From assembly GCA_017481575.1 (NCBI GenBank), contig JAFUPA010000065.1, forward strand, positions 48,424 through 112,423: 64,000 bases of DNA. Direction: 5' to 3'. The position numbers were made by a program, and so were the translations under genes. Below are positions 1 to 64,000 of the stretch, one piece after another. This stretch comes from Clostridia bacterium (GTDB taxonomy: Bacteria; Bacillota; Clostridia; Oscillospirales; Acutalibacteraceae). Under the pieces are notes generated by a model that saw only the letters and a list, made by a program, of their open reading frames with translations, had not been told where the DNA came from and made no database searches. Within the stretch, counting starts at the first letter, position 1. The number at the start of each line of letters is the position of its first letter.

Positions 1-85
1 GTCCAAACTTGAAGTTTTTTGAAACCCTTTGTTTGTGCAGATTTACTATGGGGTATCAAACATTTTAATGCAGAATGACTATTTT

Positions 86-820
86 TTACTTGCTGTTTTT
101 AAGAGTTTCCAAAAATTGCTTGTCTTTTTTGTCTAATTCTGCCGACTCGAGCATATCAGGACGGCGCTCATAAGTACGTTTCAGTGACTGTTCCCTGCGC
201 CATTTGTTTATATTGGCATGGTGACCCGACAAAAGCACATCAGGCACTTTTTTGCCGTGCCATTCGTACGGACGTGTATACTGCGGATATTCAAGCAGGG
301 AGTTGTAGTGGCTTTCCTCTTCAAATGCAACATCATCTGCAAGCACTCCGGGAAGCATACGGGAAATGCTGTCTGCAAGGACGAGCGCAGGAAGCTCACC
401 GCCCGTTAAAACATAGTCACCGATTGAAATTTCTTCATCAACAATTTCTTCGATAACTCTTTCGTCAATGCCCTCGTAGTGACCGCAAAGGATTGCGATA
501 TTATCAAGCTCTGCCAGCTCCTTGACCCTATCCTGAGTCAGAGTTTTGCCCTGCGGAGACATATAAATAAGGTGCGGACGACTGCCGATTTTTTCTTCCA
601 GATCGCAAAAGCAATCGTAAATCGGGTCAACCTGCATAATCATACCGAGACCGCCGCCGTAAGTGGTATCGTCCACACGTCGATGCTTGTCTTTTGAATA
701 ATCCCTGATATTTACGCAGTTTATTTCAACAAGTCCGCTTTCTCTTGAACGTCCGATAATGCTTTCGTCAAGCACACGCTCGCACATTTCGGGAAAAAGC
801 GTCATTATATCAATTCTCAT
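86..820 (-). CDS. trmD: tRNA (guanine-37-N1)-methyltransferase TrmD
   Basis: TrmD methylates G37 next to the anticodon using S-adenosylmethionine, which prevents +1 frameshifting. The protein starts MRIDIMTLFPEM and carries the SPOUT trefoil-knot signature near residues 130-165 (SIGDYVLTGGELPALVLADS, then the SRMLPGV region). Its length (about 244 aa) is normal. ATG at 820 is preferred, 10 nt after GAGGA; an in-frame TTG at 826 is closer to the site and cannot be excluded. The start overlaps the 3' end of rimM, so the two are translationally coupled as the last genes of the ylxM-ffh-rpsP-khpA-rimM operon. rplS, the usual next gene, would lie left of the window. Confidence 0.97.
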   Translation of the reverse strand: MRIDIMTLFPEMCERVLDESIIGRSRESGLVEINCVNIRDYSKDKHRRVDDTTYGGGLGMIMQVDPIYDCFCDLEEKIGSRPHLIYMSPQGKTLTQDRVKELAELDNIAILCGHYEGIDERVIEEIVDEEISIGDYVLTGGELPALVLADSISRMLPGVLADDVAFEEESHYNSLLEYPQYTRPYEWHGKKVPDVLLSGHHANINKWRREQSLKRTYERRPDMLESAELDKKDKQFLETLKNSK

Positions 821-1328
821 CGTCAAAAATTCCTCTCAAAGGCTTGATTTCAACCCTGTTTGCGGCAACATCGACGTTAATTACAACATCCGGAATTGCA
901 GGAATAAGATACTCCCTGCCCTCTTTTGTGATGTGCCACACGTCATTTGCGCCTGTTTCGCTGACATCGGATAAGGTACCGTAGCAAACCGAACTGTCAT
1001 CAGCATCAACAACGTCACAGCCGATAAGCTCGGAAATAAAATATGAGCCCTTTGCAATTTTTGCATCTGCACGCTTGATGAAAAGCACACGGTTACGCAT
1101 TGCAGAAGCCGCCTCGACGGTGTCGATACCGTCAAGCTTTAAAATGACAACATTGCCATGAGGTCTTGCGGAAATGACTTTAACGCTTTTCTCCCCACTA
1201 TTATCATAGTACAAAGTTTTAAATTGTTTCATAAATTCGGGACCGTCTGCCCACGGGTTAACACGCATTTCACCACGCACACCGTGAGTGCCGACAATCT
1301 GACCGACCTCGAGATATTCTTTAATCAT
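810..1328 (-). CDS. rimM: 16S rRNA processing protein RimM
   Basis: Ribosome maturation factor that binds r-protein S19 and helps assemble the 30S head. The 172-aa length and two-domain layout fit the family: an N-terminal RimM barrel (EVGQIVGTHGVRGEMRVNPW near the start) and a C-terminal PRC barrel beginning around residue 95 (KGSYFISELIGCDVV) and ending in PAIPDVVINVDVAANRVEI. It sits between khpA and trmD in the canonical order, and its end overlaps trmD. A strong hairpin separates it from khpA. Confidence 0.96.
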   Translation of the reverse strand: MIKEYLEVGQIVGTHGVRGEMRVNPWADGPEFMKQFKTLYYDNSGEKSVKVISARPHGNVVILKLDGIDTVEAASAMRNRVLFIKRADAKIAKGSYFISELIGCDVVDADDSSVCYGTLSDVSETGANDVWHITKEGREYLIPAIPDVVINVDVAANRVEIKPLRGIFDDEN

Positions 1329-1348
1329 AAAAACACCTGAAATATCGC

Positions 1349-1377
1349 TGCCGGGATTTCCATAGGAAACCCCGGCA
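1349..1377 (-). other. Intercistronic hairpin between khpA and rimM
   Basis: A 13-bp stem (arms 1349-1361 and 1365-1377, one G-T wobble) closes on a 3-nt loop in the khpA-rimM gap. No U-run follows on the minus strand, so it is more likely an mRNA processing or stability element than a terminator. Confidence 0.6.
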
Positions 1378-1384
1378 ATCAGCT

Positions 1385-1618
1385 TTAGTCAATTTCAACA
1401 GAAATCTTCTGCTCGTTACGGTTTGCGGCTGAACGCATAACTATTCTGATAGCCTTTGCAATTCTGCCCTGCTTACCGATTACACGTCCCATATCGTCGG
1501 GAGCAACATGAAGATGATAAACGATTACGCCTTCCTCATCGGGCTCGTCAACAACTACGGAAACTGCGTCCGGGTCGTTTACAAGACCCTGAGCAATCTG
1601 TGTCAATAACTCTTTCAT
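1385..1618 (-). CDS. khpA: KH-domain RNA-binding protein KhpA (YlqC family)
   Basis: A 77-aa single KH-domain protein. The GxxG loop of the KH fold is the GKQGRIAKAIR stretch around residues 48-58. In Firmicutes KhpA partners with KhpB and affects cell division and mRNA stability; that role is taken from the family. It lies between rpsP and rimM, its usual place, with a Shine-Dalgarno (GGAG) in the 22-bp gap after rpsP. Confidence 0.95.
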   Translation of the reverse strand: MKELLTQIAQGLVNDPDAVSVVVDEPDEEGVIVYHLHVAPDDMGRVIGKQGRIAKAIRIVMRSAANRNEQKISVEID

Positions 1619-1640
1619 CTTTTAACTCTCCTCTGAGTAA

Positions 1641-1883
1641 TTATTTGATGATGCCGTTTTTCTTGAAGAGATCCTTAACTGTGTCTGTGGGCTGAGCGCC
1701 GTTTGCAAGCCACTTTGCAGCCTTTTCAGCATCAATTTTAACCTCTGCAGGCTCTGTCATCGGGTTGTAAGTACCGATCTCGTCAATGAATCTGCCGTCA
1801 CGGGGATACTTTGAATCTGCTACAACTACACGATAGAAAGGAGCTCTCTTTGCACCCATACGACGAAGTCTGATTTTAACCAT
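1641..1883 (-). CDS. rpsP: 30S ribosomal protein S16
   Basis: Small-subunit ribosomal protein S16, beginning [20 protein letters not shown], the family N-terminus. The start at 1883 is chosen over an upstream in-frame ATG at 1898, because that ATG lies next to the GGAGG Shine-Dalgarno and S16 begins exactly at MVKIRL. Length is 80 aa, standard. Its neighbours are ffh upstream and khpA downstream. A small hairpin (CACGC/GCGTG arms near 1933-1956) lies in the ffh-rpsP gap and may set the ribosomal-protein message apart from the SRP message. Confidence 0.98.
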
Positions 1884-1960
1884 GATAAATTCCTCCAAAA
1901 TAAAAAATAAATAAAATTTTATATATCAATCACGCAATGTGAATTGTGCGTGTCGACAAC

Positions 1961-3307
1961 TTAAATATTAAAGCCTTTAAGCGCTGAAAGGTCTGGTCTG
2001 CCGTGGCGGCGTTTCTTACCCTTACCGTTGAGCTGCTTGAACATTTTTTGCATCTGCTTGTGCTGTGAGAGAAGCCTGTTGACAGCCTCAACCTCCTGAC
2101 CGCAACCCTGTGCGATACGGCGTTTTCTTGACGGGTTGAGAATCTCCGGCTTTTCACGCTCCTGCGGTGTCATCGACTGGATGATTGCACGGATTCTGTC
2201 GAACTGACGCTCGTCTATATCAACGTCCTTAATCTGCTTTTCCATACCGGGTATCATAGAGAGGGTGTCTTTGATTGAACCCATCTTACGCACCTGCTCA
2301 AGCTGATCCATAAGGTCGTTGAGGTCAAACTTGTTCTGGCGAAGCTTCTTTTCAAGCTCCATTGCCTTTTTCTCGTCAAGTGCGATTTCTGCCTTTTCGA
2401 TAAGAGAAAGCATATCGCCCATACCGAGAATTCTTGATGCCATACGGTCGGGGTGGAAGATGTCGAGGTCGGTAAGCTTTTCACCGATACCGACAAACTT
2501 AATCGGCTTGCCCGTAACTGCTCTTGTTGAAAGAGCCGCACCGCCTCGTGTATCACCGTCGAGCTTTGTGAGCACAATACCGTCAATTCCGAGTGCATCG
2601 TTGAATGAGGTTGCAACATTAACCGCATCCTGACCTGTCATTGAGTCAACAACAAGGAGGATTTCGTGCGGCTTAACCTCCGCCTTGACGTTCTTAAGCT
2701 CGGTCATAAGCTCCTCGTCAATATGGAGACGACCTGCTGTATCAAGGAAGACGTAGTCGTAACCCTGGTCTTTTGCGAGCTTTATAGCCTCACGTGCGAT
2801 TTCAACGGGATTAATCTGACCCATTTCAAAAACGGGGACTCCGATGCTTTCACCGACAACCTGCAACTGCTTGATAGCGGCAGGACGGTAAATGTCGCAG
2901 GCTACGAGCAAGGGTCTGTGGCCCTCGTTCTTGAGTCTCAACGCAATTTTTGCACTGTGAGTTGTTTTACCTGAACCCTGAAGACCGCACATCATAACGA
3001 CTGTCGGCGGATGATTTGCAATCGCAAGGCGGGACTTTGTTCCGCCCATAAGGTCGGTAAGCTCTTCTTTAACTATTTTAATAACCATCTGGGCAGGTGT
3101 AAGACTTTCCATAACCTGCTCACCGACGGCTCTTTGACTAACCTTTTCGGTGAAGTCCTTGGCAACCTTGTAGTTAACGTCTGCTTCGAGCAACGCAAGG
3201 CGAACCTCACGCATTGCACTCTTAACATCGGCTTCTGTCAAGGCACCCTTGCTTTTCAGTCTTTGAAAAGCGGCTTCGAGTCTGTCTGAAAGGCCCTCAA
3301 ATGCCAT
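1961..3307 (-). CDS. ffh: Signal recognition particle protein Ffh (SRP54)
   Basis: GTPase that binds 4.5S/SRP RNA and signal sequences and delivers nascent membrane and secreted proteins to FtsY. The N domain begins MAFEGLSDRLEAAFQRLKSK. The G domain has the P-loop GLQGSGKTT near residue 107, the DTAGRL motif, and TKLDGDTRGGAAL. The Met-rich M domain (MGSIKDTLSMIPGM onward) occupies the last 120 residues. The 448-aa length is normal. It follows ylxM by 17 nt; AAGGTGG lies 9 nt before the ATG. Confidence 0.98.
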   Translation of the reverse strand: MAFEGLSDRLEAAFQRLKSKGALTEADVKSAMREVRLALLEADVNYKVAKDFTEKVSQRAVGEQVMESLTPAQMVIKIVKEELTDLMGGTKSRLAIANHPPTVVMMCGLQGSGKTTHSAKIALRLKNEGHRPLLVACDIYRPAAIKQLQVVGESIGVPVFEMGQINPVEIAREAIKLAKDQGYDYVFLDTAGRLHIDEELMTELKNVKAEVKPHEILLVVDSMTGQDAVNVATSFNDALGIDGIVLTKLDGDTRGGAALSTRAVTGKPIKFVGIGEKLTDLDIFHPDRMASRILGMGDMLSLIEKAEIALDEKKAMELEKKLRQNKFDLNDLMDQLEQVRKMGSIKDTLSMIPGMEKQIKDVDIDERQFDRIRAIIQSMTPQEREKPEILNPSRKRRIAQGCGQEVEAVNRLLSQHKQMQKMFKQLNGKGKKRRHGRPDLSALKGFNI

Positions 3308-3324
3308 AAGTAGGTACCACCTTT

Positions 3325-3699
3325 TTAAGAATAATTCTCCGTAAGAAGTGTCTGTGCAATTGCTTTGATTTTAGCTGTGCTGTCGTTCACTTCCATGGAA
3401 AGGGAATTTTTGCGGTTATATATTGCGATTTCCTCGGCGTATTCGATAATCTCGCTTAAGCCGATTTTCATATTTTCAAACCTGGAAACAAGTCCGAGAC
3501 GTTCTTCCATTGACATAAGCTGGCTTTCAGCCCGCTTGATGGCATCACGCACACCCTGACGTGTTATTCCCTCGTCTGCGGCAATTTCTGAAAGTGAGAG
3601 GTCATCGTTGTAATAGTAACTGATAAAACTGCGTTGCTTGTCCGTTAGCATATCGCCGTAAAAATCAAGCAAGAGTGTTATATCAAGATTCTTACTCAC
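3325..3699 (-). CDS. ylxM: YlxM-family putative SRP regulator (HTH)
   Basis: A 124-aa DNA-binding-like protein with a sigma-70 region-4-type helix-turn-helix (LSLSEIAADEGITRQGVRDA, residues about 45-64). YlxM/p13 is normally encoded immediately before ffh and has been reported to modulate SRP GTPase activity in streptococci. Here it is the first gene of the operon. The start is GTG at 3699, 8 nt after GGAG, and it follows a 5' hairpin and a strong promoter. Confidence 0.93.
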   Translation of the reverse strand: MSKNLDITLLLDFYGDMLTDKQRSFISYYYNDDLSLSEIAADEGITRQGVRDAIKRAESQLMSMEERLGLVSRFENMKIGLSEIIEYAEEIAIYNRKNSLSMEVNDSTAKIKAIAQTLLTENYS

Positions 3700-3721
3700 A
3701 ACTAAAACTCCTTTACAAAAA

Positions 3722-3750
3722 TGCCTGTAAAGTTTTTTTCTTTACAGGCA
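3722..3750 (-). promoter_or_regulatory. 5'-terminal leader hairpin of the ylxM-ffh operon
   Basis: A perfect 11-bp inverted repeat (arms 3722-3732 and 3740-3750, 7-nt loop). On the minus strand it is followed by TTTTTG and then the AAAGGAG ribosome site of ylxM. The predicted start of transcription falls within a few nt of its 5' edge, so it would form the 5' end of the mRNA. It may stabilise the message or act as an attenuator. Confidence 0.6.
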
Positions 3751-3753
3751 CAG

Positions 3754-3782
3754 ATTATACATTATGTAAGGCTTCTTGTCAA
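3754..3782 (-). promoter_or_regulatory. SigA promoter of ylxM-ffh-rpsP-khpA-rimM-trmD
   Basis: The minus strand reads TTGACA (3777-3782), 17 nt, TATAAT (3754-3759): a perfect consensus. The -35 box sits inside an inverted repeat (AAGGCTT/AAGCCTT, 3768-3774 and 3781-3787), which could be an operator. Confidence 0.85.
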
Positions 3783-3809
3783 GCCTTTTTTCGGATATTT
3801 TTGATAATG

Positions 3810-3928
3810 TTTTCCACCTCTGTTTGTGGAAACCTATGTTGAAAACCGATTTCTTATCCACATCTTGTATTTTGCGGCTGTTTTAGCCTCTGTATATGCG
3901 CAAAGGGTGTGGAAAACTGTGTTGAAAG
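3810..3928. promoter_or_regulatory. Cluster of DnaA-box-like 9-mers
   Basis: Six 9-mers resembling DnaA boxes lie in 119 bp upstream of the ylxM promoter. TTATCCACA (3854-3862, plus) and TTTTCCACA (3908-3916, minus) are exact matches to commonly used DnaA boxes. One-mismatch versions lie at 3810-3818 (plus), 3825-3833 (minus) and 3837-3845 (minus). A looser copy is at 3920-3928 (minus). No dnaA or dnaN gene is nearby, so this is not a standard oriC. It could be a DnaA-titration or regulatory site. Confidence 0.5.
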
Positions 3929-3931
3929 TGT

Positions 3932-5044
3932 TTAAAATTTATTTTTCAGGTAATCCTTTGCCATTTGTGCCGCTGTGACGGAGAGGTCGTTAAAGCACTC
4001 TTTTTTGAGTATTTCAAAGGGCTTGCCGACTGTATCGGTTACATAGACCTTGCGGATTTTTGAGCTTTGAGGCAGGTTGATTTTGCATCTGCCTGCAACT
4101 GCAACCACAGGAGTGTCGCCCGAAAGCTCGGCTACGCTTGACGGAGCTTTACCGAGAAGTGACTGCTCGTCAAAACAGCCCTCGCCCGTTATTACAAGGT
4201 CGGCTGACTTTGCAAGAGTGTGCAGACCCATTGAATGAAGCACGGTTGGCGCACCCTTGACAAGGCTTGCACCGAGGAAGCTGACGAGTGCGAAACCGAG
4301 ACCGCCTGCCGCTCCTGCGCCCTCGAGAAGTGAGTTGTCGATGCCGATTGTTTCTTTTGTTACAGAAGCAAGGTTTCGAAGTCCGTTGTCAAGAATTCTG
4401 ACTGTATCCTCGTTCGCACCCTTTTGCGGCGCAAACACATAAGCCGCACCGTCTTTGCCGTAAAGCGGACTTACGACATCGCAGAGGACTTTTATTTCGG
4501 TTGATTTAAGTCGGGAATCCAAGCCGTTTAAATCGATTTTTCGAACCTCACAAAGACCTGCGCCGTTGAGCGGAACCTCGTTATTATCTTTATCCAGAAA
4601 CTTTGCGCCGAGTGCCGCCGCACAGCCCATTCCGCCATCGTTTGTAGCACTGCCGCCGATGCCGAGCAAAATCTTTTTGCAGCCCCTGTCAAGAGCCGCT
4701 TTTATAAGCTCGCCTGTGCCGTAGGTGGTTGTGAGCAACGGATTTTTGTTTTCACCGACAAGGGGCAGACCGCTTGCCGCCGCCATTTCAATCACCGCTG
4801 TCCCGTCGGGCAAAATGCCGTAGAAGGAATTTATTTTGTTGAAATATGGGTCATTCACCGTAACGCTGACACGCTCTCCGCCGCCGAAAAGAAGCGCATC
4901 TACCGTGCCCTCACCGCCGTCCGCAACAGGCAGGCAACGTACATCGAGAGTTGGGTCAGCCTTGAGAAATTCTTTTTTGATTGTTTCGCAAACTTCAATT
5001 GCGGTCATTGTGCCCTTAAAAGAATCGGGTGCAATAATTATCAT
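3932..5044 (-). CDS. Glycerate kinase (GlxK/GarK family)
   Basis: Phosphorylates D-glycerate using ATP, probably to 2-phosphoglycerate as in the GlxK/GarK type, feeding glycolysis. The 370-aa length matches the family. Landmarks are IIAPDSFKGTMTA at the N-terminus, PVADGGEGTVDAL near residue 40, and IGGSATNDGGMGCAAALG near residue 125. ITGEGCFDEQSLLGKAP lies near residue 280. The gene stands alone, separated from the upstream small gene by a terminator-like hairpin. Context does not show which pathway supplies glycerate. Confidence 0.92.
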   Translation of the reverse strand: MIIIAPDSFKGTMTAIEVCETIKKEFLKADPTLDVRCLPVADGGEGTVDALLFGGGERVSVTVNDPYFNKINSFYGILPDGTAVIEMAAASGLPLVGENKNPLLTTTYGTGELIKAALDRGCKKILLGIGGSATNDGGMGCAAALGAKFLDKDNNEVPLNGAGLCEVRKIDLNGLDSRLKSTEIKVLCDVVSPLYGKDGAAYVFAPQKGANEDTVRILDNGLRNLASVTKETIGIDNSLLEGAGAAGGLGFALVSFLGASLVKGAPTVLHSMGLHTLAKSADLVITGEGCFDEQSLLGKAPSSVAELSGDTPVVAVAGRCKINLPQSSKIRKVYVTDTVGKPFEILKKECFNDLSVTAAQMAKDYLKNKF

Positions 5045-5063
5045 AAAATCACCTGAAACAAAA

Positions 5064-5085
5064 AGGGACGATATTTACCGTCCCT
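5064..5085 (-). terminator. Intrinsic terminator after the 5095-5310 gene
   Basis: A 7-bp stem AGGGACG/CGTCCCT with an 8-nt loop is followed on the minus strand by TTTTTG. Confidence 0.65.
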
Positions 5086-5094
5086 GAAAATCTA

Positions 5095-5310
5095 TTAAAG
5101 TTCAAAGTCCTCTTTTGTAAAGCTGCCCATACTCTTACGGCGTGGCGGTACTCTCTTTAAAGGGTCGTATTTAAAACTGCGGCAATTTGAATCAAGCTGT
5201 CTGATGCCTGTTTTAACGCAGAGGACAGTTTCGCCATCGGGCGACAAAATGCCGTGCGCACAGATTCCGCACGCAGGAGCGGTTTCTTTATTAAGAACGG
5301 ATTTTCTCAT
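5095..5310 (-). CDS. Small Cys-containing protein, unknown function
   Basis: A 71-aa basic protein that I do not recognise by name. It has CGICAHG near residue 14, a second Cys in ETVLCVKTG and a third in LDSNCRSFKYDP, so three Cys segments could bind a metal. The C-terminus is charged (PPRRKS...FTKEDFEL). The ATG at 5310 is chosen because AGGA lies 8 nt upstream; in-frame upstream starts reach 5331. No signal peptide or membrane segment is visible, so it is probably cytosolic. It lies 57 bp downstream of the ylbJ-like gene and may be cotranscribed with it. Confidence 0.6.
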   Translation of the reverse strand: MRKSVLNKETAPACGICAHGILSPDGETVLCVKTGIRQLDSNCRSFKYDPLKRVPPRRKSMGSFTKEDFEL

Positions 5311-5367
5311 TTTCATCATCCTAAACTTCAAACGTTTTCAGTATTATATCATATTATCCCGTCTGTT

Positions 5368-6411
5368 TCAAGTGAGCGTTTTTGCTTTGTTATCAATGAT
5401 AAGGAATGCACACAATATGAGCATTGCGGCGGCGGCAGGAGCGGAGACGGAAAAGGCGGCAGGCAAGACATCGGCATTGGCAGAAAAAACGCTTACCTCG
5501 CAAGGAAAGAACCTGAAAAGAACTACGGCAACGGCTGTTGCAAGTCCGCCGTGAACAAGACGGGATAAAAAGAAATGAGTTAATCTGAGCCCTGTAGCTT
5601 TTACAAAGGGGAAAAGCTGACAATGAACTGACAAGCCTGCCCAGCCCATTACAAGTGCCTGCACGCTGACGGGAAACATCTTTGATGCCGCCGAACATCC
5701 GCTTGTGACTTCGGTTATCATATTCAGCCAGACAAGTGTGTTTTCGTTAAGCGGAAGTTTTTTGATAAATACATTTATGCACGAAAAAATCAAAATCCAA
5801 CCGCACATCATAAGAATTGAATTTGTACCTTGCATTATGCTCTGCGATGCTACGCTCGGGTCAAATACAATCTCTGCCCTTTTTAAATCCAATTTTTCGC
5901 TGTCAAAAAAGCGTAGAAAAACACCGATAAAAAGTGAGGATATGAGCATTGAAAGGTAAAGTATTATGCCTGCTCTTCGGCTCGAAAACATAACCGCTCC
6001 GACCGTACCTATCACAAATGCAGGCCCTGCGTTAACACAAAAAAGCATCATTCGCTTGCCTTGGCTTCGGGTGATTTTTTCGCCCTCGAGAAGCTGTGCC
6101 GTCATTTTTGCTCCGACGGGATAGCCGCCGACAGCACTCATAAAAACTGCACAGCCCGCACTTCCGGGTAAATTCAAAACAAATTTTGTGATTGGCGCAA
6201 GAAAGTTACCGATAATATCACAAAGACCCGAACGAATAATAAAATCCGACAAAACCATAAACGGAAAAAGCGGCGGAATAACAGCAGTTGCGCACAAGGT
6301 GAGTGCGTCGCTTACCCCTTTGACCAGACCTGTCGGGTCGTAAATGAACATAGCTATGAATACAAGTATAGCAACAAGAGATAAAATAATTTTCAACCTG
6401 TAATTATTCAA
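5368..6411 (-). CDS. ylbJ: YlbJ-like sporulation integral membrane protein
   Basis: A polytopic membrane protein with the nucleoside-recognition (Gate) fold: ATAVIPPLFPFMVLSDFIIR near residue 45, SAVGGYPVGAKMTAQLLEG near residue 95 and FCVNAGPAFVIGTVG near residue 130. In B. subtilis YlbJ is a SigE-dependent mother-cell protein needed for proper spore cortex. The TTG at 6411 is preferred, because GGTGA lies 5 nt upstream; a GTG at 6420 has no convincing ribosome site. It is divergent from the sporulation pair yqfC-yqfD with only about 58 bp between starts, suggesting shared control. The C-terminal hydrophobic segments end without motifs. Confidence 0.82.
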   Translation of the reverse strand: MNNYRLKIILSLVAILVFIAMFIYDPTGLVKGVSDALTLCATAVIPPLFPFMVLSDFIIRSGLCDIIGNFLAPITKFVLNLPGSAGCAVFMSAVGGYPVGAKMTAQLLEGEKITRSQGKRMMLFCVNAGPAFVIGTVGAVMFSSRRAGIILYLSMLISSLFIGVFLRFFDSEKLDLKRAEIVFDPSVASQSIMQGTNSILMMCGWILIFSCINVFIKKLPLNENTLVWLNMITEVTSGCSAASKMFPVSVQALVMGWAGLSVHCQLFPFVKATGLRLTHFFLSRLVHGGLATAVAVVLFRFFPCEVSVFSANADVLPAAFSVSAPAAAAMLILCAFLIIDNKAKTLT

Positions 6412-6469
6412 GAAAATCACCCGTAAATATATATGAGAGAGTATCTCTTGATTATGTTAGGAGGATTTT

Positions 6470-6763
6470 ATGGCACTTTCGGATTATCAACAGTTCAAGG
6501 CTCCCCTTGCCCACAGAATTTGTGACAAATTGGAGTTGCCCGAGGACATTTGCAGAAACTGCGGATATATGGAAATTGTTTCAAACACCTGCGCACTTGT
6601 TGACGGTTGTAAAGGTGTACTTGAATATGACGACAGTACGATAAAGCTCAACCTCGGCAAAAAGTCTGTTTGCTTCAGAGGTAATTCTTTGACAATCAAG
6701 TCCCTTGCCATGGAGCAGGCAATGGTTGAGGGATTTATCGTCAGCGTGGAATTCGGTAACTGA
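6470..6763 (+). CDS. yqfC: Sporulation protein YqfC
   Basis: A 97-aa member of the YabP/YqfC family: the conserved segment EIVSNTCALVDGCKGVLEYD is followed by IKLNLGKKSVCFRGNSLTIKSL. In Bacilli the gene is transcribed in the mother cell and is always next to yqfD, as here, where its stop overlaps the yqfD start. An AGGAGG lies a few nt before the ATG. The molecular role of the family is not well defined. Confidence 0.9.
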   Translation: MALSDYQQFKAPLAHRICDKLELPEDICRNCGYMEIVSNTCALVDGCKGVLEYDDSTIKLNLGKKSVCFRGNSLTIKSLAMEQAMVEGFIVSVEFGN

Positions 6764-7947
6764 TGCTGTCAAAAAACATTATGAACAGCGCTTTCGGCTA
6801 TGTTCAGTTCACAGCCGAAAACGGTTTCGCCGAGCGATTTATAAACACCTGCACCGCTGAAAACATCCCACTTTGGGATATGCACAAGCTCGGCGACCGC
6901 ATGACCGCAAAAACCACCGTAAACGGGTACAAAAATATCCGCTCACCTGCACGCAAAAGCTCAATGAGAGTACGGATGACAAAAAAAGTCGGCTTGCCGT
7001 TTTTCATAAACAGACACATAAAACGGACGGGACTGATTGCAGGCTTTGCGGTGCTTGTTGTGACGCTTATTGTTCTGTCGGGTCACGTGTGGATAATTGA
7101 CATTACAGGGAATGAAAACATATCAGATACAGAGGTGCTTGAAGCGTTTGAGTCAGCAGGGCTGACAATCGGCAGTCGGATAAGCACGCTTGATATAACC
7201 GAGATTGAAAACCAAGCAGTTATCGCTTTAAAAAAAGCCTCGTGGGCGGCAATAAATTTCAAGGGGTGTGTTGCAGAAATAAATATCCGTGAGCTTAAAG
7301 AAACGCCCGAAATTGAGAAACATTCGGGATATTCAAACATCATCGCACGCAAAGACGGGCAGGTAGAGATACTTGAAGTTTACCGAGGCTCAGCGGCAAT
7401 TATGCTTGGGCAGACGGTAACAAAAGGCGACCTTTTGATCAGCGGAGTAACGGAGAGTAAAACACAACTGAGTCTTTTTGCCGATGCTGACGGGTACGCT
7501 GTTGCAAAAACTAATATTTCCGTTGAAACTCAAACATTAAACAAGATAACCGAGCTTGTTCCTAAAACGAAAAAGGTGTGGTCGTTTTACTTTTTGGGAA
7601 AAGAAATCTTCCCGCCGAGGAAAGAGGACGGTATATGTTACACGCACAAGTCTCGCCTGCAGATAAACGGTAAAACTCTGCCGTTCGGGATAAACTACCG
7701 CCTTTACACGGTTTTTGAGGAGAAAGAAAAAACCATAAGTCAAGCCGAGGCTAAACTTATGGCGATAAATAACTATGCACTTGAAAGCTATAACCGAACT
7801 CTTCACGCACAGATAATAAACTCGGACGTTGAGTTAGTTCAGGATAAAGAAAAGGTTACGGTTAAAGGAAACTATTTCTGTTACGAAAACATAGGTGAAA
7901 GTGTAAGCTTTGAGGTTGAAGAAACCGAAGAAGACTTAACGGAATAG
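6763..7947 (+). CDS. yqfD: Sporulation protein YqfD
   Basis: A 394-aa membrane protein. It has a soluble N-terminal region of about 80 residues, one hydrophobic segment (GLIAGFAVLVVTLIVLSGHV, about residues 88-107) and a large extracytoplasmic C-terminal region. The ITGNENISDTEVLEAFESAG stretch just after the membrane segment is the family's POTRA-like start. Required for an intermediate stage of sporulation in B. subtilis. The start codon overlaps the last base of yqfC. Its 3' end overlaps the convergent radC by 12 bp. Confidence 0.9.
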   Translation: MLSKNIMNSAFGYVQFTAENGFAERFINTCTAENIPLWDMHKLGDRMTAKTTVNGYKNIRSPARKSSMRVRMTKKVGLPFFINRHIKRTGLIAGFAVLVVTLIVLSGHVWIIDITGNENISDTEVLEAFESAGLTIGSRISTLDITEIENQAVIALKKASWAAINFKGCVAEINIRELKETPEIEKHSGYSNIIARKDGQVEILEVYRGSAAIMLGQTVTKGDLLISGVTESKTQLSLFADADGYAVAKTNISVETQTLNKITELVPKTKKVWSFYFLGKEIFPPRKEDGICYTHKSRLQINGKTLPFGINYRLYTVFEEKEKTISQAEAKLMAINNYALESYNRTLHAQIINSDVELVQDKEKVTVKGNYFCYENIGESVSFEVEETEEDLTE

Positions 7948-8631
7948 ATAGCTGTATTTTCGGCTCTTTGCCATTGAAAATGTGTCGTCCGCAGAAACTA
8001 TGATATGGTCGGCAAGGGTAACTCCGATTGCCTCCAAAACAGGAATTATCTGCTCGGTTGCTTTGACATCTGCAACAGACGGAACAGCAAAGCCCTTGGG
8101 GTGATTATGTGCGAGGATGATGTTTTTTGAGTCAAAACGGATAGCCGCTTCAACAATAGTTCTGTTGTCTGCCGTTGCGCTGTCGGGTGAGCCCTCGCAG
8201 ACCTTGACACAACGCTGAAGCTTGCCGTGTGAATCAAGGCAGAGAAGATACACTATCTCCCGTGTTTCGCTTGCGTACTTCATTTTAAGAAAATCGGAGA
8301 GCCTGTCCTCACCGTTGACAGTAACTTTATCAAAGCTTTTACGTTCGATATATTTAAGAGAAATGTCACGGGTAAGCCTTATGAGGGTTGCGGTGTTCTC
8401 CCCGACTCCGTCAACCTTCATAAGCTCTTCGACAGGGGCATCAAGAACTCCGTTCAGGTCACCGAAACGTTCGACAAGCTCGTGAGCGATGTCGTTGGTG
8501 TCCTTGTAAGGTATGCCGAAAAACAGAAGAAGCTCAATGATATTATGGTCAGCCATCGAGCCTATACCCTCTTTAAGATAGCGGGTACGAACACGCTGTC
8601 TGTGGTCTTTGTGGATATTTTTCTTTTCCAT
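7936..8631 (-). CDS. radC: RadC/JAB-domain protein (UPF0758)
   Basis: An N-terminal helix-hairpin-helix region (residues about 50-85, LMKVDGVGENTATLI) is followed by a JAB/MPN metalloprotease-like domain. That domain has the metal motif LAHNHPKG and the downstream SVADVKATEQII. The role attributed to RadC in DNA repair is weakly supported in the literature, and the biochemical activity is unknown. The ATG at 8631 is chosen because AAGGAAG lies 9 nt upstream; an in-frame ATG at 8652 has no such site. It is convergent with yqfD. Confidence 0.9.
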   Translation of the reverse strand: MEKKNIHKDHRQRVRTRYLKEGIGSMADHNIIELLLFFGIPYKDTNDIAHELVERFGDLNGVLDAPVEELMKVDGVGENTATLIRLTRDISLKYIERKSFDKVTVNGEDRLSDFLKMKYASETREIVYLLCLDSHGKLQRCVKVCEGSPDSATADNRTIVEAAIRFDSKNIILAHNHPKGFAVPSVADVKATEQIIPVLEAIGVTLADHIIVSADDTFSMAKSRKYSYLFR

Positions 8632-8658
8632 AAAGCTAAACTTCCTTTTCATTGATTA

Positions 8659-8687
8659 TTGACGGCAAATAAACGATATGATAAAAT
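8659..8687 (+). promoter_or_regulatory. SigA promoter of the alpha-galactosidase gene
   Basis: TTGACG (8659-8664), 17 nt, TAAAAT (8682-8687), 43 bp upstream of the ATG. Confidence 0.7.
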
Positions 8688-8729
8688 CTTTTCAGGCTGA
8701 AACTAAACAAGCCCCGAAAGGACGATATT

Positions 8730-10916
8730 ATGCCAATTTCTTTTGACAAAGAGCGACGGATTTTTAAAATTGATTCGCTGAATTCTACATATGCAATAGG
8801 TGTTTTCCGTGGTGAGTTCCTCGTTCACCTTTATTACGGTAAAAAAATTCCTGACACAAATCTTATTCACACAGCATTCAGAGGTGGCTTTGCTTCCATT
8901 TCTCCGCTGACTGCTTCAACCGCTGATGACGGATATTTTTCAACCGACATTCAGCCGATGGAATATGCCTGCAACGGCAGCGGTGACTACCGCCTTGCCG
9001 CACTTTCTATAAAGGACAGTGAGGGCAGAAGCACAACTGATATAAGATATGTTGACCATAAAATTTACAGCGGTAAGCCGAAGCTGAAGGACTTGCCTCA
9101 CACATACTGCAACTCGGATGATGAGGCAGACACACTTGAAATTTATGCTGTTGATAAGTTCACAGGTGCAAAGGTTACACTTTGCTACACCGCCTTTAAA
9201 AATCATAGCATAATTACGCAAAGTGTCAAGATAGAAAATACGGGTACAGAAGCATTTGAGATAGAAAAAGTTGCAAGCTGCTGTGTCAATTTCCCGTCAA
9301 TGAGCTACAATATGGTGAACCTTTACGGCACATGGTTGCGTGAAAGAACAGCACAGACACGTCACCTTGCTCACGGCATTCAGTCAATTGCAAGCAAACG
9401 AGGCTCTTCAAGCCACAACCACAACCCGTTTGTTGCTCTTGTTGACGACAAGGGCGGCGAGGATTACGGCGACGCTTTCGGCTTTAACTTTGTTTACAGC
9501 GGTAACTTTGCCATAGACATTGAAACCGACTATATGGACTGCACACGTCTTGTTATGGGTATTAACCCCATTGACTTCACATGGGTGCTTGAACCTGGGG
9601 AAGAGTTCCAGGCTCCCGAGGCTGTTATGGCATATTCGGCAAACGGACTTGGCGAAATGAGCCGTACTTTCCACGATTTTTACAGCAACAATCTTATCCG
9701 TGGCACGTGGAAAAAGAAAAAGCGTCCGCTTCTTATCAACAGCTGGGAGGGCTCGGGCTTCAGCTTTGACGATGAAACACTCGTCCGTTATGCACGTCAG
9801 GCAAAGGAACTCGGTTGCGAGCTTCTTGTTATGGACGACGGCTGGTTCGGTGTGCGTAACAGCGACAATTGCTCGCTCGGTGACTGGTACGTTAATGAAA
9901 AGAAGCTCAACGGCCCTCTTTCAAAGCTGATTGAAAGAGTTAACGCAGAGGGAATGGAATTCGGCATCTGGTTTGAGCCGGAAATGATTTCCCCCGACTC
10001 GGACATTTACAGAGCGCATCCCGACTGGTGTGTTCACGTTGAGGGACGTGACATTTCCCCGGGCAGACAGCAGTATGTTATCGACATGACAAGACAGGAC
10101 GTGCGTGACAACATCTTTAACCAGATGTATGACGTGCTTTCAAAGAACAACATTGCTTACCTTAAATGGGACTATAACCGTCCGATTTCCGAGCCGGCAT
10201 CAATGAGCCTTGACAAGAAGCACCAGAAGGAGTTTTTCCACCGCTTCATCCTCGGTACTTATGAGCTTATGGACAGGATTACATCAGCTTTCCCGAACAT
10301 TCTTTTTGAAAGCTGTGCAGGCGGCGGCGGACGTTACGACCCCGGTATGCTTTACTATATGCCGCAGACCTGGTGTTCGGACAACACAGACCCGATTGAG
10401 CGTTTGCGTATTCAGTTCGGCACATCCATGTGCTACCCTGCTTCAAGTATGGGCGCACACGTTTCTGCTTGCAAGCGTACAGGACTTGAAACAAAGGCGG
10501 CTGTTGCACTTTGGGGTACATTCGGATATGAGCTTGACCCGAAGCACCTTACCGAAGAGGATAAGGAAATCGTTAAAAAGACATCTGCCCTTTATCACAA
10601 GTATTATGACCTTACCCACTACGGTGACCTTTACAGAATTATTGCTCCGACAGAGGACGAATTCAAGTGTGCATGGTCGTTTGTTGCAAAGGACAAGAGC
10701 GAGACCTTGCTGACCGTTATTATCAAAAACAGAACACCACACAATTTCCTTAACGTTCGCCTTAAGGGTCTTGATGAAAACAAGATGTACCAAAACGAGG
10801 CTGACGGTGAAATCTATTCGGGTGCTCTGCTTATGAACGCAGGTATTAACCTCACGTTGGGCGGCGACATCAACGGCGGAATGAACTTTATGGTTTATTT
10901 TAAGGAAGTAAAATAA
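8730..10916 (+). CDS. Alpha-galactosidase, GH36 family
   Basis: A 728-aa cytoplasmic enzyme (no signal peptide) that removes alpha-1,6-galactose from melibiose, raffinose and related oligosaccharides. The N-terminal beta-sandwich is followed by the TIM barrel: ELLVMDDGWFGVR near residue 365, the nucleophile Asp481 in LKWDYNRPISE, FESCAGGGGRYDPGM near residue 530, and the acid/base Asp551 in WCSDNTDPIERLR. Length is typical of tetrameric GH36 enzymes. No transporter lies beside it; it has its own promoter and terminator, so it is a single-gene unit. The substrate range cannot be read from the sequence. Confidence 0.96.
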   Translation: MPISFDKERRIFKIDSLNSTYAIGVFRGEFLVHLYYGKKIPDTNLIHTAFRGGFASISPLTASTADDGYFSTDIQPMEYACNGSGDYRLAALSIKDSEGRSTTDIRYVDHKIYSGKPKLKDLPHTYCNSDDEADTLEIYAVDKFTGAKVTLCYTAFKNHSIITQSVKIENTGTEAFEIEKVASCCVNFPSMSYNMVNLYGTWLRERTAQTRHLAHGIQSIASKRGSSSHNHNPFVALVDDKGGEDYGDAFGFNFVYSGNFAIDIETDYMDCTRLVMGINPIDFTWVLEPGEEFQAPEAVMAYSANGLGEMSRTFHDFYSNNLIRGTWKKKKRPLLINSWEGSGFSFDDETLVRYARQAKELGCELLVMDDGWFGVRNSDNCSLGDWYVNEKKLNGPLSKLIERVNAEGMEFGIWFEPEMISPDSDIYRAHPDWCVHVEGRDISPGRQQYVIDMTRQDVRDNIFNQMYDVLSKNNIAYLKWDYNRPISEPASMSLDKKHQKEFFHRFILGTYELMDRITSAFPNILFESCAGGGGRYDPGMLYYMPQTWCSDNTDPIERLRIQFGTSMCYPASSMGAHVSACKRTGLETKAAVALWGTFGYELDPKHLTEEDKEIVKKTSALYHKYYDLTHYGDLYRIIAPTEDEFKCAWSFVAKDKSETLLTVIIKNRTPHNFLNVRLKGLDENKMYQNEADGEIYSGALLMNAGINLTLGGDINGGMNFMVYFKEVK

Positions 10917-10930
10917 GTATTAAAATTGAT

Positions 10931-10971
10931 TAAGACCGAGGCTTTAAAACCTCGGTCTTATTGTTTTGTTT
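10931..10971 (+). terminator. Intrinsic terminator of the GH36 gene
   Basis: An 11-bp perfect stem (10931-10941 and 10950-10960) with an 8-nt loop, followed by a T-rich tract. Confidence 0.85.
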
Positions 10972-10975
10972 TTTA

Positions 10976-12676
10976 TTAGTAGCTTGTAGATGTTGATGTC
11001 TGTGAAAGGAGCATCATAATCTTGTCAACCATTTTATTCTCTGCGTACTCAAGACGGCGAGGACCAAAGCCTACCTCGTAAGTATCAGATGCAAGAAGCT
11101 CGGCTGCTTCTGTTTCAAAGTCTGCCGATGCCTTCTCTGCACGGATTGTCACATCGTAATATGTGCCATCCTTGCTTTCGAAGTACATTACGTGGTAACC
11201 ATAATCTGTTTCAACGATTGCGGTGTCACCCTCTACACGTGCGTCATCAAAAATCCAAGCATCAAACTCTGCTACCATTGAGCCGGGAAGAACATTCTCG
11301 TAGAGACCACCTGTTGACTGTGAACCTGTGTCTTCTGTGAGCTCTGTTGCAAGTGCGCCAAAGCTGTCAGCAGTCTTGTCGCCCTTCTCCCACTCTGCAA
11401 GTGCTGCCTCTGCATCCTTCTTCTTCTGTGCAATTTCGTCCTCAGAAAGTGCCTCACCTGTTTCGCTGTCTGTTGTTGCGAAGAGGATGTGACGGACGGA
11501 AACTGTGTCAACCTGATGCGGAGCCTTTGTAACAAGAATTACATAATATGTGCTGTCGTCAGACATTGTAAACATCTTCTTTGAGCCTGCAGTTGTTGCA
11601 TCATCATAGAGCCAATTTGCCATATCTTCTGAAAGGTTGCTTGAAATGTCTGCCTTAAGCTGACCTACAGCCTTTGTTGAAGCGTCTGCATCATAATCTG
11701 CAGTGTCTTTGTTAAGCTCCTGTGCTTTAGCAATGAATGATGCTTCATCTGTTACTGCGGCAAGGAAATCATCTGCACTCTTCTTAACTGCTGCATCGGA
11801 CTCCGCCTGGCGCTTTTCGAGTGCTGCATCGGATTCACCGTCGTTTGCTGTAAGTGTTGCCTTTGCAAATTCATAGTAACGGAAATCAACTACATCGTAT
11901 GTATCCTTGTTCTCGTTATAAGTCTTATCGATATCAGCCTGGTCGTAACCCTTTTCAAACTCGCTGATCTTTGCCTGATAATACTTTGAAGTGATGGTTT
12001 CCATCTTCATAATCTTCTTAAGGAAACGAGCATTCATAAATCCGCCGTAGTTCATACGAAGGTACGCATTGAGTGAATACTTCGGCTTCTCTGAACCGTC
12101 GGAGGTTGTTGTTGACTTTGCAGCCTCACGGATCTGGTCAATCTGCTCGTCAATTGCAGCTTCTTCGGCCTCTGTAAGCTCTGTGTAGCCTGCCTTGATA
12201 GCCTCGTTGTAGTAAGCCTTCTGTGTCTTTATGTTGTCGATTGTTGCATCACGGAGATATTCCTCCCAGGAAATCTCGTTGCCGTCTGCATCCTTTGTGG
12301 TTGTTGTCTGCTCGGACGGACGAAGTGATGTATCAAAGCCATAATCCATGCCCATTGAGCTGTACTGTGAAATAAGGTTTAAGAACTGGCTGTATGTCTG
12401 CATATAGTAGTACTCATACTCTGCCATTGAAACCTTCTGGTCTTCACCGACACCGCCGATGCTGATTGTTCTTTCAAATGTGCCGTAGTAATTAAACACA
12501 AGTGCAACTGCACCCAGAGCGATAGCTGCGGCAAGGACGATTGAGATAATCTTGCTTGCTGCTTTTTTCGCAGTGTTCTTCTTCTCCATATTTTTGGCGT
12601 TCTTTTTTGCAGCCTCCGCTATACGAGCCTTTCGCTCATCACGGTACTGTTCCGCCTTTGACTTTTCATTAGCCAT
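10976..12676 (-). CDS. Membrane-anchored PpiC/parvulin-type peptidyl-prolyl isomerase
   Basis: A 566-aa extracytoplasmic foldase. A Lys/Ala/Glu-rich cytosolic N-terminus of about 40 residues precedes one membrane segment (SIVLAAAIALGAVALVFNYYG). A SurA/PrsA-like helical region follows, and then a parvulin domain from VDTVSVRHILFAT through the TGGLYENVLPGSMV and GYHVMYFE stretches. There is no lipobox, unlike PrsA, so it is anchored by the transmembrane helix. The start at 12676 has AAGGA 9 nt upstream; the longer in-frame start at 12721 is less likely. The client proteins are probably exported, but none is shown by context. Confidence 0.88.
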   Translation of the reverse strand: MANEKSKAEQYRDERKARIAEAAKKNAKNMEKKNTAKKAASKIISIVLAAAIALGAVALVFNYYGTFERTISIGGVGEDQKVSMAEYEYYYMQTYSQFLNLISQYSSMGMDYGFDTSLRPSEQTTTTKDADGNEISWEEYLRDATIDNIKTQKAYYNEAIKAGYTELTEAEEAAIDEQIDQIREAAKSTTTSDGSEKPKYSLNAYLRMNYGGFMNARFLKKIMKMETITSKYYQAKISEFEKGYDQADIDKTYNENKDTYDVVDFRYYEFAKATLTANDGESDAALEKRQAESDAAVKKSADDFLAAVTDEASFIAKAQELNKDTADYDADASTKAVGQLKADISSNLSEDMANWLYDDATTAGSKKMFTMSDDSTYYVILVTKAPHQVDTVSVRHILFATTDSETGEALSEDEIAQKKKDAEAALAEWEKGDKTADSFGALATELTEDTGSQSTGGLYENVLPGSMVAEFDAWIFDDARVEGDTAIVETDYGYHVMYFESKDGTYYDVTIRAEKASADFETEAAELLASDTYEVGFGPRRLEYAENKMVDKIMMLLSQTSTSTSY

Positions 12677-12730
12677 TACATTCATTCCTTTTCTTATGTT
12701 TTCGCCGTCAAGGTACGGCATAACACAATT

Positions 12731-12759
12731 ATTTTAAACTATTTGAGAGAGTTTGACAA
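12731..12759 (-). promoter_or_regulatory. SigA-like promoter of the PpiC gene
   Basis: Minus strand TTGTCA (12754-12759), 17 nt, TAAAAT (12731-12736). Confidence 0.6.
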
Positions 12760-12851
12760 GAGTAAAAGCACAAATTTTTCGTCGATATTTATCAATTTAC
12801 AATTTGTTTAAAAATGAATAAAGAAAACCTTTATTAAAAATGCACAAAAAA

Positions 12852-12876
12852 GACTCTGACTTTTTGGGTCAGAGCC
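12852..12876 (-). terminator. Terminator of the NhaC-type antiporter gene
   Basis: A 9-bp stem (one G-T wobble) with a 7-nt loop, followed by TTTTTT on the minus strand. The plus strand also has a T-rich tail. Confidence 0.75.
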
Positions 12877-12893
12877 TTTTGGTTTTAATTTAA

Positions 12894-14570
12894 TCAGATA
12901 TTATCCTTGCCGTACTTTTTAGCAACAATACCCTTCATTATGAAGAGGAATACAACTGTTACAACAACGCCAAGTGCAAGAGAAATTGCGGCACTCTGTA
13001 CGAAACCTGCAAAGATATACATTACAAATGAAATACCTGCAACTGTGATTGCGTACGGAAGCTGTGTTGAAACGTGGTTGAGGTGGTTACACTGACCGCC
13101 TGCAGATGACATGATTGTTGTATCTGAAATCGGTGAGCAGTGGTCACCGCAAACTGCACCTGCAAGGCAAGCTGACATAGCGATAATCTGGAGCGGGTCT
13201 GCCGCATCGAAGATTGTGATAACGATAGGAATGAGGATACCGAATGTGCCCCATGATGTACCTGTTGCAAAAGAGATGAAGCAAGCAACAAGGAATACGA
13301 TTGCAGGAATGAAGCTTGCAAGGCTGTCGGGAACATTGCTCATAACATCGTTAACAAACGGCTTTGCGCCGAGTACGCCTGTCATATTCTTAAGTGCTGT
13401 TGCGAATGTAAGAATAAGAATAGCGGGAACCATTGCGATGAAGCCCTTGGGAATAGCTTCCATAGCTTCCTTTAAAGTAACAACCTTACGGAGACAGAAG
13501 TAAACCATTGTGAAAACAAGAGCAATAAGGCTACCCCACGGGAGACCGACTGTTGCATCTGTGTTTGAGAAAGCATCTATAAAATTGTAACCGTCAAAAA
13601 TGCCGCCGTTGTAAACAAGAGCGAATACGCAAGCAACGATGAGAACAATAATGGGAAGAACAAGGTCGATAACCTTACCCTTTGCAGAATGTCCTTCGTC
13701 AGCAACCTCTACCTTTTCACCTGATGTGTAAAGGTCGCCCTTAAGCTTTGCGTTAACCTCGTGAATTCTCATCGGGCCGTAATCGAACTTCATAAAGCTC
13801 AATGCAATAATGAAAACGAGTGTGAGAAGTGAATAGAAGTTATACGGAATAGCTCTGATGAAAAGTGAAAGTCCTTCGCCTTCCGGAGCGTAAGAAGCAA
13901 CTGCTGCTGCCCAAGAAGAGATGGGAGCAATCATACAAACAGGAGCTGCTGTTGCGTCGATGAGGTAAGAGAGCTTTGCTCTTGAAACCTTTTTGCTGTC
14001 TGTAACAGGACGCATAACAGAACCAACTGTGAGGCAGTTGAAATAGTCATCAATAAAGATGAGAACACCCAGAACGAATGTAGCGAGCATTGCGCCTGTT
14101 CTTGACTTGATGTGCTTTTCAGCCCAATCGCCGAAAGCGGCAGAACCGCCCGACTTATTGATAAGAGCAACAATAACGCCAAGAACAACAAGGAAAATGA
14201 AGATACCTGCTGTTCCTGAAACCGAAGAAATCAAAGCATCGTTTGTGATAAGGTCCATTGTGCCTGTAAAGCTGAAATCTGAACCGAGGATTGCACCGGC
14301 AACAATACCGATGAAGAGTGAAGAATAAACTTCCTTTGTGATAAGTGCCAAGCCGATAGCAATAACCGGGGGAACAAGTGCCCACCAGGATGCTGTTACA
14401 TTGCCTTCGCCGCCACAGGTTTCGCAAGCAACGTCTTCAACAAGACCTGCGCCGCCGCAATCAACACAGGGTGCTGTTGCAAGGTGACCGCCGTTCACAG
14501 CAGCAAAAGCCATGAGCGCAACGATAGCAACTGCAACTACAGCCAAGACAATTTTCTTTGTTTTTGTCAT
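12894..14570 (-). CDS. NhaC-family Na+/H+ antiporter with N-terminal double CxxCGGxG segment
   Basis: A 558-aa polytopic membrane protein of the NhaC ion-transporter superfamily: VLIFIDDYFNCLTVGSVMRPV near residue 170, LIDATAAPVCMIAPISSWAA near residue 205, and GDHCSPISDTTIMSSAG near residue 480. The oddity is at the N-terminus. After a first membrane helix (residues 6-25), Cys35-x2-Cys38-Gly-Gly and Cys49-x2-Cys52-Gly-Gly form a half DnaJ-like zinc-finger pair, before the conserved transporter begins at about residue 65. The ATG at 14570 has GGAGGG 7 nt upstream; the in-frame ATG at 14585 overlaps that site. The substrate could also be an amino or organic acid. Confidence 0.88.
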   Translation of the reverse strand: MTKTKKIVLAVVAVAIVALMAFAAVNGGHLATAPCVDCGGAGLVEDVACETCGGEGNVTASWWALVPPVIAIGLALITKEVYSSLFIGIVAGAILGSDFSFTGTMDLITNDALISSVSGTAGIFIFLVVLGVIVALINKSGGSAAFGDWAEKHIKSRTGAMLATFVLGVLIFIDDYFNCLTVGSVMRPVTDSKKVSRAKLSYLIDATAAPVCMIAPISSWAAAVASYAPEGEGLSLFIRAIPYNFYSLLTLVFIIALSFMKFDYGPMRIHEVNAKLKGDLYTSGEKVEVADEGHSAKGKVIDLVLPIIVLIVACVFALVYNGGIFDGYNFIDAFSNTDATVGLPWGSLIALVFTMVYFCLRKVVTLKEAMEAIPKGFIAMVPAILILTFATALKNMTGVLGAKPFVNDVMSNVPDSLASFIPAIVFLVACFISFATGTSWGTFGILIPIVITIFDAADPLQIIAMSACLAGAVCGDHCSPISDTTIMSSAGGQCNHLNHVSTQLPYAITVAGISFVMYIFAGFVQSAAISLALGVVVTVVFLFIMKGIVAKKYGKDNI

Positions 14571-14600
14571 TGGAAATCCCTCCATAATATTATTAGAAAA

Positions 14601-14629
14601 ATTTTATCATTGACAGAAGTAAAAGTCAA
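14601..14629 (-). promoter_or_regulatory. SigA promoter of the NhaC-type antiporter gene
   Basis: Minus strand TTGACT (14624-14629), 17 nt, TAAAAT (14601-14606). Confidence 0.7.
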
Positions 14630-14664
14630 CGATTTTAGTTTAAATTAGCCGATATTGCCAAAAA

Positions 14665-15159
14665 TCACTCTTTATTTTTGACTTTTAATTCACCTTTATG
14701 GTTCCATTTAATTTCTTCGGCACGGAAGTATTCGTTGCCGTCGGAGTCGGTATAGACATATTCACGGTCGGTTTGTTTGAATTCATTTTCCTTGTCATAG
14801 ACAATGTAGCCGTCCGTATCAATGTAAACACGTTCGGCGATGTACATAATCTTGCTGTCGGTTGAAATGAAGTGGTAGCGGTCAACCTTGGTTTCGTGGA
14901 GGATGAACTCGTTGCCGCTACGGTCGTAGTAGAGGACATTTTCGGCGGCGGTGTAAGTGTTACCCTCACGGTCGTAGAATTGATTAGCATTTATGTAAAA
15001 GACAGAGAATGCCGCCTCGATTGCAATGAACACAGCAAGAAAAGCGGCGATTGCAAGACCTTTCTTTTTTATATCCTTTTTAAGAATGGATTTGATTATA
15101 AACGGGATTGAGATTACGTCAACAACGAGCATAACCGCAACAACGATATACGGATTCAT
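14665..15159 (-). CDS. Hypothetical two-helix membrane protein
   Basis: A 164-aa protein that I do not recognise. Two hydrophobic helices occupy residues 3-25 and 35-55, joined by a Lys-rich loop (KSILKKDIKKKG) that predicts a cytosolic loop. A hydrophilic, Tyr/Asp/Glu-rich C-terminal region of about 105 residues follows, probably outside the cell. That region contains repeated short beta-type units of the form YxDxDGNEY/YxDxxGNEF, four to five times. The ATG at 15159 has GAGGTGA just upstream; an earlier in-frame start at 15186 is disfavoured. The gene lies alone beside the repeat-rich gap. Confidence 0.65.
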   Translation of the reverse strand: MNPYIVVAVMLVVDVISIPFIIKSILKKDIKKKGLAIAAFLAVFIAIEAAFSVFYINANQFYDREGNTYTAAENVLYYDRSGNEFILHETKVDRYHFISTDSKIMYIAERVYIDTDGYIVYDKENEFKQTDREYVYTDSDGNEYFRAEEIKWNHKGELKVKNKE

Positions 15160-15249
15160 AAAATCACCTCGGGGATATGATAACATAGTCGAGAGGAAAA
15201 GGCAAATTTTAATTTGTCGGGGAGATTATCTTCTGCTGTAAACTTGGAT

Positions 15250-15430
15250 TGTGAGGAAGCGCCCCTTGTCAGGGGAGCTGGCTTGCCTTCGGCAAGCCTG
15301 AGGGGTAGTCAAGTTTCTCACTATCTCTCCCTCCGTCTTTTGCTTCGCAAAAGACACCGTCTCGGCTGCCGCCTCGGTCGGCGCTTCTGCTTTGCAGAGG
15401 TGTCCACCGGACACCCGCGCCCTCGTCAGA
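15250..15430. repeat. Hairpin-rich intergenic repeat block
   Basis: GC-rich sequence with serial hairpins closing on 3-nt loops: 8-bp stem at 15280-15298 (loop TTC), 9-bp stem at 15335-15355 (loop TTC) and 7-bp stem at 15399-15415 (loop ACC). Its composition differs from the flanking AT-rich sequence, and short open frames across it have no ribosome sites. It resembles dispersed intergenic repeats of gut Clostridia. Confidence 0.6.
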
Positions 15431-15565
15431 TGGAGGCAACGGCTACAATCAGTTTTATCTATATTCAAGACCTCGACAAACTCCAATTTATCGAACAAAA
15501 TTCAATTCACATCGTAGGGGAAAATATTATGTTCCCGTAAATTCGCACAAACTACATTTGTGTGT

Positions 15566-15634
15566 GTAGGGGCGTCTATCAGACGTCCGCCGATTTTGTG
15601 CTGATTTTGACGGACGACCAATGGTCACCCCTAC
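15566..15634. repeat. Short palindromic repeat with GTAGGGG/CCCCTAC ends
   Basis: A 69-bp unit bounded by the inverted repeat GTAGGGG (15566-15572) and CCCCTAC (15628-15634), with inner GACGTCC-like and GGACGAC-like arms. REP/MITE-like, non-coding. Confidence 0.6.
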
Positions 15635-15653
15635 TCGCTCAACTGTTAATCGT

Positions 15654-15807
15654 GCGTTGCCCTCCTTGTCTAAAGGAGGGTGGCACGGCGTAGCCGTGAC
15701 GGGAGGATATTCTGCGTCGCAGACCTATAATATTAACATAACCTATTCTTTATAATATCCCTCCACCACTTCGTGGTCCCCCTCCCTTTAGGCAAGGGAG
15801 GCAACGC
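15654..15807. repeat. 154-bp MITE-like element with 27-28-bp terminal inverted repeats
   Basis: The ends form an imperfect inverted repeat (15654-15680 against 15780-15807, starting GCGTTGCC). Inside are nested hairpins with 3-nt loops, such as CACGGC-GTA-GCCGTG at 15684-15698 and ACCAC-TTC-GTGGT, around an AT-rich centre. No reading frame or transposase is present. It is consistent with a non-autonomous mobile or REP-type element. Confidence 0.65.
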
Positions 15808-15887
15808 ACACAGCAAGTTTTATCAAAATTAACACCTCGACAAATTCCAATTTTTTTAAACAAAAGTAAAATTTGCACCAAAAGAAA

Positions 15888-15915
15888 AAGGGTTGCGTGT
15901 TTCCACGCAACCCTT
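15888..15915 (-). terminator. Terminator of the exported-protein locus
   Basis: A 12-bp perfect stem with a 4-nt loop, followed on the minus strand by TTTTTCTTTT. It lies 20 bp past the stop of the FIVAR-repeat gene. Confidence 0.9.
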
Positions 15916-15935
15916 GGGTTTAAATTAGAGTAGGA

Positions 15936-18900
15936 TTATTCAACTGTGTACTCTACTGTACCAGCGTCTGTCCATACACCTGCAACCTTGATCTGAACCT
16001 TAACGATATTCAAACCGTCATTGTTCATCCAAGCATTACCTGTAAACATAAGGTCACCGTTAGCAAGAACATATGCCTTGTCTGCAGAGTAAGTTGTTGT
16101 TGTGTTGTTGTCCATTACGAATCTGATAGCCTGAGCATCAGGACCTGTGATAACTACTGTTGAAACAGCGCCCTTCTTACCTGATGTAGCTGCCGGTCCG
16201 ATTGAACGAACTGATGCATCATATGTGGGTTCAAGAACTTCAACTGTGAAGTTGTATGTCTCTGTCTCCCAGATGTATGATGTGCCTGACAAGTACTTAG
16301 CACGAGCCTTTACGTCAGGACCGATGAGGTTAGTTGTGATTGTCCATACTTCGTATGCAACTGAACGATCAAGTGAGTTAACTTCTACGCCGTCTGCGTT
16401 GTAGCTAACGATTGTAACGTTCTTGTTGTATCTGTCGTATGTTCTTGTACCGCCGTCTTTCTCGATGAACTGGATCATAGCGGGTCTGTCTTCAACTGAA
16501 ACTGTGAATGTGTTATGAGTATCCTCTGAAGGAGTCCAGTTAATTGTCATGATCTTTGACTTAACTTCCTTCTCCTTAAGACCTGCGATAGCATCTGTGA
16601 TAGCCTTAGTTGCTGCGTCGATAACAGACTGTGATGACTCACCAAGGTTTCTGTCAACTGCTCTACCAGCTGCAACTGCATCTGCAAGAACTGAGTATGT
16701 CTCTTCTGACCATACGTTCGGGTCGTAGCCGTCGCCTTCTGCGATAGCTGCGTCGAGAGCTGTGTAGTCAGCCTTCTTCTCAAGAGCTGCGATAGCGTCT
16801 GTGATAGCCTTTGCTGCATCATCAACGATAGCCTGATCAGCTACAAGGAGATCTCTTGCTACTGCGTTACCAGCTGCAACTGCATCTGTAAGAGCTGTGT
16901 ATGAAACTACTGTGTAATCAGCAGCTGCATAGTTAGCTGCATCTGCGATAGCTGCATCGAGAGCTGTGTAATCAGCATAATCGATAACTACTTCTTCAAG
17001 GTTATCAAGAGCTGTGTTGATAGCTTCTGCATAAGCATCAACCTGTGCCTGATAGTTTTCGTTAAGATCCCAGTCAACTGCGTCAACTGCTGCCTTAACT
17101 GCTGCATATGATTCAGGAGTATACTTTGTTTCGTCGAGAGCTTCGAACTCTGCCTGAGCTGCTTCAACTTCTGTGTAGTCAGCTGCTGCTGCTGCGTCAA
17201 CTGTAACCTTCAAGAACTGAATCTCCTGAAGCTTTGCCTTTGCATACTGCTCGTGTGTGTAATCCCAAACGAGAGCTTCCTTCTTAGCAAGGTATGCTGC
17301 GTATGAATCTGCATTGTAGTAATCAACGGGGTTAGCTTCGATAGCTGCGATATGATCGTTGATTGCTGTGTAGTCGTATGCTCTGTAAACAGGAGCATCG
17401 AGGAGAGCGTTGATAGCTGTTGCATAGCCGTCAACTGTTGCCTGATCCTTCTTCTTAAGACCTTCAACAACTGCCTCAACTGCTGCATTTACTTCTGCAA
17501 TCCACTCGTCTGCATAACGAAGTGTGCCTTCGTCATTTTCAGCAACCTTAGCCTGAGCTGCTGTGATTGCTGTGTTAACTGCTGTGTAGTCAGCGTCTGC
17601 TTCAACAAGAGCACCGAGAGCTGTTGTAAGAGCTGTCTCTGCCTCGTCGATTGTTGCCTGATCCTCTGATGTGAGGTCACGTGCAACTGCTTCTGCTGCT
17701 GCAAGAGCTGTTTCAACTGCTGCATAAGAATCTGTTGTGTAGTGATCAGCTACGAGAGCCTTTGCGGTCTCGATAGCCTTATCAAGAGCTGAATAGTCAG
17801 CGCCTGTTGCGGGAACAAGAGCTGTGATAGCATCATTAAGAGCTGTAGCTGCTGCATCGATGATGCCCTGGTCTGAATACTTGAGACCTTCTGCTACTGC
17901 GCAAGCTTCGTCATAAGCAGCCTTTGCATTTGCATAAGAAGCCTTTGTCCAATCTGCTTCGTTAAGAGCTACGAAAGCGTCCTTAGCTGCTGTAAGAGCT
18001 GTGTAGTCAGCATCCTTTTCTGTGAGGCCTGCGTGAGAGTTTGTGAGCTCTGCAAGAGCGTTTGTGATGTCATCCTGTGATGTAGCAGTCTTGTTATCAA
18101 CCATGTTCTGTGCAAAAGCAAGAGCATTGTTGAAGCGACCTGCTGTATCAACTGTATAGATTGATGTGTCTGTGTCCTTAACTTCGTTTACCTTTGCTTC
18201 AAGAGCTGAATAGTCAAGGTTAGGAGCAAGGTTGTCAATAGCTGTTGCAAGAGCTGTAGCTGCTGCATCGATTGTGCCCTGCTGTGAAGCACCAAGGCCT
18301 TCTTCGATAGCTGATGCTGTTGCATAAGCTTCTTCTACTGCTGCCCATGTGTCTGTTGTCCAGTCAGCAGAATTAAGAGTTGCATACTCTGCAAGAGCTT
18401 CGTTAAGAGCTGTGTAATCAGCAAGGTTCTCAACTGCTGCGATAGCTTCGTCAAGAGTTGTGATCATAGATGTAACGTCGTCCTGTGAAGAAGCTGTCTG
18501 ACCGTCAACCATAGCCTGAGCTGCTGTGATAGCTGCTGCAAGAGCGTCTGCAGAAGCTGTTGTAGCATTTGATGTGTCAACTGCCTTAGCTTCAGTAATC
18601 TTTGCTTCAAGAGCTGAATAGTCGATTGTTGTTGTTTCGCCGGGGATAACAAGTGTAAGAGTAGCTTCTGAAAGATCCCAATAGAGATATTCGTCGCCAT
18701 ACTTCATGTTCGGGTTAAGTGATGACTGTGTGTCAACAACTTCGCAAGGCTCTTCACAGTCTGCGCAAACACCGTTTTCGTAAAGTCTGAGAGCACCCTT
18801 CGGCTTAGCTTCTCTCTGCTCTGTTCCTTCAGGAATAGTAACATAGAATGTGTCGCCAGGCTGTGCATCTTCAGGAACCTTAAGAGTCATCATGATAAGA

Positions 18901-19520
18901 TGATTGTCTGTATCTTCCCAAATATTTGTCCAACCTGAGTTTTCTGAAACGAGGTTGTTCAAACGGTTGAACTTCCACTCTTCCATATTGAAGAGGTTGT
19001 TACCCTCATCATCTGTCGGCCAGTTCTGCTCAACGTCAGCGTTGAAAGTGTCATTCTGGTATGTCCAGAAGTTCTGAGCTGAGTAAGATGTACCCTGAGC
19101 TGCTGCCCATTCATTGTTTGTGTTCCAGATATGAATCTTTTTCTGGTTAGCTGCTGAGAATGATGATGCTGAAGGTCTCTGTACGAAATAATCTTCATAA
19201 CCATCAATAAGCTCTGCTGAATAGAAAAGGTTTGCCTGGAATGTGTGGACGTAATAGTCATTTGTTGCATAAAGACGAACGAAAACATGGTCGCCGGGCT
19301 GTACTTCAAGAGTACCACCAGCTTCTGATTCATCGCCTTCTGTGATAGTTACTTTTGCATTTGATGACCAAACAGCTGAACCAGCTGAACCTGTAAGCCA
19401 AACCTTAGCATGGTGTGTGGCTGTATCAGGATCACCGTTAGCTGAACCAACAACTGCGAAAGCGCTGAGTGCGAGTACCATTGCAAGTACAACACTCAAA
19501 ACTTTTTTTGCGAGTTTCAT
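15936..19520 (-). CDS. Exported protein with cohesin-like candidate domain, ten FIVAR-type repeats and two Ig-like domains
   Basis: A 1,194-aa secreted protein. The signal peptide is residues 1-27 (KKVLSVVLAMVLALSAFAVVGSA). Residues about 30-290 form a beta-rich domain (VQPGDHVFVRLYATND, then LKVPEDAQPGDTFYVTIPEG). I read it as cohesin-like, with low certainty. Ten repeats of about 65-75 aa follow, each opening DYxAL/V and carrying the FIVAR pattern with Gln-x-x-Asp-x-A and AI-x-x-L, to about residue 1000. Two Ig-like domains end the protein. No catalytic motif, LPxTG or S-layer motif is visible. The FIVAR array is probably a rigid helical stalk. AGGAGG lies 8 nt before the ATG. It is the last gene of the three-gene locus. 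Confidence 0.85.
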   Translation of the reverse strand: MKLAKKVLSVVLAMVLALSAFAVVGSANGDPDTATHHAKVWLTGSAGSAVWSSNAKVTITEGDESEAGGTLEVQPGDHVFVRLYATNDYYVHTFQANLFYSAELIDGYEDYFVQRPSASSFSAANQKKIHIWNTNNEWAAAQGTSYSAQNFWTYQNDTFNADVEQNWPTDDEGNNLFNMEEWKFNRLNNLVSENSGWTNIWEDTDNHLIMMTLKVPEDAQPGDTFYVTIPEGTEQREAKPKGALRLYENGVCADCEEPCEVVDTQSSLNPNMKYGDEYLYWDLSEATLTLVIPGETTTIDYSALEAKITEAKAVDTSNATTASADALAAAITAAQAMVDGQTASSQDDVTSMITTLDEAIAAVENLADYTALNEALAEYATLNSADWTTDTWAAVEEAYATASAIEEGLGASQQGTIDAAATALATAIDNLAPNLDYSALEAKVNEVKDTDTSIYTVDTAGRFNNALAFAQNMVDNKTATSQDDITNALAELTNSHAGLTEKDADYTALTAAKDAFVALNEADWTKASYANAKAAYDEACAVAEGLKYSDQGIIDAAATALNDAITALVPATGADYSALDKAIETAKALVADHYTTDSYAAVETALAAAEAVARDLTSEDQATIDEAETALTTALGALVEADADYTAVNTAITAAQAKVAENDEGTLRYADEWIAEVNAAVEAVVEGLKKKDQATVDGYATAINALLDAPVYRAYDYTAINDHIAAIEANPVDYYNADSYAAYLAKKEALVWDYTHEQYAKAKLQEIQFLKVTVDAAAAADYTEVEAAQAEFEALDETKYTPESYAAVKAAVDAVDWDLNENYQAQVDAYAEAINTALDNLEEVVIDYADYTALDAAIADAANYAAADYTVVSYTALTDAVAAGNAVARDLLVADQAIVDDAAKAITDAIAALEKKADYTALDAAIAEGDGYDPNVWSEETYSVLADAVAAGRAVDRNLGESSQSVIDAATKAITDAIAGLKEKEVKSKIMTINWTPSEDTHNTFTVSVEDRPAMIQFIEKDGGTRTYDRYNKNVTIVSYNADGVEVNSLDRSVAYEVWTITTNLIGPDVKARAKYLSGTSYIWETETYNFTVEVLEPTYDASVRSIGPAATSGKKGAVSTVVITGPDAQAIRFVMDNNTTTTYSADKAYVLANGDLMFTGNAWMNNDGLNIVKVQIKVAGVWTDAGTVEYTVE

Positions 19521-19570
19521 TGAATAATCCTCCTAAATTAATATTACCAAATAATCAGTCTTTCGGCTAA

Positions 19571-20647
19571 TTAGTATGGATTAGATTGATCAATAACGAC
19601 TGAACCTGAAGTAACTGCGAGATAACTCGGCAAGTCACCGATATCAACTAAGCCGTCGTTTGACAGGTCACCTGCAAAGATGACAACTGCATCTTCACAA
19701 GTTGTAGAACCGCTTGCATAGCTGATGACATGTGTCAGGTCATTATTATCAACAAGTGCATCACCGTTGATATCACCGAAGATGATAAGGTTATAACTCT
19801 TGACAGTAACAGCATCAATCTGGAGATTGATAACTGTGCCTGTGCCATAACCAAATTCTGCCGGTGCTGAACGGATAACTGCATCACCAGTCGCTGTTAC
19901 GTACTCTTTAATGTCAGAATTACTTGCAATACCTTCATTAAAGCCGTAAACACGACGGTTATCTTCATCAACTGTAGCGGGTGTGCCGTAGTCTTCGTTG
20001 GGAACCAAGGCAACCTGCTCACCAACTACCATTGCATTTGCAGGAACAAATGTCATAGCACATGTAGTTGAATCGAGATAATAGAATGTTGTTGCATCTG
20101 CAGGATTTTCAATAGCCTGATAGTAGAACAAGTCGGACTCTTCGGGAATGAAGATTGTACCTGTTTTACCAACTGCAGATGACTTTGTTTTAAGCTCGAA
20201 GGTGAAAGCGAGTTCACCGGCTTCGTTATTGATGTGACCAACCTCACCGTTTGCAGCAGAAGCTGTCCACTGAACAAGAACACAACCAAAAGCGGATGAG
20301 TCGTAAGCATCAGGGATATACTGTGCGGTGTCCACTGTGTTTGAGCTGATTGTACCTGATGAAGCACAGGTATTATAGCCTGTAAGACCGATGATTGTAG
20401 GAAGCTCATAAACTGTTGAGTCGAACATTATCGGGAAGCGGAAAGACGGAACATTGTAGTTACAAGCGATTGTAACACGAACCTGCACAGCAGTTTCTGC
20501 TTCATATGTTTCGTTATCCGTTGTGATTGTTACTGTCATTGCTTCTGTTCCTGTAGGAGTGCCGGCAGCTGATGCGCTGACAGCAAATATGGAACAAGCA
20601 AGAGTTACAGCAAGAAGAATAGCAAGAATTTTCTTTGAAATTTTCAC
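19571..20647 (-). CDS. Exported protein with cohesin-like domain and C-terminal type I dockerin
   Basis: A 358-aa protein with a signal peptide (residues 1-27, ILAILLAVTLACSIFAVSASA). Residues about 35-195 match the cohesin pattern: VQVRVTIACNYNVPSFRFPIMF, a YDSTVYEL-like strand and GELAFTFELKTKSSA. An X/Ig-like module (RRVYGFNEGIASNSDIKEYV, ending SYNLIIF) precedes the dockerin at 292-358. The two calcium loops are DINGDALVDNND and DLSNDGLVDIGD. Having both modules makes it a small scaffoldin or adaptor candidate. The start is GTG at 20647, with GGAGGAG 6 nt upstream. It lies 50 bp before the FIVAR gene. Confidence 0.85.
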   Translation of the reverse strand: MKISKKILAILLAVTLACSIFAVSASAAGTPTGTEAMTVTITTDNETYEAETAVQVRVTIACNYNVPSFRFPIMFDSTVYELPTIIGLTGYNTCASSGTISSNTVDTAQYIPDAYDSSAFGCVLVQWTASAANGEVGHINNEAGELAFTFELKTKSSAVGKTGTIFIPEESDLFYYQAIENPADATTFYYLDSTTCAMTFVPANAMVVGEQVALVPNEDYGTPATVDEDNRRVYGFNEGIASNSDIKEYVTATGDAVIRSAPAEFGYGTGTVINLQIDAVTVKSYNLIIFGDINGDALVDNNDLTHVISYASGSTTCEDAVVIFAGDLSNDGLVDIGDLPSYLAVTSGSVVIDQSNPY

Positions 20648-20705
20648 TTTATACTCCTCCTGTTCATCTTTTTATATACGGCATAGAGCTGACCTCTCGC
20701 CGTTA

Positions 20706-20735
20706 TTTCCTCAGAGGCTTTCGCCTCCGAGGAAA
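20706..20735 (-). other. Intercistronic hairpin with GNRA tetraloop
   Basis: A stem of 12 pairs with one A-C mismatch; on the minus strand it closes on GAAA. It lies in the 116-bp gap between the 1,361-aa dockerin gene and the cohesin-dockerin gene. No U-run follows, so it is more likely a processing or stability element that lets the genes be expressed unequally. Confidence 0.6.
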
Positions 20736-20763
20736 TTATTATTTGGTTTGAGTGAAATATTAA

Positions 20764-23700
20764 TTATGCGATTTCACGTGTTTCGTAGTTAACAACTACT
20801 GAACCTGCAGCAACTGCAAGGTAGCTACTGAGGTCTGATGTATCGATAGCACCATCAAAGTTAACGTCGCCAGCTGCCAAGCCAAGGTCTGACGGAACAT
20901 CAGAACCTGCTGTGAATACAAGAACCTGGCTAACCTCAGATGTATCTGTCATACCGTCACCTGTGATGTCAGTGTAAACAGCTACTGTGTATGCTGCAAG
21001 AACTGAATCATCAGCTTCGCTCTTGACTGTAACAACAGCGCCTGTTGAATAATAGCCGCCTTCGTTTTCAGTTACTTCAACGTAGCAACCTGAGCATACG
21101 AAGTAATCTGCCAAGTCGTTATCAGGGTTGATACCTGTGATGAAGAGTTCACCTGTTTCAACGCCTTCTACAAGCACAACTGTCTCTGTGAATTCGTAAG
21201 AAGCTTCGTCACCGCCAACGTCGCCGCCCTCTGTAGGAGCAACAAGTCTCTTCTCTGCCTCGAGAAGCTCACGATATGCTGTCTTAACCTTTGTCGGGTT
21301 AGAAGCGTCATCGTTTACTGTTGATGTAGCAAAGTTAACTGCCTTCTGGTAGTTGTCCCAAGACTCTGTTGAGTATTCGGAAGAATCACCGATTGTACGA
21401 GTCGGGTTAGCAAGCTCTCTCTCAAGGTGAGTCTTAACTGCATCCCTTGGAAGAAGTCTGCCGTAGTAGAGTGAGAATCTGTGCTCGTTGTAAGCCTTTG
21501 TAAGCTCGTTAACAACTGCAACTTCACCTGTCTCTTCGTCAGGAATTGTTGCTGCATCAATCATGCCCTGGAGTGTTCTCAACTCGTCACGGAAGTTGTA
21601 GTATGTATATGCTACATAGTCAGAAACGCCCAAATGAACGTATGAAGGATCGTCATAGCTGAGGTCTTCCGGATTTGACGGGAAGCACTTGTCGATGAGT
21701 GCCTGTGAAGACTCAACACCAGCTGAAAGAACCTGTGCTTCAAGCTCTTCGATAGCAGCTGTAAGGTTGTTGAATGCGGGCTCGTAAAGACGAGCTTTAC
21801 CCTTGATTGTACCAAGTGCGAATGTACCGTTACGGCATGTGCTGTAAACTGCCTTTGCAGCCTGCTGCATTGCTACAACATAAGCTTCCCAAACTGACAA
21901 GCCTGCGAATATATCAGTCTTTGTTGTATCCAACGGGTCGATATAAGACAATGTTGTATCTGCTGTAGCATAAGCTGACTGCTGACGGTGCTTGCCCATT
22001 TCGCTCTCAAGGAGACCCGGGAGACCGAAGTCGTTGTAGAGATAGATACGAGCCGCTGTGTTCTTAAGTGTTGTTGAACCAACTGTTGCACCTAAGGTGT
22101 AAGAAATCGTCGGGTAACGAGAAACCAAACCTGTTGTTGCGTTATACATTGTGTTATTTTCGATCATTGAAAGCCAAGCAGCATCCTTCTCTTCGCCTGT
22201 GAGAGCGTCGTATGCTTCTGTCTCTTCAAATACCTTTACGTTACCGATACCTGCTGTATCGTCAACCTGCTGCATAATTGTAGCAGCTTCTGTGACAAGC
22301 TGAAGGTAGCAAGTGTCGTCTGTTGTAACGAGTGACTCGAGTGCCTTAAGAACGTACGGAACTGCTGTTGCCTCTGCAGCGTTAGTGTTCTGAACAGTAA
22401 CTGTGATGTCTGTCAAATCGCCAAAGCTGTTAGCATAGAGGTAACGAGGACCGTCGGTGATTGAGTAACCGCCTGAAGCTGTTGATGTAAGCTTTGTCTC
22501 GTTATCAGGAGCTTCGTTGTAAGCAATGTATGAATACATTGTCTCTGTGATAGGAGCATCTGTAAGCGGTGAGCCGTCCTCTGTAAGAACGTCATAAGTG
22601 ATTGTTACAACGAACGGTGTTGATGCTGAAACTGAACCTGTGAAGGAGAATTCAGCTGTCTGACCACCGGCGATTGTGTCCGGATATGTAGCAGAAATTG
22701 CTGCAATGTTTGTTGTAACTGACTGGATATCGTATGTGTAGAGGCTATCCTGATGGAACACGCCGTTAGCATCTGTATAACCAGTGTTGATACCTGTTGA
22801 ACCGTTACGAACCATAAGCTTAAGAGCGATGGAGCCAGCGGTGCTGATTGAGTTACCGTCAACGTTTGCGTCTGTCGGATCCCAGTTAAGCTCGGGGAAC
22901 TCGAATTCCTGAGCGTTTGTGAGGTCGAGGATGCTACAAATAACAGGAAGGATTGCCTGTGCAAGGTTCTCTCTGTATGTGTAGAGATCTGTGAAGATCA
23001 TATCTACTGTACTTGCAAGAGCAGCGTTTGTAACAAGAGCATCGAGAGATGTACTAGCCTTGAAAGCACCCGGGAAGATGATGTTTACAATTCTAGTAAC
23101 AAGGTTGATGATTACCTGCTTCGGAGTCTTCTGAAGTTCTGAATCTGAACGATACTCGAACATTGCGAAGAGTGAATCGAAGTCAAGGTCTGCAATTGCG
23201 TCAACGAGAGTGAAGATGAATGTCTTCATGCTGCCGTTAGCAACTGTGGGAAGCCAGTTTTCAGGAATGATTGAGAAGATAACCTTATCGATTGTTTCCC
23301 AACCTGTAGCGTTTTCATCGAATGTGATACCGTTGAGAACGCCTGAATAGTTATCTACTGCGTAGTCAGCAGCCTTCTTGAGCTGAGCGTCAACGCCTTC
23401 CATATCGTATACGAACTCAAGGCCCATATCGATCTCTGCGCTTACAGCGTGGATAGCATAGTTGATACCCAAGATTACGATAGAATCTGTGCTGTTGGGA
23501 TCAAGATTTGAAAGGTCAAGCTCCGGAACGTCAGTTGCAAGTACCTGCTGAAGAGCAAGGAATGCGAACTCACGGATTGTTGATGTTTCGGGAACATACA
23601 TACCGTATGCTGAGCTATTGATGATAGCGCGAATTGCATAAATAACAAGTTCTTCATCACCCATAGCTTCGATCTCTTCTGCAGAAGCCAACTCAATGTA

Positions 23701-24849
23701 ATCTGCGAAGAGTTCATCACCTGCTGTGATAAGGAGTTCCTTAGCAACGTTTACAAGGTTCGGCTTGAGCTGTGACTGGTCGCCAGCTTCCCAAACCAAA
23801 ACTTCAGGATTGATGATTGCATCAAAGATTGACTTGATGATGTTGTTGCCCTGTGAAATGAATGTTCCGTCTGTGAACTCATATGCAGGAACTTCATAGT
23901 CAACATTGAGAATGTTTGCATACTCGTTAAGGTTTGAATAATCAAGTGTGTATGTGCCGTCGCCGTTGTCAATGTACTCAACGCCGCAGAACTTCTTGAT
24001 TGTCTCGCCGAGATCTTCGTTGATGATAGGAATAAGAATCTCGTTGTAGAGAACCTTGATGACGTTATCAAGGAAAGTATAAGCTGTACCTGTTGAGATG
24101 TTTGTCTTGCCTTCAAGAGCAGGAACAAGACCCTCAACATGCTCGATTGTGCCGTCATCGTTTTCCTCATCATAACCTGTAACAACATACTTGTCGATAA
24201 GGTCCTGAGCCATTGTGTCAACAGAAGAAGCAACTACCTGCTCGTCTGTACCTTCAACGCCGTAAGCAAACTCATAAAGCATACCCTTAAGGAGCTTGTT
24301 TACATCCAAGAACTCACTAAGGTCGATAAGTGAGCTGAGGAGAGAACCAGTGTCGAGAGTACCTGCAACGAAGGAAGAAAGAAGATCCTTGTTGTCATAA
24401 AGGAACTGGAATACTGCGTAAAGGATGTCTGTGTCTGTTTTGCCTGCTGTACCTCTTCTTACGCCACCTGCTGATTCATATGCAAATGCTTCAACATTAA
24501 GGTTCTGAAGGTCACCGAGCATACCCTTCAATGATGAGAAGAGAGCACCGTGAACGATTGCGTAAACAGAGTCCATTGCTGCATCTACAGATGTGAGGTC
24601 GATGTCACCAACGATGATATCCTCACGTGTGAACTTGAGCTGCTCTTTTGTGAGCATACGGTCAATTTCATCCAACGCAGCTGATGCATACTGATCAGTT
24701 GTAAGAACAGCCTTATCAAGCTTATTATACTGATTGATAATAGCTGAATCCTTATAAGCTGTGTATGCAGCGTTTGCACCGATTACGAGTGTTGAACACA
24801 ACATTATCATTGCGAGAATAACACTCAAAAATCTTTTTGCATTACCCAT
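20764..24849 (-). CDS. Giant exported dockerin protein, unknown central domains
   Basis: A 1,361-aa protein with a signal peptide (RFLSVILAMIMLCSTLVIGANA). The first 650 residues are helical and Leu/Asp-rich and match no family I know. A beta-rich region follows (TVTVQNTNAAEATAVPY), then a helical stretch with one FIVAR-like unit (YSTESWDNYQKAVNFA, about residue 1180). An X/Ig-like module (FITGINPDNDLADYFVCSGC) and a dockerin (last 68 residues; loops DITGDGMTDTSE and DVNFDGAIDTSD) end it. The start at 24849 is set by GGAGGTG 9 nt upstream; the in-frame ATG at 24867 touches that site. No glycosidase or protease motif was seen. It is the first gene of the locus, behind a structured leader. Confidence 0.82.
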   Translation of the reverse strand: MGNAKRFLSVILAMIMLCSTLVIGANAAYTAYKDSAIINQYNKLDKAVLTTDQYASAALDEIDRMLTKEQLKFTREDIIVGDIDLTSVDAAMDSVYAIVHGALFSSLKGMLGDLQNLNVEAFAYESAGGVRRGTAGKTDTDILYAVFQFLYDNKDLLSSFVAGTLDTGSLLSSLIDLSEFLDVNKLLKGMLYEFAYGVEGTDEQVVASSVDTMAQDLIDKYVVTGYDEENDDGTIEHVEGLVPALEGKTNISTGTAYTFLDNVIKVLYNEILIPIINEDLGETIKKFCGVEYIDNGDGTYTLDYSNLNEYANILNVDYEVPAYEFTDGTFISQGNNIIKSIFDAIINPEVLVWEAGDQSQLKPNLVNVAKELLITAGDELFADYIELASAEEIEAMGDEELVIYAIRAIINSSAYGMYVPETSTIREFAFLALQQVLATDVPELDLSNLDPNSTDSIVILGINYAIHAVSAEIDMGLEFVYDMEGVDAQLKKAADYAVDNYSGVLNGITFDENATGWETIDKVIFSIIPENWLPTVANGSMKTFIFTLVDAIADLDFDSLFAMFEYRSDSELQKTPKQVIINLVTRIVNIIFPGAFKASTSLDALVTNAALASTVDMIFTDLYTYRENLAQAILPVICSILDLTNAQEFEFPELNWDPTDANVDGNSISTAGSIALKLMVRNGSTGINTGYTDANGVFHQDSLYTYDIQSVTTNIAAISATYPDTIAGGQTAEFSFTGSVSASTPFVVTITYDVLTEDGSPLTDAPITETMYSYIAYNEAPDNETKLTSTASGGYSITDGPRYLYANSFGDLTDITVTVQNTNAAEATAVPYVLKALESLVTTDDTCYLQLVTEAATIMQQVDDTAGIGNVKVFEETEAYDALTGEEKDAAWLSMIENNTMYNATTGLVSRYPTISYTLGATVGSTTLKNTAARIYLYNDFGLPGLLESEMGKHRQQSAYATADTTLSYIDPLDTTKTDIFAGLSVWEAYVVAMQQAAKAVYSTCRNGTFALGTIKGKARLYEPAFNNLTAAIEELEAQVLSAGVESSQALIDKCFPSNPEDLSYDDPSYVHLGVSDYVAYTYYNFRDELRTLQGMIDAATIPDEETGEVAVVNELTKAYNEHRFSLYYGRLLPRDAVKTHLERELANPTRTIGDSSEYSTESWDNYQKAVNFATSTVNDDASNPTKVKTAYRELLEAEKRLVAPTEGGDVGGDEASYEFTETVVLVEGVETGELFITGINPDNDLADYFVCSGCYVEVTENEGGYYSTGAVVTVKSEADDSVLAAYTVAVYTDITGDGMTDTSEVSQVLVFTAGSDVPSDLGLAAGDVNFDGAIDTSDLSSYLAVAAGSVVVNYETREIA

Positions 24850-24865
24850 TTTGGATTGCACCTCC

Positions 24866-25140
24866 ATTAAAATTTGATACTAGTAAATAGTATTGGTTTT
24901 TGCACGCTTTTAATCAGCTGTGCACCGCTGATGCGACATTATTACGTTGTGTAATCTCCCCTTTCGAATCGAACCGCCGCCCGCCACCTAAGCCTTCCCG
25001 CTCTTAGCAGCGTGCTTGGCTCGTGCCGATGGTCGCGATTACTGACGTCAATACGACGCAAGTTTAAACCAGACGGGTGTCACAGCATAGCGTTGCTGAC
25101 ATCAGGGCACAATAACCCTAATGACACCACTCTTATGGTT
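24866..25140 (-). ncRNA. Structured 5' leader RNA, riboswitch-like candidate
   Basis: Between the promoter and the dockerin gene lies a leader of about 290 nt, GC-rich against AT-rich flanks. Helices include a three-way junction closed by 25122-25128/25076-25082, with arms 25116-25121/25102-25107 and 25094-25098/25083-25087. Segment 24951-24956 can pair either with 25037-25042 or, as 24951-24955, with 24941-24945. These two states are mutually exclusive. Further hairpins are 24913-24918/24927-24932 and 24877-24882/24888-24893, the last just before the GGAGGTG site at 24859-24865. I do not recognise the class. Confidence 0.55.
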
Positions 25141-25146
25141 AGTTTA

Positions 25147-25175
25147 AATATAAACCATTCTGCGGTCAAAGTCAA
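25147..25175 (-). promoter_or_regulatory. SigA promoter of the exported dockerin locus
   Basis: Minus strand TTGACT (25170-25175), 17 nt, TATATT (25147-25152). Transcription would begin near 25140, directly at the structured leader. Confidence 0.75.
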
Positions 25176-25298
25176 TAAATTTTCAAGTAATATTTTTAAT
25201 TTGTACATATTTCACAGTATTTGATATAATTTTTTTACTAGTTGAAAAATTGGAAGACACAAAACGCTTTTTTGTCGTTTTTTATTGTTCCAAACAGC

Positions 25299-25328
25299 AA
25301 AAAACGACACAGAAAAAGCTCTGTGCCG
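25299..25328 (-). terminator. Terminator of truB
   Basis: An 8-bp stem (25305-25312/25321-25328, one wobble) followed by TTTTTT on the minus strand. The same T-run can instead pair with a downstream A-run in a second hairpin (about 25274-25308). Confidence 0.75.
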
Positions 25329-25371
25329 TTGCGTTTGCTTTATTATATATATAAAATGTATACGATTTTGC

Positions 25372-26262
25372 TCAATAAACCAGTATTTTTTCGACCGAAA
25401 GTGTGCCTGCTTCCCTGTCAATTTTGCCAAGTCCCATAAGCTTGCCTTCGGGAGAATGGACACGGCAGATGCCTTTACTCTGCTTATCCTTGACTCTGTC
25501 GAGGTCGAGTATGCCTCCGTTTGAGAAATAAACAGCCTGCTTTGCACTTACCTTTACCGCAGGATACGACGAAAGCATATCGTCACAGGGTGAGATCAGA
25601 GAATTGACCGTGCCGTCTGCAACTGCTTTTTCGAGTTCCTCGAAAGTTACGGTTCTGTCAATGCTGATTCCGTTGGCATTTGTTCGGCGAAGTGCAGAAA
25701 TAACCGCACCGCAACCGAGCTTTTCTCCGATATCAGCGGCTAGCGAACGGATGTATGTTCCGGCGGAGCAGGAAACGTCGATTTCAAACTCTTTTCCCTG
25801 AAGCTCGGTGACGATTTCAATTGAATAAATTGTTACATCCCTCGCCTCACGCTCAATCTCGATACCCTGACGTGCAAGCTTGTAAAGGCGGACACCGTCC
25901 TTCGACACCGCCGAATACATCGGAGGAAGCTGTTTTATCTGACCGATAAAGGACATAACTGCCGCATAAAGCTCTTCTTTTGTAACATTGACCTGACGTG
26001 TTTCGAGCACCTCGCCTGTTGTGTCGAGTGTGTCGGTGACCGTACCGAGCAGGATTTTGGCACGGTATGACTTGTCGTGAACGGGAAGATACTGAGAAAA
26101 ACGGGTTGCACCGCCGAGCATTATCGGCAGAACTCCGGTTGCCATCGGGTCAAGTGTGCCTGTATGCCCCGCCTTCTTAATGCCGAGAATACGGCGTGTT
26201 TTATTGACTGCGGTAAACGAGGTTATGCCCTCGGGTTTATCAAGAAAAATGAAGCCTGTCAT
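25372..26262 (-). CDS. truB: tRNA pseudouridine-55 synthase TruB
   Basis: Makes pseudouridine 55 in the T-loop of tRNAs. The 296-aa protein has the family start (GFIFLDKPEGITSF) and the catalytic motif GHTGTLDPMATGVLPI, in which the Asp (about residue 38) is the nucleophile. KQLPPMYSAVSKDGVRLY and SCSAGTYIRSLAADIG follow, and a C-terminal PUA-like tail ends it. ribF and rbfA, common neighbours elsewhere, are absent. It has its own promoter and terminator. Confidence 0.96.
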   Translation of the reverse strand: MTGFIFLDKPEGITSFTAVNKTRRILGIKKAGHTGTLDPMATGVLPIMLGGATRFSQYLPVHDKSYRAKILLGTVTDTLDTTGEVLETRQVNVTKEELYAAVMSFIGQIKQLPPMYSAVSKDGVRLYKLARQGIEIEREARDVTIYSIEIVTELQGKEFEIDVSCSAGTYIRSLAADIGEKLGCGAVISALRRTNANGISIDRTVTFEELEKAVADGTVNSLISPCDDMLSSYPAVKVSAKQAVYFSNGGILDLDRVKDKQSKGICRVHSPEGKLMGLGKIDREAGTLSVEKILVY

Positions 26263-26291
26263 CGTTTCGCCTCCCTGCGAAATTTCAGTTA

Positions 26292-26320
26292 ATTATACAT
26301 TATACCTCTGTATTTTTCAA
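26292..26320 (-). promoter_or_regulatory. SigA promoter of truB
   Basis: Minus strand TTGAAA (26315-26320), 17 nt, TATAAT (26292-26297). Confidence 0.65.
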
Positions 26321-26456
26321 GTATTAAAATCGGCAACACAAAACGCATATTTGTGCAAAGAACATATTTTTTTGTAGAAGAGTGCAAAATAGTCTGTATT
26401 TTTACACAAAATCAGGGGTGTTAATTTGGTGTAAACGGAGAATTCCCCAAATTTAA

Positions 26457-26485
26457 TTGACTTTAGATTTTTTATGGGCTATGAT
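26457..26485 (+). promoter_or_regulatory. SigA promoter of the sigma-factor gene
   Basis: TTGACT (26457-26462), 17 nt, TATGAT (26480-26485). A 7-bp inverted repeat AATTTGG/CCAAATT (26423-26429, 26447-26453) lies just upstream and could be an operator. Confidence 0.75.
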
Positions 26486-26517
26486 AATAGCGTATCTTAG
26501 TCCTGTGAGGTGTCCGT

Positions 26518-27075
26518 ATGAGTAAATTCTCAATTGAAGAGAATCTGCTTAATGCGGCACGGAACGGCGATAACGAAGCAATGAACGAGCTGGTCGAGAC
26601 ATTTGCCCCTACCGTTGAAAGCATCGCCGCCGCTTATGTGGGGCGTTCCCCATTGACGCACGGCGACCTTATTCAAGAGGGCATGATTGGTCTTTTGAGC
26701 TCGGTTTACGGTTATTCGTCATCCGGAGGTGCAGAGTTTACAACCTACTCTGTCAAGTGCATTTCAAACCGTATTATAAGTGCGGTCAGAAATCAACTGC
26801 GCAATAAACACACACCACTCAACTCATACGTGCTTATCGACAGTATTGACCTGACTGACGGTCAGGCAAACCCCCAGACTGTGGTTGAAATGCAGGAAAG
26901 AATGAGCACAATTCATCACAAAATCAAGACGGAACTCACCGACCTTGAGCGGGATGTATTAAAGCTTCATATTTCCGGTCACAACTACAACTCTATTGCC
27001 GAAATCCTTTCTGTCAGCGTAAAAACCGTTGACAACGCTTTGCAAAGAGCAAGAAAAAAACTCAAGGAAAAATGA
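26518..27075 (+). CDS. Sigma-70 family RNA polymerase sigma factor
   Basis: A 185-aa alternative sigma factor. Region 2 spans about residues 25-95 (DLIQEGMIGLLSSVYGYSSS, FTTYSVKCISNRIISAVRNQ), which binds core polymerase and the -10 element. Region 4 spans about 130-185 (LTDLERDVLKLHISGHNYNS, then VSVKTVDNALQRARKKL), a helix-turn-helix for the -35 element. Region 1 and a long region 3 are missing, so it is group 3/4-like and closest in style to SigH. No anti-sigma gene adjoins it. GAGGTG precedes the ATG. A hairpin and a zinc-ribbon gene follow. Confidence 0.88.
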   Translation: MSKFSIEENLLNAARNGDNEAMNELVETFAPTVESIAAAYVGRSPLTHGDLIQEGMIGLLSSVYGYSSSGGAEFTTYSVKCISNRIISAVRNQLRNKHTPLNSYVLIDSIDLTDGQANPQTVVEMQERMSTIHHKIKTELTDLERDVLKLHISGHNYNSIAEILSVSVKTVDNALQRARKKLKEK

Positions 27076-27127
27076 TACCTTCGGCACTTGTGAAATACAC
27101 AACGGGTAACTCCGCACGCAAGTGTCC

Positions 27128-27145
27128 GCAACCGGAAACGGTTGC
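27128..27145 (+). other. Hairpin with GAAA tetraloop before the zinc-ribbon gene
   Basis: A 7-bp perfect stem GCAACCG/CGGTTGC closing on GAAA, between the sigma-factor gene and the zinc-ribbon gene. It is followed by an A-run and not a U-run, so it is not a plus-strand terminator. Confidence 0.55.
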
Positions 27146-27172
27146 AAAAATATTGTTAGTGAGGTAAAAATC

Positions 27173-27451
27173 ATGTACGAAGACAAGACATTAATTTGCA
27201 AGGATTGCGGCGAAGAATTCATCTTCTCAGCAGGCGAGCAGGAATTTTATGCTGAAAAAGGTTTTGTAAACGAGCCCCAGCGTTGTAAGGGCTGCCGTGA
27301 TGCAAGAAAGAACGCTGTTCGTGGCGAGCGTGAGCTTTTTGAGGCTACATGCGCTAACTGCGGCGGTGTTGCAAAGGTTCCTTTCCGTCCCAGAGAAGAC
27401 CGCCCTGTTTACTGCAGTGAGTGCTTCGCAAAGATGAAGGAAGAGGCATAA
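27173..27451 (+). CDS. Zinc-ribbon protein with two CxxC pairs
   Basis: A 92-aa protein built of two zinc-binding ribbons. The first has CKDCGEEF and later CKGCRDARKN; the second has CANCGGVA and CSECFAKM. The conserved FIFSAGEQEFYAEKGFVNEP between the first Cys pairs matches the probable zinc-ribbon family common in Clostridia and Chloroflexi. Such proteins are thought to bind nucleic acid or RNA polymerase, but the role is unproven. The ATG at 27173 has GTGAGG 8 nt upstream, so the longer in-frame start at 27122 is rejected. It may be cotranscribed with the sigma factor 97 bp upstream. Confidence 0.85.
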   Translation: MYEDKTLICKDCGEEFIFSAGEQEFYAEKGFVNEPQRCKGCRDARKNAVRGERELFEATCANCGGVAKVPFRPREDRPVYCSECFAKMKEEA

Positions 27452-27470
27452 TTACATAAAAATGAAAAAC

Positions 27471-27498
27471 AGAGGTTATCTCCACGGAGGTAACCTCT
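27471..27498. terminator. Bidirectional terminator between convergent genes
   Basis: Stem AGAGGTTA/TAACCTCT with extra inner pairing. The minus strand continues GTTTTTCATTTTT and the plus strand TAATTTTAT. It serves the zinc-ribbon gene and the 27504-28940 gene. Confidence 0.75.
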
Positions 27499-27503
27499 TA
27501 ATT

Positions 27504-28940
27504 TTATATCAGGTCGTTTGATGAAGAGTCGTCTATGCCGCCAAGGCTCTGTAGCTTTTGAGTGAATGTGAGCTTCGGCTTTTTTGCAAGCTCTTTTTTT
27601 GGTTCCTGCTTCGGTTTCGGTGTGGGCTTTTGCTCTTTTTTCACAGGCTCGGTGTGACTGCGGTGATGATGATGGTGGTGATGATGACTGTGACGGTGCG
27701 GATCTCCGCCGTGCTTGTTGTAATCCTTAAGGAAATCGTCAGCATCAAAATCATCTGTAATTTCTCTTGAATCACGATGCTTGTTGCCCGACATTTCTCT
27801 TGTGAGGCTTTTAAGCAAATTGTCAATTTCGCTGTCGTCTGCATTAACGTCTTCAATAGGATTGGTAAGAGTATATTCGATGCTCTTTTTATTTTGCAGG
27901 ATTTCCTCGTCGGAGAGGATTTCTCCTGCTCCCCGTTCACTGTCTCGGATAATTCTCTTGAAATTTTCGGGGCTGATTTCTTCAATGCCGTCTGTCTTTT
28001 TCTTGATAGACTTCTCTTTTCTTTCCTTACGTCTTGCTTCAATTTCGAGACGTTCAGCTTCTTCACGTGCCGCCTTGCGTGCTTTCTTTTCGTTAATCTT
28101 CTTCATACTGAGCTTGTAGTAAACCAGCGTCAGAAGAGTTGAAACCACCTGAATTGCAAGCATATGAGTCATAAAAGACCACGTTACATAGCGGTTTGTT
28201 ATAAAAATGCTGTTTGAAAGGAAAACATAGAGGAAATGGTCAACCGTTGCAATGTAGGTTGAGCCTGAAACTCTTGTCATCAAGCCCCACTTGACACCTG
28301 CAAGCGTTTCGTGAATGATATAAAAAGCTATGATAAACGCACCGAGACGGCTTGTTGTGTCGTCATAATAGCCGTTGATGAGGTTTCTTAAAAGAAGCAC
28401 AAGGGTAAACGACATATAAAGTGCCGACTGAATGATGTTTGCCCAGCCGAAAGACATAACCTTTTTGAGCTTTTTGAGCATAAAGCCACGGAAGAAAAAC
28501 TCCTTGAAGGCTGATGCCAAAAATGTCGTGAACAAGTAAATTACAACTGCCGCAACGGGAGTCAGATTTTCTTCAGAACGGACATAATTAAGGCTCGGGG
28601 GTGAGAAATTCAGATCGATTGCAGAAAGGTCGGTAAATCCGTAGTAAACACACTCTGCGGCGGTAACAAGAAACAGCGGAATGACAGAGAAAATTATTCC
28701 GTAAAAAACGCCTGCCGTGAACTTTTCTTTCTTTTTGCTGATGCCGAGAACGCTCGGTGAATCCTTCGATGCCCAGATGTATAAGGTAAGAATTGCAAAG
28801 CTTATAAATCTTGAATAAAAAGCATCGCCAAGAACCGTGAGGTCAGACTTGAACAAGAATATATCAATGCAGTAAACTGCAAGCATTACCAAAAATATCG
28901 AAATTGCATTCGGTAACGTGTTACCCTTCGGATTGCTCAT
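27504..28940 (-). CDS. CPBP-like membrane protein with His-rich charged tail
   Basis: A 478-aa protein. Residues 1-290 hold about eight hydrophobic helices. FKEFFFRGFMLKKL near residue 150 resembles the EExxxR motif of CPBP intramembrane proteases (CAAX/bacteriocin-processing), but the first Glu is Lys, so activity is doubtful. After residue 290 comes a cytosolic tail: a Lys/Arg/Glu coiled-coil-like stretch, an acidic region, a His tract (HRHSHHHHHHHHRSH, about 415-429) that could bind Ni or Zn, and a Pro/Lys-rich end. The start at 28940 has GGGGAG 5 nt upstream. It follows the FkbM gene by 39 bp, probably in one operon. Confidence 0.65.
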   Translation of the reverse strand: MSNPKGNTLPNAISIFLVMLAVYCIDIFLFKSDLTVLGDAFYSRFISFAILTLYIWASKDSPSVLGISKKKEKFTAGVFYGIIFSVIPLFLVTAAECVYYGFTDLSAIDLNFSPPSLNYVRSEENLTPVAAVVIYLFTTFLASAFKEFFFRGFMLKKLKKVMSFGWANIIQSALYMSFTLVLLLRNLINGYYDDTTSRLGAFIIAFYIIHETLAGVKWGLMTRVSGSTYIATVDHFLYVFLSNSIFITNRYVTWSFMTHMLAIQVVSTLLTLVYYKLSMKKINEKKARKAAREEAERLEIEARRKERKEKSIKKKTDGIEEISPENFKRIIRDSERGAGEILSDEEILQNKKSIEYTLTNPIEDVNADDSEIDNLLKSLTREMSGNKHRDSREITDDFDADDFLKDYNKHGGDPHRHSHHHHHHHHRSHTEPVKKEQKPTPKPKQEPKKELAKKPKLTFTQKLQSLGGIDDSSSNDLI

Positions 28941-28979
28941 TGGTACTCCCCTTTCCGAAAAATTACCGCACACAGTATA

Positions 28980-30059
28980 TCACAACTGTGTCGAATAATC
29001 AACAATACAATAGAAATTTGACTCCCAAGCAGGGATATACGGGTGGTGGCAGAAAAAGATTTTGTAATCTGCACAAAGCTCGTGGATTTTAAGAGGAAGT
29101 CGGTACATATCGGAATTACGGTGGTAGGCACAGACATAAAGCTTCGGGCGGTGCTTTGCGATTGTTCCCTTTGCACCGTCAAGCGCCTTTTCTTCACTGC
29201 CCTCAATGTCCATTTTTAAAATTGTAATCTTTTCGCCTGCAAGGATATTGTCAACGCTGTCGGCATTCACTTCCACCTTGCCCGATGCTGAAAGCTTTGA
29301 GTTTCTGCCCTTTTTCTTTTCAAAGAAGAGGGTTTCTTTTTTATCCCAGGCGGCAAGATTATAGGTGGTTATGTTGCTGACCCCGGCGGTTTTATCGGTC
29401 AATTTGCGGTAATTTTTTTCGTCGGCTTCTACGGCAATGATTTTGTCGTATCTGCCGTCAACCGCCTGCAAAAATTCACGGACGGTATCCCCGTCATAAG
29501 CGCCCAGGTCCATAAAAATTTCGTTTTCGTTTAGTTTAAGGTACTCGGAATAAATCTCTTCCTTCTGCTTTTCGCACTTAAAGAGGTACTCGACCTTTCC
29601 GCTGACTTTAAAATTAAGAATATCAATAAAACTCTGACGTGAAAAATCATCGGAAAGCAGATTGTAGGCACGCTCGAGCTCGTCATCGTGTTCGGCAATA
29701 AACTCACGGGTAAAAATTCCGTCATTTACAATAGGTACATTCGGCGCAAAAAGTGTGTGCTTCTCTGACATCGTTCTGATTTTTTGAAGCATTGCTTCAT
29801 CGTGTACGGCAAAGCAAACGACAATTACAAAATCGTCGTACTTTTCGCACACATCAGAGTATTTTATAACCTTAAAGCCACGGAAAAAGTGACCACGGAC
29901 AAACTCATCGGATGCAAAGATATCCGCTACCTCCACCCCAATTTCGTTCAGTTTTTCCATTACCATATCCGTGCCGTTGCCCATACCGTATAAAACTATC
30001 GGCAGGTCGGTTTCTTTAAGGTAAGTCCACACATTTTTTTCTTTGATTTTTTCTATCAT
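28980..30059 (-). CDS. FkbM-family methyltransferase
   Basis: A 359-aa protein in two parts. Residues 1-170 form an N-terminal region with a Rossmann-like start (PIVLYGMGNGTDMVMEKL) that may bind a nucleotide or sugar. Residues about 180-355 form an FkbM-type SAM methyltransferase, with MDLGAYDGDTVREFL, IIAVEADEKNYRKL and ILKMDIEGSEEKALDGA. FkbM enzymes usually O-methylate sugars of glycans or secondary metabolites; the substrate here is unknown. The ribosome site is weak. It is divergent from the putative glycoside hydrolase and likely cotranscribed with the CPBP-like gene. Confidence 0.85.
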   Translation of the reverse strand: MIEKIKEKNVWTYLKETDLPIVLYGMGNGTDMVMEKLNEIGVEVADIFASDEFVRGHFFRGFKVIKYSDVCEKYDDFVIVVCFAVHDEAMLQKIRTMSEKHTLFAPNVPIVNDGIFTREFIAEHDDELERAYNLLSDDFSRQSFIDILNFKVSGKVEYLFKCEKQKEEIYSEYLKLNENEIFMDLGAYDGDTVREFLQAVDGRYDKIIAVEADEKNYRKLTDKTAGVSNITTYNLAAWDKKETLFFEKKKGRNSKLSASGKVEVNADSVDNILAGEKITILKMDIEGSEEKALDGAKGTIAKHRPKLYVCAYHRNSDMYRLPLKIHELCADYKIFFCHHPYIPAWESNFYCIVDYSTQL

Positions 30060-30076
30060 AATTTATTCGCTCGCTG

Positions 30077-30105
30077 TTGTTTAAAATATAAGTTTATGAT
30101 ATACT
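30077..30105 (+). promoter_or_regulatory. Possible promoter of the putative glycoside hydrolase gene
   Basis: TTGTTT (30077-30082), 17 nt, TATACT (30100-30105); moderate match. Confidence 0.45.
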
Positions 30106-30128
30106 AAATTATCAAAATAATCAAGGTT

Positions 30129-32321
30129 GTGATTTTGTTGAAATATGATTTAACTGACTTTAAAATTGTCGCATCGGGTGAAGCCGAGCTTAAGGCGGCA
30201 GAAATTTTTGCCGAGGAAATTGAAATCCGTGCAGGCTTCAAGCCCGAAATCTGCGAAAGTGCAGACGACAATTTTGTTTCTTTTGTTGTTGAAGATGAAA
30301 GCGACTGTGAAAATTACAGCATTGAGCACAACGGAGATAAAATTGTTATCTCTGCCCACCGTTTGCGTGGTCTTCTCTTCGGTTGCGGCGAATTTATAAA
30401 AAAGGCTGAATTCAAGAACGGCAAGATTTGTCTTGTTAAAAATATAAGTATTAAAAGACAGCCGTCAATGAAAATCCGCGGACATCAATTGAGCTACACG
30501 GACATGAACAATACGGTTGATATGTGGGACAAAAAGCAGTATGAGCGTTACATACTCGACCTTGTGCTTTTCGGAATGAATACAGTTGAGGCTGACTCCG
30601 GTGTACGTGAAGAGACGAGCGCACTTATGCGTTTTTCGCAGAAAGAGATGCTTGTTGCAATGTCCGAAATCTGCGTGAAGTTTGACATCGACCTTTCCGT
30701 ATGGCACGAGCTCTGGTCTAAAGACTCCGACGAAGAGACTATGGCAAAGGTACACAAGCTTTATGACGACCTGCCGAAGCTTGATATTCTCTTCCCTCCC
30801 GGAGGCGACCCGGGTGATATGCAGGGCGAGGCTTTTGTTCAGCGTTGTGTAAAAATTAAACGTGAAATGCAGAAGATTTTCCCGAAAATACAGATGTGGC
30901 CGTCTGCACAGGCACCGCACGAATATCCCGATTGGGGCGAGCGTTTTGTAAGTGAAATGGCAAAATGCCCCGAGGAAATTGACGGTGTTATTTACGGTCC
31001 CAACCACGCAATGCCGCTTGACGAGTTGCGCAGGAAGATTGACAGCCGTTACCCGTTCAGACTTTATCCCGACATCGGTCACAATGTGCGCTGTGAAACA
31101 CCCGTTCACTTTGACCGTGACGACTGGCACTATTCACTTGCGGCAACCTTAAGCCGTGAGGCAGTCAATCCCCGACCGTCGGAATACCGACTTTATCACA
31201 GACAGACAAGGCAGTATGTGGACGGAAGCGTTACATACTCTGAGGGTGTTAACGACGACCTTAACAAGTTTGTGTGGAGTGCTATGGACCTTGACTGCAA
31301 CAGCGACCTGAGAGAAAATGTGCTTGATTATTGCCGTGCATTTTTCATTGGTGCTGATGTCGAAAAGCTGGCTGACCTGCTGATTGCGTTTGAACACTCC
31401 TGGAACGGCGACCCCGTTGAAAACAGAAATATTCAGGCAAACTTTGACGGCTTTGTAAATATGGCAGAAGCAAACCCCGAGCTTATGAAAAACTGGCGTT
31501 TTGTGCTTCACCTTTTCAGAGCATATTGCGACAAATTAGTCCGTGACAGACGAATTTTTGAACTCACACTTATTGATGAAGCAAAGACACTTGTTTATAA
31601 GGGTGACACAGCAAAGGCTCTGGAAGTTCTTAAGACAGATTTCTGTGACGAATATAAAGAAAACCGCAAGAAAATTGATGAGCTTGCAAAGCTCCTCTTC
31701 GACCTTATCGGTATTCAGCTTGATGTTGAGCATTACCACGGTATGAGTTGGGAGAGAGGTTGCACACTGATGACAATTGATAACCCTGTGACCGACAGAC
31801 GTTATCTTGTTGATAAGCTCGAAAAAAATCCCGAAAATGCGGTTAAATATTTTGAAAGAAACAATGTCAGCCACGACGAATATTATTTCTCGTTTGCTGA
31901 GCACGGCTTTGAGGTTTGCGGAAAGCAAAAGGGCGAATACTATATGAACTTCCGTGGTGACTCGAACTTTGACGCAGAAATGCCGATGTGTATGACAAAG
32001 GTTTATGACCACTTTAATTTCGATTGCTCTGTTTCGGGACTGACGGCAGGCGATTACAAACTGAGAATAACCTATAAAAACAGACCGAATGACGAAATTG
32101 AACACCACAAGGTTACGATTAACGGCAATGTTATCCACGACGGCAAGCAGTTCGGCGGTGTGAGGGATGAGGAGTTTGAAAAGCTCTATCTCGCTGACGG
32201 ATATTTAAGCATTGTTTATGATGTGCCGAAAGAGTATCTTGTCAACGGCTGTGCAACACTTGAAATCACAGAGCCTATTGACGGATTTATGATTAGTGAG
32301 TTCTGGTTCACAAAGGCATAA
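30129..32321 (+). CDS. Putative glycoside hydrolase (GH20/GH67-like architecture)
   Basis: A 730-aa cytosolic protein. The N-terminal 100 residues look like the alpha/beta domain that precedes the barrel in GH20 and GH67 enzymes (IVASGEAELKAAEIFAEEI, LRGLLFGCGEFI). A TIM-barrel-like region opens with SMKIRGHQLSYTDMNNTVDM and YILDLVLFGMNTVEADS, then SVWHELWSKD, DILFPPGGDPGDMQG and FRLYPDIGHNVRC. A helical and a beta-rich C-terminal part follow. The catalytic residues and substrate cannot be assigned. The start is uncertain among GTG 30129, TTG 30135 and TTG 30138. It is divergent from FkbM; a strong promoter for the next gene follows its stop. Confidence 0.6.
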   Translation: MILLKYDLTDFKIVASGEAELKAAEIFAEEIEIRAGFKPEICESADDNFVSFVVEDESDCENYSIEHNGDKIVISAHRLRGLLFGCGEFIKKAEFKNGKICLVKNISIKRQPSMKIRGHQLSYTDMNNTVDMWDKKQYERYILDLVLFGMNTVEADSGVREETSALMRFSQKEMLVAMSEICVKFDIDLSVWHELWSKDSDEETMAKVHKLYDDLPKLDILFPPGGDPGDMQGEAFVQRCVKIKREMQKIFPKIQMWPSAQAPHEYPDWGERFVSEMAKCPEEIDGVIYGPNHAMPLDELRRKIDSRYPFRLYPDIGHNVRCETPVHFDRDDWHYSLAATLSREAVNPRPSEYRLYHRQTRQYVDGSVTYSEGVNDDLNKFVWSAMDLDCNSDLRENVLDYCRAFFIGADVEKLADLLIAFEHSWNGDPVENRNIQANFDGFVNMAEANPELMKNWRFVLHLFRAYCDKLVRDRRIFELTLIDEAKTLVYKGDTAKALEVLKTDFCDEYKENRKKIDELAKLLFDLIGIQLDVEHYHGMSWERGCTLMTIDNPVTDRRYLVDKLEKNPENAVKYFERNNVSHDEYYFSFAEHGFEVCGKQKGEYYMNFRGDSNFDAEMPMCMTKVYDHFNFDCSVSGLTAGDYKLRITYKNRPNDEIEHHKVTINGNVIHDGKQFGGVRDEEFEKLYLADGYLSIVYDVPKEYLVNGCATLEITEPIDGFMISEFWFTKA

Positions 32322-32322
32322 T

Positions 32323-32352
32323 TTGACATTTAGATTTAATTTAGTGTATAAT
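32323..32352 (+). promoter_or_regulatory. Strong SigA promoter of the N-terminal-dockerin gene
   Basis: TTGACA (32323-32328), 18 nt, TATAAT (32347-32352), both perfect. The -35 begins directly after the upstream stop codon. Confidence 0.85.
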
Positions 32353-32383
32353 TAAATCACCAAATTTAAGGGGGAAATAAAAA

Positions 32384-33232
32384 ATGACAAAAACAGTTAA
32401 AAAAGTTTTTTGCACTTTGCTCGTTATCGGGGTTTTGCTAACTTCCTCAATCACGGCATTTGCCGCAACTGCAGGTGACGTAAACTCTGACAGCAAGGTA
32501 AACTCGACCGATGCTCTGTGCATTTTAAAGCACTCCGTGGGTCAGACACCGTCAGGCTTTAATAAAAGTAATGCAGATATGAACGCTGACGGTAAAATCA
32601 ACTCAACCGATGCTTTGATTGTGCTTAAAATAAGCGTCGGAATGACAGACACGGTAATGAGCAAGGAAGAGATTGTTAAGCTTTATAACGACGGTATCAA
32701 AAAGTCGTATGAGCAGAGCAAGTGTACTTTGGTTATTTCAACAGATGTTGATGTTACTGTTAACAAGTTTTTGATGGACGGACAGGAAGATCCTGAAATG
32801 AGCGATATGTTTGAAGACATATTGAACGATACCGAATACGAAGACGAAAAGTATACATTTTTTAAGGGCAAAACCATAAAAGGCGAAAAGGCAGAAGATG
32901 TGCTAGCTTCCACAGAGATTGACTCAAGCGAGGTTAAAAACGCAACTGTCGTTAAACACGGTGACGGATATAAACTTACATTCAACCTTGTTGCATACAC
33001 ACAGTCAGCAGACGATATGGTCGAAGATATGACAGGTATTGCATATTTTGAATATGCCACGATGGAATACCCAAAGACTGAAATAATTGCGGTTATTGAT
33101 TCGCAAGGCAGAATTTCTTCAATTGAAGCCACTATACCCTGCAATTTAAAAGCGTCAATGACAGAAGCTGAAATGCAGATGTATATGGATGTGAACCTTA
33201 CACAGACAAGTGCCTATACATTTTCATACTAA
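32384..33232 (+). CDS. Exported protein with N-terminal dockerin
   Basis: A 282-aa secreted protein. The signal peptide is residues 1-27 (VFCTLLVIGVLLTSSITAFA). A dockerin follows immediately at about residues 31-90, with loops DVNSDSKVNSTD and DMNADGKINSTD, each followed by ALxxLKxSVG. Positions 10-11 of both loops are Ser-Thr, unlike the two dockerins at 19.6-24.8 kb. Residues 95-282 form a domain I do not recognise (KLYNDGIKKSYEQSKCTLVI, then MEYPKTEIIAVIDSQGRISS), similar in style to two-strand lipoprotein folds. No lipobox. It has a strong promoter and its own terminator, so it is an independent and probably abundant product. Confidence 0.85.
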   Translation: MTKTVKKVFCTLLVIGVLLTSSITAFAATAGDVNSDSKVNSTDALCILKHSVGQTPSGFNKSNADMNADGKINSTDALIVLKISVGMTDTVMSKEEIVKLYNDGIKKSYEQSKCTLVISTDVDVTVNKFLMDGQEDPEMSDMFEDILNDTEYEDEKYTFFKGKTIKGEKAEDVLASTEIDSSEVKNATVVKHGDGYKLTFNLVAYTQSADDMVEDMTGIAYFEYATMEYPKTEIIAVIDSQGRISSIEATIPCNLKASMTEAEMQMYMDVNLTQTSAYTFSY

Positions 33233-33240
33233 ACAAAAAA

Positions 33241-33272
33241 GGATAGCTCTCAATCGGAGCTATCCTTTTTTT
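33241..33272. terminator. Bidirectional terminator between the dockerin gene and rsmA
   Basis: A 9-bp stem GGATAGCTC/GAGCTATCC with a 7-nt loop, a T7 tail on the plus strand and a T6 tail on the minus strand. Confidence 0.9.
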
Positions 33273-34131
33273 ATCTTAACTTGTAAAGTTCTTCGCAGAG
33301 TGTACCGAGCTGCTCCATTGTCAGGCTTTCGGCACGGACGGTTGAGGGAAGTCCTGCGTTTTCGATTGCGGTAATCACCGTCTGCTTCGGCATTCCGAGC
33401 CCCGAGCTGATACCGTTTGAAGCGGTTTTTCTGCGTTGGCTGAATGCTGAACGCACCATAGAGAAGAAGAATTTTTCGTCCGTAACCTCGACGGGCACTT
33501 CTTTTCTTATATCAAGCCTTATAACTGCACTGTCAACATTTGGTGCAGGCATAAATGAGCCACGGGAAACATCGAAAAGCTTTTGTGCCTCGGAATAGAA
33601 ATTTACAGCAACCGTTACAGCTCCCGAGTCCCTGCTTCCGACATCTGCGCAAAGGCGGACTGCCGCTTCCTTTTGTACCATTACGGTAACGGATTCAATA
33701 TTCAATCGACTTTCGAGAAGACGCATAATTACGGGTGAAGTGATATAATACGGCAGATTTGCACAAACTATTACAGGCATATCGCCGAATTCTTCTTGAA
33801 GTATTTTGTGAAGGTCGACCTTAAGAATGTCACCGTTAATGATTTTGATATTGTCAAAATCGGCAAGGGTTTCGTCAAGCACGGGTAGAAGTCTTGTGTC
33901 AAGCTCGACACAGACAACCTTGTCCGCACGCTTTGCAAGCTCGGCGGTAAGAACACCTATTCCTGCACCGACCTCAAGCACGCCGACACCCTCACGGGCG
34001 CCGCCCTCCTCTGCAATTCTGGGGCAGACCGACGGGTTAACGATAAAGTTCTGTCCGAGTGCCTTGGAAAACGTGAAGCCGTGCCTTTGAAGCACACTTT
34101 TTATTACACCAATGTCTGATAAATTACTCAT
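33271..34131 (-). CDS. rsmA: 16S rRNA (adenine-1518/1519-N6)-dimethyltransferase RsmA/KsgA
   Basis: Dimethylates two adjacent adenines in helix 45 of 16S rRNA, a late 30S assembly checkpoint; loss gives kasugamycin resistance. The 286-aa protein has FSKALGQNFIVNPSVC, the SAM motif VGVLEVGAGIGVLTAELA, the catalytic NLPYYIT motif and the VMVQKEAAVRL stretch. The ATG at 34131 is chosen because GAGG lies 5 nt upstream; a longer in-frame start reaches 34170. It is divergent from galE. Confidence 0.96.
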   Translation of the reverse strand: MSNLSDIGVIKSVLQRHGFTFSKALGQNFIVNPSVCPRIAEEGGAREGVGVLEVGAGIGVLTAELAKRADKVVCVELDTRLLPVLDETLADFDNIKIINGDILKVDLHKILQEEFGDMPVIVCANLPYYITSPVIMRLLESRLNIESVTVMVQKEAAVRLCADVGSRDSGAVTVAVNFYSEAQKLFDVSRGSFMPAPNVDSAVIRLDIRKEVPVEVTDEKFFFSMVRSAFSQRRKTASNGISSGLGMPKQTVITAIENAGLPSTVRAESLTMEQLGTLCEELYKLR

Positions 34132-34148
34132 AATAACCTCATTTGTTA

Positions 34149-34177
34149 TTGCAATTTTTTCCTGAAACATTTATAAT
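34149..34177 (+). promoter_or_regulatory. SigA promoter of galE-hflX
   Basis: TTGCAA (34149-34154), 17 nt, TATAAT (34172-34177). Confidence 0.7.
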
Positions 34178-34218
34178 AATACAGTATAGGTGAAAATTTG
34201 TCAATTGGAGTGATTGGA

Positions 34219-35229
34219 ATGAAAATTTTAGTTACAGGCGGTGCCGGTTACATTGGCTCGCACACTTGTGTTGAGATGCTTAACGCAGGTCATGAAATTG
34301 TTATCGTGGATAATTTTTACAACAGCTGTCCCGAGGCTCTTAACAGAATTAAGGAGCTTACAGGTAAGGATTTTCAGTTTTATGAATGTGATATCCGTGA
34401 CAGAGAGGGTCTTGACAAGATTTTTGCAGAAAATAAGATTGACGCTGTCATTCATTTTGCAGGACTTAAGGCTGTAGGCGAAAGCTGTGCAAAGCCGCTT
34501 GAATATTACGAAAATAACGTTGGCGGTACTGTCACACTCTGCGAGGCTATGCGTGATGCAGGCTGTAAGAAGATTGTTTTCAGCTCATCTGCAACGGTTT
34601 ACGGTGAGAAAAATCCTTCTCCGCTTAACGAGACAATGCAGATTGGCGGCACAACAAACCCCTACGGCACAACAAAGTATATGATTGAGCTCATTCTCCG
34701 TGACCTCTGGGCTTCGGACAACGAGTGGAGTATCGCTCTTCTTCGTTATTTCAACCCCATCGGTGCACACAAGAGCGGCAGAATCGGCGAAAACCCGAAC
34801 GGTATTCCGAACAACCTTATGCCGTATATCACACAGGTTGCTGTCGGTAAGCTCGCTTGCCTTAGCGTTTTCGGTGACGATTACGACACACCCGACGGAA
34901 CAGGTGTGCGTGATTACATTCACGTGGTTGACCTTGCACTCGGTCACGTTAAGGCTGTTGAAAAGGTGCTTTCAGGCACAGGTGTTGATGCTTACAACCT
35001 CGGCACAGGTAAGGGCTACAGCGTGCTTGACATTGTGCACGCATTTGAAAAGGCTTGCGGTAAGCCGCTTAACTACAAAATAGTTGACCGCCGTCCCGGT
35101 GACCTTGCAACCTGCTATTCTGACCCGACCAAGGCTTATGAAATCCTTGGTTGGAAGGCCGAAAGAGGTCTTGACGAGATGTGTGAAGACTCGTGGAGAT
35201 GGCAGAAAAATAATCCCGAAGGATATTGA
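34219..35229 (+). CDS. galE: UDP-glucose 4-epimerase GalE
   Basis: Interconverts UDP-glucose and UDP-galactose with bound NAD. The 336-aa SDR protein has the nucleotide motif [11 protein letters not shown] at the N-terminus, FSSSATVYG and the catalytic YGTTK around residue 150, and [15 protein letters not shown] near the C-terminus. The ATG at 34219 has GGAG 8 nt upstream; a TTG at 34198 is less likely. It could channel galactose released by the GH36 enzyme and also supply UDP-galactose for surface glycans. Its stop lies 3 nt before the hflX start. Confidence 0.96.
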
Positions 35230-35232
35230 TTT

Positions 35233-36483
35233 ATGGAATTTTACGAAAACAGTCAGGCACCTGAAAAAGCTATGCTTGTGGGCATAGATACGGACGATTA
35301 TAATGCCGAGGTGTCGATTGATGAGCTTGAAGAGCTCGCACGCACGGCAGGTGCAGTTGTATGCGCAAAGACCTTGCAGAAGCGTGACCGCCCTGACTCG
35401 GCAACGTATGTCGGAAGCGGTAAGCTGGAAGAAATTAAAGAATTTGCCGAGGCAAACGAGGTTGACCTGCTGATTTTTGACGGTGAGCTTACTCCGTCAC
35501 AGCAGAGAAACATCGAAAACGAAACCGAAATCCGTGTTATAGACAGAACTACGCTTATCCTTGACATTTTTGCCGCAAGGGCAAGAAGCGGTGAGGGTAA
35601 AATTCAGGTTGAGCTTGCACAGCTCAAGTACTCTCTCCCCCGTCTTGGCGGTAAGGGCACACAGCTCTCCCGACTTGGCGGCGGTATCGGCACAAGAGGC
35701 CCCGGTGAGACAAAGCTTGAAAGTGACCGTCGTCACATACGCAAACGAATTCAGAGCCTTGAAGAGGACTTGAAAGAGATTGCAAAACGCCGTGAACAGC
35801 TGCGTTCGAGGCGAGAGAAGGACGGAGTAGAAACCGTTGCAATCGTCGGCTACACCAATGCCGGTAAGTCAACGCTGATGAATGCTTTGACAGACGCAGG
35901 TGTGCTTGCGGAAAACAAGCTTTTTGCAACACTTGACCCGACATCCAGAGCACTCATCCTGCCCGACGGCAGAAGCGTTATGCTGATTGACACGGTCGGA
36001 CTTGTACGCAGACTTCCGCACCACCTTGTTGAGGCTTTCCGCTCAACACTTGAAGAGGCGGCTTCGGCATCGGTTATTCTGAACGTTTGCGATGCTTCGG
36101 ACGAATGCTGTGCAGAACACCTTGCAGTTACAATGAATTTGCTTAACTCGCTCGGTTGCGAGGGCAAGCCGATAATTTCAGTTTTGAATAAATGCGACCT
36201 TTGCGATAACTCGTTCATTCTGCCTGCACAAGGTAAGTTTGTTATGATTTCTGCGCTCAACGGACGTGGACTTGACAATCTGCTTGCGCAGATTCAGCTC
36301 GCACTTCCGCTGACGAGGAAAAAGGCAGAATTGCTTATCCCTTACGCTGATGCAGGACTTGTGAATTACATCCGTGAGGACGGAGTTCTTATTGAAGAAG
36401 AGTACCGTGGCGACGGAGTTTATGTTAAGGCGATTGTTGATATCAGATTTCTTGAAAAGCATAAGGATTATGTGATTGGATAA
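35233..36483 (+). CDS. hflX: Ribosome-associated GTPase HflX
   Basis: A 50S-binding GTPase that splits or rescues stalled ribosomes after heat and other stress. The 416-aa protein has the N-terminal HflX domain (ATYVGSGKLEEI, FDGELTPSQQRNIE), a Gly-rich linker (RLGGGIGTRGPGETKLE) and the GTPase domain with IVGYTNAGKSTLMNAL, DTVGLVRRLPHHLVEAF and NKCDL. A C-terminal domain ends the protein. It is cotranscribed with galE. Confidence 0.95.
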   Translation: MEFYENSQAPEKAMLVGIDTDDYNAEVSIDELEELARTAGAVVCAKTLQKRDRPDSATYVGSGKLEEIKEFAEANEVDLLIFDGELTPSQQRNIENETEIRVIDRTTLILDIFAARARSGEGKIQVELAQLKYSLPRLGGKGTQLSRLGGGIGTRGPGETKLESDRRHIRKRIQSLEEDLKEIAKRREQLRSRREKDGVETVAIVGYTNAGKSTLMNALTDAGVLAENKLFATLDPTSRALILPDGRSVMLIDTVGLVRRLPHHLVEAFRSTLEEAASASVILNVCDASDECCAEHLAVTMNLLNSLGCEGKPIISVLNKCDLCDNSFILPAQGKFVMISALNGRGLDNLLAQIQLALPLTRKKAELLIPYADAGLVNYIREDGVLIEEEYRGDGVYVKAIVDIRFLEKHKDYVIG

Positions 36484-36498
36484 AATAACAAACATAAC

Positions 36499-36536
36499 AC
36501 GCACCTGAAAAGTGTAGAACTTTGAGGTGCGTTGTT
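36499..36536 (+). terminator. Terminator of galE-hflX
   Basis: Stem ACGCACCT/AGGTGCGT, with inner AAAGT/ACTTT pairing, followed by TGTTTTC. Confidence 0.75.
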
Positions 36537-36556
36537 TTCATTATATGCAACGACTG

Positions 36557-36586
36557 TTGATTTGTTGGGTGGAAATGTGGTATAAT
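36557..36586 (+). promoter_or_regulatory. SigA promoter of the GNAT-dinD pair
   Basis: TTGATT (36557-36562), 18 nt, TATAAT (36581-36586). Confidence 0.6.
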
Positions 36587-36620
36587 TGTTTTTAACGAAT
36601 AATACATGGGAGTAATATAT

Positions 36621-37154
36621 ATGCTTTGTCCGACTATTGAGACTGACAGACTAATAATTCGCAGATATAAAGAATCGGATATTGATATGCAATATCAATT
36701 TTTACAGGATGAAAGATTACATAAATATATTTCTCCGCCAAAATTAAGTAAAGAAGAAGAATTTGAAGTCATAAAAAAATGGATATCTGAAGCAGATACC
36801 AGCAGCTATGAACGTTGGGTAATTGCGTTAAAAAATACAGACGAACCTATTGGAAACATCTCAGTTAACGGAATAGATAAGAAGAATAATTATTGCAATG
36901 TCGGATATGTAATTTTATTTGATTACCAAGGAATGGGATATGCAACAGAAGCTTTGACAGCCGTATCTGATTATCTGTTAAAGGAAAGAAATTACTATTT
37001 AGTAGAATGTTCCTGTAATGAATTAAATATTGCATCTTCAAAAGTTATGCTTAAAGCAGGTTTTATAAAAGACGGATATATACAAAACAGAAGAAAAAAT
37101 CTTGATGGCAGTTATTCTGGAGTTGAATATTACAGCAAATCTCCAGCATTGTAA
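36621..37154 (+). CDS. GNAT-family N-acetyltransferase (RimJ/RimL-like)
   Basis: A 177-aa acetyl-CoA-dependent acetyltransferase: IETDRLIIRRYKESDIDMQY at the start, NVGYVILFDYQGMGYATEAL as the acetyl-CoA-binding core (about residues 94-113), and NIASSKVMLKAGF near residue 138. Such enzymes acetylate ribosomal-protein N-termini, antibiotics or small molecules; this one cannot be assigned. The ATG at 36621 has GGGAG 8 nt upstream. Codon use is visibly more A/T-rich than galE-hflX or dnaJ, suggesting transfer together with dinD. Confidence 0.85.
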   Translation: MLCPTIETDRLIIRRYKESDIDMQYQFLQDERLHKYISPPKLSKEEEFEVIKKWISEADTSSYERWVIALKNTDEPIGNISVNGIDKKNNYCNVGYVILFDYQGMGYATEALTAVSDYLLKERNYYLVECSCNELNIASSKVMLKAGFIKDGYIQNRRKNLDGSYSGVEYYSKSPAL

Positions 37155-37183
37155 TTCAACCACAAAAATTTGAGGGTGAAAGT

Positions 37184-38044
37184 ATGAGTAAGCTTATTTC
37201 AAAAGAATATAAATGCTTTGAAGATATACGAAACGTCCGCAATGACGGTACTGAATTCTGGTATGCAAGAGAATTAGCACTATCTCTTGATTATACAAAA
37301 TGGGAAAATTTCCACAAAGTTATAAAAAGAGCCATGATAGCTTGTGAAAACAGCGATCACAATGTTTCTGACGATTTTCCTGAGATTAGGAAAATCGTTT
37401 CAGCAGGAGCAACCTCAAAGCCGATACTCGATTATGAACTTACTCGATATGCTTGTTATCTTATCGTACAAAATGGCGATCCGAGAAAAGAAATAATTGC
37501 TCTTGGGCAAACATATTTCGCTATTCAGACTTATCGACAAGAAGTTGCTGATAGATTCAATCAGCTTGATGAGGATAGCCGCCGTTTAGTTGTACGGGGC
37601 GACATAAAGCAATGGAATCAGCTCCTTGCAGAAACCGCCAGAAATGCCGGGGTAATAACGAACGAAGAATTTGCAATTTTTCAAAATGCGGGATATATGG
37701 GGCTGTATGGCGGTTTAACGGTCGATGACATTCATCAGAAGAAAGGTCTTGCTGTTGGTCAGAAAATTCTTGATTATATGGGTAGCACCGAATTGATTGC
37801 AAACCTTTTCAGAATATCCCAAACTGAAGAAAAGCTTCGTAAAGATAATGTTACCAATGCACATGTTGCAACTGCCGTTCATCATACAGTAGGCAAGGAA
37901 GTTAGAAAGGCAATTGAAGAAATCGGCGGTACTATGCCCGAGGATTTACCAACGCCTGAAAAAAGTATTGCACAAATTGAAAAAGAACAGATAGAACGAT
38001 TAAAACAAAAGGCAAAAAACGGACAGTTAATGCTTGATGAATAA
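37184..38044 (+). CDS. dinD: DNA-damage-inducible protein D (DinD)
   Basis: A 286-aa DinD-type protein. The N-terminal BRO-N-like domain runs about residues 10-115 (GTEFWYARELALSLDYTKWE, LTRYACYLIVQNGDPRK). A second helical region has NAGYMGLYGGLTVDDIHQKK and ends Lys/Gln-rich. E. coli DinD is LexA-regulated and inhibits RecA filament activity; in other bacteria the gene often travels on mobile elements. No clear LexA box is visible. It probably shares the GNAT promoter 29 bp upstream. The AT-rich composition matches the GNAT gene and not the chromosome around it. Confidence 0.88.
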   Translation: MSKLISKEYKCFEDIRNVRNDGTEFWYARELALSLDYTKWENFHKVIKRAMIACENSDHNVSDDFPEIRKIVSAGATSKPILDYELTRYACYLIVQNGDPRKEIIALGQTYFAIQTYRQEVADRFNQLDEDSRRLVVRGDIKQWNQLLAETARNAGVITNEEFAIFQNAGYMGLYGGLTVDDIHQKKGLAVGQKILDYMGSTELIANLFRISQTEEKLRKDNVTNAHVATAVHHTVGKEVRKAIEEIGGTMPEDLPTPEKSIAQIEKEQIERLKQKAKNGQLMLDE

Positions 38045-38052
38045 ACAGTCAA

Positions 38053-38085
38053 AACCTCCCAACTTCATTACGAAGTCGGGAGGTT
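38053..38085. terminator. Bidirectional terminator between dinD and gph
   Basis: Stem AACCTCCC/GGGAGGTT with inner ACTTC/GAAGT and a 5-nt loop. T-runs are modest on both strands. Confidence 0.7.
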
Positions 38086-38091
38086 AATTTG

Positions 38092-38733
38092 TTATATATC
38101 CAAAATTTCATTCGGTGTGCGGGCGATGTATTCCGCACCGCTTGCGATTAAAACGTCTTCGTCACGGTTGCCCCACGTTACACCGATGCAGGGAAGTCCT
38201 GCGTTGTGTGCGGTGAGCACATCGACATCGGAATCGCCGATGTATACACAATCCTCGGGTTTGACACCGATAGTTTTTATTGTGTAAAACAGTGAGTCGG
38301 GTTCTGGCTTTGACGGGAACTCGTCCATTTTGCCGACGACAACGTCGAAAATATCACCAAAAAAGTCTTTAACAACTGCCTGTGCGGCAACGTGTGCCTT
38401 GTTGGAAACAACGGCAACCTTGCAACCGTTTGTACGGAGTGTTTCCACCACTTCGGTTATGCCGTCATAAGGTTTTGTGTTGTCCGCAATATGCTCAAGA
38501 TAGTATTTTGTAAAAATCTCGAGTGCTTCGGCGTAGTCCTTTTCGCTTGTATTTTCGGGAACGGAACGCTTGATAAGCACCTTTATTCCGTTGCCGATAA
38601 AGCTTCTGACTTCTTCTGTTGTTCTTTCGGGATAGCCCTTTGCACGCATTGCAAAATTAACTGCATTTGCGAGATCGAGAAGTGTATCAAGAAGCGTGCC
38701 GTCAAGGTCAAAGATGTAGGTTGAATACTTCAT
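38092..38733 (-). CDS. gph: HAD-family phosphatase (phosphoglycolate phosphatase-like)
   Basis: A 213-aa haloacid-dehalogenase hydrolase. Motif I is FDLDGTLLDT, with the nucleophile Asp near residue 9. Motif II is VVSNK, the lysine lies in KPEPD, and motif III/IV is YIGDSDVDVLTAHNAG. A helical cap at residues 15-85 gives the Gph/PpaX subfamily shape. The substrate could be phosphoglycolate or another small phosphate. Its ATG lies directly against the dnaJ stop, so it is translationally coupled as the tail of the heat-shock operon. Confidence 0.88.
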   Translation of the reverse strand: MKYSTYIFDLDGTLLDTLLDLANAVNFAMRAKGYPERTTEEVRSFIGNGIKVLIKRSVPENTSEKDYAEALEIFTKYYLEHIADNTKPYDGITEVVETLRTNGCKVAVVSNKAHVAAQAVVKDFFGDIFDVVVGKMDEFPSKPEPDSLFYTIKTIGVKPEDCVYIGDSDVDVLTAHNAGLPCIGVTWGNRDEDVLIASGAEYIARTPNEILDI

Positions 38734-39897
38734 TTATCTGCGCTTCTTTCCGAAAAAGCCTTTTTTGTCGTCCATATCGGGCTTGCTGCCGCCCATTGTC
38801 TCGTTAAACTTAAGCAAAGCGTCCTTCTGCTCCGCATTGAGTTTAGTCGGAACATCGACAATGATGCGTACAAGCTGATTGCCACGCACCTTTGTGTGTA
38901 TGTTCTGAATACCCTTGCCCTTGAGCACATAAACAGCACCCGGCTGTGTGCCTGCAGGAATATCATATTTCACCTTGCCGTCAAGCGTGGGCACCATAAG
39001 GGTATCGCCGAGAGCCGCCTGAACGAAGGTTACGTGAACATCGCACCAGACATTGAAGCCGTCACGCTCGAAGAACGGATGAGGACGGACATTGACATTG
39101 ACGTGCAAGTCACCCGACGGTCCGCCGTTGATGCCCTTGTTGCCCTCGCCTCTTACGTTGAGAATCTGACGGTCATCAATACCTGCGGGAATGTTGACTT
39201 CAAGTGTGCTGTGCTTTGAAACACGGCCTCTGCCACGGCATTTCTGGCACGGATTTTCGATAATCTTACCCTTACCACCGCATCGTGAGCAGGCACGCTG
39301 TGTCTGAATAACTCCGAACGGCGTTCTTTGCTGTGCCATAACCTGACCTGAGCCGTGACATTCGGGACAGGTTGTGGGTGAAGTACCCTTCTGTGCACCG
39401 CTTCCGTTACAATCGGGGCAGACATCAACACGGTTTACGTCAACCTTGCGCTTACAGCCCTTTGCCGCCTCTTCAAAAGAAATGGTAACGGTTGACTGCA
39501 GGTCTTCACCACGTCGGGGTGCGTTCGGGTTAGCACGGCGACCGCCGCCACCACCGAAGCCACCGCCTCCGCCGAAGAAGCTTGAGAAAATATCGCCAAG
39601 GTCGATATCATCACCGAAACCACCGAAGCCGCCGCCAAATCCGCCGCCTCCTGCACCGTAATTCGGGTCAACACCTGCGTGGCCGAACTGGTCGTAGCGA
39701 GCTTTTTTCTGGTCGTCACTCAAAACCTCGTAAGCCTCGTTTGCTTCCTTGAACTTTGCCTCGGCTTCAGCGTTGCCGGGGTTAAGGTCGGGGTGGTACT
39801 GCTTCGCCTTTTTTCTGTATGCTTTTTTTATTTCATCGGCACTCGCACTTTTTTCAACGCCGAGCACCTCGTAATAGTCTCTTTTATTTTCAGCCAT
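38734..39897 (-). CDS. dnaJ: Chaperone protein DnaJ
   Basis: Hsp40 co-chaperone that delivers substrates to DnaK and stimulates its ATPase. Order: J domain 1-70 with the HPD motif ([20 protein letters not shown]), a Gly/Phe-rich linker, four CxxCxGxG zinc repeats at about 150-220 ([32 protein letters not shown]), then the C-terminal substrate-binding domains. The 387-aa length is standard. A stem-loop (about 39922-39952) lies between dnaK and dnaJ. Confidence 0.97.
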
Positions 39898-39921
39898 AAT
39901 TAAGCACCTGACTTGGAAAGA

Positions 39922-39952
39922 GGGTTGCGGCAGTTATCACCACCGCAAGCCC
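39922..39952 (-). other. Intercistronic hairpin between dnaK and dnaJ
   Basis: A 9-bp stem with a one-base bulge (GGGTTGCGG paired to CCGCAA-g-CCC) and a 12-nt loop, in the 71-bp gap. No U-run; it probably tunes dnaJ relative to dnaK by processing or partial attenuation. Confidence 0.5.
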
Positions 39953-39968
39953 TTTTGAAAAATTTTGA

Positions 39969-41819
39969 TTATTCGTCGTCTGTTACGTCTGTGTAATCAG
40001 CCTCGTAGTAGCCGTTGCCTGCGTTCTGTGCGCCTGCACCGCCCATGTCACCCATGTCGGGAGCGCCCTGTGCACCTGCTGCACCCTGAGCTGCCTTGTA
40101 AATCTTCTCTGAAACCTCGTAGAACTTAGCCTGGAGAGCCTCCTGCTTGTTCTTGATGAGGTTGATGTCGCTGCCCTTGAGAGCTTCCTTAAGAGCTTCG
40201 ATTTCAGTTGTGAGTGCTGCCTTGTCCTCCTCGGGGAACTTGTCGCCCTCTTCAGAGATGAGCTTCTCGCACTGGTAAACCATCTGGTCAGCGTTGTTTC
40301 TTGTGTCAACTTCCTCACGGCGCTGCTTGTCTTCCTGTGCAAACTGCTCTGCCTCGTGAACTGCCTTTTCAATGTCTTCCTTGGACATATTTGTTGAAGA
40401 TGTGATTGAAATTGACTGCTCCTTGTTTGTGCCGAGGTCCTTTGCAGAAACGTGAACGATACCGTTAGCGTCGATGTCGAATGTTACTTCAATCTGCGGA
40501 ACACCACGACGTGCCGGCATAATGCCGTCAAGGTGGAATACACCGAGAGTCTTGTTATCCTTTGCAAACTCTCTTTCACCCTGAAGAACGTGAACCTCAA
40601 CAGACGGCTGATTGTCAACTGCAGTTGAGAAAATCTGGCTCTTCTTTACGGGGATAGTTGTGTTTCTTTCGATAATCTTTGTATTGATTTCGCCCATTGT
40701 CTCGATACCGAGTGAAAGCGGAGTAACGTCGAGAAGAAGGAGACCCTTAACCTCACCGCCGAGAACACCTGCCTGGAGTGACGCACCGATTGCAACACAC
40801 TCGTCGGGGTTAATGCCCTTGAACGGATCCTTGCCGATGAACTTCTTGATTGCTTCCTGAACAGCAGGAATTCTTGAAGAACCGCCGACCATAAGAACCT
40901 TGTCAATCTCTGAATTTGAAAGACCTGAATCCTTCATAGCCTGACGAACGGGACCCATTGTAGCCTCAACAAGGTCTGCTGTAAGCTCGTTGAACTTTGC
41001 TCTTGTGAGAGTCATTTCAAGGTGCTTCGGTCCTGTTGCATCAACTGTGATGTAGGGAAGGTTGATGTCTGAAGATGTAACGCCTGAAAGCTCAATCTTT
41101 GCCTTTTCTGCAGCTTCCTTAAGTCTCTGCATAGCCATTTTGTCTGCACGAAGGTCGATGCCGCTTGACATCTTATATTCGTTTACGATCCAGTCCATAA
41201 CTCTCTGGTCAAAGTCGTCACCGCCGAGACGGTTGTTACCTGCTGTTGCAAGAACTTCCTGAACACCGTCGCCCATTTCGATGATTGAAACGTCGAATGT
41301 ACCGCCGCCGAGGTCATAAACCATAACCTTCTGGTCGTCTTCCTTGTCGATACCGTAAGCAAGAGCTGCTGCTGTGGGCTCGTTGATAATTCTCTTAACC
41401 TCAAGACCTGCAATTCTGCCTGCGTCCTTTGTTGCCTGACGCTGTGCGTCTGTGAAGTAAGCAGGAACTGTGATAACAGCCTCTGTTACTGTGTCGCCGA
41501 GGTATGCTTCTGCATCTGTCTTAAGCTTCTGAAGAATCATTGCAGAAATTTCCTGCGGAGTGTACTTTTTGTCGTCGATTGTTACCTTGTAATCTGTACC
41601 CATCTGACGCTTGATAGAAGCAACTGTTCTGTCGGGGTTTGTGATAGCCTGTCTCTTTGCAACCTGGCCTACCATTCTTTCACCGTTCTTGCCGAAGCCG
41701 ACAACTGACGGAGTTGTTCTTGCGCCCTCTGCGTTTGCGATAACTACAGGCTCGCCGCCTTCAATAACTGATACACATGAGTTAGTTGTACCTAAGTCGA
41801 TACCGATAATCTTTGCCAT
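39969..41819 (-). CDS. dnaK: Chaperone protein DnaK (Hsp70)
   Basis: ATP-dependent Hsp70 chaperone. The nucleotide-binding domain starts [20 protein letters not shown] and carries [32 protein letters not shown] and [14 protein letters not shown]. The substrate-binding domain begins near residue 360 ([17 protein letters not shown]), followed by a helical lid and an acidic Gly/Ala-rich tail. The protein is 616 aa and lacks the extra N-terminal segment of Gram-negative DnaK. It lies between grpE and dnaJ. Confidence 0.99.
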
Positions 41820-41852
41820 AATTTAATTCCTCCAAATTTATGATAATATATT

Positions 41853-42374
41853 TTAGTTTGCAACCGCTACCATAGCGGGACGAATAATCTTGTCGCCGAG
41901 CTTATAGCCCTTAACAATTACCGTTGTGATTGTATTCTCGCCTACCGAATCGTCTTCGGTGTGCATTACTGCGTTGTGGAAGTTCGGGTCAAATTCCTCA
42001 CCGACTTCGCCAAAAGACTCAATACCGAGACTTTTGAAAACTTCACTGAACTGCTTGAATGTCATTTCAACGCCCTTTTTGTAATCCTCAAGTGTTCCGT
42101 CGGGGTTAGCAAAAATTCTGTCGAAATTGTCGGCTACGGGTAAAAGTGCATTTATTACCGAAGCCTTACATTCTGCGTAAAGTGCGTCTTTTTCACGCTG
42201 TGAACGCTTGCGGAAGTTGTCGTATTCAGCCGCCATTCGTAAAAGCTGGTCGTTCTTCTCGTCAAGCTGCTTTTGAAGCTCCTCTTCCTTTGAGGGCTCT
42301 GCCGCTACTTCTTTTTCTTCAATTACTTCTTCGTCGGCATTGTTGATTTTCTTATCCTTTGCCAAAAAATTCAT
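41853..42374 (-). CDS. grpE: Nucleotide exchange factor GrpE
   Basis: Releases ADP from DnaK. The 173-aa protein has an acidic N-terminus, a long coiled coil (QKQLDEKNDQLLRMAAEYDN) and the C-terminal beta domain with FDPNFHNAVMHTEDD and TVIVKGYKLGDKIIRPAMV. Its 5' end is 5 nt from the hrcA stop, so it is the second gene of the CIRCE-controlled operon. Confidence 0.97.
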   Translation of the reverse strand: MNFLAKDKKINNADEEVIEEKEVAAEPSKEEELQKQLDEKNDQLLRMAAEYDNFRKRSQREKDALYAECKASVINALLPVADNFDRIFANPDGTLEDYKKGVEMTFKQFSEVFKSLGIESFGEVGEEFDPNFHNAVMHTEDDSVGENTITTVIVKGYKLGDKIIRPAMVAVAN

Positions 42375-42379
42375 TCCTT

Positions 42380-43411
42380 TCAGTCTTCGTTAAGCGTCTG
42401 TGTAAGCAGTTCACCGACAAGGTCGGTAAGGTACCTTACACTCGGTATAAGACTTGCATAGTCAATTCTTGTCGGGCCGATTATTCCTATCGAGCCTCGG
42501 TTGTCGCCGTCTATGTTGTAGTGTGCCATTATAACGCTGGAATTTTCAAGCTGCTTGAACTTGTTTTCACCGCCGATTTTAACATCAAGGTCAGCCTTGC
42601 TGTTTGCAAGAAGCTGACTGATCGGCTCGCCTCTGCGAAGGAAATCCATAAGCTCGTAAGCAGTTGTTCCGTAATCCTCACGGTAGCGAAGAATGTTTGA
42701 CTGACCGCCAAGCATAACCATTGTCCGCATAGCCTCCTGTGCAAGCTCGGAAACCGCAGACACAAACGGTATCATTGTGAGTGCGTCCGCTCCCATTGAT
42801 GCAACAAGCGTTTGGAGTGTTGCCGTGTCAATGTCATCAAGCGGTAAGCCGAGGAAAGAGGATTTGACGATGTTGTAAAACTTTTCAATCATTGAAGAGT
42901 TGAGGTCAACATCACTTCTGCAAACCTTGCTTTTGATAACTCCCGTTGATGTAAGGAGGACTATCATTCCCGTTCTTGTACCGACGGGGACGAACTCGAT
43001 GCGCTTAATCGTTGCATTTTCGCCCGACGGGGTGGTTGAAACTGCCGCACAGTCCGTCATATCCGCTAAAAACTCACTTGCCTTTGCAAGGATTGCTTCG
43101 GGGCTTGCGTTTTTAAGAGAAACGCCGGCTTCGATTTGTCTTTTGACGGAATCGTCAAGCGGGCGGACACCCATAAGGTTGTCGACATAATAACGATAGC
43201 CTTCGTTTGTGGGAATTCTTCCTGCTGAAGTGTGAGGCTGTTCAAGGTAGCCGAGAGCCGCAAGCTCCGCCATCTCGTTTCGGATGGTTGCACTTGACAC
43301 AGTAATATCAAGGGCAGACAAAAGAGTTTTGGAACCGACAGGCTCACCCGTTTTAATGTAATGCTCTACAACAGCAGCGAGTATTTTTTCTTTTCTCTGA
43401 CTGAGTTCCAA
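42380..43411 (-). CDS. hrcA: Heat-inducible transcription repressor HrcA
   Basis: Represses heat-shock operons by binding CIRCE; GroEL promotes its activity in B. subtilis. The N-terminal winged helix covers residues about 1-75 (ALDITVSSATIRNEMAELAAL, then GYLEQPHTSAGRIPTNEGYR). A GAF-like and dimerisation region with MTDCAAVSTTP follows, and the C-terminus ends GSIGIIGPTRIDYA. The 343-aa length is normal. It is the first gene of hrcA-grpE-dnaK-dnaJ-gph, 24 bp from the CIRCE element. groESL is not in this window. Confidence 0.97.
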   Translation of the reverse strand: MELSQRKEKILAAVVEHYIKTGEPVGSKTLLSALDITVSSATIRNEMAELAALGYLEQPHTSAGRIPTNEGYRYYVDNLMGVRPLDDSVKRQIEAGVSLKNASPEAILAKASEFLADMTDCAAVSTTPSGENATIKRIEFVPVGTRTGMIVLLTSTGVIKSKVCRSDVDLNSSMIEKFYNIVKSSFLGLPLDDIDTATLQTLVASMGADALTMIPFVSAVSELAQEAMRTMVMLGGQSNILRYREDYGTTAYELMDFLRRGEPISQLLANSKADLDVKIGGENKFKQLENSSVIMAHYNIDGDNRGSIGIIGPTRIDYASLIPSVRYLTDLVGELLTQTLNED

Positions 43412-43435
43412 TCTCTCACCGCCTTTTTAGCACCG

Positions 43436-43462
43436 TTAGCACTCTTTTAAGTCGAGTGCTAA
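43436..43462 (-). promoter_or_regulatory. CIRCE operator of the hrcA operon
   Basis: TTAGCACTC-N9-GAGTGCTAA at 43436-43444 and 43454-43462, a perfect match to the consensus. It lies just downstream of the -10 box, overlapping the transcription start region, so HrcA would block the operon. Confidence 0.97.
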
Positions 43463-43474
43463 CTTACATTTATT

Positions 43475-43503
43475 ACTATACAACCACAAGGCAAATTTGT
43501 CAA
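43475..43503 (-). promoter_or_regulatory. SigA promoter of the hrcA operon
   Basis: Minus strand TTGACA (43498-43503), 17 nt, TATAGT (43475-43480), directly upstream of CIRCE. Confidence 0.9.
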
Positions 43504-43603
43504 CAGTTTATTTATGAATTCTTTGTTAACTTTGAGAGAAATTTCTTAAAAATCCTTCTTTTGTCATTATTCCTCTTTTTAGTGTTAAATAAACATTTTA
43601 CTG

Positions 43604-43632
43604 TTGAATAAAAGGTGCGGATATGATAAAAT
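43604..43632 (+). promoter_or_regulatory. Promoter of the glycan cassette
   Basis: TTGAAT (43604-43609), 17 nt, TAAAAT (43627-43632), divergent from the hrcA promoter. Confidence 0.65.
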
Positions 43633-43659
43633 ATGATATATATGTTCAGAGGTGGCAGT

Positions 43660-44541
43660 ATGTATATAGTTATCGGTGCGAACGGATTTTTAGGCTCATA
43701 TGTTGTAAAAAGTCTTGTCCGGAATACGGACGAGGAGATTATTGCAACATATCACGGAAACAAAGAAAGTCTGTACTCCCCCAGAGTTAATTGGGTAAAG
43801 CTCGACGTAACAGACACCGAAAGCATTAAAAGTCTTGAACGACTCGTTGAAAACACAGCAGAATGTAAGGTTTTTTATTTCGCCGCCTGCCACAACCTCG
43901 ACCTTGTAAAGTGTGAGCCTAACTTTGCAAAAAACATAAACATAACGGCACTTAAAAACTTTCTTGACGTTTTCAGCGAGGCACAGTGCTTGTATTTTTC
44001 CTCAACCGACTGTGTTTACGGTGAGAACACAAAGGAGATACAGTCTTTTAAAGAGACCGACCCCACCTGCCCCATCAGTGAATACGGCAGACAGAAGCTT
44101 GAAGCGGAAGGCATTGTTAAAAGTTACGGCTTTAACGTTGTGAGGCTTCCGTTTATGACAGGTGCATCTCTGCTCGAACACAAAAAGCATTTTCACGACA
44201 ACATTGTAGAAAAGACACGTGAAGATCAGGATTTTACGCTTGCGGACGGGCTTTGGCGTTCTGCTCTTGATTACGAAAGCGTGGCTGACATACTTGTAAA
44301 ATTAAGTTTTATGAAAAACGTTCCGCAGACACTCAACCTTTGCGGTGACGAAAGTTTAAGCAAATATGACGTTGGTGTTATAATTGCCGATAAACATAAC
44401 TTACCGATGGAGCATATTATAAAAACTCCCGAAGCGGAGATTATGAAACTATTTTACGAAAAAAGAACATCATCAACCGCAATGGACAACTCCCTTTTAA
44501 AGAGTGTTCTCGGTGTTGATGAAATCAAGATTAAGATTTAA
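43660..44541 (+). CDS. SDR sugar-nucleotide reductase/epimerase (RmlD-like)
   Basis: A 293-aa NAD(P)-dependent extended SDR. It has the N-terminal MYIVIGANGFLGSYVV, the active-site region YFSSTDCVYGENTKEI and the catalytic YGRQKLEAE around residue 145. The fold resembles dTDP-4-dehydrorhamnose reductase, but the partner genes rmlA/B/C are absent, so the substrate is probably another nucleotide sugar such as an activated heptose. The ATG at 43660 has AGAGGTG upstream; in-frame ATGs at 43633 and 43642 are disfavoured. First gene of the cassette; the next gene starts 6 nt after its stop. Confidence 0.8.
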   Translation: MYIVIGANGFLGSYVVKSLVRNTDEEIIATYHGNKESLYSPRVNWVKLDVTDTESIKSLERLVENTAECKVFYFAACHNLDLVKCEPNFAKNINITALKNFLDVFSEAQCLYFSSTDCVYGENTKEIQSFKETDPTCPISEYGRQKLEAEGIVKSYGFNVVRLPFMTGASLLEHKKHFHDNIVEKTREDQDFTLADGLWRSALDYESVADILVKLSFMKNVPQTLNLCGDESLSKYDVGVIIADKHNLPMEHIIKTPEAEIMKLFYEKRTSSTAMDNSLLKSVLGVDEIKIKI

Positions 44542-44547
44542 CGGGCG

Positions 44548-45828
44548 GTGAAGCGAGTGAAAGCAGTAATTATGGCGGGCGGTTTCGGCAAAAGGCTCCA
44601 AAAGCTTTACAGCGACAGACCGAAGCCTATGGTTGAAATCAGCGGACGACCCGTGCTTGAATACCAGATTGAAAACCTGCGCAAATTCGGAATAACGGAA
44701 ATAATCATTGTTGTTCATCATATGAAAGAAAAGATTATGCGTTATTTCGGTGACGGTTCACTCCTCGGTGTTAACATCAGCTATTACGAAGAGGACAAGC
44801 CGCTCGGAACGGCAGGCGCACTTTTTAAAATAAAAGGGCAGTTATCGGATGATTTTCTGCTTATAAACGGCGACTTGATTTTTAGTGTTGATTTTTCAAG
44901 AATGATTGATTTTCACCTTAAGAACAACGCACTTGCAACTCTTTTTGTTCACCCGAACTCCCACCCTTACGACAGCGAGCTTGTTGTGTGCGGTAAAGAC
45001 AACGTGGTGACGGATTGGTACAAGAACGACGGTCACGGTAACTACACAAACTGCGTTAATGCAGGAATTCATATACTTTCAAAGAAAGTGCTTTGTGACA
45101 TCTTTGTTGACGGAAAGCTCAACCTGCGTGCAGATGTGATCGAGCCGCTTATCCCGACGGGCAAGGTTTACGCCTACCGCTCGGCAGAGTATGTTAAGGA
45201 TATGGGCACTTCGGACAGACTTCGTCACGTTACGGCTGATGTTGAAAACGGAATTGTTTTTTCAAGGCGTGCGGACAAAAAACAGAAAGCAGTTTTCCTT
45301 GACCGTGACGGCACGGTTAACAAATATAAAGGTTATATAACTTCGCCTAAACAGCTTGAACTTATAAACGGTGCGGCAGAGGCAATCAAAAAGATTAACC
45401 AAAGCGGTTACCTTACGATTATCATTACAAATCAGCCGTCGATTGCCATGGGACGAATGAGCTATGCCGTGCTTGATGAAATTCACGCAAAGCTTGACAC
45501 CCTGCTCGGAGAAGAGGGGGCATATCTTGATGCGCTGTACTTCTGCCCTCACCACCCTGACAGCGGATTTGACGGCGAGGTTAAAGAGCTTAAAATAGAA
45601 TGTGGCTGTCGCAAGCCCTCGGGCGGTATGATAAAGAAGGCGGCAGAGGACTTTAACATTGACCTTTCACGCTCGTTTATGGTCGGCGACTCTGAGAGAG
45701 ATGTGCTTGCGGGACTTGATGCGGGCTGTACACCGATTTTCCTGACCGGTAGTGACAACACGCTGAACGTGCGTGACATAAAGAAATATAAAACACTTGC
45801 GGATTTTGTAAAGGAAGAGATTGATTAA
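44548..45828 (+). CDS. Fused sugar-1-phosphate nucleotidyltransferase and HAD phosphatase (HddC-GmhB type)
   Basis: A 426-aa fusion. Residues 1-235 are a nucleotidyltransferase (VIMAGGFGKRLQKLYSDRPKPMV split over the loop, LINGDLIF, NAGIHIL, VKDMGTSDRL). Residues 245-426 are a histidinol-phosphatase-type HAD enzyme (AVFLDRDGTVN, the zinc-site CPHHPDSGFDG with CGCRKPSGG, FMVGDSERDVLAGLDAG). This pairs guanylyl- or adenylyltransfer to heptose-1-phosphate with removal of the C7 phosphate, two non-consecutive steps of D,D-heptose activation. The start is GTG at 44548 or 44557. Its stop abuts the kinase gene. Confidence 0.85.
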   Translation: MKRVKAVIMAGGFGKRLQKLYSDRPKPMVEISGRPVLEYQIENLRKFGITEIIIVVHHMKEKIMRYFGDGSLLGVNISYYEEDKPLGTAGALFKIKGQLSDDFLLINGDLIFSVDFSRMIDFHLKNNALATLFVHPNSHPYDSELVVCGKDNVVTDWYKNDGHGNYTNCVNAGIHILSKKVLCDIFVDGKLNLRADVIEPLIPTGKVYAYRSAEYVKDMGTSDRLRHVTADVENGIVFSRRADKKQKAVFLDRDGTVNKYKGYITSPKQLELINGAAEAIKKINQSGYLTIIITNQPSIAMGRMSYAVLDEIHAKLDTLLGEEGAYLDALYFCPHHPDSGFDGEVKELKIECGCRKPSGGMIKKAAEDFNIDLSRSFMVGDSERDVLAGLDAGCTPIFLTGSDNTLNVRDIKKYKTLADFVKEEID

Positions 45829-46812
45829 ATGCTTACCACCAGAACACCTTTCAGAATGTCCTTCCTCGGCGGAGGAACTGATTTCCCTGCGTATTTTAAC
45901 GAATACGGCGGGTGTGTTCTGTCTGCAACCTTTAACAAATACACTTATGTAACCGTGCGACATCTGCCTGCACTTTTTGATTACAAAAACCAATTTACAT
46001 ACTCGAAAATTGAACGTTTTAATTCGCCCGACGAATTAGAGCATCCGCTTGTGAGAGAAGCACTCAAATACATTGACATTGACCGTATACAAATTGCGTA
46101 TGACGCTGACCTGCCTGCAAGGTCGGGCATAGGGTCGAGCTCATCGTTTGCGGTCGGACTTCTAAATGAGCTGCATCTTTTAAAGGGTGAGCATCTGAGC
46201 AAAATGGAGCTTGCTAAAGAGGCAATCCACCTTGAGAGAGTGCTTTGCAACGAAGCCGGCGGTGTTCAGGACCAGCTTGCGGTAGCATTTGGCGGACTGA
46301 ACAGGATAGATTTTGACGCTGACGGATACAAAATAAATCCGATTAATATTTCGGATGAAAGAAAAAAAGAATTCAATAAAAATCTGTTGCTTGTTTTCAC
46401 GGGATTTTCGCATTTCTCGGGCGAGGTTTCCGTTACACAACAGAATAACATACCGCAAAAAATTGCTGAACTGAACGAAATGAAATCCCTTGTTTTTGAG
46501 GGTGAAAAAATACTGACTTCTGACACAAGTCTTGATGAGTTCGGCAGACTGCTTGACTACACATGGCAGCTCAAACGTACACTTTCCGACAGAATAAGCA
46601 CACGGGAAATTGACGAGATTTACAGCTCTGCCAGAAAAGCAGGTGCTCTGGGCGGTAAAATCCTCGGTGCAGGCAGCGGCGGATTTATGCTGTTGTATGT
46701 GCCCGAAGAGAAGAGACAGAATGTGTGCGACTTGTTTGAGCCGTCACGAATTATTCCCTTTGAATTTGAAGAGGACGGAACAAAACTGATTTACGGCGGA
46801 GGTAAGGACTGA
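45829..46812 (+). CDS. hddA: GHMP kinase, D-glycero-D-manno-heptose 7-phosphate 1-kinase-like
   Basis: A 327-aa GHMP-fold kinase that would make heptose 1,7-bisphosphate. MLTTRTPFRMSFLGGGTDFP opens it, the ATP loop is PARSGIGSSSSFAVGLLNEL near residue 95, and GGKILGAGSGGFMLLYVP near residue 280 is the third GHMP motif. It matches the HddA type from GDP-D,D-heptose pathways. The position directly after the nucleotidyltransferase/phosphatase fusion supports this role. The sedoheptulose-7-phosphate isomerase (gmhA) is not in the window. Its stop and the next start share one base. Confidence 0.88.
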   Translation: MLTTRTPFRMSFLGGGTDFPAYFNEYGGCVLSATFNKYTYVTVRHLPALFDYKNQFTYSKIERFNSPDELEHPLVREALKYIDIDRIQIAYDADLPARSGIGSSSSFAVGLLNELHLLKGEHLSKMELAKEAIHLERVLCNEAGGVQDQLAVAFGGLNRIDFDADGYKINPINISDERKKEFNKNLLLVFTGFSHFSGEVSVTQQNNIPQKIAELNEMKSLVFEGEKILTSDTSLDEFGRLLDYTWQLKRTLSDRISTREIDEIYSSARKAGALGGKILGAGSGGFMLLYVPEEKRQNVCDLFEPSRIIPFEFEEDGTKLIYGGGKD

Positions 46813-47744
46813 TGAAAATTGCTATAACAGGCGGTGCAGGCTACATTGGCAGTGTGCTTGTGCCCGAGCTTCTCGGACTTGGTCACGAGGTTAGCGTGCT
46901 TGATAATTTTTACTTCGGTCAGACAGCTTTGCTTGACTGTTGCAGTAACAAAAACTTTCAAATAGTTCGTGGTGATGCCCGTGACAGAGACACCGTGCAA
47001 AAGTTTATTGACGGTGCTGACTTTATCATTCCGCTTGCCGCACTTGTGGGCTTCCCCCTTTGCGACTACGATAAAATTGCTGCAAAAAGCACAAACCTTG
47101 ATGCCGTGCTTATGCTCCTTGAATTGAGAAAGCCAGAGCAGAAGATTATTTTCCCCTGTACAAACAGCGGCTATGGTACTTCAGACGGCAGTATTTACTG
47201 CACAGAGGAAACTCCGTTAAAGCCGATTTCACTTTACGGCACAACAAAGGTAGAGGCAGAAAAGGCTGTGCTTGAAAGCGGAAATTCGCTTACCTTCCGT
47301 TTTGCAACGGTTTTCGGCTCTTCACCGAGAATGAGACTTGACCTGCTTGTGAATGACTTTGTTTACCGTGCCGTGAACGACAGAACAATGATAATTTTTG
47401 AAGGTAATTTCAAACGCAACTTTATTCACGTCCGTGATGTTGTTGGTGCATACATTCACGCAATCAATAACTTTGAAGTGATGAAAGGCAAAGCATACAA
47501 CTGCGGACTTTCGGATGCTAACCTTTCTAAAATTGAGCTTTGCGAAAAAATCAAAGAGCATCTTCCTCAATTTACATTTTTCTGTTCAGAAATAAACAAA
47601 GACCCCGACAAGCGAAACTACATTGTTTCAAACGAAAGACTCGAAAGCACAGGTTGGAGACCGAAGTATTCGCTTGACGACGGAATCGAAGAGCTTATAA
47701 AGACCTATTCGATTATTAAAAACAATTCTTACGCTAATTTTTAG
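46812..47744 (+). CDS. NAD-dependent nucleotide-sugar epimerase/dehydratase
   Basis: A 310-aa extended [23 protein letters not shown] at the start, FPCTNSGYGTSDGS, the catalytic YGTTKVEAE near residue 140, and RNFIHVRDVVGAYIHAI near residue 200. It would modify the activated sugar made by the preceding genes, for example by epimerisation or 4-ketone formation. The exact reaction cannot be read from the sequence. One-base overlap upstream and an 11-nt gap downstream show tight coupling. Confidence 0.85.
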   Translation: MKIAITGGAGYIGSVLVPELLGLGHEVSVLDNFYFGQTALLDCCSNKNFQIVRGDARDRDTVQKFIDGADFIIPLAALVGFPLCDYDKIAAKSTNLDAVLMLLELRKPEQKIIFPCTNSGYGTSDGSIYCTEETPLKPISLYGTTKVEAEKAVLESGNSLTFRFATVFGSSPRMRLDLLVNDFVYRAVNDRTMIIFEGNFKRNFIHVRDVVGAYIHAINNFEVMKGKAYNCGLSDANLSKIELCEKIKEHLPQFTFFCSEINKDPDKRNYIVSNERLESTGWRPKYSLDDGIEELIKTYSIIKNNSYANF

Positions 47745-47755
47745 GGTGAATTTTT

Positions 47756-48112
47756 ATGCTTGAAATTTTAAAACCCGATTTTGAATTCAACGACGACCGA
47801 GGCAAGCTGATGCAGCTTTTGCACGGCGAATGCGGTCAGGTGAATTATGTTGAATCAAAACCGTCAAGTGTCCGTGGCGGTCACTTTCATAAGCTTAACA
47901 AAGAGACATTTTTTATCATCGACGGTGAGGTTGATGTTACCGTTAAAAGAGACGGAAATGAAGAGACATATCACTTTAAAAGCGGAGATATGTTTTCTAT
48001 TCAAAAAAATGTTGTTCACAGCTTTGATTATAAAAAATTTACGACCCTTATCGTAGTTTACGACAAGGGTGTTGAGCTTCCCGACGGAACGAAGGATATT
48101 TACCCGGAATAA
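47756..48112 (+). CDS. Cupin-fold sugar isomerase/epimerase-like protein
   Basis: A 118-aa single-cupin protein with the metal-type motif RGGHFHKLNKETFFIIDGEV and the second cupin motif FSIQKNVVHSFDYKKF. The family includes WxcM/FdtA-type nucleotide-sugar 3,4-ketoisomerases and RmlC-like epimerases. Following an SDR that may create a 4-keto sugar, an isomerase role is reasonable but unproven. Probably the last soluble enzyme of the cassette before the two membrane proteins. Confidence 0.78.
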   Translation: MLEILKPDFEFNDDRGKLMQLLHGECGQVNYVESKPSSVRGGHFHKLNKETFFIIDGEVDVTVKRDGNEETYHFKSGDMFSIQKNVVHSFDYKKFTTLIVVYDKGVELPDGTKDIYPE

Positions 48113-48128
48113 ACCAAGGAGATAGCAA

Positions 48129-49277
48129 ATGCTGAAAAAAGTATTCACAAAAACTAAATATGAAGCGTGCATACTTTTCTTTTTGCTGATGCAGTTGATT
48201 GTTTTCGCTCCGACAAAGGACGGCATGCCCGTCTGGCAGTTGCTGACCTACCTCGGCGATTACAGTCACGGCTTTATGCCCCGTGCATTCATCGGCGAGA
48301 TTATTTCGTGGTTTACGGACAGCGTTTCGTCAAACCTTTTATTTAACCTGTCATTCACGGTTTGTGTGCTTTTGAGTGTAGCCGCCGCTTTGATAGGCGG
48401 TTATCTTATAAAAAATGCAGAGAACAAAACCGCTGTTACAGCGATTGTTGCCGTTATGGTTTCGTCGCCGATTTTTATGCCGCTTATGGCAAGCTGGCTG
48501 GGCATTACCGACATTTATCTTATTCTTTTGACTTTTATTGCTTTTGTTTTTAATGAGAATAAGTTTTTGAGATATCTCGTCCCCGTTCTTGCTCTTATTT
48601 GTACCGCAATTCATCACGCATACTTGTTTCTTTATATGGTGCCGATTGCAATTGCGTTGCTTTACGATTTCTTTAAAAACAAAAAGTATATCCGTGACGG
48701 AATTATGTGCGGTGTGACTTATGCTTCGCTTATCGCACTCGGACTTATTACGGTTAAAACCCGAAGTGCATCGGGCTTTGCTTCCGTTGATGAAATGACG
48801 GATTTTATGATAAACAAAGCAGGCTTCTCACTCGAAAAAGAATGGCTGGAGAGCCTTGTTCCGAATGAATATTTTACTCGGGTTGACTACCTTCAGCAAA
48901 ATGTTACTTCAACGATGTCCGCAAGCAATCTTTTTGGAATTGTTCTGATTTTCGCCCCGCTTTTTGTTACCTTCGCTTACGGCTGGATTAAGTCGATTAA
49001 ACAAAGCGAGGATAAAACTGAAAGGTTTATTTTTTCTCTTTGTCTTATTCATCCGCTGTCAACAGTACCTACGTACATTTTCGGTCTTAACTGGAACCGT
49101 TGGACATCGGCGATTATCACAAGCCAATGTATACTTTACCTGTTTATGCTTTACAGAAAAAATAAAACTCTTTCGAACACGGTCGGACAGATGACAGAAT
49201 TTTTCAAAAAGCATTTTATTTTGGTTGTATTTTATTTAATATATTTTGCTTCCTTTGCGAAGCTGTTAGGAACATAA
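48129..49277 (+). CDS. Polytopic membrane protein, possible glycosyltransferase or polymerase
   Basis: A 382-aa protein with about nine hydrophobic helices. It is not recognised with confidence. An extracytoplasmic loop after the first helix has GDYSHGFMPRAFIGEI, and a late loop has FGLNWNRWTSA. Acidic and Arg-containing outer loops of this kind occur in lipid-linked-sugar GT-C enzymes and Wzy-like polymerases, which fits its place at the end of a nucleotide-sugar cassette. AAGGAG lies 7 nt before the ATG. The next gene starts 2 nt after its stop. Confidence 0.6.
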   Translation: MLKKVFTKTKYEACILFFLLMQLIVFAPTKDGMPVWQLLTYLGDYSHGFMPRAFIGEIISWFTDSVSSNLLFNLSFTVCVLLSVAAALIGGYLIKNAENKTAVTAIVAVMVSSPIFMPLMASWLGITDIYLILLTFIAFVFNENKFLRYLVPVLALICTAIHHAYLFLYMVPIAIALLYDFFKNKKYIRDGIMCGVTYASLIALGLITVKTRSASGFASVDEMTDFMINKAGFSLEKEWLESLVPNEYFTRVDYLQQNVTSTMSASNLFGIVLIFAPLFVTFAYGWIKSIKQSEDKTERFIFSLCLIHPLSTVPTYIFGLNWNRWTSAIITSQCILYLFMLYRKNKTLSNTVGQMTEFFKKHFILVVFYLIYFASFAKLLGT

Positions 49278-49278
49278 A

Positions 49279-50229
49279 ATGGACATTAAATCAACGGTGA
49301 ACAAAAACAAATATGCACTTTCGGTTTTCGCTCTGCTTGCGATGCCGTGCCTGATTTTTGACGGCTTTGAAAGTGCCCTGACTTTAGCGTGCAGACTTTT
49401 TCTGTGCGTGAGCGTTGCGTTGTTTTTCGCACCGTATTTACACACAGATATAAAAAAGGAAAGGGCTGTATCTGCGGTATTTTCACTTTTGAGCATTATT
49501 TCGTGCAACGTGATTTTTTTGAGTGAAGATGTGCATATTCTGCTGTCACTTTTCTGCTTTTTCCTTGCACTTTTTGTAAACGGAAAAGCAAAAATTTTAA
49601 CGGCAGTTTTTGCAGGACTTTGCGTTGCTGTGCAACCGTTGAGCCTTTTGTTTTTAGTTCCGTCAATTGTCGTTATTCAGCTTATAAAAAAGCAAAAACT
49701 TTTTGCAGGTATGAGTGCTGTTTTTTCGGTTGCAGTTTTTGTTTTGACAAAGTTTTTGGAAAGCACAGAATTTTATGCCGACCAATTCAGTTCTTATTAC
49801 CTTTCACTTCACCTTATTCATTTTTCAAAAACTCATACCGAAGTTTTAATGCAATATTCGATTTGCAGTATCCCTCTTGTTGCGGTTGCTTTGGTTTATC
49901 TTGTAAAGCTGTTTTTAAACGGCAGAAAATTTGAAAGTATTGCTGTTTTAGCATGTGTGCTTCTTTCGGTCGTTGCCTTTGCAATGAGCAAAAACACGCA
50001 CACGGTTTTTATGATTTTAATTCCGTTTTTCGCAAGCTTTATTTCACTTGACAGCGAAGACGGTTTTGGTAAAACAAACGAAGAAATCGGAAGACTTTTT
50101 ATAAAGCATTTTCTTCTGTTTTTGTTGCTTGTTGCGTTCACCGCAGGCTTTCCTGCTGTCTTCGGACAAATTCCGTTTGAGTCGGATTTCTTTTCAAAGG
50201 CAACGTTTATTATATTCAGGCAGGAATAG
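49279..50229 (+). CDS. Polytopic membrane protein, unknown
   Basis: A 316-aa hydrophobic protein with about eight to nine membrane helices and short loops. I do not recognise its family. It is AT/Phe/Leu-rich, with a loop FYADQFSSYYLSLHLIHFSK in the middle. It lies 2 nt after the preceding membrane-protein gene, ends at a strong terminator and is the last gene of the glycan cassette. A role in assembling or exporting a surface polysaccharide is inferred from context only. Confidence 0.55.
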   Translation: MDIKSTVNKNKYALSVFALLAMPCLIFDGFESALTLACRLFLCVSVALFFAPYLHTDIKKERAVSAVFSLLSIISCNVIFLSEDVHILLSLFCFFLALFVNGKAKILTAVFAGLCVAVQPLSLLFLVPSIVVIQLIKKQKLFAGMSAVFSVAVFVLTKFLESTEFYADQFSSYYLSLHLIHFSKTHTEVLMQYSICSIPLVAVALVYLVKLFLNGRKFESIAVLACVLLSVVAFAMSKNTHTVFMILIPFFASFISLDSEDGFGKTNEEIGRLFIKHFLLFLLLVAFTAGFPAVFGQIPFESDFFSKATFIIFRQE

Positions 50230-50234
50230 AAAAA

Positions 50235-50261
50235 ACTCCGTTCGACCGAACGGAGTTTTTT
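50235..50261. terminator. Bidirectional terminator between the glycan cassette and clpC
   Basis: Stem ACTCCGTTC/GAACGGAGT with a GACC loop. Runs of T follow on both strands. Confidence 0.9.
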
Positions 50262-50263
50262 GT

Positions 50264-52702
50264 TTAGAAAGTGAATTTTTCGCCGTCATATTTGCAGGTG
50301 TGTTTTTCGCCTGCTTTTATTTTACCCTCAAGCATTTCCTCGCTCAGCTTATCTTCAATCTGCGATTGAATTGCACGCTTGAGCGGTCTTGCACCGTAAA
50401 CGGGGTCGAAGCCCTCGTCTGCAATTTTTTCAACCGCACTTTCGTCAAAATCGAGCTCAATGCCCATTTCACCGACACGCTTTGAAAGGGTTGAAAGAAG
50501 GCGTTTTGCAATTTCTTTTATATCATCTTTCTTCAGCTGTTCAAAAACTATGATATCGTCAACACGGTTGAGGAACTCGGGACGGAAACATTTTTTGAGT
50601 TCACCCATTACCGCATCACGGATAGCCGTCTGGCTCATAACTCCGCCGTCGTCACTGCCGCTGAAGCCGAGCGTTTTGCCGCCCGTGTTGCTGATAAGCT
50701 TTGCACCGACGTTGGAGGTCATTATAACAATGCTGTTTTTGAAATCGACCTTTCTGCCCTGTGAATCGGTAAGCACGCCGTCGTCAAGAATCTGCAGAAG
50801 CATATTGAAAACATCGGGGTGTGCCTTTTCAATCTCGTCAAAGAGGACAACGCTGTACGGCTTGCGGCGGATTTTTTCGGTAAGCTGTCCGCCCTCATCA
50901 TAGCCGACATAGCCCGGAGGCGAGCCGACAAGTCTTGATGCGTTGTGCTTTTCCATATACTCGGACATATCGAGCCTTATCATTGCGTTTTCGTCACCGA
51001 AAAGTGTTGCCGCAAGTGTTTTACAAAGCTCTGTTTTGCCGACACCCGTCGGGCCGAGGAAGATGAACGAGCCGGTCGGTCTGTTCGGGTCTTTTAGACC
51101 TACCCTGCCTCGCCTGATTGCCCTTGAAACGGCTGAAACCGCTGTATCCTGACCGACAATTCTGCGGTGAAGCTCATCTTCCATATTAAGAAGTCGTTGA
51201 CTTTCCTCCTGTGTTAACTGAACAACAGGAATGTGTGTCCATTCGGAAACGATTGATGCAATCTCGTCGGGTGTTACCTCGCCGTTTGTTTCGGTATTCT
51301 TTTTTTTCCAGCTTTCTTTAAGCTCGGCAAGCTGTGCCTCGGCTTCCTTTTCCTCGTCACGAAGCGAAGCCGCACGCTCGAAGTCCTGACTGTTTACAGC
51401 CGACTGCTTTTCTTCGGTGATGTGTTTTATCTTATCTTCAAGCTCACGCACATCCTCGGGCGGAGTGTAAGCACGAAGTCGTACCTTTGATGCCGCCTCG
51501 TCAACAAGATCGATTGCCTTGTCAGGCAGGAATCGGTCACCGATATACCTTGCAGACATTTTGACAGCGGCAATGATTGCCTCATCAGTAATTTTAACCT
51601 TGTGGTGTGCCTCGTATTTGTCACGCAAGCCTTTGAGAATTTCGATTGCTTCTTCCTGGCTCGGCTCACCGACAACAACGGGCTGAAAACGTCTTTCAAG
51701 TGCGGAGTCTTTTTCGATATTTTTGCGGTACTCTTCGAGGGTTGTTGCACCGATAACCTGCATTTCACCACGTGCAAGAGCTGGCTTTAAAATATTTGCC
51801 GCATCAACGGCACCCTCTGCCGAGCCTGCACCGATGAGAGTGTGCACCTCGTCAATGAAAAGAATGATGTTGCCTGCCTTTGACACCTCGTCAATAGCCG
51901 CTTTAATTCGTTCCTCGAAGTCGCCACGGTATTTTGTGCCTGCGACCATTCCCGTAAGGTCGAGTGCGATAATTCTTTTATCCTTTAAAAGCTCGGGTAC
52001 TTCGCCAGATGAGATTTTAAGTGCAAGACCCTCTGCTATTGCTGTTTTGCCGACACCCGGTTCACCGATGAGACAGGGATTATTTTTGGTGCGGCGGCTC
52101 AAAATCTGAATAACTCGGTCAATTTCCTTTTGTCTGCCGATTACGGGATCAATTTTTCCCTGCTTTGCAATGTCCGTCAAGTCTCTGCCGAACTGGTCAA
52201 GAGTGGGTGTCTGTGCGTTCGACTTTGATTTCTGTGCTGACTTTTGCTGTGAGTTATTTTGCGTATTTGAAAAGGTACGTGTGATTTCGTTTGCAATGTC
52301 AGCTGCAGACACACCGAGCTCTTCAAGAATGTTGACCGCATAACAGCTGGAATCCCGAAGAAGTGCGAGCAGGAGATGCTCCGTACCAACATAAGATTGA
52401 CCCATCCCCCTTGCCGCAGAAACAGACATTTCGATTATATTTTTACTTCTCGGGGTAAAGTCTCCCGGTGAAAGTACGGTCGGAGTGCCGATGCCGATGC
52501 TTGTTCTGATTGCGTTTTCTACATTCTCTGCCGTTACTCCTCTTGAAGAAAGTGCGGTGCTTGCTATGCTTCCGTCTGACGCAAGAAGTCCGAGAAGCAG
52601 GTGCTCACTGCCGATGTAGGTGTGACCGAGATTTTCGGCATAGCTGACAGCCGAATTGAGTGCAAGATTTGCTTTCTGCGTAAAACCTGTGAATTTGTAC
52701 AT
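50264..52702 (-). CDS. clpC: ATP-dependent Clp protease ATP-binding subunit ClpC
   Basis: AAA+ unfoldase that works with ClpP and, in low-GC Gram-positives, degrades arginine-phosphorylated proteins marked by McsB. The 812-aa protein has N-terminal Clp repeats (residues 1-145, GSEHLLLGLLASD and GTEHLLLALLRDS). AAA domain 1 has GEPGVGKTAIAEG and DEVHTL, then a UVR-containing middle (SQDFERAASLRDEEKEAE). AAA domain 2 has GPTGVGKTELCKTL and FDEIEKAHPDV. The ATG at 52702 has GGGGG about 8 nt upstream; longer in-frame starts reach 52834 inside mcsB. Confidence 0.97.
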   Translation of the reverse strand: MYKFTGFTQKANLALNSAVSYAENLGHTYIGSEHLLLGLLASDGSIASTALSSRGVTAENVENAIRTSIGIGTPTVLSPGDFTPRSKNIIEMSVSAARGMGQSYVGTEHLLLALLRDSSCYAVNILEELGVSAADIANEITRTFSNTQNNSQQKSAQKSKSNAQTPTLDQFGRDLTDIAKQGKIDPVIGRQKEIDRVIQILSRRTKNNPCLIGEPGVGKTAIAEGLALKISSGEVPELLKDKRIIALDLTGMVAGTKYRGDFEERIKAAIDEVSKAGNIILFIDEVHTLIGAGSAEGAVDAANILKPALARGEMQVIGATTLEEYRKNIEKDSALERRFQPVVVGEPSQEEAIEILKGLRDKYEAHHKVKITDEAIIAAVKMSARYIGDRFLPDKAIDLVDEAASKVRLRAYTPPEDVRELEDKIKHITEEKQSAVNSQDFERAASLRDEEKEAEAQLAELKESWKKKNTETNGEVTPDEIASIVSEWTHIPVVQLTQEESQRLLNMEDELHRRIVGQDTAVSAVSRAIRRGRVGLKDPNRPTGSFIFLGPTGVGKTELCKTLAATLFGDENAMIRLDMSEYMEKHNASRLVGSPPGYVGYDEGGQLTEKIRRKPYSVVLFDEIEKAHPDVFNMLLQILDDGVLTDSQGRKVDFKNSIVIMTSNVGAKLISNTGGKTLGFSGSDDGGVMSQTAIRDAVMGELKKCFRPEFLNRVDDIIVFEQLKKDDIKEIAKRLLSTLSKRVGEMGIELDFDESAVEKIADEGFDPVYGARPLKRAIQSQIEDKLSEEMLEGKIKAGEKHTCKYDGEKFTF

Positions 52703-52720
52703 TTTATTTTCCCCCTTATA

Positions 52721-52747
52721 AAAAGCTCCGTTTAAAACGGAGCTTTT
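52721..52747 (-). terminator. Attenuator-like hairpin between mcsB and clpC
   Basis: A 10-bp perfect stem AAAAGCTCCG/CGGAGCTTTT with a 7-nt loop. On the minus strand it ends in TTTTT, then ATAA and the clpC ribosome site. It could terminate part of the ctsR-mcsA-mcsB transcript before clpC. Confidence 0.6.
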
Positions 52748-52751
52748 GGTG

Positions 52752-53762
52752 TTACTGATTAATTGCTTCTCTGACCCACATTGCACGGAGAATGTCTCTC
52801 TGCTGTGAAGAGAGCTCCTTGCCTTCAGCGGCATTTATTGTTGCCGGCTGAACTCTGATTGTGAGCTCGTTGAGCTTTGCAATGTCGTAATCGATAGCTT
52901 TATTAGAGATACCCATTCTGACAAGTGACGAGAGCTCCATAAACTCGTCACCGCTGAGTACCCTTGCATTTTTGAGTATGCCCCACGCACGGAATATTCT
53001 ATCCTCTTCAATGGGGTTTTCGATAAGTTTTTCTGCCGCCGCTCTTTCCTGCGCAACAAGCTGAAGCGTGATTGACTGCAGATTGTTGAGTGCGGACTCC
53101 TCGGAAATGCCGAGAGTTATCTGGTTGCTTAACTGATAGATATCGCCACGGGGACTGCTACCCTCGCCATAAGCACCACGGATAACGAGTCCGAGCTTTG
53201 ATACGGTAGATGCAAGCTTTCCAATCTGTCCGCAACGTGTGAGTGCGGGCAAGTGAAGCATAACCGATGCTCTCATAGCCGTGCCGAGGTTTGTCGGACA
53301 CTGTGTGAGATAACCGATTCTGTCATCATAAGCATAGTTAAGTTTTGAAGAAATTATGTTGTCGATTTTGTCGGCAACGCTGAATGCCTCTTTGAGGGCA
53401 AGACCCGACATCATAACCTGCAAACGGATATGGTCTTCCTCACAGAGCATAATGCTGACGGCTTCGTCATCTGTAAGAAGCAAGGCTCTGCCTGCACGGT
53501 CGGAAGCGAATTCGGGACTGATGAGATGTCTCTCGGCAAGTGAAACTGCCTGCGCACGTGAAAAATCCTTCATCAATGTGTAGCCAAAGCCCCAGTTATC
53601 GTCGGAAAGGACTGCATTTTTAATTTCTTCGCAAACCTTTTCTTTACCCTTGACGGTAAGACGACACGGAAAAGGATAATCCTCGAGGTTTCGTGCAAGA
53701 CGGACACGGGTACTGATGACAATATCGCCCTCTGTGCCGTTTTCAACATACCACTTATTCAT
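52752..53762 (-). CDS. mcsB: Protein arginine kinase McsB
   Basis: Phosphorylates arginines on CtsR and misfolded proteins, marking them for ClpCP. The 336-aa phosphagen-kinase-like protein has VISTRVRLARNLEDYPFPC, the catalytic-Glu segment MLCEEDHIRLQVM near residue 105, IGYLTQCPTNLGTAMRASVM near residue 150, and RGAYGEGSSPRGDIYQLSNQ near residue 195. It is slightly shorter than the B. subtilis enzyme. It overlaps mcsA by 8 nt. Confidence 0.96.
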   Translation of the reverse strand: MNKWYVENGTEGDIVISTRVRLARNLEDYPFPCRLTVKGKEKVCEEIKNAVLSDDNWGFGYTLMKDFSRAQAVSLAERHLISPEFASDRAGRALLLTDDEAVSIMLCEEDHIRLQVMMSGLALKEAFSVADKIDNIISSKLNYAYDDRIGYLTQCPTNLGTAMRASVMLHLPALTRCGQIGKLASTVSKLGLVIRGAYGEGSSPRGDIYQLSNQITLGISEESALNNLQSITLQLVAQERAAAEKLIENPIEEDRIFRAWGILKNARVLSGDEFMELSSLVRMGISNKAIDYDIAKLNELTIRVQPATINAAEGKELSSQQRDILRAMWVREAINQ

Positions 53763-54264
53763 TCTTGTCCGCCTCCATTTCTTTTATTCTGTCACGAAGA
53801 ACAGCCGCCTCTTCAAAGTTCTGCTCTTCAATTGCTTTTTGCAAATCTTCCTTGAGCTTTGCTACAGGATTGATTTTCGGCTCTGTGCTTGCCTGAACGG
53901 GAACCATAGCCTGCTTGCCCGTGTGCTTGATTTTGCCGTGAATACGCTGTAAGGACGGCAAAAGCTTGTCGTAAAACTTTCGGTAGCAATCCGCACATCC
54001 GAGCTTGCCGCTTTTTGCGATATCCGAGAAGGTGTAGCCGCACTTGGGGCATTTTTCCTCACGCTCGGCACCGAGCAAAGGCATACTCTCACCGAGAAGT
54101 CCGCCGAAAAATCCGTCTAAATTAAAACCGAAGCCCGAAAACATATCACCGTATCCGAGATGCTCGGCACAGGAAACGCAGAGGTGAGTTTCTGCAGTTT
54201 CACCGTTTACAACTCGCTTGATGTGAGTTGTAGCTTCATTTTTTCCGCAATTCTGACACAACAT
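53755..54264 (-). CDS. mcsA: McsB activator McsA
   Basis: Zinc-binding co-activator of McsB. The 169-aa protein has four CxxC motifs: CQNCGKNEATTH, CVSCAEHLG, CPKCGYTF and CADCYRKF. A C-terminal UVR motif follows (LKEDLQKAIEEQNFEEAAVL), which contacts Clp ATPases. It lies between ctsR and mcsB, overlapping mcsB by 8 nt and 6 nt from ctsR. Confidence 0.95.
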   Translation of the reverse strand: MLCQNCGKNEATTHIKRVVNGETAETHLCVSCAEHLGYGDMFSGFGFNLDGFFGGLLGESMPLLGAEREEKCPKCGYTFSDIAKSGKLGCADCYRKFYDKLLPSLQRIHGKIKHTGKQAMVPVQASTEPKINPVAKLKEDLQKAIEEQNFEEAAVLRDRIKEMEADKNE

Positions 54265-54270
54265 ATATAA

Positions 54271-54720
54271 TCATCCTTTCACGTTTAATAGCATTTGTTT
54301 AAAGATTGTTGCACGCACCCGGTCTCTTATCTGCGGCGGCAGCTCACGGAAGCATTTGTCACTTGTCGCCGTGAGAATGAGCCGTGCGGCATCTGTCGGG
54401 ATAATGTCCTGATAGTTCAGATTTTGAACGTGCGCCCTGCACGTCGCTTCGTCTATACTTGAGCCGACATTGTTGACAACGTGCATGAGCATTGCGCTCT
54501 TATCATATTTTATGCGGGCAATGCGAATATAACCTCCGCCGCCTCGCCTGCTTTCGACCGTGTAGCCCTGCTCGGGGGTAAAGCGTGACGATATAACATA
54601 ATTTATCTGGCTCGGGACACAGCCGAGGGTCTGTGCAAGCTCGTTACGCTGGATTTCGGTCTCGCCTGCCTCCTGCATCATTTCGAGTATCATCTGTGCG
54701 ATGACGTTACTCATACTCAT
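54271..54720 (-). CDS. ctsR: Transcriptional repressor CtsR
   Basis: Class III heat-shock repressor controlling clp genes. The 150-aa protein has an N-terminal winged helix (SNVIAQMILEMMQEAG, QRNELAQTLGCVPSQINYVI) with the Gly-rich wing ESRRGGGGYIRIAR near residue 65, which senses heat in B. subtilis. A C-terminal domain binds McsA/McsB. The start is ATG at 54720 or 54714. It is first in ctsR-mcsA-mcsB-clpC, 27 bp downstream of a perfect CtsR box. Confidence 0.96.
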   Translation of the reverse strand: MSMSNVIAQMILEMMQEAGETEIQRNELAQTLGCVPSQINYVISSRFTPEQGYTVESRRGGGGYIRIARIKYDKSAMLMHVVNNVGSSIDEATCRAHVQNLNYQDIIPTDAARLILTATSDKCFRELPPQIRDRVRATIFKQMLLNVKG

Positions 54721-54746
54721 ATCATCATCTTCTTTCGTTTTTTGAC

Positions 54747-54763
54747 TTTGACTTTCTTTGACC
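54747..54763 (-). promoter_or_regulatory. CtsR operator 1
   Basis: Minus strand GGTCAAA-GAA-AGTCAAA, a perfect match to the heptad direct-repeat consensus GGTCAAA-NAN-RGTCAAA. It lies between the transcription start and the ctsR start codon. A further TTTGACT heptad adjoins it at 54741-54747. Confidence 0.93.
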
Positions 54764-54775
54764 TTTCTGTAATAA

Positions 54776-54804
54776 ATTATAGACCTTTTCTGACCTTTCG
54801 TCAA
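54776..54804 (-). promoter_or_regulatory. SigA promoter of ctsR-mcsA-mcsB-clpC
   Basis: Minus strand TTGACG (54799-54804), 17 nt, TATAAT (54776-54781). The 17-nt spacer is exactly one arm of the inverted repeat at 54782-54819. Confidence 0.88.
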
Positions 54805-54819
54805 AGGTCAGAAAAGGTC
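54782..54819. promoter_or_regulatory. 17-bp inverted repeat of CtsR-like half-sites overlapping the promoter
   Basis: Perfect 17-bp arms (54782-54798 and 54803-54819) around CGTC. The plus strand from 54806 to 54822 reads GGTCAGA-AAA-GGTCAAA, a one-mismatch CtsR operator, and the mirror half-sites lie in the spacer. CtsR bound here would cover the -35 box. Confidence 0.8.
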
Positions 54820-54923
54820 AAATTTATTTTTCGCAGGTTTATTTTTGGAGATTAGATTTAATTTGCTCCGTTTTTCTTCAATTTTCAAGTTTTTTCTCTT
54901 GATTGCTCGATTTTGATTGTGAA

Positions 54924-54954
54924 AAATCCGCAATTCACAAGGAATTACGGATTT
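54924..54954 (-). terminator. Terminator of the GH5 gene
   Basis: A 13-bp stem with one G-T wobble and a 5-nt loop, ending in TTTTTC on the minus strand. Confidence 0.8.
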
Positions 54955-54963
54955 GACTTTTGA

Positions 54964-56427
54964 TTATTTGACTTTGACCTTTATGGTGTGTCGACCTGCT
55001 GTTGTTTTTATAATAAGCTCGTAATTTGCGCAGTCAATCGGGTAATCTGCACCGTCAAGGGTTACGCTTTCGACTTCAAAGGGAGTGCCGATGATTGTTT
55101 CTCCGCAGGCATCTTCGCCCTGCGTAAATGTGAGGGTAAATGTTTTTGAGTTAAGGTCGTAGTGGTAACTTTCAATCACACCCGAAACAGCTTTGGGATA
55201 AGGTCTTAAAAATACTTTCATAAGACGGTTTTCAAAAAAGCCGGGGATATATGCCCAATAGGTCTGACCCCATTTGTTATTTTCAAATACTTCAAAAAGA
55301 TACTGAATGTGCGGAAGCCAATCGTCGGTTTCGTCGCCAAAGCTACCCCATTCACCGACAATTACAGGAACACCGAGCCTTTCCTGACTGCGCTTATGTT
55401 CACCGAAGATGCCCCCTACCCTGTCGTTGCTTGCAAACTTATACGCAGATGTATCAACCATAAGGTCATACGCATGAGGAGCAAAAAGTTGGTTTTCGTC
55501 ACGTTTTCCGTTAACGGTAATCGGCGGTGCAGAAAACGGAATTCCAAGATTTGAATAATAGCAGTTTTCCATAAAGATAAGCTTGTCGCTTTCCTCACGG
55601 ATTTTTGCTGCAACCTTTGAAACAAAAGGTCCGTATACCTTTGTGTCAAACTCTCTTATCAAGTCGTCTGCACTGCTTGTAATTTTATTAAAAACATTAT
55701 AATCGATGTGTGTCAGCACCTTGCCGATTGCATCTTCTTTATTAAATAATTCTTTGATAAGCTGTGTTCTTTTAACATCCTTGTCAAAAAGAACTGTCTT
55801 GACAGCATTTGCAACTATTTTTTTAAAGACAGTACCGCCGCTGCTGCCGGGGAACGGCTCATTCATAATGTCAAAACCGATTACGGCAGGCTTGTCGCCG
55901 AGCTTTTTGACCACGTACGACCAGCACTCGGTGTAATATTCCTGCAAGCCCTTGCCGTTTACCTTGCGGTTTGCCCAGAAATTATCAAAGGCTCTGTGGC
56001 AGGCTTTGCCCCAGAAATAACCCTCTGCCCAGACAAAGCGTGTGGGCTTGACCTTTATTCCGTCAAGAAGTACCGCCCACTCGGGTGCACCGTCGGAATT
56101 GGTGACAGAAGAATACAAGTCCTGATGCATATCAAGAAAAGCGTAGATATTATACTTTTCAAAAAGGTCAAGTACCTTTGCAAGTGCATCAATGTAAGCG
56201 TCGTTATACTCACCCGGCTTTGGCTCTAGCTTTGCCCATGTGAAGCCGAGACGGATAAGATTGACACCGTTTGCGGCAATCTTCTGAATCATAGCCTCAT
56301 CAAGGTCGGGAACAATCTGCTCACCCGGTGTATAATCGCTTTTATCACAAAAATTTACGCCGTGAAAAATTCGCTCTCTGCCCTTGTCATCAACAAGAAC
56401 CTGTTGGTATGCTTTGATTTTATCCAT
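54964..56427 (-). CDS. GH5 family endoglycosylceramidase-like glycoside hydrolase
   Basis: A 487-aa enzyme of the clan A type. RIFHGVNFCDKSDYTPGEQI opens the barrel. LIRLGFTWAKLEPKPGEYND and FLDMHQDLYS follow, then the acid/base Glu in GFDIMNEPFPGSSGG (about residue 200). APHAYDLMVDTSAYKFASN and the nucleophile Glu in VPVIVGEWGSFGDE (about residue 370) complete the site. A beta-sandwich C-terminal domain (about 405-487) is typical of endoglycosylceramidases, which release glycans from glycosphingolipids. No signal peptide is visible, which is odd for that substrate; a glycosidase on imported glycosides is an alternative. Divergent from the FAD gene. Confidence 0.85.
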   Translation of the reverse strand: MDKIKAYQQVLVDDKGRERIFHGVNFCDKSDYTPGEQIVPDLDEAMIQKIAANGVNLIRLGFTWAKLEPKPGEYNDAYIDALAKVLDLFEKYNIYAFLDMHQDLYSSVTNSDGAPEWAVLLDGIKVKPTRFVWAEGYFWGKACHRAFDNFWANRKVNGKGLQEYYTECWSYVVKKLGDKPAVIGFDIMNEPFPGSSGGTVFKKIVANAVKTVLFDKDVKRTQLIKELFNKEDAIGKVLTHIDYNVFNKITSSADDLIREFDTKVYGPFVSKVAAKIREESDKLIFMENCYYSNLGIPFSAPPITVNGKRDENQLFAPHAYDLMVDTSAYKFASNDRVGGIFGEHKRSQERLGVPVIVGEWGSFGDETDDWLPHIQYLFEVFENNKWGQTYWAYIPGFFENRLMKVFLRPYPKAVSGVIESYHYDLNSKTFTLTFTQGEDACGETIIGTPFEVESVTLDGADYPIDCANYELIIKTTAGRHTIKVKVK

Positions 56428-56501
56428 ACTTCACCCTCGCTTTGTTATGTAATACTTTTATTGTAGCATTATTTGTCTGTAAAAGCAAGTTTTGGCTCAG
56501 G

Positions 56502-56530
56502 TTGACAAATTCCATGCATAGTGGTAGAAT
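56502..56530 (+). promoter_or_regulatory. SigA promoter of the FAD oxidoreductase-patatin operon
   Basis: TTGACA (56502-56507), 17 nt, TAGAAT (56525-56530). Confidence 0.75.
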
Positions 56531-56559
56531 AGATTGCAACTAGATAATTTATCGTCGGT

Positions 56560-56600
56560 TGTCGATTCGTTATGTCGAATCAGAATCGGCATTTTTTTTT
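56560..56600 (+). promoter_or_regulatory. Attenuator-like leader with alternative hairpins
   Basis: A 9-bp terminator stem (56560-56568/56583-56591, one wobble) is followed by nine T (56592-56600) and directly by the GGAGG ribosome site (56601-56605). A competing hairpin (GATTCG 56564-56569/CGAATC 56576-56581) uses the same left arm. The leader from the predicted start is only about 75 nt. Confidence 0.6.
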
Positions 56601-56612
56601 GGAGGTCGTTTT

Positions 56613-58004
56613 ATGAAAACAGATGTAGTTATCATCGGTGCAGGCCCTGCGGGTATTTTTACCGCACTTGAAATGATCAGAAAAGGTACAAAGAAGCACA
56701 TTATCATCGTTGAAAAGGGTCAGTCGGTTGAAAACAGACATTGTCCGAAGTCGAAAACCAAAAAGTGCGTGAGCTGTAAGCCCTACTGCCACATCACAAC
56801 AGGCTTTTCGGGTGCGGGTGCATTCTCTGACGGTAAGCTTTCGTTAAGCTATGAGGTCGGAGGAGATTTACCGAACCTTATAGGCGAGGTGCTTGCGCAG
56901 GAAACGATTGATTATACCGACTCAATTTACCTTGAATTTGGTGCAGATACAAAAATTGAGGGTATCAGCAACCCCGATGCTGTTAAAAAGATACGTTCAC
57001 GTGCAATTCAGGCAGGTTTGAAATTGGTAGACTGTCCTATCCGCCACCTCGGTACGGAAAAGGCACAGGATATTTACCTCGCAATTGAAAAATATCTTAT
57101 TGCAAACGGTGTTGAAATTTATTTTGGCTGTGAGTGCTCGGATATTATTCTTGAGGGCAAGAAATGTAACGGTGTAATTATTCACGACAACCACGGCAAA
57201 GAAACAGAAATCTATGCCGACAAAACGATTGTTGCAACGGGCCGCAGAGGTGCAGATTGGCTCGAAAAAATCTGTGCAGAGCACGACATTGCCCACCTGC
57301 CCGGAACAGTTGACATCGGTGTTCGTGTTGAAGTGCGAAATGAGGTTATGGAAGAGGTTAATGAGGTTCTTTATGAATCAAAGCTCATCGGTTACCCACG
57401 TCCGTTCAAAAACAAGGTGCGCACCTTCTGCCAGAACCCCGGCGGTTTTGTAAGTCAGGAGAACTACGACAACGACCTTGCAGTTGTAAACGGTCACTCG
57501 TACAAGGAATTGAAATCTGACAACACAAACCTTGCAATTCTTTGCTCACATAACTTTTCACATCCGTTTAATCAGCCGATTTCTTATGCACAGAAGGTCG
57601 GTGAGCTTACAAATATGCTCGGCACGGGTCACATACTTGTTCAGCGCTTCGGCGATATTCTCGACGGCAAGCGTACATGGGAAAAAGAGCTTTATTTCTC
57701 TAACCTCAAGCCGACACTTCCCGACGCTGTTGCAGGCGACATAACGGCGGCAATGCCTTACAGAGCGATGACAAACATTATCGGATTTATTCAGGCGGTT
57801 GACCACGTTGCACCCGGCTTTGCTTCGTATGAAACTCTGCTTTACTCACCTGAGCTGAAATTTTACAGCAACCGTGTAAAGATGGATGAAAAATTCAACA
57901 CAAACGTTGAAAATCTCCACTGCCTCGGCGACTCTAGCGGTTGGACAAGAGGTCTTATGATGGCATCTGTTATGGGTGTTCTTATGGGACGTGAAATATA
58001 TTAA
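56613..58004 (+). CDS. FAD-dependent oxidoreductase (COG2509-like)
   Basis: A 463-aa flavoprotein. The dinucleotide-binding motif VVIIGAGPAGIFTALEM opens it, CPKSKTKKCVSCKPYCHIT near residue 48 gives four Cys that could form a metal or redox site, and FSGAGAFSDGKLSLSYEVGG follows. VATGRRGADWLEKIC near residue 210 and LGDSSGWTRGLMMASVMGVL at the C-terminus are the other FAD contacts. The family is widespread in anaerobes and has no firm reaction. The ATG at 56613 has GGAGG 7 nt upstream. The patatin gene follows by 6 nt. Confidence 0.88.
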   Translation: MKTDVVIIGAGPAGIFTALEMIRKGTKKHIIIVEKGQSVENRHCPKSKTKKCVSCKPYCHITTGFSGAGAFSDGKLSLSYEVGGDLPNLIGEVLAQETIDYTDSIYLEFGADTKIEGISNPDAVKKIRSRAIQAGLKLVDCPIRHLGTEKAQDIYLAIEKYLIANGVEIYFGCECSDIILEGKKCNGVIIHDNHGKETEIYADKTIVATGRRGADWLEKICAEHDIAHLPGTVDIGVRVEVRNEVMEEVNEVLYESKLIGYPRPFKNKVRTFCQNPGGFVSQENYDNDLAVVNGHSYKELKSDNTNLAILCSHNFSHPFNQPISYAQKVGELTNMLGTGHILVQRFGDILDGKRTWEKELYFSNLKPTLPDAVAGDITAAMPYRAMTNIIGFIQAVDHVAPGFASYETLLYSPELKFYSNRVKMDEKFNTNVENLHCLGDSSGWTRGLMMASVMGVLMGREIY

Positions 58005-58010
58005 ACGCTT

Positions 58011-58856
58011 ATGATAGGTATTATTGATGTCGGCGGCGGTCTGCGTGGAATTTATACCGCCGGGATTTACGACTATCTTCTTGACAATTCAGTTGATATT
58101 GATTACTGTCTGGGGGTTTCTGCAGGAAGTGCAAATCTTATCACTTACATCGCAGGGCAAAAAGGACGGCTGAAAAGATTTTATATTGAGTATTCTTTTG
58201 AAAAAGAATATTTCAGTTTGGGTAATTATTTTAAAAGCGGAATGCTCCTTGACCTTGATTATATATACTCGGGCATCACAAACAGTACAGGCAAAGACCC
58301 TCTTGATTTTGATGCTGTGATGAAATCGGAAAAGCATTTTGTTGCCGTTGCGACAGATGCCGTTACGGGAGAGCCGAGATATTTTTTAAAGGAAGATATG
58401 TGCCCGGACGAATACACTCTTTTAAAAGCAAGCTGTGCAATACCTGTTGTGTGTCGCAAGCCGATTGATTTTAAAGGAGAAAAATATTTTGACGGCGGTC
58501 TTGCTGACCCTATTCCGTACAAAAAGGCTTTTTCTGACGGGTGCGACAAGCTGATAATTTGCCTGACACTTCCACTCGGCTACAAAAAGTCAGCTATGCC
58601 AAGGGCTCTTGTTAATTTATTGCTGAAAAAATATCCCGAAACAGGTAAACATATTATTGCGTCCGATGTATATTACAGCGATGCGGTTAAAGAAATTCTT
58701 GAGCTTGAAAAGCAAGGAAAAGTTCTCATACTTTATCCTGAAAATTGCTTTGGAATTAAAACCATAACAAGAGATCGTGACGGTTTGAACAAGCTATATA
58801 ACCTCGGTTATAAGGATGCTGAAAAAATCAAGGATTTTATAAACAATAACACATAA
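58011..58856 (+). CDS. Patatin-like phospholipase
   Basis: A 281-aa serine lipid hydrolase. The oxyanion-hole GGGLRG lies near residue 8, the nucleophile elbow GVSAGSAN near residue 37, and the catalytic Asp in FDGGLADPIPYKKA near residue 162. No signal peptide; likely cytosolic or membrane-associated. Such proteins hydrolyse membrane phospholipids or acyl esters. It is coupled to the FAD gene and ends in its own terminator. Confidence 0.9.
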   Translation: MIGIIDVGGGLRGIYTAGIYDYLLDNSVDIDYCLGVSAGSANLITYIAGQKGRLKRFYIEYSFEKEYFSLGNYFKSGMLLDLDYIYSGITNSTGKDPLDFDAVMKSEKHFVAVATDAVTGEPRYFLKEDMCPDEYTLLKASCAIPVVCRKPIDFKGEKYFDGGLADPIPYKKAFSDGCDKLIICLTLPLGYKKSAMPRALVNLLLKKYPETGKHIIASDVYYSDAVKEILELEKQGKVLILYPENCFGIKTITRDRDGLNKLYNLGYKDAEKIKDFINNNT

Positions 58857-58860
58857 GACA

Positions 58861-58895
58861 TCACCTCTCTGTGCAAAGCAGAGAGGTGAGTTTTT
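58861..58895 (+). terminator. Terminator of the FAD oxidoreductase-patatin operon
   Basis: An 11-bp perfect stem (58861-58871/58879-58889) with a 7-nt loop, followed by GTTTTT. Confidence 0.85.
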
Positions 58896-58901
58896 ATGTG
58901 C

Positions 58902-58930
58902 TTGCAAAGATTTATTATATATAGTATAAT
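58902..58930 (+). promoter_or_regulatory. SigA promoter of the MBOAT-DHHW pair
   Basis: TTGCAA (58902-58907), 17 nt, TATAAT (58925-58930). Confidence 0.7.
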
Positions 58931-58963
58931 GAAGTTTGAAATTCGAGAAAGGAGTGTGTGACT

Positions 58964-60364
58964 TTGGTATTTTCATCAACAACATTTTTGTTCTTGTTCT
59001 TGCCCGCAGTCCTCATACTCTATTACAATCCCATAATAAAATCACTTGCCTTCCGCAACGCCGTGCTTATTGTTTCGAGCATATTTTTCTATGCGTGGGG
59101 CGAGCCGTTTTTCGTCTTGCTTATGCTTGCATCAATTATGCTCAACTGGCTTTTCGGTCTGGGTGTTGCCAGGTTCAAAGACACAAGCCTGACGAAAGCA
59201 AAGGCTTTTGTTGCGCTGTCGGTAGTTGTTAACATTGGTATGCTCTTTGTTTTCAAATACCTTACATTCACGCTCGAAAACATCAACGCTCTTTTCGGGT
59301 CAAATCTTGATACACTCAACATTGCTTTACCGATTGGTATTTCGTTCTTCACGTTTCAGGCAATGTCGTATGTTATTGACGTTTACAGAGGCAACGGTGC
59401 GGTGCAGAAAAACCCTTTCAACGTTGCGCTTTACATATCGTTCTTCCCACAGCTTATTGCAGGACCGATTGTCCGATACGAAACCATTGCCGAACAGATA
59501 AACTTCCGTAAAGAAAACTTTGATGACTTTTCAAACGGTGTTTACCGTTTTATGCTCGGATTTATCAAAAAAGTGCTTATTGCAAACAATGTTGCCGCTG
59601 TTGCAGATGAAATCTTCGGCAGTAGTGAGATGTCGGTTTCGACTGCGTGGATTGGCGCTGTTGCGTATACGCTTCAAATCTTTTTTGACTTTTCGGGTTA
59701 CAGCGAAATGGCAATCGGTCTCGGCAAGATGTTCGGCTTCCATTTCCTTGAAAACTTTGATTACCCGTACATTTCAAAATCCATTACGGAATTCTGGCGC
59801 CGTTGGCACATTTCGCTCGGCACATGGTTCAGGGATTATGTTTACTTCCCTCTCGGCGGCAGTCGTGTAAAGAAATCAAGACACATTTTAAACCTCTTTG
59901 TCGTATGGTTTCTGACAGGAGTATGGCACGGCGCTAACTGGACATTTATTGTGTGGGGACTGCTTTACTTTGTGCTTCTCACATTTGAAAAACTGACAAA
60001 CTTCCCACAGAAAATCAAATTTTTCAGCCATATTTACACAATGCTTTTTGTTATAATCGGCTGGGTGCTTTTCCGTGCAGAGTCAATCTCTGAAGCGTTA
60101 ACCTACCTTAAAACAATGTTCGGTTTCTCGGGCGCAGAGGTGTTTGATGACAAGGCACTATTCTTCCTTGACAACTACAAATTCTACCTGGTCGCAGGAC
60201 TGCTTGCATCGTTCCCGATAATTCCGAAGCTCAAAGAAAAAATCAAGGTGAACGAAACGGTATACAGCGTTGTTGCTACGGTTGCCGTGCTTGTTATGTT
60301 TATAATTTCCCTCACCTTCACAATCAAGGGCTCGTACAATCCGTTTATCTACTTCAACTTCTAA
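58964..60364 (+). CDS. MBOAT-family O-acyltransferase (AlgI-like)
   Basis: A 466-aa polytopic acyltransferase that moves acyl groups across the membrane onto extracellular polymers, as AlgI, DltB and PatA do. Features are FSSTTFLFLFLPAVLILYYN at the N-terminus, PQLIAGPIVRYETI near residue 165, SITEFWRRWHISLGTWFRDY near residue 275 and the catalytic His region LTGVWHGANWTFIVWG near residue 320. The TTG at 58964 is preferred: AAAGGAG is 9 nt away and the family begins MVFSS. A GTG at 58958 is only 3 nt from that site. Paired with the DHHW gene 18 nt downstream. Confidence 0.93.
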   Translation: MVFSSTTFLFLFLPAVLILYYNPIIKSLAFRNAVLIVSSIFFYAWGEPFFVLLMLASIMLNWLFGLGVARFKDTSLTKAKAFVALSVVVNIGMLFVFKYLTFTLENINALFGSNLDTLNIALPIGISFFTFQAMSYVIDVYRGNGAVQKNPFNVALYISFFPQLIAGPIVRYETIAEQINFRKENFDDFSNGVYRFMLGFIKKVLIANNVAAVADEIFGSSEMSVSTAWIGAVAYTLQIFFDFSGYSEMAIGLGKMFGFHFLENFDYPYISKSITEFWRRWHISLGTWFRDYVYFPLGGSRVKKSRHILNLFVVWFLTGVWHGANWTFIVWGLLYFVLLTFEKLTNFPQKIKFFSHIYTMLFVIIGWVLFRAESISEALTYLKTMFGFSGAEVFDDKALFFLDNYKFYLVAGLLASFPIIPKLKEKIKVNETVYSVVATVAVLVMFIISLTFTIKGSYNPFIYFNF

Positions 60365-60382
60365 AAGAAAGGCGTGAAACGA

Positions 60383-61717
60383 ATGAAAAAACTCAATGCA
60401 AAAAAATCTTTGAGCGTAGTCTTCATTTTATCCATCGTCTTTTTTATGTGTGCAATTCTGACCACTTTTGTACTTGCAAACTTCTTTAACATCTACCCCT
60501 CGACAATGAATGCCGCAGAAGCACAACCCGACGCAACACAGGCGCCGTCAACGGATTGGTCGGTTGATTATCCGTTTTCGGGAGATTACGGATTTGAGTT
60601 TGTGGCAACAGAGCCGGAAGAAGAGGTTGTTGCCGAAGAAACAAGCAAGGTTAAAGAATACGAAAATTATGTAAAATTCCTCGAAGACCGTATTGACTAC
60701 TACACAACAAATCTTCTTATCGGCAGAATGAAGTTTGTTGAGCTTAACGCTTTGTTTAACAAAATGGTCGGTATGGATATCGTTTCGGGCACAGATTCTG
60801 TTGTTGTTATGCGCAACGGCTACCTTACCTACGAGGCACAGCCGCTCGACACACAGTATGCGATTGAAAGCACGGCATATTTTTCACAATGGCTCAAAAA
60901 CAACGGCATTGACTTCCTTTATGTTCAGTGTCCTTCAAAGGAAAATCCGCTTGACAATCAGCTTCCCCACGGCATTGAGGATAACTATAACCTGAATGCA
61001 GACAGTCTTTTGAAAGGTCTTGACGAAAACGAGGTTCCTTACATTGATTTAAGGCAAAGTCTGATTGCAGATTTTGATGATTATTACTCCTGCTTCTTTA
61101 AAACTGACCACCATTGGACAGCCGAAACAGGTGTGTGGGCGGCAGGCAAAATTGCCGCGGAACTCAACAAGAAATACAGCTGCGGTCTTAATTTGAGTCT
61201 TGCTGACCTTTCAAATTACAATGTTGACGTATATGAGGATTACTGTTTCGGCTCACAGGGCAAGAAGACAACTCTTAAATACGCTGACCCCGAGGACATC
61301 AGTCTGATTTACCCGAAGACCGACACAGATTTCACCGTGCAGTATGACAAGAGCGAGATTCTGAACGGCAGATTTGAGGATACGCTTCTTAAAAAGAGTG
61401 TGTTTGACAAGATTGATTACTACAACATTTCAACCTACTCGGCATATTTCCACGGCAACCATTCCATAACAACCGTTCACAACAACAAGGTTGCAAACGG
61501 CAAGCGTATGGTTTACATTATGGATTCATTCAGCGCAAGTGTTATCCCCTACCTTGCAACGGAAATTGAGGACATTCTGGTGCTTGATATCCGTAGCTTT
61601 AACGGAAGCGTTACAAATGCTATCAAAGGCTTTGACCCCGACACGGTTGTTGTTGCGTACAACCCCTCTACCCTGTCGGCAGACACGAGCCATTACAGTA
61701 CTTTTAATTTTGAATAA
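60383..61717 (+). CDS. DHHW-motif exported protein, acylation partner of MBOAT
   Basis: A 444-aa protein anchored by one N-terminal membrane helix (SVVFILSIVFFMCAILTTFV). An acidic linker (EPEEEVVAEETSKV) follows, then an SGNH/AlgX-like domain. FFKTDHHWTAETG near residue 248 is the DHHW motif with the catalytic Asp-His, and YIMDSFSASVIPYL near residue 375 would hold the Ser. With the upstream MBOAT it forms the usual two-part machine that O-acetylates a surface polysaccharide. The ATG at 60383 has AAAGG 10 nt upstream; a GTG at 60374 is too close to that site. Confidence 0.9.
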   Translation: MKKLNAKKSLSVVFILSIVFFMCAILTTFVLANFFNIYPSTMNAAEAQPDATQAPSTDWSVDYPFSGDYGFEFVATEPEEEVVAEETSKVKEYENYVKFLEDRIDYYTTNLLIGRMKFVELNALFNKMVGMDIVSGTDSVVVMRNGYLTYEAQPLDTQYAIESTAYFSQWLKNNGIDFLYVQCPSKENPLDNQLPHGIEDNYNLNADSLLKGLDENEVPYIDLRQSLIADFDDYYSCFFKTDHHWTAETGVWAAGKIAAELNKKYSCGLNLSLADLSNYNVDVYEDYCFGSQGKKTTLKYADPEDISLIYPKTDTDFTVQYDKSEILNGRFEDTLLKKSVFDKIDYYNISTYSAYFHGNHSITTVHNNKVANGKRMVYIMDSFSASVIPYLATEIEDILVLDIRSFNGSVTNAIKGFDPDTVVVAYNPSTLSADTSHYSTFNFE

Positions 61718-61722
61718 GAGCA

Positions 61723-61759
61723 AAAACGCACATATCTGACTGATATTGTGCGTTTTTTT
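61723..61759 (+). terminator. Terminator of the MBOAT-DHHW operon
   Basis: Stem CGCACA-TATC/GATA-TGTGCG with a one-base bulge, followed by T7. Confidence 0.9.
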
Positions 61760-61761
61760 GC

Positions 61762-61790
61762 TTTACTTTTAGAGTTTAATGTGCTAAAAT
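61762..61790 (+). promoter_or_regulatory. Promoter of the yerC-methyltransferase-hslO operon
   Basis: TTTACT (61762-61767), 17 nt, TAAAAT (61785-61790). Confidence 0.6.
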
Positions 61791-61833
61791 GTTTGTATCC
61801 CAATCGCAAACTACTTCTATCGGAGATGTTGAG

Positions 61834-62130
61834 ATGAATAATAGATTTAATGATGAAAACACAGACCTTCTTTTTAAGGCAGTTCTCGAATTGCGTGATT
61901 ATGAGGAATGCTGTAACTTTTTTGAAGATCTTTGCACAGTTACCGAATTGAAATCAATTTCACAGAGAATAAGAGTTGCAAAAATGCTTCGTGACAAGTG
62001 TGTTTACAGCGACATTGTAAAAGCAACAGGTGCAAGCACCGCAACAATCAGCCGTGTTAACCGTTCGCTCCAGTATGGCAGTAACGGCTACGAGGCTTTG
62101 TTCCAGAGGATAGAAGCAAAAGATGAGTGA
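61834..62130 (+). CDS. yerC: TrpR/YerC-family HTH regulator
   Basis: A 98-aa all-helical DNA-binding protein related to the tryptophan repressor. LFKAVLELRDYEECCNFFED forms the first helices and YSDIVKATGASTATISRVNR the helix-turn-helix. The YerC/YecD branch lacks a clear tryptophan-binding role; targets are unknown. The ATG at 61834 has GGAG 8 nt upstream. Its end overlaps the methyltransferase start by 8 nt. Confidence 0.9.
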   Translation: MNNRFNDENTDLLFKAVLELRDYEECCNFFEDLCTVTELKSISQRIRVAKMLRDKCVYSDIVKATGASTATISRVNRSLQYGSNGYEALFQRIEAKDE

Positions 62131-62881
62131 GTATAACGCATTTGCCGAGGTTTATGACAGGCTGACGGGAAATATCGAATATTCAAAGCGTGCAGAGTTT
62201 ATCCGCACGCTTCTTAAACGTAACGGGGTAAAGGACGGTGCAATCGTGCTTGACCTCGCTTGCGGTACGGGCAGTCTTACCGTGGAGCTTGCAAAATCGG
62301 GCTACGATATGATTGGTGTTGACTCAAGTCCGATGATGCTTTCGCAGGCGCAGGACAAAATGTACGACAACGAGCTTTCAATGCTCTTCTTGTGCCAGAG
62401 CATGACAGAGCTTGACCTTTTCGGCACGATTGATGCGGCAATCTGTACGCTCGACAGCCTTAATCATCTTGACACACCAGAAGAAATCAGAGAAACAATT
62501 TCCAAGGTCGGACTTTTTATGAACCACGGCGGAATATTTATCTTTGACGTGAATACAATATATAAGCACCGTGAAATTCTCGGCAATAACACCTTTGTTT
62601 ATGATTGTGACGAGGTTTACTGCGTATGGCAAAATCAGCTCAATGCCGACAACAGCGTGGATATAAGCCTTGATATATTTGAGCTTGACGACGGTGTTTA
62701 TTACAGAGAAAGCGAAGGCTTTAAAGAAATCGCCTGCCCTATTGAGGATTACAAAACGTGGCTCAAAGAGGCAGATTTTGAAGTAATTGATATTTATGAC
62801 GAAATGACGTTCAATCCCCTTTGCGACACGACACAGCGTGCTGTATTTGTTGCAAAGTATAACGGAAAAGCGGAGGAATAA
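62123..62881 (+). CDS. Class I SAM-dependent methyltransferase
   Basis: A 252-aa methyltransferase with the SAM motif VLDLACGTGSLTVELAKSGY near residue 42, the acidic motif IGVDSSPMMLSQAQ and ICTLDSLNHL near residue 107. The C-terminal half has a beta-rich insert (NADNSVDISLDIFELDDGVY), as in small-molecule methyltransferases. The substrate is unknown. Linked to the YerC-like regulator and, 3 nt later, to hslO. Confidence 0.85.
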   Translation: MSEYNAFAEVYDRLTGNIEYSKRAEFIRTLLKRNGVKDGAIVLDLACGTGSLTVELAKSGYDMIGVDSSPMMLSQAQDKMYDNELSMLFLCQSMTELDLFGTIDAAICTLDSLNHLDTPEEIRETISKVGLFMNHGGIFIFDVNTIYKHREILGNNTFVYDCDEVYCVWQNQLNADNSVDISLDIFELDDGVYYRESEGFKEIACPIEDYKTWLKEADFEVIDIYDEMTFNPLCDTTQRAVFVAKYNGKAEE

Positions 62882-62884
62882 TAA

Positions 62885-63763
62885 ATGGATAAACTTGTAA
62901 GATGTATTTCAACTGACGGAACGCTGGTTATTATGGCGGCGGAAACCACAGATATGGTTGAAAGAGCACAGCAGATACACAAAACTTCTGCAGTTACATC
63001 TGCCGCACTCGGCAGATTGCTGACAGCTTCAAGCCTTATGGGCAGTATGCTCAAGGGTGACAACGAATCCGTTACTCTTCGAATGAACGGAGGCGGCCCT
63101 GCAGGTACGGTTATGGCTGTTTCGGACTGTTGGGGTAATGCAAGAGGCTATGTTACAAACCCTGTTGTTGAAATTCCGCTCAATTCAAAGGGTAAGCTTG
63201 ACGTTGCAGGTGCAATCGGCACAGACGGTTCACTTGTTGTTATAAAAGACCTTAATCTCAAAGAGCCGTACATCGGTCAGACACCGATTATCTCGGGTGA
63301 GATTGCAGAGGATTTGACAAGCTATTACGCAATCAGCGAGCAGTTGCCGTCGGTTTGTGCCCTCGGCGTGCTTGTTAACCCCGACCTTTCAATTCAGAAG
63401 GCAGGCGGATTTATCATTCAGCTTCTTCCGACTGCATTTGACGACACGATTGATATGGTCGAAAGATGTATCAGCGACATACCTTCTGTTACAAAAATGC
63501 TTTCAGACGGCATGACACCGGAAGAAATCTGCCACAGAGTTCTTTCCGAGTTTGAGCTTGAGGTGCTTGACGAGTCGCACCCCGTTTACAAATGCAACTG
63601 CTCCAGAGAAAGAGTTGAGGGCGCTTTGATTTCGACAGGACTTAAGACGCTTAAGGAGCTTGAGCTTGAAGAAACAACCGAGGTTAACTGCCAATTCTGC
63701 GAGAAGAAATATTCTTTCACGGGCAGTGACATAACCGAGCTTATAAAGAAAGCAAAAAAATAA
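62885..63763 (+). CDS. hslO: Redox-regulated chaperone Hsp33 (HslO)
   Basis: Oxidation-activated holdase. The 292-aa protein starts MDKLVRCISTDGTLVIMAAE; MNGGGPAGTVMAVSDCWGNA lies near residue 68. The C-terminal zinc switch is CNCSRERV (about residues 237-244) with CQFCEKKY (about 267-274): four Cys hold zinc when reduced and form disulfides when oxidised. Its presence fits an anaerobe facing oxygen. Last gene of the operon, before the tRNA promoter. Confidence 0.96.
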   Translation: MDKLVRCISTDGTLVIMAAETTDMVERAQQIHKTSAVTSAALGRLLTASSLMGSMLKGDNESVTLRMNGGGPAGTVMAVSDCWGNARGYVTNPVVEIPLNSKGKLDVAGAIGTDGSLVVIKDLNLKEPYIGQTPIISGEIAEDLTSYYAISEQLPSVCALGVLVNPDLSIQKAGGFIIQLLPTAFDDTIDMVERCISDIPSVTKMLSDGMTPEEICHRVLSEFELEVLDESHPVYKCNCSRERVEGALISTGLKTLKELELEETTEVNCQFCEKKYSFTGSDITELIKKAKK

Positions 63764-63783
63764 CAAAAGTTTAAAGAAAAGTA

Positions 63784-63812
63784 TTGACAAACCGAAAATC
63801 TTGTAGTATAGT
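63784..63812 (+). promoter_or_regulatory. SigA promoter of the tRNA cluster
   Basis: TTGACA (63784-63789), 17 nt, TATAGT (63807-63812), about 50 bp before tRNA-Val. Confidence 0.85.
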
Positions 63813-63862
63813 ATTGGATGTCGCTGCGATATCAGCAACGGCAAAGAAAATGACGGTTTTGT

Positions 63863-63938
63863 GGGAGCATAGCTCAGCTGGGAGAGCATCTGCCTTACAA
63901 GCAGAGGGTCACAGGTTCGAGCCCTGTTGTTCCCACCA
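63863..63938 (+). tRNA. tRNA-Val (anticodon TAC)
   Basis: A 76-nt cloverleaf: acceptor GGGAGCA/TGTTCCC, D-arm GCTCAGCTGGGAGAGC, anticodon stem TCTGC/GCAGA around CTTACAA, T-loop GGTTCGAGCCC. CCA is encoded in the DNA. Confidence 0.97.
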
Positions 63939-63941
63939 CAT

Positions 63942-64000
63942 GGCCCGGTAGTTCAGTTGGTTAGAACGCTAGCCTGTCACGCTAGAGGTCGACGGTTCGA
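63942..64000 (+). tRNA. tRNA-Asp (anticodon GTC), cut by window end
   Basis: Begins GGCCCGG after a 3-nt gap; D-arm GTTCAGTTGGTTAGAAC; anticodon stem CTAGC/GCTAG around CTGTCAC; the sequence stops within the T-loop at GGTTCGA. The cluster probably continues beyond the window. Confidence 0.95.

Follow-up and report, generated by a model that had tools for sequence, protein, structure and literature searches.

The window, by which we mean the whole stretch of 64,000 nucleotides that was analysed, belongs to the genome of an uncultured gut Clostridia bacterium of the family Acutalibacteraceae and contains three consecutive genes on its minus strand, here designated GIA, COH and FIV. The sequence-only reading of this DNA had described them as an exported cohesin, dockerin and FIVAR set, and this description was confirmed by Pfam, profile searches, the predicted model of COH and the hhalign comparison of FIV with COH. 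The features of the locus are as follows.

20764..24867, minus strand: GIA gene, an ORF for an exported protein of 1367 aa
22888..24768, minus strand: GIA all-alpha N-terminal domain, residues 34-660
21448..22887, minus strand: GIA middle region, residues 661-1140, to which no family was assigned; its first part was seen in the alignment and its boundaries are approximate
21232..21447, minus strand: GIA FIVAR module, residues ~1141-1212 (Pfam FIVAR E 2.3e-6 at 1145-1208, just below cut-off)
21004..21204, minus strand: GIA X module, residues 1222-1288, placed before the dockerin like the X module of COH; boundaries by eye
20785..20979, minus strand: GIA dockerin, residues 1297-1361 (COH-dockerin profile E 4.4e-12; Pfam Dockerin_1 below cut-off)
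19571..20647, minus strand: COH gene, an ORF of 358 aa with the order cohesin-X-dockerin (model pLDDT 89.0)
20012..20551, minus strand: COH cohesin, residues 33-212
19796..20011, minus strand: COH X module, residues 213-284, beta strands in the model; boundaries approximate
19574..19789, minus strand: COH dockerin, residues 287-358 (profile match to solved dockerins, E down to 1.2e-8)
15936..19520, minus strand: FIV gene, an ORF of 1194 aa with a cohesin-like domain, a FIVAR rod and C-terminal beta domains (Pfam FIVAR E 2.1e-12)
18636..19433, minus strand: FIV cohesin-like domain, residues 30-295, putative receptor of both dockerins (hhalign to the COH cohesin; groupings common with the dockerins)
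16611..18623, minus strand: FIVAR repeats of FIV, about ten, residues ~300-970 (five stretches pass Pfam; ten by eye in the translation)
15942..16400, minus strand: FIV C-terminal domain, residues 1041-1193, beta by eye, candidate surface-retention domain recurring on five other contigs

The cohesin fold that the sequence-only reading had proposed was found at residues 31-210 of the predicted COH model (pLDDT 89.0), while for FIV it rests on profiles. The best two Foldseek matches to the COH model were 4fl4 and 3kcp, which we take to be the trimodular Coh-X-Doc of CipA from Clostridium thermocellum, with the same module order as COH; nevertheless, over the whole chain the identity was 14-15% and the rmsd about 15, which means that the arrangement of the modules differs. 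The Clostridium perfringens cohesins 2w1n, 2vo8 and 2jh2 were also among the structure matches. Pfam PF00963 gave no match in the COH protein of the window and reached E <= 0.1 in 6 of 21 aligned members (best 6.9e-4). The COH dockerin, below the Pfam cut-off, was identified as type I-like by its profile matches to 2ccl_B (E 4.3e-8) and 8x39_A (E 1.2e-8) together with two calcium-loop-like repeats seen by eye. In the window protein, the X module of GIA was not picked up by the COH X profile. When residues 30-295 of FIV were compared with the COH cohesin without its signal peptide, hhalign gave 97.5%; among solved cohesins, 4n2o (E 0.065) and 4wkz (E 0.08) ranked behind two designed Ig-like chains. 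On these profiles the FIV domain is a candidate cohesin, homologous to that of COH. Profile searches placed one cohesin or cohesin-like domain in COH, one in FIV and none in GIA, and none of the three proteins is a scaffoldin with several cohesins.

Pfam and further profile searches recognised no enzyme family in the three-gene set, in support of what had been read from the sequence. The N-terminal helical domain of GIA matched no solved structure in the structure searches made here, and 13 residues of it, polar ones included, were invariant across 31 aligned sequences; Q59, D66, D69, D145, W359, N370 and W538 are among the invariant positions. As for surface anchors, for which a genome search had been proposed, two sortases are encoded in the genome and no sortase motif was found by eye at the C-terminal end of FIV. 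Elsewhere in the genome, the C-terminal domain of FIV terminates proteins on five further contigs (four of them re-found in a second search), an LRR protein and a DUF6273 protein being among these carriers, and because the same domain recurs at protein ends, a function in envelope retention is suggested.

Of 150 genomes from the family, 20, the window's own among them, contained relatives of GIA at E <= 1e-5, some of these matches being to the dockerin part alone. Within the genus, 16 of 18 genomes had GIA (those without it are 61% and 68% complete), and so had two of 391 genomes drawn from the whole class, one of which was again the window's own. A scan of genome contigs yielded 37 GIA loci; where record titles name the animal host, it was deer, sheep, goat, cattle, yak or horse. 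The order GIA-COH-FIV on one strand was found in 22 of the 37 loci, using gene-order profiles built from the same loci. COH was not next after GIA in eight (L132 and L133, which carry the same protein, L135, L136, L137, L138, L141 and L142), and seven were uninformative for order owing to contig ends (L116, L122, L129, L131, L134, L139 and L140). The FIV fragment of L118 was recognised in the other locus analyses only and not in the gene-order profile scan. The genes upstream of GIA varied between groups and gave no clue to function.

The genome of the window, which is 72.9% complete, contains a wider set of cohesins and dockerins. At E <= 1 there were 28 dockerin matches, 24 of them above the cut-off and those of GIA and COH below it; a Pfam-level cohesin was found on contig 43, in a 593-aa protein with LRR and a dockerin, and a weaker cohesin match in a 274-aa protein. 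The sequence-only reading had considered that the dockerins of the locus might pair with ordinary cohesins elsewhere in the genome; such cohesins do occur in the genome, and the two dockerins nevertheless carry motifs of their own. Among 26 matches read by eye, 19 had NS-x-DAL in at least one repeat and five had DG-x-D-x-V, which leaves the dockerins of GIA and COH, with neither motif. Two matches were outside these 26: one overlaps a match already read, and one, in an 1843-aa protein, has a different motif. According to Pfam, the 24 further dockerin proteins include GH25 and phage-type lysozyme domains, C39-like peptidases, CotH, LRR_5, F5/8 type C, DUF4474 and others, and no plant-fibre glycosidase was found among them in this incomplete genome. 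Contig 36 encodes a paralogue of GIA (GIA2, 1214 aa), after which come the 1843-aa protein and one of 574 aa. The latter has a cohesin-like domain of the same kind (E 9e-8) and, as a weaker copy, the C-terminal domain of FIV (E 2.8e-7). To judge from these domains, the contig 36 cluster is a second system of similar plan; GIA2 was found in 16 of 18 genus genomes.

The two dockerins of the operon resembled each other within a genome. Across 22 loci, GIA and COH dockerins from the same genome had a mean identity of 0.41, against 0.26 for those from different genomes; the own partner was the top-ranking one in 15 of 22 cases (GIA to COH) and 16 of 22 (COH to GIA), and none of 20,000 permutations gave a resemblance as high; L123 and L125 showed no dockerin pairing. 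Covariation was analysed in 18 of the 22 loci (L071, L118, L125 and L074 were left out because of an incomplete FIV domain or GIA) by linear partial Mantel tests, which were repeated with cubic and isotonic correction of the phylogenetic trend because saturation could mimic covariation. With the isotonic correction, the FIV domain covaried with the COH dockerin (r 0.63, p 0.0002) and with the GIA dockerin (r 0.51, p 0.0002), and the two dockerins with each other (r 0.44, p 0.0002). The COH cohesin, which varies less than the COH dockerin, both of whose repeats vary, gave non-significant values of 0.02 and 0.07 with the two dockerins; its covariation with the COH dockerin was weakly significant with linear (0.25, p 0.017) or cubic correction (0.23, p 0.0096). 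Some of the controls covaried too under the isotonic correction: GIA X with COH X (0.45), and the GIA dockerin with GIA X (0.39) and with the GIA middle region (0.33), as well as GIA X with the FIV domain (0.28). These control values, like the weak linear and cubic ones, count against a clean reading of a recognition code, and the interpretation proposed below does not account for the covariation between the X modules.

The histories of the segments were compared in seven sister species, five of which are MAGs according to their record titles and two draft genomes; L188, with one internal stop, was left out, and L191-L196 were not used for GIA2. A core tree was built from TruB, the GIA N-terminal domain, the COH cohesin and the GIA2 N-terminal domain, and thus includes parts of the operon. 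It grouped L130+L106+L108 and L176+L112 with full support and rejected L130+L176 (AU p 4.6e-73). TruB and GIA2 alone also recovered L176+L112 (support 100) and rejected L130+L176 (4e-6), and neither showed nor rejected L130+L106+L108 (p 0.29). In contrast, the trees of FIV 30-295, the GIA dockerin and the COH dockerin contained L130+L176 (support 89, 99 and 82) and L107+L112 (100, 99 and 97), clades that were named after the identity table was seen, and rejected the core clade L176+L112 (p 1.4e-5, 1.8e-5 and 0.002, respectively). The FIV domain and the GIA dockerin gave identical topologies and both rejected L130+L106+L108 (p 0.001 and 0.0007), whereas the COH dockerin alone failed to reject this clade (p 0.14) and placed the window species differently; FIV 30-130 alone was borderline (0.07, 0.05). 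The COH cohesin, COH X and FIV 300-620 rejected L130+L176 (p 0.002, 0.018 and 0.02), the first two, located between the two dockerins, following the core tree, and FIV 300-620 showing the core groupings with weak support. FIV 621-980 matched neither tree (L112+L130, support 86), the GIA middle region kept L176+L112 (98), GIA X favoured no grouping, and the GIA2 dockerin and X followed the core tree.

DNA identity between L130 and L108, taken in 300-base steps, was 82-93% in the GIA N-terminal domain, 57% in the step over the GIA dockerin, 90% in the COH cohesin, 78% in the COH dockerin and 66-79% in the FIV domain, with dips elsewhere as well (GIA middle 69%, FIVAR/X region 71%, FIVAR rod 62-80%). 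The proportion of synonymous differences was 0.30 in the GIA N-terminal domain and 0.28 in the COH cohesin, and 0.80, 0.65 and 0.51 in the GIA dockerin, COH dockerin and FIV domain, respectively; it was also high in GIA X (0.86) and the first part of the rod (0.58). Because synonymous differences were raised in the same segments, the discordance points to an exchange of older variants rather than convergence. Point convergence was rejected on the same grounds, with the caveat that the dockerin segments are short (46-49 synonymous sites). Chimeric assembly was also rejected, by argument only, given that it should produce contiguous blocks and the discordant segments are parted by stretches that follow the core tree.

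The sequence-only reading had proposed to test a pairing of the GIA dockerin with the COH cohesin. This pairing is not favoured by our results, as both dockerins covary and group more with the cohesin-like domain of FIV. We infer from these comparisons, with somewhat better than even confidence, that the products of the three genes form, on the cell surface, a closed cohesin-dockerin assembly of a non-cellulosomal kind in which FIV would receive both dockerins; as first read from the sequence, it would most likely serve as a structural or surface assembly. The N-terminal cohesin of FIV would sit on the FIVAR rod, held at the envelope by the C-terminal domains, and the GIA and COH dockerins would both plug into it by a recognition code differing from species to species. 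GIA would then display its conserved all-alpha domain, and COH, as a Coh-Doc adaptor, would re-present its slowly evolving cohesin to a conserved further partner. If FIV is the receptor of both dockerins, the three segments must change together; and with the code seen only inside the operon, in an incomplete genome, it would be replaceable as a set.

A polymer of COH, each cohesin taking the dockerin of the next COH, with GIA capping the chain and FIV a mere neighbour, would agree with the Coh-X-Doc order of COH, with the resemblance of the two dockerins of one genome and with the weak linear and cubic covariation (r 0.25 and 0.23); moreover, the dockerin of ScaH of Ruminococcus flavefaciens recognised its own cohesin, according to the accessible text of PMC5301203. 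However, the COH cohesin agrees with the core tree in its history and rejects the dockerins' grouping (p 0.002), and its covariation with the two dockerins falls to about zero after isotonic correction, although binding could still depend on a few contact residues that do not vary; we regard such a polymer as unlikely. Still less credible is that the two dockerins are ordinary members of the genome's network, with the contig 43 cohesins or the 574-aa protein encoded on contig 36 as their partners. The cohesins and 28 dockerin matches described above would provide for it, but the GIA and COH dockerins have neither NS-x-DAL nor DG-x-D-x-V. The GIA2 dockerin, for its part, keeps a DGQD motif in 7 of 7 sisters though the dockerin as a whole is only 54-86% identical, and this motif also occurs in unlinked proteins.

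The sequence-only reading had also allowed for a new catalytic fold at the N-terminus of GIA, in which case the locus might be a cellulosome-like unit with a single extracellular enzyme. A large domain matching no known fold is indeed present, and this together with its invariant residues, polar ones included, would speak for such an enzyme; its catalytic nature is a candidate only, given that invariance alone does not show catalysis and no enzyme family was recognised, and we consider a one-enzyme unit rather improbable.

The surface assembly with FIV as the putative receptor can be compared with several known systems. CipA has many cohesins and carries cellulases. In Clostridium perfringens, cohesin-dockerin pairing is non-cellulosomal and FIVAR adjoins the dockerin, with the modules on glycosidases; these are recognised as such in the titles of the matched structures, whereas here no enzyme was recognised, and it is the protein with the cohesin that carries the FIVARs, as a long rod. 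Closest among earlier examples is ScaC, which in R. flavefaciens is a Coh-Doc adaptor scaffoldin and belongs to a cellulosome gene cluster; the accessible text of PMC3197198 describes a conserved cohesin and a second dockerin repeat that varies between types. Like COH, ScaC is a small Coh-Doc protein with a cohesin less variable than its dockerin. Unlike ScaC, for which that text reports only the second repeat as variable, COH varies in both repeats, stands in a set without a recognised enzyme, and has a dockerin that changes together with a second dockerin and the cohesin-like domain of a third gene. The Limousia mucinolysome (PMC12997984, main text) is likewise a cellulosome-like kit, in a gut bacterium not specialised in cellulose, and its contact residues are not highly conserved between two species, for which the authors suggest species specificity; in contrast to our locus its complexes are specialised for mucin degradation, and the word FIVAR is absent from that text. 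Among the matches listed in our literature searches, with subscription papers mostly outside their reach, no paper described a FIVAR-rod receptor operon or cohesin and dockerin specificities that are exchanged in concert.

What is known of cohesin-dockerin pairs concerns chiefly their role as the glue of cellulosomes. In this operon, where no enzymes were recognised, the same glue appears to be in use, with a specificity apparently swapped between species as a set of three parts; the cargo of the assembly would be a conserved domain for which the searches made gave no match among solved structures. More speculatively, and with little confidence, the operon may be a polymorphic self-recognition locus whose two dockerins and one cohesin are exchanged between species as a matched set. 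If this were true, only parts of the same type would assemble on a cell surface, and recognition loci that are linked and inherited together would have a bacterial counterpart in this operon, which would display the conserved helical domain of GIA as its effector. Studies of the evolution of specificity would find ready-made cognate and non-cognate pairs in the sister species, which may also yield new orthogonal pairs for protein assembly.

A second set of genes, paralogous to the window operon, was found in the same genome on contig 36 (L091:3100-14227), where it comprised the following proteins:

GIA2, paralogue of GIA (the 1367-aa all-alpha/FIVAR/X/dockerin protein), within L091:3100-14227; 1214 aa, with a dockerin of the DGQDAV kind
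1843-aa protein, within L091:3100-14227; bears a divergent dockerin
574-aa protein, within L091:3100-14227; bears a cohesin-like domain

The neighbours of GIA were also recorded at other loci. A GH94-type protein of 2427 aa was encoded upstream of it in L123 (2204-9487), and ORFs of similar length occupied the upstream position in L117, L120, L121 and L125. In the divergent group (L137-L142), a protein of about 1,700-1,900 aa came after GIA where the contig allowed; the one in L137 contained List-Bact (B-repeat) modules and gave no match to FIVAR. A strong relative of GIA (E 4.4e-165) was detected in L206, from a genome (G523; 77% complete, 5% contaminated) of another family of the same class, and may reflect transfer or contamination.

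Among other dockerin proteins, an exported 282-aa protein (window 32384-33232) carried a strong NSTDAL-type dockerin at its N-terminus (Pfam E 7e-15), and tandem relatives of it were present in the sister loci L107 and L108. In large DG-x-DAV dockerin proteins at L104:3-4421, L105:3225-5000 and L102:5475-10127, the dockerin was followed by a short, hydrophobic tail common to them, as judged by eye.

Finally, the C-terminal domain of FIV (the 1194-aa cohesin-like and FIVAR rod protein) also closed four proteins (L208:5620-7083, L209:9413-12835, L210:9906-13676 and L211:5829-9245), whose remaining make-up was varied (LRR_5, DUF6273, and two without a Pfam match). Two of the four N-termini showed a signal-like sequence, the other two being cut by contig or stretch ends. 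The terminal domain common to all these proteins is a candidate surface-retention domain.
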